From an uncultured Desulfohalobiaceae bacterium (GTDB taxonomy: Bacteria; Desulfobacterota; Desulfovibrionia; Desulfovibrionales; Desulfonatronovibrionaceae), in the NCBI GenBank assembly GCA_913055195.1, contig CAJXJU010000024.1:1-9400 (forward strand): a stretch of DNA of 9,400 bases, in the 5' to 3' direction. Shown piece by piece: positions 1-9,400 of this stretch. Made by a program: the position numbers and the translations under genes. Position 1 is the first letter of the stretch. Every line of letters starts with the position of its first letter. The notes under the pieces are model-generated. The model searched no databases. It had not been told where the DNA came from and saw only the letters and a program-made list of their open reading frames with translations.

Positions 1-1
1 A

Positions 2-1054
2 GCTGCCAAAATGATTAGAGTCATTGAGATGGAGGCGCAGGAAAAGGCAGCTAAAAGAGCGCGGGAAATTTTGGCCACAGCGGTGCAAAGATATGCTGGT
101 GAATATGTTGCTGAGCATACTGTTACAGCGGTTGAGTTGCCCAGTGAAGATATGAAGGGCCGAATTATTGGTCGTGAGGGTAGAAATATCAGGGCGCTGG
201 AGGCAGCAACTGGTGTTGATTTGATTATAGATGATACCCCGGAAACAGTTGTTTTGTCGGCATACAGCCCTTTAAGACGTGAAGTTGCACGCCAGGCCCT
301 GGAAAGACTGATCAGTGATGGCCGTATTCATCCGGCCAGAATAGAAGATATAGTGCGTAAAGTAGAACAGGAGATGGAAGTCAAGTTGCGAGAGATTGGT
401 GAACAAGCTACCTTTGATGTGGGCGTACATGGAATTCATCCTGAGTTGGTGCGGCTTCTGGGGCATTTGCATTACCGGACCAGTTTTTCCCAGAATGTGC
501 TTCAGCATTCGCTGGAGGTGGCCTTTTTATGTGGAATTATGGCTGCAGAACTGGGAGTTGATGTGAAAAAAGCCAAACGCGCAGGGCTGCTTCACGATCT
601 TGGTAAGGCGGTGGATCATGAGGTAGAAGGACCACATGCATTGATTGGAGCTGATCTGGCCAAAAAATATGGTGAGTCCAAAGAAATTGTTCATGCCATT
701 GCCGCACATCACGAGGATGTTGCGCCGTCTTCCATCCTGGCTGTATTGGTTCAGGCTGCGGACAGTTTATCAGGAGCAAGACCTGGAGCAAGAAAGGAAC
801 TTCTGGAGAATTATGTCAAGCGTCTGGAAGAGCTGGAGAGTATTGCTACCAGTTTTGAAGGGGTAACCAGAGCATACGCAATTAGAGCAGGTCGTGAGCT
901 TAGAGTCATGGTTGATTGCGATTATGTGGATGATGATAAGACATACCTTTTATGTAAAGATATTGCTCAGAAGATCGAGGACAACATGACCTATCCAGGT
1001 CAGATTAAAGTGACCGTAATCAGGGAAAAACGAGCTGTAGGTTATGCTAAATAG
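2..1054 (+). CDS. rny: Ribonuclease Y (endoribonuclease), 5'-truncated by the window edge
   Basis: RNase Y is a membrane-anchored endoribonuclease that starts mRNA decay. The open frame continues to the left edge (Ala-Ala-Lys before the ATG at 11), and the visible protein is about 350 residues against roughly 510-520 for the family. The N-terminal membrane anchor and most of the coiled coil therefore lie outside the window, and the ATG at 11 is internal. The visible part starts with the charged Lys/Glu/Ala-rich end of the coiled coil. A KH RNA-binding domain follows, with the [12 protein letters not shown] loop at about 157-192. Next comes an HD domain: a first His at 506-508 in LQHSLEVA and the metal-binding His-Asp pair at 593-598 in [12 protein letters not shown]. 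The C-terminus is intact. tyrS follows after 16 bp, suggesting co-transcription. Identification is by motif and domain order and is very secure. Confidence 0.96.
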
Positions 1055-1070
1055 GTGTTGGGGGGAGGAA

Positions 1071-2273
1071 ATGTCAGTGGATATTGAAAAAAGTTTAGAG
1101 CTTATCCGTCGTGGGAGTGTGGAGATTATTGATGAAAATGAGCTTGTAGAGAAGCTGAAAAAGAAAAAAGTCCTCAGGGTCAAGGCCGGTTTTGACCCCA
1201 CTGCTCCTGATTTGCATCTGGGCCACACCGTGCTCATTCAAAAGTTAAAGCACTTCCAGGAATTAGGCCATCAGGTCATCTTTTTAATTGGTGATTTTAC
1301 TGGAATGATCGGCGATCCAACAGGAAAATCCGAAACCAGAAAAAAATTGAGCCGTGAAGAAGTTCTGGCCAATGCCGAGACTTATAAGCGCCAGATTTTC
1401 AAAATTTTAGATCCGGATAAAACAGAAATTGCCTTTAATTCAAAATGGATGGATAAGTTCAGTGCCTCAGATTTTGTAGAGTTATGTTCTAAATATACTG
1501 TAGCCAGGATGATGGAAAGGGATGATTTTGAAAAGCGGTTTAGAGAAAACAAGCCCATATCCATCCATGAATTTCTCTATCCTCTGGTTCAAGGCTATGA
1601 TTCAGTGGCCTTAAAAGCAGATGTGGAGCTTGGAGGCACTGACCAGAAGTTTAATCTGCTGATGGGCAGGACATTACAGAGGGAATATGGACAGGAGCCT
1701 CAGGTCATATTGACCATGCCTATATTAGAGGGGCTGGATGGGGTTCAAAAAATGAGTAAGTCCCTGGGTAACTATATAGGGATTGAGGAGCCTGCCAGGG
1801 ATATGTTTGGCAAACTTATGTCTATCTCTGATGATCTCATGTGGCGTTATTATGAACTTTTGTCAGATAAAACCATGTCTGAGATTGAACAGTTGAAAAA
1901 GGGGGTTAAGGAAGGGACAGTTCATCCTAAAAAGTGCAAAGAAGACCTTGCCCTGGAAATAACAGCCAGATTTCATGGCAGGGAAGTAGCTTTAAAAGAG
2001 CTTGAGGCCTTTAATCAGGTGTTCGCGAAAGGTGGTCTGCCTGAAGATATGCCTGTATTTAAAGTAGTTGCAAATGATAAGAAGAGGCTCGTAGATATCC
2101 TGTTTGAAAGTAAACTTTGTGCTTCCAGAGGTGAGGCCAAAAGGCTTTGTAAGCAAAATGCCATATCCATCTATCAAGGAGAAAAGATAACCAATCCAGA
2201 GCATGTATTTGCGCCGGGGGAATATGTGTTGAAAGTAGGTAAAAAAAGGTTTTTGAAGTTAGATGTTAAATAA
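1071..2273 (+). CDS. tyrS: Tyrosyl-tRNA synthetase
   Basis: This cytoplasmic class I aminoacyl-tRNA synthetase charges tRNA-Tyr with tyrosine using ATP. The 400-residue protein shows the HIGH-type motif HLGH (residues 49-52, in [13 protein letters not shown]), the KMSKS signature (residues 227-231) and a C-terminal S4 RNA-binding domain from about residue 340, containing SRGEAKRLC. Length and domain order are normal for bacterial TyrRS. An in-frame ATG lies upstream at 1044, but it overlaps the end of rny. The ATG at 1071 is preferred because a strong GGGGGGAGG ribosome binding site (1060-1068) sits just before it. The gene lies between rny and a UbiA prenyltransferase on the same strand. No promoter is evident in the 16-bp gap, so it probably belongs to the same transcript. 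Confidence 0.97.
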
Positions 2274-2287
2274 CTCAACTTTCGGAG
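2272..2287. repeat. Half-site of a dispersed palindromic repeat, overlapping the tyrS stop
   Basis: The 16 bases AACTCAACTTTCGGAG begin inside the tyrS TAA stop codon. They match, in reverse complement, one side of the complete palindrome at 4986-5011. Here the second arm is degenerate (CTGCGAATTTTGAAAC), so the copy looks decayed. A 16-base match between two intergenic places in 9.4 kb is not expected by chance. It suggests a dispersed repeat family, with no evidence for a specific function. Confidence 0.6.
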
Positions 2288-2335
2288 CTGCGAATTTTGA
2301 AACGAAGTTTTGGCTATGGGGAAGGAGTAAAATAG

Positions 2336-3205
2336 GTGAAAGAATTTTTTCATAAGATTGTTATTCTGGCCAGGATGGTCAAAATAGAGCATTCAGTTTT
2401 TGCCCTGCCTTTTGCCTATATTGGCCTTTTCTGGGCAGCTCGCGGTTGGCCTGGTCTAATGAAGTTTCTGGCCTTAACCGTGGCCATGATTGCTGTGCGA
2501 TCTTATGCTATGGCGTTTAATCGGCTGGCAGATTTGAAGTTTGATCGTTTGAATGAGCGTACTCAGGATAGACCTCTGGTGAGCGGAGAAATTAGTGTTG
2601 GAGCAACTGTGGTATTTATTTTATGCTGCGGAGTGATTTTTGTTGGTGCGTGTGGACTGCTGAACAGGGTATGCCTGTATTTATCGCCCATAGCTCTGGT
2701 GTGGTCGGCCATTTACAGCTATAGCAAAAGGTTTACCTGGTTGTGTCACTATCTTTTAGGTTCGGTTTTAGCACTTGCCCCCATTGCTGGATGGATTGCA
2801 TATAAACCAGAGTTTAATCTGGTTTTTGTTTTGCTGGGGTTGGGCGTTATGTTCTGGGTAGCTGGATTTGATATTCTTTATGCAGCCCAGGATGTGGATT
2901 TTGACAGGAGCCAGAACTTAAAATCAATTCCTGCCAGATTTGGCCTTGAGCCTGCTTTTGGATATGCAGCTTTTAGCCATGTAAACACTGTTATTTTTTT
3001 TGCTTTGGCTGGTCTCGCTTTCGGTGCCCAGTGGATTTATTTTGTGGCCTGGGCTATTGTATCTCTTGTATTAGTTGTAGAGCATTTTATTATTTCACCG
3101 CATGATTTGAGTAGGATTAATCTTTCGTTTTTTACGTTAAATGGAATAGTGTCTATGGTGTTATTAGCTGGTGTGTTGGGGGATTTGTTTTTCAAAACCC
3201 AATAA
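2336..3205 (+). CDS. ubiA: UbiA-family polyprenyltransferase (4-hydroxybenzoate/MqnP-like)
   Basis: This is an integral membrane prenyltransferase that attaches a polyprenyl chain to an aromatic ring, as in quinone synthesis. The 289-residue protein is very hydrophobic, with about eight or nine membrane segments. It carries both Asp-rich motifs of the family: NRLADLKFD at residues 62-70 (NRxxDxxxD) and QDVDFD at residues 185-190 (DxxxD pattern, D186/D190), which bind the Mg-prenyl diphosphate. The start is GTG at 2336, with a GGAAGGAG ribosome binding site at 2320-2327. The sequence style (KIEHSVFALPFAYIG, NRLAD, DRPLVSG) fits the UbiA-like group that includes MqnP of the futalosine menaquinone pathway. 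The exact aromatic substrate cannot be read from this sequence. It sits between tyrS and thrC, 18 bp upstream of the latter. Family assignment is secure; the mqnP role is inferred. Confidence 0.9.
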   Translation: MKEFFHKIVILARMVKIEHSVFALPFAYIGLFWAARGWPGLMKFLALTVAMIAVRSYAMAFNRLADLKFDRLNERTQDRPLVSGEISVGATVVFILCCGVIFVGACGLLNRVCLYLSPIALVWSAIYSYSKRFTWLCHYLLGSVLALAPIAGWIAYKPEFNLVFVLLGLGVMFWVAGFDILYAAQDVDFDRSQNLKSIPARFGLEPAFGYAAFSHVNTVIFFALAGLAFGAQWIYFVAWAIVSLVLVVEHFIISPHDLSRINLSFFTLNGIVSMVLLAGVLGDLFFKTQ

Positions 3206-3223
3206 ATCTTATGGGAGCTTATA

Positions 3224-4672
3224 ATGCATGATAAATTTCCAGAGTATCGGGGACAGTTGCAATATTTTTGTTTGGGATGCGGAAAGAAATTTCCTGCGGA
3301 TGAACTTTATTATACCTGTCCTGAGTGTAAGGGGGTTTTTCTGCTTGAAGACACAAAATTTGACCAGTTAAAACAAATACCAGGACACAAATGGCAGGAG
3401 ATTTTTGATGAGCGGGCCAGGACAAAAAAGAACGCTTTAAGAGGGATTTTTCGTTATTACGAGCTTATTGCACCGGTAGTTGAAGAACAAGATATTGTAT
3501 ATCTGGGCGAAGGTAATACTCCTATTATTGAATCAAGCCCTGCTTTGACAAAAATCATAGGTCAGCCACTGGCTTATAAAAATGACGGGCAAAATCCCAG
3601 CGCATCTTTTAAAGATAGGGGCATGGCGTGTGCATTTAGTTATTTAAAGTCTTTGATACGCAAATATAACTGGGAGCATGTATTAACTATTTGTGCCTCT
3701 ACTGGCGATACATCGGCTGCTGCTGCTTTGTACGCTGCCTATGCAGGAGACAAGATTAAGTCTGTGGTTCTTTTGCCACAGGGCAAGGTAACAGCACAAC
3801 AACTGGCACAGCCTCTGGGCAGTGGCGCTCTGGTGTTAGAGATTCCAGGAGTATTTGATGATTGCATGAAGGTGGTGGAATATCTGGCTGATAATTTTCG
3901 GGTGGCTCTTTTAAATTCCAAAAATGCCTGGCGGATTTTAGGGCAGGAGAGTTATCCTTTTGAAATTGCCCAATGGTATGATTGGGATCTTAGGGGTAAG
4001 GTCATTTTTATGCCCATAGGCAATGCTGGCAATATTACTGCCTTGATGAGCGGTTTTTTAAAATTGAAAAAATTAAATATTATTTCTGAGTTGCCCAGGA
4101 TTGTTGGGGTCCAGTCCAGTCATGCTGATCCGGTTTTTAAATATTATGCTGAGGAAAAAGAAAAGCGTCAGTTTGTGCCGGTAAAAGTAAGCCCCAGTGT
4201 TGCCCAGGCAGCCATGATCGGCAATCCTGTGTCTTTCCCAAGAGTAAAGGCATTGGTCAGTGAGTATGAGCGAATTGGTGGGCCAGGTGTTTTTAATGTC
4301 GTACAGGTAGAAGAGCAGGAGATTATCGAAGGAATGCTCCTGGCCAACAGGCATGGTCATATTGCCTGTACCCAGGGCGGAGAGTGTCTGGCAGGGCTTA
4401 TCAGGGCTAAAGAAGCAGGTCTTATGGAAAAGGATGAACTGGCTATTCTGGATGCCACAGCACATAGCTTAAAGTTTATTGGCTTTCAGCAAATGTACTT
4501 TGAGGATTCATTCCCACCGGATTATGAAATCAAACCCAAAAAGGAATTTATCAATGCCCCCAGGCTGGTCTTGAGCGAGGACGAAAAAAAGGATTTGCCA
4601 GGCCAGGAGTTTACTCTGGAAGCTGGTAAAAGGATCGTGGAGATGCTGGGGCTTAGTAAAAAGGAGATATAA
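3224..4672 (+). CDS. thrC: Threonine synthase, with N-terminal zinc ribbon
   Basis: This PLP-dependent cytoplasmic enzyme converts O-phosphohomoserine to threonine in the last step of threonine synthesis. The 482-residue protein starts with a CxxC...CxxC zinc-ribbon-like segment (Cys16, 19, 32, 35). The catalytic domain follows: GEGNTP (about 95-100), the Schiff-base lysine Lys130 in SASFKDRGM, CASTGDTSAAA (157-167), and the glycine-rich GNAGN phosphate loop at about residues 264-268. The start ATG at 3224 has a GGGAG ribosome binding site at 3213-3217. It is the last gene of the packed + strand group. A 700-bp A+T-rich gap with a possible terminator follows directly, so it marks the right end of the housekeeping operon. 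Identification as a threonine synthase is secure. Confidence 0.96.
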   Translation: MHDKFPEYRGQLQYFCLGCGKKFPADELYYTCPECKGVFLLEDTKFDQLKQIPGHKWQEIFDERARTKKNALRGIFRYYELIAPVVEEQDIVYLGEGNTPIIESSPALTKIIGQPLAYKNDGQNPSASFKDRGMACAFSYLKSLIRKYNWEHVLTICASTGDTSAAAALYAAYAGDKIKSVVLLPQGKVTAQQLAQPLGSGALVLEIPGVFDDCMKVVEYLADNFRVALLNSKNAWRILGQESYPFEIAQWYDWDLRGKVIFMPIGNAGNITALMSGFLKLKKLNIISELPRIVGVQSSHADPVFKYYAEEKEKRQFVPVKVSPSVAQAAMIGNPVSFPRVKALVSEYERIGGPGVFNVVQVEEQEIIEGMLLANRHGHIACTQGGECLAGLIRAKEAGLMEKDELAILDATAHSLKFIGFQQMYFEDSFPPDYEIKPKKEFINAPRLVLSEDEKKDLPGQEFTLEAGKRIVEMLGLSKKEI

Positions 4673-4678
4673 AGTTCC

Positions 4679-4747
4679 AGGCACATCTGGCAAGTCAATT
4701 CAGGTTGCTAACGACTGTCCCGCTACTGGCAGATGCACCTTGTTTTT
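4679..4747 (+). terminator. Possible rho-independent terminator after thrC
   Basis: Seven bases after the thrC stop, AGGCACATCTGGCA (4679-4692) can pair imperfectly with TGGCAGATGCACCT (4727-4740). The core is CATCTG/CAGATG with an outer AGG/CCT and small internal loops, and the loop is long. T-rich TGTTTTT (4741-4747) follows at once. Position and T tract suit a terminator for the housekeeping operon, but the stem is interrupted and was found by eye without a folding calculation. Confidence 0.35.
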
Positions 4748-4903
4748 GAGGGTTGCAATGTATGAAGTGCCTGTTGATATTTATTCCATAAGTATTTTTA
4801 AGACCAACTTGTTATGAGCATTTTTTCACAATTTCCTTGACATCAGGAAAAAGTTTTTGCTAGTTTTATGACATATTTTTTAAGTAAAAGGACTCAATTT
4901 TCT

Positions 4904-4979
4904 GAACACCTAAAATGGACAGACAATATGGTTGATTATGAGAAAATTAACAGTCCGTAGGTGCTCGGTGCGGATTTCG
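4904..4979. repeat. Imperfect inverted repeat plus composite repeat module, left edge of accessory region
   Basis: GAACACCTA (4904-4912) and GGAC (4917-4920) can pair with TAGGTGCTC (4958-4966) and GTCC (4953-4956), with one mismatch. The right arm continues as TAGGTGCTCGGT (4958-4969) and then CGGATTTCG (4971-4979). Both of these modules recur, in the same order but on the opposite strand, at 9330-9319 and 9290-9282. This looks like a shortened copy of the intergenic repeat at the right end of the window. Function unknown. Confidence 0.5.
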
Positions 4980-4985
4980 TATTTT

Positions 4986-5011
4986 TCAACTTTCGGAACT
5001 CCGAAAGTTGA
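4986..5011. repeat. Perfect short palindrome (TTCGGA core), dispersed repeat
   Basis: CAACTTTCGGA (4987-4997) is followed after two bases by its exact reverse complement TCCGAAAGTTG (5000-5010). The flanking T/A (4986/5011) extends the pairing to 12 bp. One half recurs at 2272-2287. No T tract follows closely on either strand, so it is not a typical rho-independent terminator. It may be a REP-like element or a protein-binding site. Confidence 0.65.
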
Positions 5012-5296
5012 GTTACTCATTTTTGGCAGTTATTTATAGCTTTCTTTGTCCGTTGTTTTATTCAGAATAAGATTTGATAAAATTATTAATTTTTATCACG
5101 CTAACAATATAATATTTTTTATTTAAATTTTATCTAGAAAATTTAGAATAAACTGTCAATCCTCTGAAAAAATTTGAGAGAAATTATAGATTTTTTTGAA
5201 GTGAAATATTTTTTCTGTGGATCAGGAAGGCTGGTGCCTTGTTGTAACTGACTGAAATTGTTTGGTTTTTTAGTGTTCATGTTGATAACTATTTTC

Positions 5297-5326
5297 TTGA
5301 CCATAAGAATGAAAAAAAGTTATCCT
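5297..5326 (+). promoter_or_regulatory. Possible sigma-70-type promoter for the PIN-domain gene
   Basis: TTGACC (5297-5302) matches five of six -35 consensus bases. It is followed after 18 bp by TATCCT (5321-5326), which matches four of six -10 bases. Transcription would start near 5333, giving a leader of about 40-50 nt before the PIN gene. The surroundings are very A+T-rich, so a chance match is possible. Confidence 0.38.
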
Positions 5327-5373
5327 TCTCATAAAAAAGAGGTAACGGAAATAATATAAAATAAGTTAAAATA

Positions 5374-5835
5374 ATGAATAATATGAAAATTTATGCAGAC
5401 ACATCAATTTTTGGCGGAGTATTTGATAAGGAATTTTCAACTCCTAGTAAAAAATTTTTTCAACTGGTTGATTCAAAACGAATTACTCTTGTCACATCTG
5501 CTGTTGTAAAAGCCGAAATAGAGTATGCTCCTAATAATATCCAAATATTTTTTGAGAGATATGCAAGTATTTCTGAAATTGCTGATATAGACGAAAGAGT
5601 TTTAAAATTACGAGATGAATATATAAAAGCTGGTATTGTAACAAAAAATTCTATGGATGATGCACTTCATGTAGCAATAGCAACACTATCAAGATGTGAT
5701 ATAATTGTAAGTTGGAATTTCAAGCATATTGTACATTACGACAAAATACCCAAATATAATGCAGTGAATATTCTTTTTGGATATACGCAAATAGATATAT
5801 TTTCTCCGTTGGAGGTAATTGATTATGACGAATAA
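5374..5835 (+). CDS. PIN-domain nuclease, probable toxin of a cassette-borne toxin-antitoxin pair
   Basis: PIN domains are Mg-dependent ribonucleases, many of them VapC-type toxins. The 153-residue protein has the expected acidic residues: Asp9 in IYADTSIFGG, Glu48 in VVKAEIEYAP, Asp96 in MDDALHVAIA and Asp109 just before VSWNFKH. The start is either ATG 5374 or ATG 5383. The second gives MKIYADTS, the usual family beginning. Neither has a clear ribosome binding site. The stop overlaps the next small gene by 11 bp, so the two are probably translated together. The order is toxin first, the reverse of classical vapBC. It belongs to the first visible cassette, closed by attC at 5959-6015. The PIN fold is well supported; the toxin role is inferred from fold, partner and integron setting. 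Confidence 0.88.
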   Translation: MNNMKIYADTSIFGGVFDKEFSTPSKKFFQLVDSKRITLVTSAVVKAEIEYAPNNIQIFFERYASISEIADIDERVLKLRDEYIKAGIVTKNSMDDALHVAIATLSRCDIIVSWNFKHIVHYDKIPKYNAVNILFGYTQIDIFSPLEVIDYDE

Positions 5836-6001
5836 CGAACCAAAGTGTATATTATTAAAACGAAAAGGAGCGTCTCGTATAAGAAAGATTTTAAATGACA
5901 AAAATTTTGAAGAAGAATTATTATTTTGGCAAAACCAGACTGAAAAATTAAAAAAAGAATTTAACAAGCCATTTCAGCGGACGGCTAACCGCCGCCGCTG
6001 A
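5825..6001 (+). CDS. Small partner of the PIN nuclease, probable antitoxin
   Basis: A 58-residue protein starting at ATG 5825, with a good GGAGG ribosome binding site at 5811-5815 inside the end of the PIN gene (11-bp overlap). The middle is charged and probably helical, with KRKGASRIRKILND followed by FEEELLFWQNQTEKLKKE. That pattern resembles the small proteins often encoded next to this PIN group and is compatible with an antitoxin. I cannot assign a DNA-binding domain by eye. The last 13 residues, ending KPFQRTANRRR, are translated from the attC site itself, and the TGA stop (5999-6001) lies in the right arm of the attC stem. The tail is therefore a by-product of cassette architecture and need not be conserved. 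Confidence 0.72.
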   Translation: MTNNEPKCILLKRKGASRIRKILNDKNFEEELLFWQNQTEKLKKEFNKPFQRTANRRR

Positions 6002-6015
6002 ATTTAGTGTTATAC
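5959..6015 (+). other. Integron attC recombination site 1
   Basis: The left box ATTTAAC (5959-5965) fits RYYYAAC exactly. The right box GTTATAC (6009-6015) fits GTTRRRY with one deviation. Between them TTCAGCGG (5973-5980) pairs perfectly with CCGCTGAA (5995-6002) around a short G+C-rich loop. At 57 bp it is at the short end of known attC sizes. It overlaps the 3' end of the upstream coding region, as is common for cassettes. Confidence 0.85.
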
Positions 6016-6044
6016 GCAAATTAAAAAAATCAATGTGAACTAAA

Positions 6045-6527
6045 ATGTATTATTTGTATTTTGCAACAGGATTGGCATTATTAATTTCTATTATCGTAGA
6101 TAGAAAAAAGACACTTACAGCGATTAAAATATCCTATAAGAAATTTATCAATATTATACCTGCATTTTTAACAATGCTCATTCTTGTTTCAATCGTCCTT
6201 TTTTTTATACCTGATAAGATGATCTCAGATTATTTGGGGAATAACGACAAGTTTATTGGTGTCATATTAGCTTCCTTTTTTGGCTCCATAACATTAATGC
6301 CAGGGTTTATTGCCTTTCCGCTATGTGGCATTCTGCTAAAAAAAGGCGTGAGTTATATGGTATTATCAGCTTTTACTACAACTTTAATGATGGTAGGTAT
6401 TCTTACCTATCCGGTAGAGAAGGAATATTTTGGAGTTAAAGTGACCATAATAAGAAATGCAATTAGTTTTTTTATAGCAATTATTGTTGCGTTATCAATC
6501 GGGTTTTTCTTTGGTGAGTTATTATGA
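6045..6527 (+). CDS. Half-size permease, first subunit (ArsP/DUF318-like)
   Basis: A 160-residue hydrophobic protein with about five likely membrane segments (roughly residues 2-18, 36-56, 70-92, 102-122, 138-158). It resembles half of the predicted permease family that includes ArsP (PF03773), whose members are normally about 300 residues. Key segment: AFPLCGILLKKGVSY at residues 90-104, followed by a helix and a basic RN motif. The same pattern recurs in the next gene, so the two are homologous halves. No ribosome binding site precedes ATG 6045, which lies only 30 bp after the attC1 right box, so translation may depend on a leader-poor or weak start. The TGA stop overlaps the next ATG (ATGA). 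Probably a two-subunit transporter; the substrate, possibly a metal(loid) compound, cannot be deduced. Confidence 0.75.
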   Translation: MYYLYFATGLALLISIIVDRKKTLTAIKISYKKFINIIPAFLTMLILVSIVLFFIPDKMISDYLGNNDKFIGVILASFFGSITLMPGFIAFPLCGILLKKGVSYMVLSAFTTTLMMVGILTYPVEKEYFGVKVTIIRNAISFFIAIIVALSIGFFFGELL

Positions 6528-7051
6528 AAATGCAAAATAAGCACATCAAAGCATTGGCGATAGCAATTTATTTTGTATTTATTGTTAGTTCTTTTGTGAT
6601 TGGGTTTAAACCAGGAAAGCAAATAGGACATAATTTTCTTTCCTTTTCCATTGAGATGTTGAAGCTATTACCCTGTGCTTTCATTTTGATTGGTTTGTTT
6701 GAAGTGTGGGTAAAAAAGGAAAGTGTTGAGAAACATTTAGGAAAAGACTCTGGAGCGATAGGCTATGTCTGGGTTATACTTCTTGCAGGAACTACCGTTG
6801 GAGGATTATATGTAGCTTTTCCTGTTGCGTATTCTTTGTTTAAAAAAGGAGCGAGACTCTCTTTTATTTTTACATACATTGGTGCTTCTGCAATTTGCAG
6901 GGTTCCAATGACAATCTTTGAATCTTCGTTCATGGGAATAACGTTTAGCTTGATAAGACTTATTGTTTCCATACCGTTGGTTATTTTAAGTTCTGTATGG
7001 CTGGGGAATTATCTTGAAAAGAGAAATTACAGAATAATGGAAGGAAAATAA
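6524..7051 (+). CDS. Half-size permease, second subunit (ArsP/DUF318-like)
   Basis: A 175-residue membrane protein with about five segments. It starts at the ATG that overlaps the previous stop codon (ATGA), with GGTGAG at 6511-6516 as a plausible ribosome binding site; a second in-frame ATG is at 6530. Residues 98-110 read AFPVAYSLFKKGA, matching AFPLCGILLKKG of the first subunit. ASAICRVPMTIFE follows and the chain ends in a short basic tail. The four-base overlap implies coupled synthesis, and the two halves together have the size of one complete PF03773-type permease. Both lie in one cassette bounded by attC1 and attC2. Membrane permease is well supported; the ArsP relationship is moderately sure and the substrate is unknown. 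Confidence 0.75.
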   Translation: MKMQNKHIKALAIAIYFVFIVSSFVIGFKPGKQIGHNFLSFSIEMLKLLPCAFILIGLFEVWVKKESVEKHLGKDSGAIGYVWVILLAGTTVGGLYVAFPVAYSLFKKGARLSFIFTYIGASAICRVPMTIFESSFMGITFSLIRLIVSIPLVILSSVWLGNYLEKRNYRIMEGK

Positions 7052-7056
7052 AAAGC

Positions 7057-7128
7057 GTATAACAAATTACTACACTGGATTTTTACTTCGCTGCGCTCCG
7101 TAAAAACCAGTGAGTTCAATCGTTAAGA
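7057..7128 (+). other. Integron attC recombination site 2
   Basis: The left box GTATAAC (7057-7063) is followed by AA, giving the TAACAA found in all four sites. The right box is GTTAAGA (7122-7128). The arms CACTGGATTTTTAC and GTAAAAACCAGTG pair fully except for one extra A in the left arm, an extrahelical base of the kind typical for attC. The loop contains CGCTGCGCTC (7089-7098), shared with attC3. Total 72 bp. The site begins five bases after the permease stop. Confidence 0.85.
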
Positions 7129-7136
7129 TAGGAAAA

Positions 7137-7421
7137 ATGAAAAATAAGAAGACAATATCAACATTTCAGTCAATAGATAGAGAACATAGTGAACAGAAAA
7201 TATCACCATTTGGTCATTTGTTTAGATTCATTGGTTGGTGGTTTGGATTTACTGGTCTTTACGCTACATTTGTTGTTTGTCCTTTCTGTGGACAGCAAGG
7301 GTGTCCCGTAGGTATGGCATCAGCAGGCACTATCGGAGCTTTCTTTGCGTTGTGCGTTCAAGACTGGAAACGATTTTTCGTATTCATCAGGCAAAAAATA
7401 AAAAGAAAAGAAAAATCCTAA
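7137..7421 (+). CDS. Small Cys-rich membrane protein of unknown function
   Basis: A 94-residue protein in its own 363-bp cassette. I choose ATG 7137 over the in-frame GTG at 7110, because the latter lies inside attC2; an AGGA sits shortly upstream (7130-7133). After a polar N-terminus come two hydrophobic stretches (about residues 28-48 and 58-74) flanking CPFCGQQGCPVG (Cys48, Cys51, Cys56), then a basic tail ending KRKEKS. The CxxC plus third Cys inside or next to the membrane could bind metal or be redox-active, but I do not recognise the family with certainty. The stop TAA (7419-7421) is part of the attC3 left box. Proximity to the permease cassette may hint at a related role, but separate cassettes need not be functionally linked. 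Confidence 0.68.
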   Translation: MKNKKTISTFQSIDREHSEQKISPFGHLFRFIGWWFGFTGLYATFVVCPFCGQQGCPVGMASAGTIGAFFALCVQDWKRFFVFIRQKIKRKEKS

Positions 7422-7491
7422 CAAGTCAATGCACCTGACCTTTTCCCGCCGCTGCGCTCTGGGAAAAAACAGGTGATTTCCAACGTTAGAA
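7416..7491 (+). other. Integron attC recombination site 3
   Basis: The left box TCCTAAC (7416-7422) is followed by AA, and the right box is GTTAGAA (7485-7491). CACCTG (7432-7437) pairs with CAGGTG (7470-7475), and TTTTCCC (7441-7447) pairs with GGGAAAA (7461-7467). The spacers between these stems differ by one base (three versus two). The loop shares CGCTGCGCTC (7450-7459) with attC2. Total 76 bp. Confidence 0.88.
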
Positions 7492-7534
7492 ATAAAAAAA
7501 TAAACAATAGAAAATAATAAAGGTGGGAGGAAAA

Positions 7535-7858
7535 ATGCAAAATAAAGTAATGATAGGATATTGCGGATTAGTTTGTTCTAATTGTTGGGCCTATCGGAAA
7601 AGTAAATGCGATGGTTGTTATAGTGAAAAACCAATGTATAAAAATTGTCCTGTAAAATAATGTTGTATAGAAAAACAATATACAACATGTGCAGAATGCA
7701 CTCAATATGTTGATTTAAGAAAATGTAAAAAACTTAACAATTATGTTGCTAAAATAATAGGGTTTATATTTAGAACAAATAAGATTAAAAATTTGGAAAG
7801 GATTAGGGAAATAGGATTAGAAAATTTTAGAGAAAGGATAAAACAGAATATTATCTAA
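7535..7858 (+). pseudogene. DUF3795-like Cys-rich protein gene, interrupted by an in-frame TAA
   Basis: A strong ribosome binding site (AGGTGGGAGG, 7521-7530) precedes ATG 7535. The frame reads MQNKVMIGYCGLVCSNCWAY, then SKCDGCYSE and YKNCPVK, and meets TAA at 7658-7660 after 41 codons. The same frame continues without a break for 65 more codons: CCIEKQYTTCAECTQY, DLRKCKKLNN, then a helix ending KQNII before TAA at 7856-7858. YCGLxCxxC at the start and CCIEK...TCAEC...CKKLNN after the stop are successive parts of the DUF3795 pattern, so the TAA splits one domain. One base change (for example AAA to TAA) would explain it. No good restart codon follows. Read-through is the alternative, but nothing nearby suggests recoding. 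The gene fills the cassette between attC3 and attC4. Confidence 0.8.
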
Positions 7859-7918
7859 CAATCCTTTTCAGATACTGTGAAACAACTGACAAAAAATAAA
7901 TACAAAAAATAGAAAATT

Positions 7919-7979
7919 TCCTAACAAAGCTTTCCACCCGACCCGCCATACGGCGGGCAGGTGAACTTAGGCGTTATAA
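7919..7979 (+). other. Integron attC recombination site 4
   Basis: The left box TCCTAAC (7919-7925) is followed by AA, and the right box is GTTATAA (7973-7979). CCCGCC (7942-7947) pairs with GGCGGG (7952-7957) around a four-base ATAC loop. CACC (7936-7939) pairs with GGTG (7960-7963), with unequal spacers (CGA versus CA) giving an extra base. Total 61 bp. The right part GTGAACTTAGGCGTTA aligns well with the matching parts of sites 1-3. Confidence 0.88.
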
Positions 7980-8033
7980 TAAAATTAAAATAAAGTATAT
8001 GGAGAAATGACGATGAATGTATGACCTACATTG

Positions 8034-8219
8034 ATGGAACTTGGGGAGCGCTTAGTGAAGCTTAGGAATTCTTTTCGTGCCCAAAAAGGCGGTTTAGGTA
8101 ACATTACTGCCACTACTGAAGAAGAGAAAGCATGGTTAGAATGGGCACGGGATAATTCTGATAAATTTAGAGAAGAGTTAAATGAACTTATTGAATTGTT
8201 TGATAAAATAATTGGCTGA
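8034..8219 (+). CDS. Small hypothetical protein, possibly the remnant of a longer gene
   Basis: A 61-residue charged, largely helical protein (MELGERLVKLRNSF at the start, EELNELIELFDKIIG at the end) that I do not recognise. ATG 8034, or TTG 8031, has no ribosome binding site. The best one nearby, GGAG at 8001-8004, lies eight bases before ATG 8013 in the same frame, but that frame hits TGA at 8022-8024 after three codons. Either translation restarts at 8031/8034 after the short leader, or the gene has been broken by a stop near its beginning. It follows attC4 and would be the gene of a fifth cassette, but no closing attC is visible. The opposite strand is also open here (7985-8347), but that frame has no family resemblance. 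Confidence 0.42.
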   Translation: MELGERLVKLRNSFRAQKGGLGNITATTEEEKAWLEWARDNSDKFREELNELIELFDKIIG

Positions 8220-8270
8220 AATTGTTGCATTGTCCCAAAAGAAAATAAGTTATTGGAGTTGACCAAGTCT

Positions 8271-8444
8271 ATGTACAAAACGAGTAATATCGAAGCCCTG
8301 TGTAGGGAAAACCGTGCGTAGGATGCTGTGAGGGAAATTAGGGACATGCAAATAATGTTTGATAAGTGTTTAGGTGGTTGAGAATGAGGAAAAAATTGTT
8401 TAAGAGTGCGAAAAAGAGGTTGAAAATTTGTAAAAAGTGGAGAT
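8271..8444 (+). pseudogene. Possible decayed coding remnant
   Basis: ATG 8271 opens a frame reading MYKTSNIEALCRENRA, then TAG at 8319-8321, then DAVREIRDMQIMFDKCLGG and a stop. After a +1 shift the text VVENEEKIV, stop, ECEKEVENL, stop, KVEI follows, up to the edge of the large palindrome. These charged, helix-like strings broken by stops and a shift look like an eroded gene, but A+T-rich purine-rich DNA produces such strings by chance. No family is recognised, and nothing else is seen in the 8220-8444 gap. Confidence 0.2.
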
Positions 8445-8598
8445 AAGAGTCACCTGCAAAAAGTAAATTTTTCCGTGCGGGGACAGGTGAACAGCGATAG
8501 CGAGCGTTGTGGCGGTTGTAACCATTTGAAATTATTAGTTGTTCGCCTGTCCCCGCTAGCCGTAATTTACGAGTTTCGACTTTTTGCAGGCGACTCTT
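8445..8598. repeat. 154-bp imperfect palindrome at the 3' end of the RelE-type toxin gene
   Basis: The outer arms at 8445-8464 and 8579-8598 are 20 bp each with one mismatch. The inner arms GCGGGGACAGGTGAACA (8477-8493) and 8540-8556 are 17 bp with one mismatch. GTAAATT also pairs between the two sets, and the right arm has about ten extra bases there. The loop (8494-8539) has a small GGTTGTAACC hairpin. The GGGGACAGG core resembles REP or MITE-like mobile repeats, but no transposase is present. The toxin frame ends inside the right arm (8567). Confidence 0.75.
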
Positions 8599-8926
8599 TT
8601 ATTAATTTTTCTAATAAGATATCCTCAATATTTCTTCTGGAATCGATTATTGTCAATATGTATACTGTCTTATCTGTTACTCTGTCCATCACCCTCCAGG
8701 GTGGAATAATTAATTCTCGATAGATTAATATTCCTTGTTTCTCTAATTCCGGGATATAACGACCACGATAGGGAGAAAAAGTAAGTGCCTCTACTTTTTC
8801 TTTAATTTGAGCAAAAAGCTTTCTTGCTGTAAGAGGACTGTCCTGAGCGATATAGTCAATAATTTCTTCTAGATCGTCAGCAGCAGATCTAGTCCATATT
8901 ACTTGAAATTTCTGTCCCTCATTCAT
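8567..8926 (-). CDS. RelE/ParE-family toxin
   Basis: A 119-residue toxin of the RelE/ParE superfamily. Members either cleave ribosome-bound mRNA or poison gyrase, and the sequence alone does not decide which. It shows the family layout: beta strand FQVIWTRSAADDLEEIIDYI (about residues 7-26), two helices, SPYRGRYIPEL, then IYREL, PWRVMDRV and the ILTIIDSRRN strand-turn near the C-terminus. Its ATG overlaps the antitoxin stop by four bases (ATGA), the usual coupled arrangement, so both come from the antitoxin promoter. The last ten residues, KESPAKSRNS, are encoded by the right arm of a large palindrome. They extend past the usual end after the DSRR region, as if a repeat had inserted and replaced the native stop. 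The core fold is complete, so the toxin may still be functional. Confidence 0.9.
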   Translation of the reverse strand: MNEGQKFQVIWTRSAADDLEEIIDYIAQDSPLTARKLFAQIKEKVEALTFSPYRGRYIPELEKQGILIYRELIIPPWRVMDRVTDKTVYILTIIDSRRNIEDILLEKLIKESPAKSRNS

Positions 8927-9192
8927 TTCAACTTTGCTTGCACCTTCTCCATAACTAAATTATTGGGCACTAGAACTTTATTTTTTATTTCATCCTCGGC
9001 CAGGGACAAAAGCTTTAAAATTCCAATGGTGTTCCTCATTTTTTCAAAGCTTTCTGGGTCTTGCAGAACGGCCCGTGGCTCTCCATTTTGTGTTATTATT
9101 ACAGGACGATGCGTCTCATTAATTTGTTTTAACAAATCTGCCGCCCTGGATTTCAAATAACTAATCGATTTAATATCTGTGGATATATTCAT
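8923..9192 (-). CDS. Phd/YefM-family antitoxin
   Basis: An 89-residue antitoxin that neutralises the downstream RelE/ParE toxin and represses the operon. The N-terminal part has the Phd/YefM pattern: ISYLKSRAADLLKQINETHR, then PVIITQNGEPRAVL and DPESFEKM (about residues 10-53), which is the DNA-binding and dimer domain. The rest is a charged C-terminal segment, the likely toxin-binding part. ATG at 9192 is preceded by a strong GGAGGTGA ribosome binding site (9204-9197 on the minus strand). It is first in the operon and overlaps the toxin start by four bases. It is oriented against the cassette genes and has its own promoter, as is common for toxin-antitoxin modules in or near integron arrays. 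Confidence 0.92.
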   Translation of the reverse strand: MNISTDIKSISYLKSRAADLLKQINETHRPVIITQNGEPRAVLQDPESFEKMRNTIGILKLLSLAEDEIKNKVLVPNNLVMEKVQAKLK

Positions 9193-9202
9193 TTCATCAC
9201 CT

Positions 9203-9241
9203 CCAGTCTTTGTATGGTATCAAATTTAGACTGGATGTCAA
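9203..9241 (-). promoter_or_regulatory. Promoter and probable operator of the antitoxin-toxin operon
   Basis: On the minus strand TTGACA (9241-9236) is a perfect -35 box. TACCAT (9219-9214) follows after 16 bp as a -10 box with four of six matches. The perfect 7-bp inverted repeat CCAGTCT (9234-9228) / AGACTGG (9209-9203) encloses the -10 region and touches the ribosome binding site. That is where an autorepressing Phd/YefM antitoxin would be expected to bind. The operator role is inferred from position and symmetry. Confidence 0.6.
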
Positions 9242-9280
9242 CGTCATTTTGAGGCTAACCCAGGGGTATCTCATCTAAAT

Positions 9281-9308
9281 TCGAAATCCGAATATCGAAA
9301 TTCGAAAC
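9281..9308. repeat. Degenerate heptamer repeat (TCGAAAT x4)
   Basis: Four consecutive 7-base units read TCGAAAT, CCGAATA, TCGAAAT, TCGAAAC. The unit contains CGGATTTCG on the other strand (9290-9282), which also occurs at 4971-4979. Non-coding; it sits between the antitoxin promoter and the 21-bp inverted repeat. It looks like a dispersed intergenic repeat. Confidence 0.55.
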
Positions 9309-9310
9309 CA

Positions 9311-9392
9311 CAGCACCAACCGAGCACCTAACAAAGGTCTTGTTCACACGAAGATTTGAAATTTGCCATGCTTAGGTGCTCGGTTGGTGCTG
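9311..9392. repeat. 21-bp perfect inverted repeat with 40-nt loop
   Basis: The arm at 9311-9331 (CAGCACCAACCG, then AGCACCTAA) is the exact reverse complement of 9372-9392. The loop is 9332-9371. The core TAGGTGCTCGGT also occurs at 4958-4969. The last few bases of the window continue G+C-rich (GGGCACGGC), and no coding frame is supported here. It could be a strong transcript hairpin, the end of a mobile element or a member of an intergenic repeat family. Confidence 0.7.
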
Positions 9393-9400
9393 GGCACGGC

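Follow-up and report, generated by a model that had tools for sequence, protein, structure and literature searches.

Architecture of the locus

The window, the entire 9,400-nucleotide stretch analysed here, lies on one contig (C24) of a draft assembly that comprises 397 contigs and 1.9 Mb and is 82% complete; the host is likely to be a relative of sulfate reducers. A run of housekeeping genes ends with a plus-strand open reading frame at 3224..4672, which we take to be thrC (threonine synthase) and whose protein has an 87% identical counterpart in the genome of a sister species, G001. Four predicted attC sites follow on the plus strand: attC1 at 5959..6015 (57 bp), attC2 at 7057..7128 (72 bp), attC3 at 7416..7491 (76 bp) and attC4 at 7919..7979 (61 bp). 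An earlier note on this DNA had proposed four sites with these positions and lengths and a single orientation, all of which we confirmed. It also had the array directly follow a housekeeping operon; the operon does precede it, but the first cassette gene starts about 700 bp past thrC. Similarly, the extent of 5959..7979 holds for the sites, but the gene of cassette 1 lies earlier (5374-5835) and the array continues past the window.

We tentatively set the left edge of cassette 1 at 5365..5371 (plus strand), where GTTAAAA, compared with the reverse-complemented R'' box of the same cassette, agrees at 6 of 7 positions and would start the cassette at 5366; this edge is weak, as the window holds 188 GTT sites and 13 of them match at 6/7 or better. 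The gene behind it (5374..5835, plus) encodes a 153-residue PIN-domain protein (Pfam PIN_3, 33 bits, cut-off 27). Its end is overlapped by a 58-residue open reading frame (5825..6001, plus; start at 5819 in the ORF list) that stops inside attC1, matched no protein family above cut-off and, judged by its position, is a possible partner of the PIN protein. Cassette 2 (6010..7122, plus) has the left box GTTATAC, identical to its reverse-complemented R'' at 7 of 7 positions, and carries a split ArsP_1-type permease, the first half of which (6045..6527, plus, 160 residues, Pfam ArsP_1 44.8 bits) overlaps the second (6524..7051, plus, 175 residues, 41.6 bits) by four bases.

Cassette 3 (7123..7485, plus) matches its own R'' at three of the four variable positions with its left box and equally with its right box; for cassette 4 (7486..7973, plus), the left box matches at three positions and the right box at two. 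The cassette 3 gene (7137..7421, plus) encodes a 94-residue protein with a CPFCGQQGCPVG stretch that has 124 homologues and matched no Pfam or NCBIfam family above cut-off; for the 160-residue permease half there are 2864 homologues, 120 of them among the matches listed. One homologue of the cassette 3 protein, from another family of the phylum, is likewise followed by an attC match. Within flanks of up to 1.5 kb, an attC match adjoins 1 of 19 homologue loci for the cassette 3 protein and none of the 7 for the permease half. Cassette 4 holds a 41-residue open reading frame (7535..7660, plus) that resembles the start of DUF3795 weakly (16.3 bits, below the cut-off of 22.6) and ends at TAA; the open frame continues behind it to 7858, a second piece without a family, and the region 7535-7858 is likely to be a broken gene. 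We considered the TAACAA at 7856, ahead of attC4, as a remnant site, but no model match begins there. Plasmid and phage records contained no match to 5300-8020, and viral contigs contained no relative of the permease half.

Past the sites lies one copy of a dispersed, palindrome-rich repeat (8433..8610, unstranded) with 55 match rows in the same genome, some at contig ends, and a ParE-type toxin with a Phd/YefM-type antitoxin (8567..9192, minus, opposite to the array; Pfam 57.8 and 59.0 bits). A second contig, C29, starts inside another copy of this repeat (C29:3-76, 92% identical) and carries four further attC sites in the same orientation ahead of lpxI. Window and C29 both end within the array region, and attC4 is a close copy of the first attC on C29 (7891-7976 is 84% identical to C29:138-222). 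In G001, thrC and an lpxI-like gene stand 37 bp apart, with no array and no attC match in the gap. From the gene order in this one sister species, we infer that C24 and C29 represent opposite sides of a single locus, which would hold a likely 8 of the 12 attC sites in the assembly. G001 has an array region elsewhere (15 kb), and because it shares only a single 30-base match with our genome the arrays of the two species are not comparable.

Structure and specificity of the attC sites

All four window sites have the anatomy of attC. Each starts with NNNTAACAA on the left and ends in a GTTA box on the right, so that NNNTAAC and GTTA, with the core triplets AAC and GTT, stand at the ends of every site. 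The R'' and R' boxes are ATTTAAC (5959-5965) and GTTATAC (6009-6015) in attC1, GTATAAC and GTTAAGA in attC2, TCCTAAC and GTTAGAA in attC3, and TCCTAAC and GTTATAA in attC4. The longer textbook consensus is RYYYAAC and GTTRRRY, which one of the four R'' boxes and none of the four R' boxes satisfy. The shared ends and the TGA about ten bases before GTTA had been noted earlier; the TGA is present in all four sites and starts 10 or 11 bases upstream. Unpaired stem bases had been noted in three sites, but folding showed them in all four: the stems are imperfect and an A is left unpaired 16 bases after the AAC of R'' in each. When the bottom strands were folded as DNA, z-scores were -5.20, -2.59, -2.35 and -3.37 for attC1 to attC4, and 0, 4, 5 and 0 of 200 shuffles folded equally well; by energy alone, the folds of attC2 and attC3 are only moderately unusual.

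An Rfam scan of the window gave no match above gathering scores, which left no existing attC family to use, and we built two covariance models. R1 came from a 16-site alignment that includes the window sites and is therefore circular for the window. A MAFFT alignment of the relatives' sites alone misaligned the stems and was not used. R2 was instead built from a model-guided alignment of relatives' sites only, containing no sequence of the host genome; its 57 rows include some that are the same site from overlapping loci, which were kept, similar rows being down-weighted by the builder. R2 matched attC1 to attC4 at 41.9, 45.8, 48.3 and 45.2 bits, although the alignment had been fitted with R1, so that the window had some influence on R2's structure but none on its sequences. 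The covariance check that the earlier note had proposed thus matched all four sites, with a model built here rather than IntegronFinder's. R2 found 8 more sites on three other contigs of the genome (23.5-57.8 bits). R1, with which 150 of the 183 candidates in the 1.9-Mb genome were scored, gave 12 matches on four contigs, 11 of them grouped in threes or fours on a single strand. A simple fold-based scanner had also flagged 9314-9389 on both strands; this is an inverted repeat at the contig end that neither model matched at E<=1.

Against these clusters, 80 control loci (1,083,090 bases, both strands) gave R2 no match at E<=10, and in one family of the order (f5) none of the 41 genomes had an attC match. 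The outcome that the earlier note had named as speaking against attC, the same sequences serving as terminators in ordinary contexts, was therefore not seen.

Cassette boundaries

We compared the start of each cassette with the R'' box of its own attC at four variable positions, using the right box as a comparison. A match between the left box and the cassette's own attC is characteristic of units that travel as circles opened at G/TT. An initial run covered 34 cassettes in 8 arrays; adding two G001 clusters (C14 and C8) and one from a further genome (G033, C4) brought the test to 40 cassettes in 11 arrays. Left boxes averaged 3.20 of 4 matches, compared with 2.00 of 4 for right boxes, and the observed value was reached in 0 of 20,000 permutations for the left box versus 2271 of 20,000 for the right. 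The eight cassettes of the host genome alone gave 3.0 and 2.0 (9 and 725 of 20,000 permutations), with six scoring 3 or 4 at the left box; the two below 3 belong to C29, a contig with spoiled R' boxes at two of its sites. All four G001 cassettes tested failed, with 1, 1, 2 and 1 of 4, and the G001 clusters, at R2 scores of only 22.9-36.7 bits, are therefore candidates only.

Integrase search

As the earlier note had also proposed, we searched the draft genome for an integron integrase, using TIGR02249 and NF011946, and found nothing above the cut-offs. The best TIGR02249 match (82.2 bits, cut-off 265) was a gene on contig C101 that is XerC/D-like by appearance, PF00589 recovered three tyrosine recombinases, and C24 and C29 gave no integrase match. 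This bears out the earlier statement that no integrase is in view, within a draft that is 82% complete, and the absence is provisional because intI may sit in a gap between contigs.

attC-type sites are common in the order, with matches in 46 of 101 genomes. Integrases above cut-off occur in 9 of the 101, and all nine also have an attC match somewhere in the genome. Within the family of the host, 2 of 18 genomes carry an intI above cut-off (G003 and G004), and in G003, G004 and a third genome of the order, G018, the gene is located past the array head. attI sites are poorly conserved. By blastn, the stretch 4673-5373 had no match in ten array loci of relatives, including L034, L035, L036, L038 and L044, which hold integrases or remnants, and this result is to be read with the poor conservation of attI.

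Origin of the array

We conclude with high confidence that the locus consists of integron gene cassettes in a row, likely inserted serially as circles by an integrase that the search of the draft did not recover. On its bottom strand, each attC would fold into a hairpin that IntI would cut at G/TT in R', joining the cassette to its target; cassettes could leave by the same route if an integrase were supplied. The array may now be idle or served in trans; the integrase that built it may have been lost later, may be missing from the assembly or may have been provided from outside.

How the first cassette arrived admits more than one answer. It is possible, though unlikely, that there never was an attI platform, and that an outside integrase put the first cassette into an ordinary G/TT (attG-like) between thrC and lpxI, later ones entering at its attC. 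Insertion at attG sites is reported in a title cited in PMC11023631. The bare 37-bp gap of the sister species fits such an origin, as does the result that neither of the two genomes searched in the genus has an intI above cut-off. A G/TT fitting the first cassette stands 9 bp upstream of its first gene, but its fit is no better than that of 13 of the 188 window GTT sites, and an attI is possible. The 692 bp from thrC to the cassette edge are also unmatched in the G001 locus, and so either more than cassettes came in or the sequence has diverged.

We think it unlikely that the locus is a complete integron whose own intI and attI lie in the unassembled stretch between C24 and C29 or in another missing part of the genome. 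The incompleteness of the assembly leaves room for them, both contigs carry a repeat with tens of copies, and G003 and G004 show that intI occurs in the family. However, G001, at 98% completeness, also has no gene above the integron-integrase cut-off, and whereas the intI of relatives lies beyond the array head, the head here faces thrC, some 700 bp away, with no integrase match on C24.

A broader reading, which we regard as rather unlikely, is that a lineage of Desulfovibrionales keeps arrays without an integrase of its own and that the thrC-lpxI array was planted outside attI by the integrase of habitat neighbours; cassettes would then spread as guests of other species' integrons. The failure of the G001 cassettes in the left-box test lowers its odds.

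A chance resemblance to attC, with the hairpins being ordinary terminators or else REP-like repeats behind unrelated genes, would suit stable intergenic hairpins at or just past stop codons in a genome with many palindromic repeats, but we set this highly improbable reading aside on the control loci, the f5 genomes and the left-box permutations, together with the conservation of both end boxes and an unpaired base at a constant position.

Comparison with known integrons

A cassette array without its own integrase is an ordinary arrangement for integrons. In the available excerpts of two papers, the working definition of a CALIN asks for two or more attC sites, spaced by under 4 kb, without an integron integrase nearby (PMC9668308, PMC9024848). 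The gaps between the window sites are 1042, 288 and 428, the orientation is uniform, small genes lie between, and no integrase is near on C24 and C29, the gap between these contigs being unseen. Nothing that defines the class differs, with the absence of intI provisional in a draft genome, and an intI above the family cut-off, as a complete integron would have, was not found in the 82%-complete assembly. The array is thus a CALIN, or else a complete integron with its integrase missing from the assembly. It is a further clear case of a cassette array without an integrase, in an order in which a survey of Desulfovibrionaceae, in the portion available, reports no complete integrons (PMC11434368).

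With sedentary chromosomal integrons the array shares flanking housekeeping genes, repeats inside the array and a host genome that holds PIN- and zeta-toxin-like cassettes, but no intI was found here. The attC sites of Vibrio-type arrays are more alike than those at this locus. A mark of 10 sites has been proposed for sedentary chromosomal integrons (PMC9024848, in excerpt), and the counts here, about 8 at the locus and 12 in the assembly, are around it. The bare sister locus turns the choice between a lost platform and planting outside attI into an answerable question. Cassettes with PIN-domain, permease and candidate defence genes are consistent with cassettes as a shared gene pool. The integrons of G003, G004 and G018, in the same order, differ in having an intI above cut-off but share the attC build, and one homologous cassette is common to C29 and G004: positions 1303-1837 of C29 and a G004 stretch share 77% identity over 545 bp, and the match both starts and stops inside attC sites in the two genomes.

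Results

Four attC sites, the recombination sites that close integron gene cassettes, had been proposed at 5959–7979 of the window from sequence inspection, and we found them at the positions and with the lengths (57, 72, 76 and 61 bp) that the earlier note had given. All four carried NNNTAACAA at the left end and a GTTA box at the right end, and an imperfect stem lies between the end boxes of each. An adenine at base 16 after the AAC of the left box (R'') was unpaired in the folds of all four sites, and the classical aadA1 attC has an unpaired A at the same position. The folds were better than those of shuffled sequences, with a large difference for sites 1 and 4 and a moderate one for sites 2 and 3.

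Among relatives, attC-like sites were found adjoining integron integrases or integrase remnants. We built two covariance models: R1, with 16 sites, four of them from the window, was used to find further sites, and R2 contained 57 rows from other genomes only. R2 detected sites 1–4 at 41.9, 45.8, 48.3 and 45.2 bits, and gave no matches at E ≤ 10 on either strand of 80 thrC loci (1,083,090 bases). At E ≤ 0.01 it matched 46 of 101 genomes, in a scan with stricter filters that lose weak sites. By our own count, none of the 41 genomes of one family (f5) was matched versus 46 of the 60 from other families of the order, which shows that R2 does not fire at random. In these 101 genomes, attC presence divides sharply at the family level.

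The R' box of a circular cassette combines its last G with the bases at its start; in an array, the box left of a cassette is therefore expected to agree with the R'' of that same cassette, whereas its right-end box is free to differ. Across 34 cassettes from 8 arrays in 5 genomes, 3.38 of 4 variable positions matched for the left box and 2.15 of 4 for the right, values reached by 0 and 954 of 20,000 permutations, respectively. Adding three arrays (40 cassettes) gave 3.20 and 2.00 of 4 (0 and 2271 of 20,000), and the eight cassettes of the window's own genome gave 3.0 and 2.0 of 4 (9 and 725 of 20,000). Matches were perfect for the window's cassette 2 (GTTATAC / GTATAAC) and for one cassette on another contig, C273, with the unusual box GTTCGGT; two cassettes on contig C29 that adjoin spoiled boxes were mismatched. 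The left-box match speaks for past movement of cassettes, not for activity now.

The draft genome comprises 397 contigs and 1,896,132 bases and is 82% complete. The window is an entire contig (9400 bp). Housekeeping genes occupy its first half, the last of them a thrC-like gene (3224–4672); the gene names, thrC included, are putative. In the 80 loci retained, the best named relatives of the thrC-like protein nearly all carry the label Desulfovibrionales or that of delta- or other proteobacteria; the placement of the window's genome is presumptive. In G001, a sister species, the thrC gene and an lpxI-like gene converge with 37 bp between them, and the 19.9-kb stretch of this locus had no attC matches at E ≤ 1. 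In the window's genome lpxI lies on C29, and the 2.4 kb ahead of it contain four attC matches oriented like those of the window, including a weak one (23.5 bits). C29 begins within a repeat (L154 3–76) that is also present at window 8433–8610. Given the gene order in the sister species, the attC sites ahead of lpxI and the shared repeat, the window's contig and C29 are probably opposite sides of a single locus, which would hold eight attC sites or more. This palindrome-rich repeat gave 55 match rows within the genome, some of them at the ends of contigs, and is likely one reason for the assembly break inside the array. Three further attC sites lie on C273 and one on contig C290. The downstream neighbours of thrC differ in three members of other genera of the family. 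A second repeat occurs on both array contigs (window 8333–8397 and L154 1127–1190, 92% identical). The contig end has a perfect 21-bp inverted repeat (9311–9331 / 9372–9392), and TAGGTGCTCGGTGCGG, a sequence resembling it, occurs around 4959, in the interval from thrC to the array.

Cassette 1 encodes a PIN-domain protein and a 58-aa open reading frame (ORF), cassette 2 an ArsP_1-type permease as two overlapping halves, and cassette 3 a 94-aa protein of unknown function. Cassette 4 holds a likely broken ORF: the frame at 7535–7858 is open apart from a single TAA after 41 codons and has a weak DUF3795 start. Among the 120 relatives listed for each of the cassette 2 and 3 proteins, those with names span several phyla, which fits wide transfer of these genes. 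Loci were fetched for both proteins from 395 genomes drawn from the phylum. With flanks limited to 1.5 kb or less, in some cases shortened by contig ends, an attC match adjoined 1 of 19 loci for the cassette 3 protein and 0 of 7 for the permease half of cassette 2, so relatives of these genes were mostly not seen as cassettes there. C29 carries a second PIN gene together with a DUF4258/DUF2283 pair. The cassette holding this pair shares 77% identity over 545 bp with one in another family member (G004), and the match ends inside attC sites on both sides in both genomes. On C273 are a zeta-toxin-like gene and a candidate defence gene on the minus strand (L185 2429–3238) that scores 417 bits against PADLOC PDC-S18 and is followed by an attC match, possibly a defence cassette. 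At the end of C273, shortly past an attC match, is a minus-strand ORF (L185 3–206), presumably REP-associated transposase-like. Downstream of its attC match, C290 encodes a methyltransferase and a restriction enzyme of type II (L186 380–2617, minus strand). A ParE/Phd-type toxin–antitoxin pair in the window (8567–9192, minus strand) is oriented against the array, and no attC belonging to the pair is visible.

Searches of the 82% complete genome with TIGR02249 and NF011946 returned no integron integrase genes above the cut-offs. The best TIGR02249 score (82.2 bits against a cut-off of 265) came from a gene on contig C101, which by appearance we take to be XerC/D-like, and PF00589 found two additional recombinases, on C299 and C140, presumably phage integrases. 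An integrase above the cut-off was present in 9 of 101 genomes, all nine with an attC match somewhere in the genome. The sister species (98% complete) also had no integrase genes above the cut-off. It has candidate attC clusters of four and two sites on two contigs (L187 8080–12005 and L188 7608–8725) with low scores of 22.9–36.7 bits, and 4 of 4 of its cassettes failed the left-box test; these clusters are candidates for decayed arrays, for arrays with missed sites between those detected, or for false matches.

Discussion

The integron cassette array in the window is real and was correctly interpreted. By the known route, the bottom strand of attC would fold, an integrase would bind the boxes of the folded site and cut R' between the G and TT, and the cassette circle would then be joined in or out. 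Without an intI, the array would be either idle or dependent on an integrase acting in trans. Signs that fit ageing of the array are the nonsense codon of cassette 4 and the spoiled boxes seen on C29. PMC9668308 states that outside integrases remain able to excise or capture cassettes in CALINs, clusters of attC sites lacking an integron integrase.

Searches of the open-licence literature for integrons in this order found no paper with a title on such an array. PMC11434368 found no complete integrons in the Desulfovibrionaceae that it covered. The array is ordinary in kind; PMC9024848 counts 2961 CALINs versus 2760 complete integrons in RefSeq genomes.
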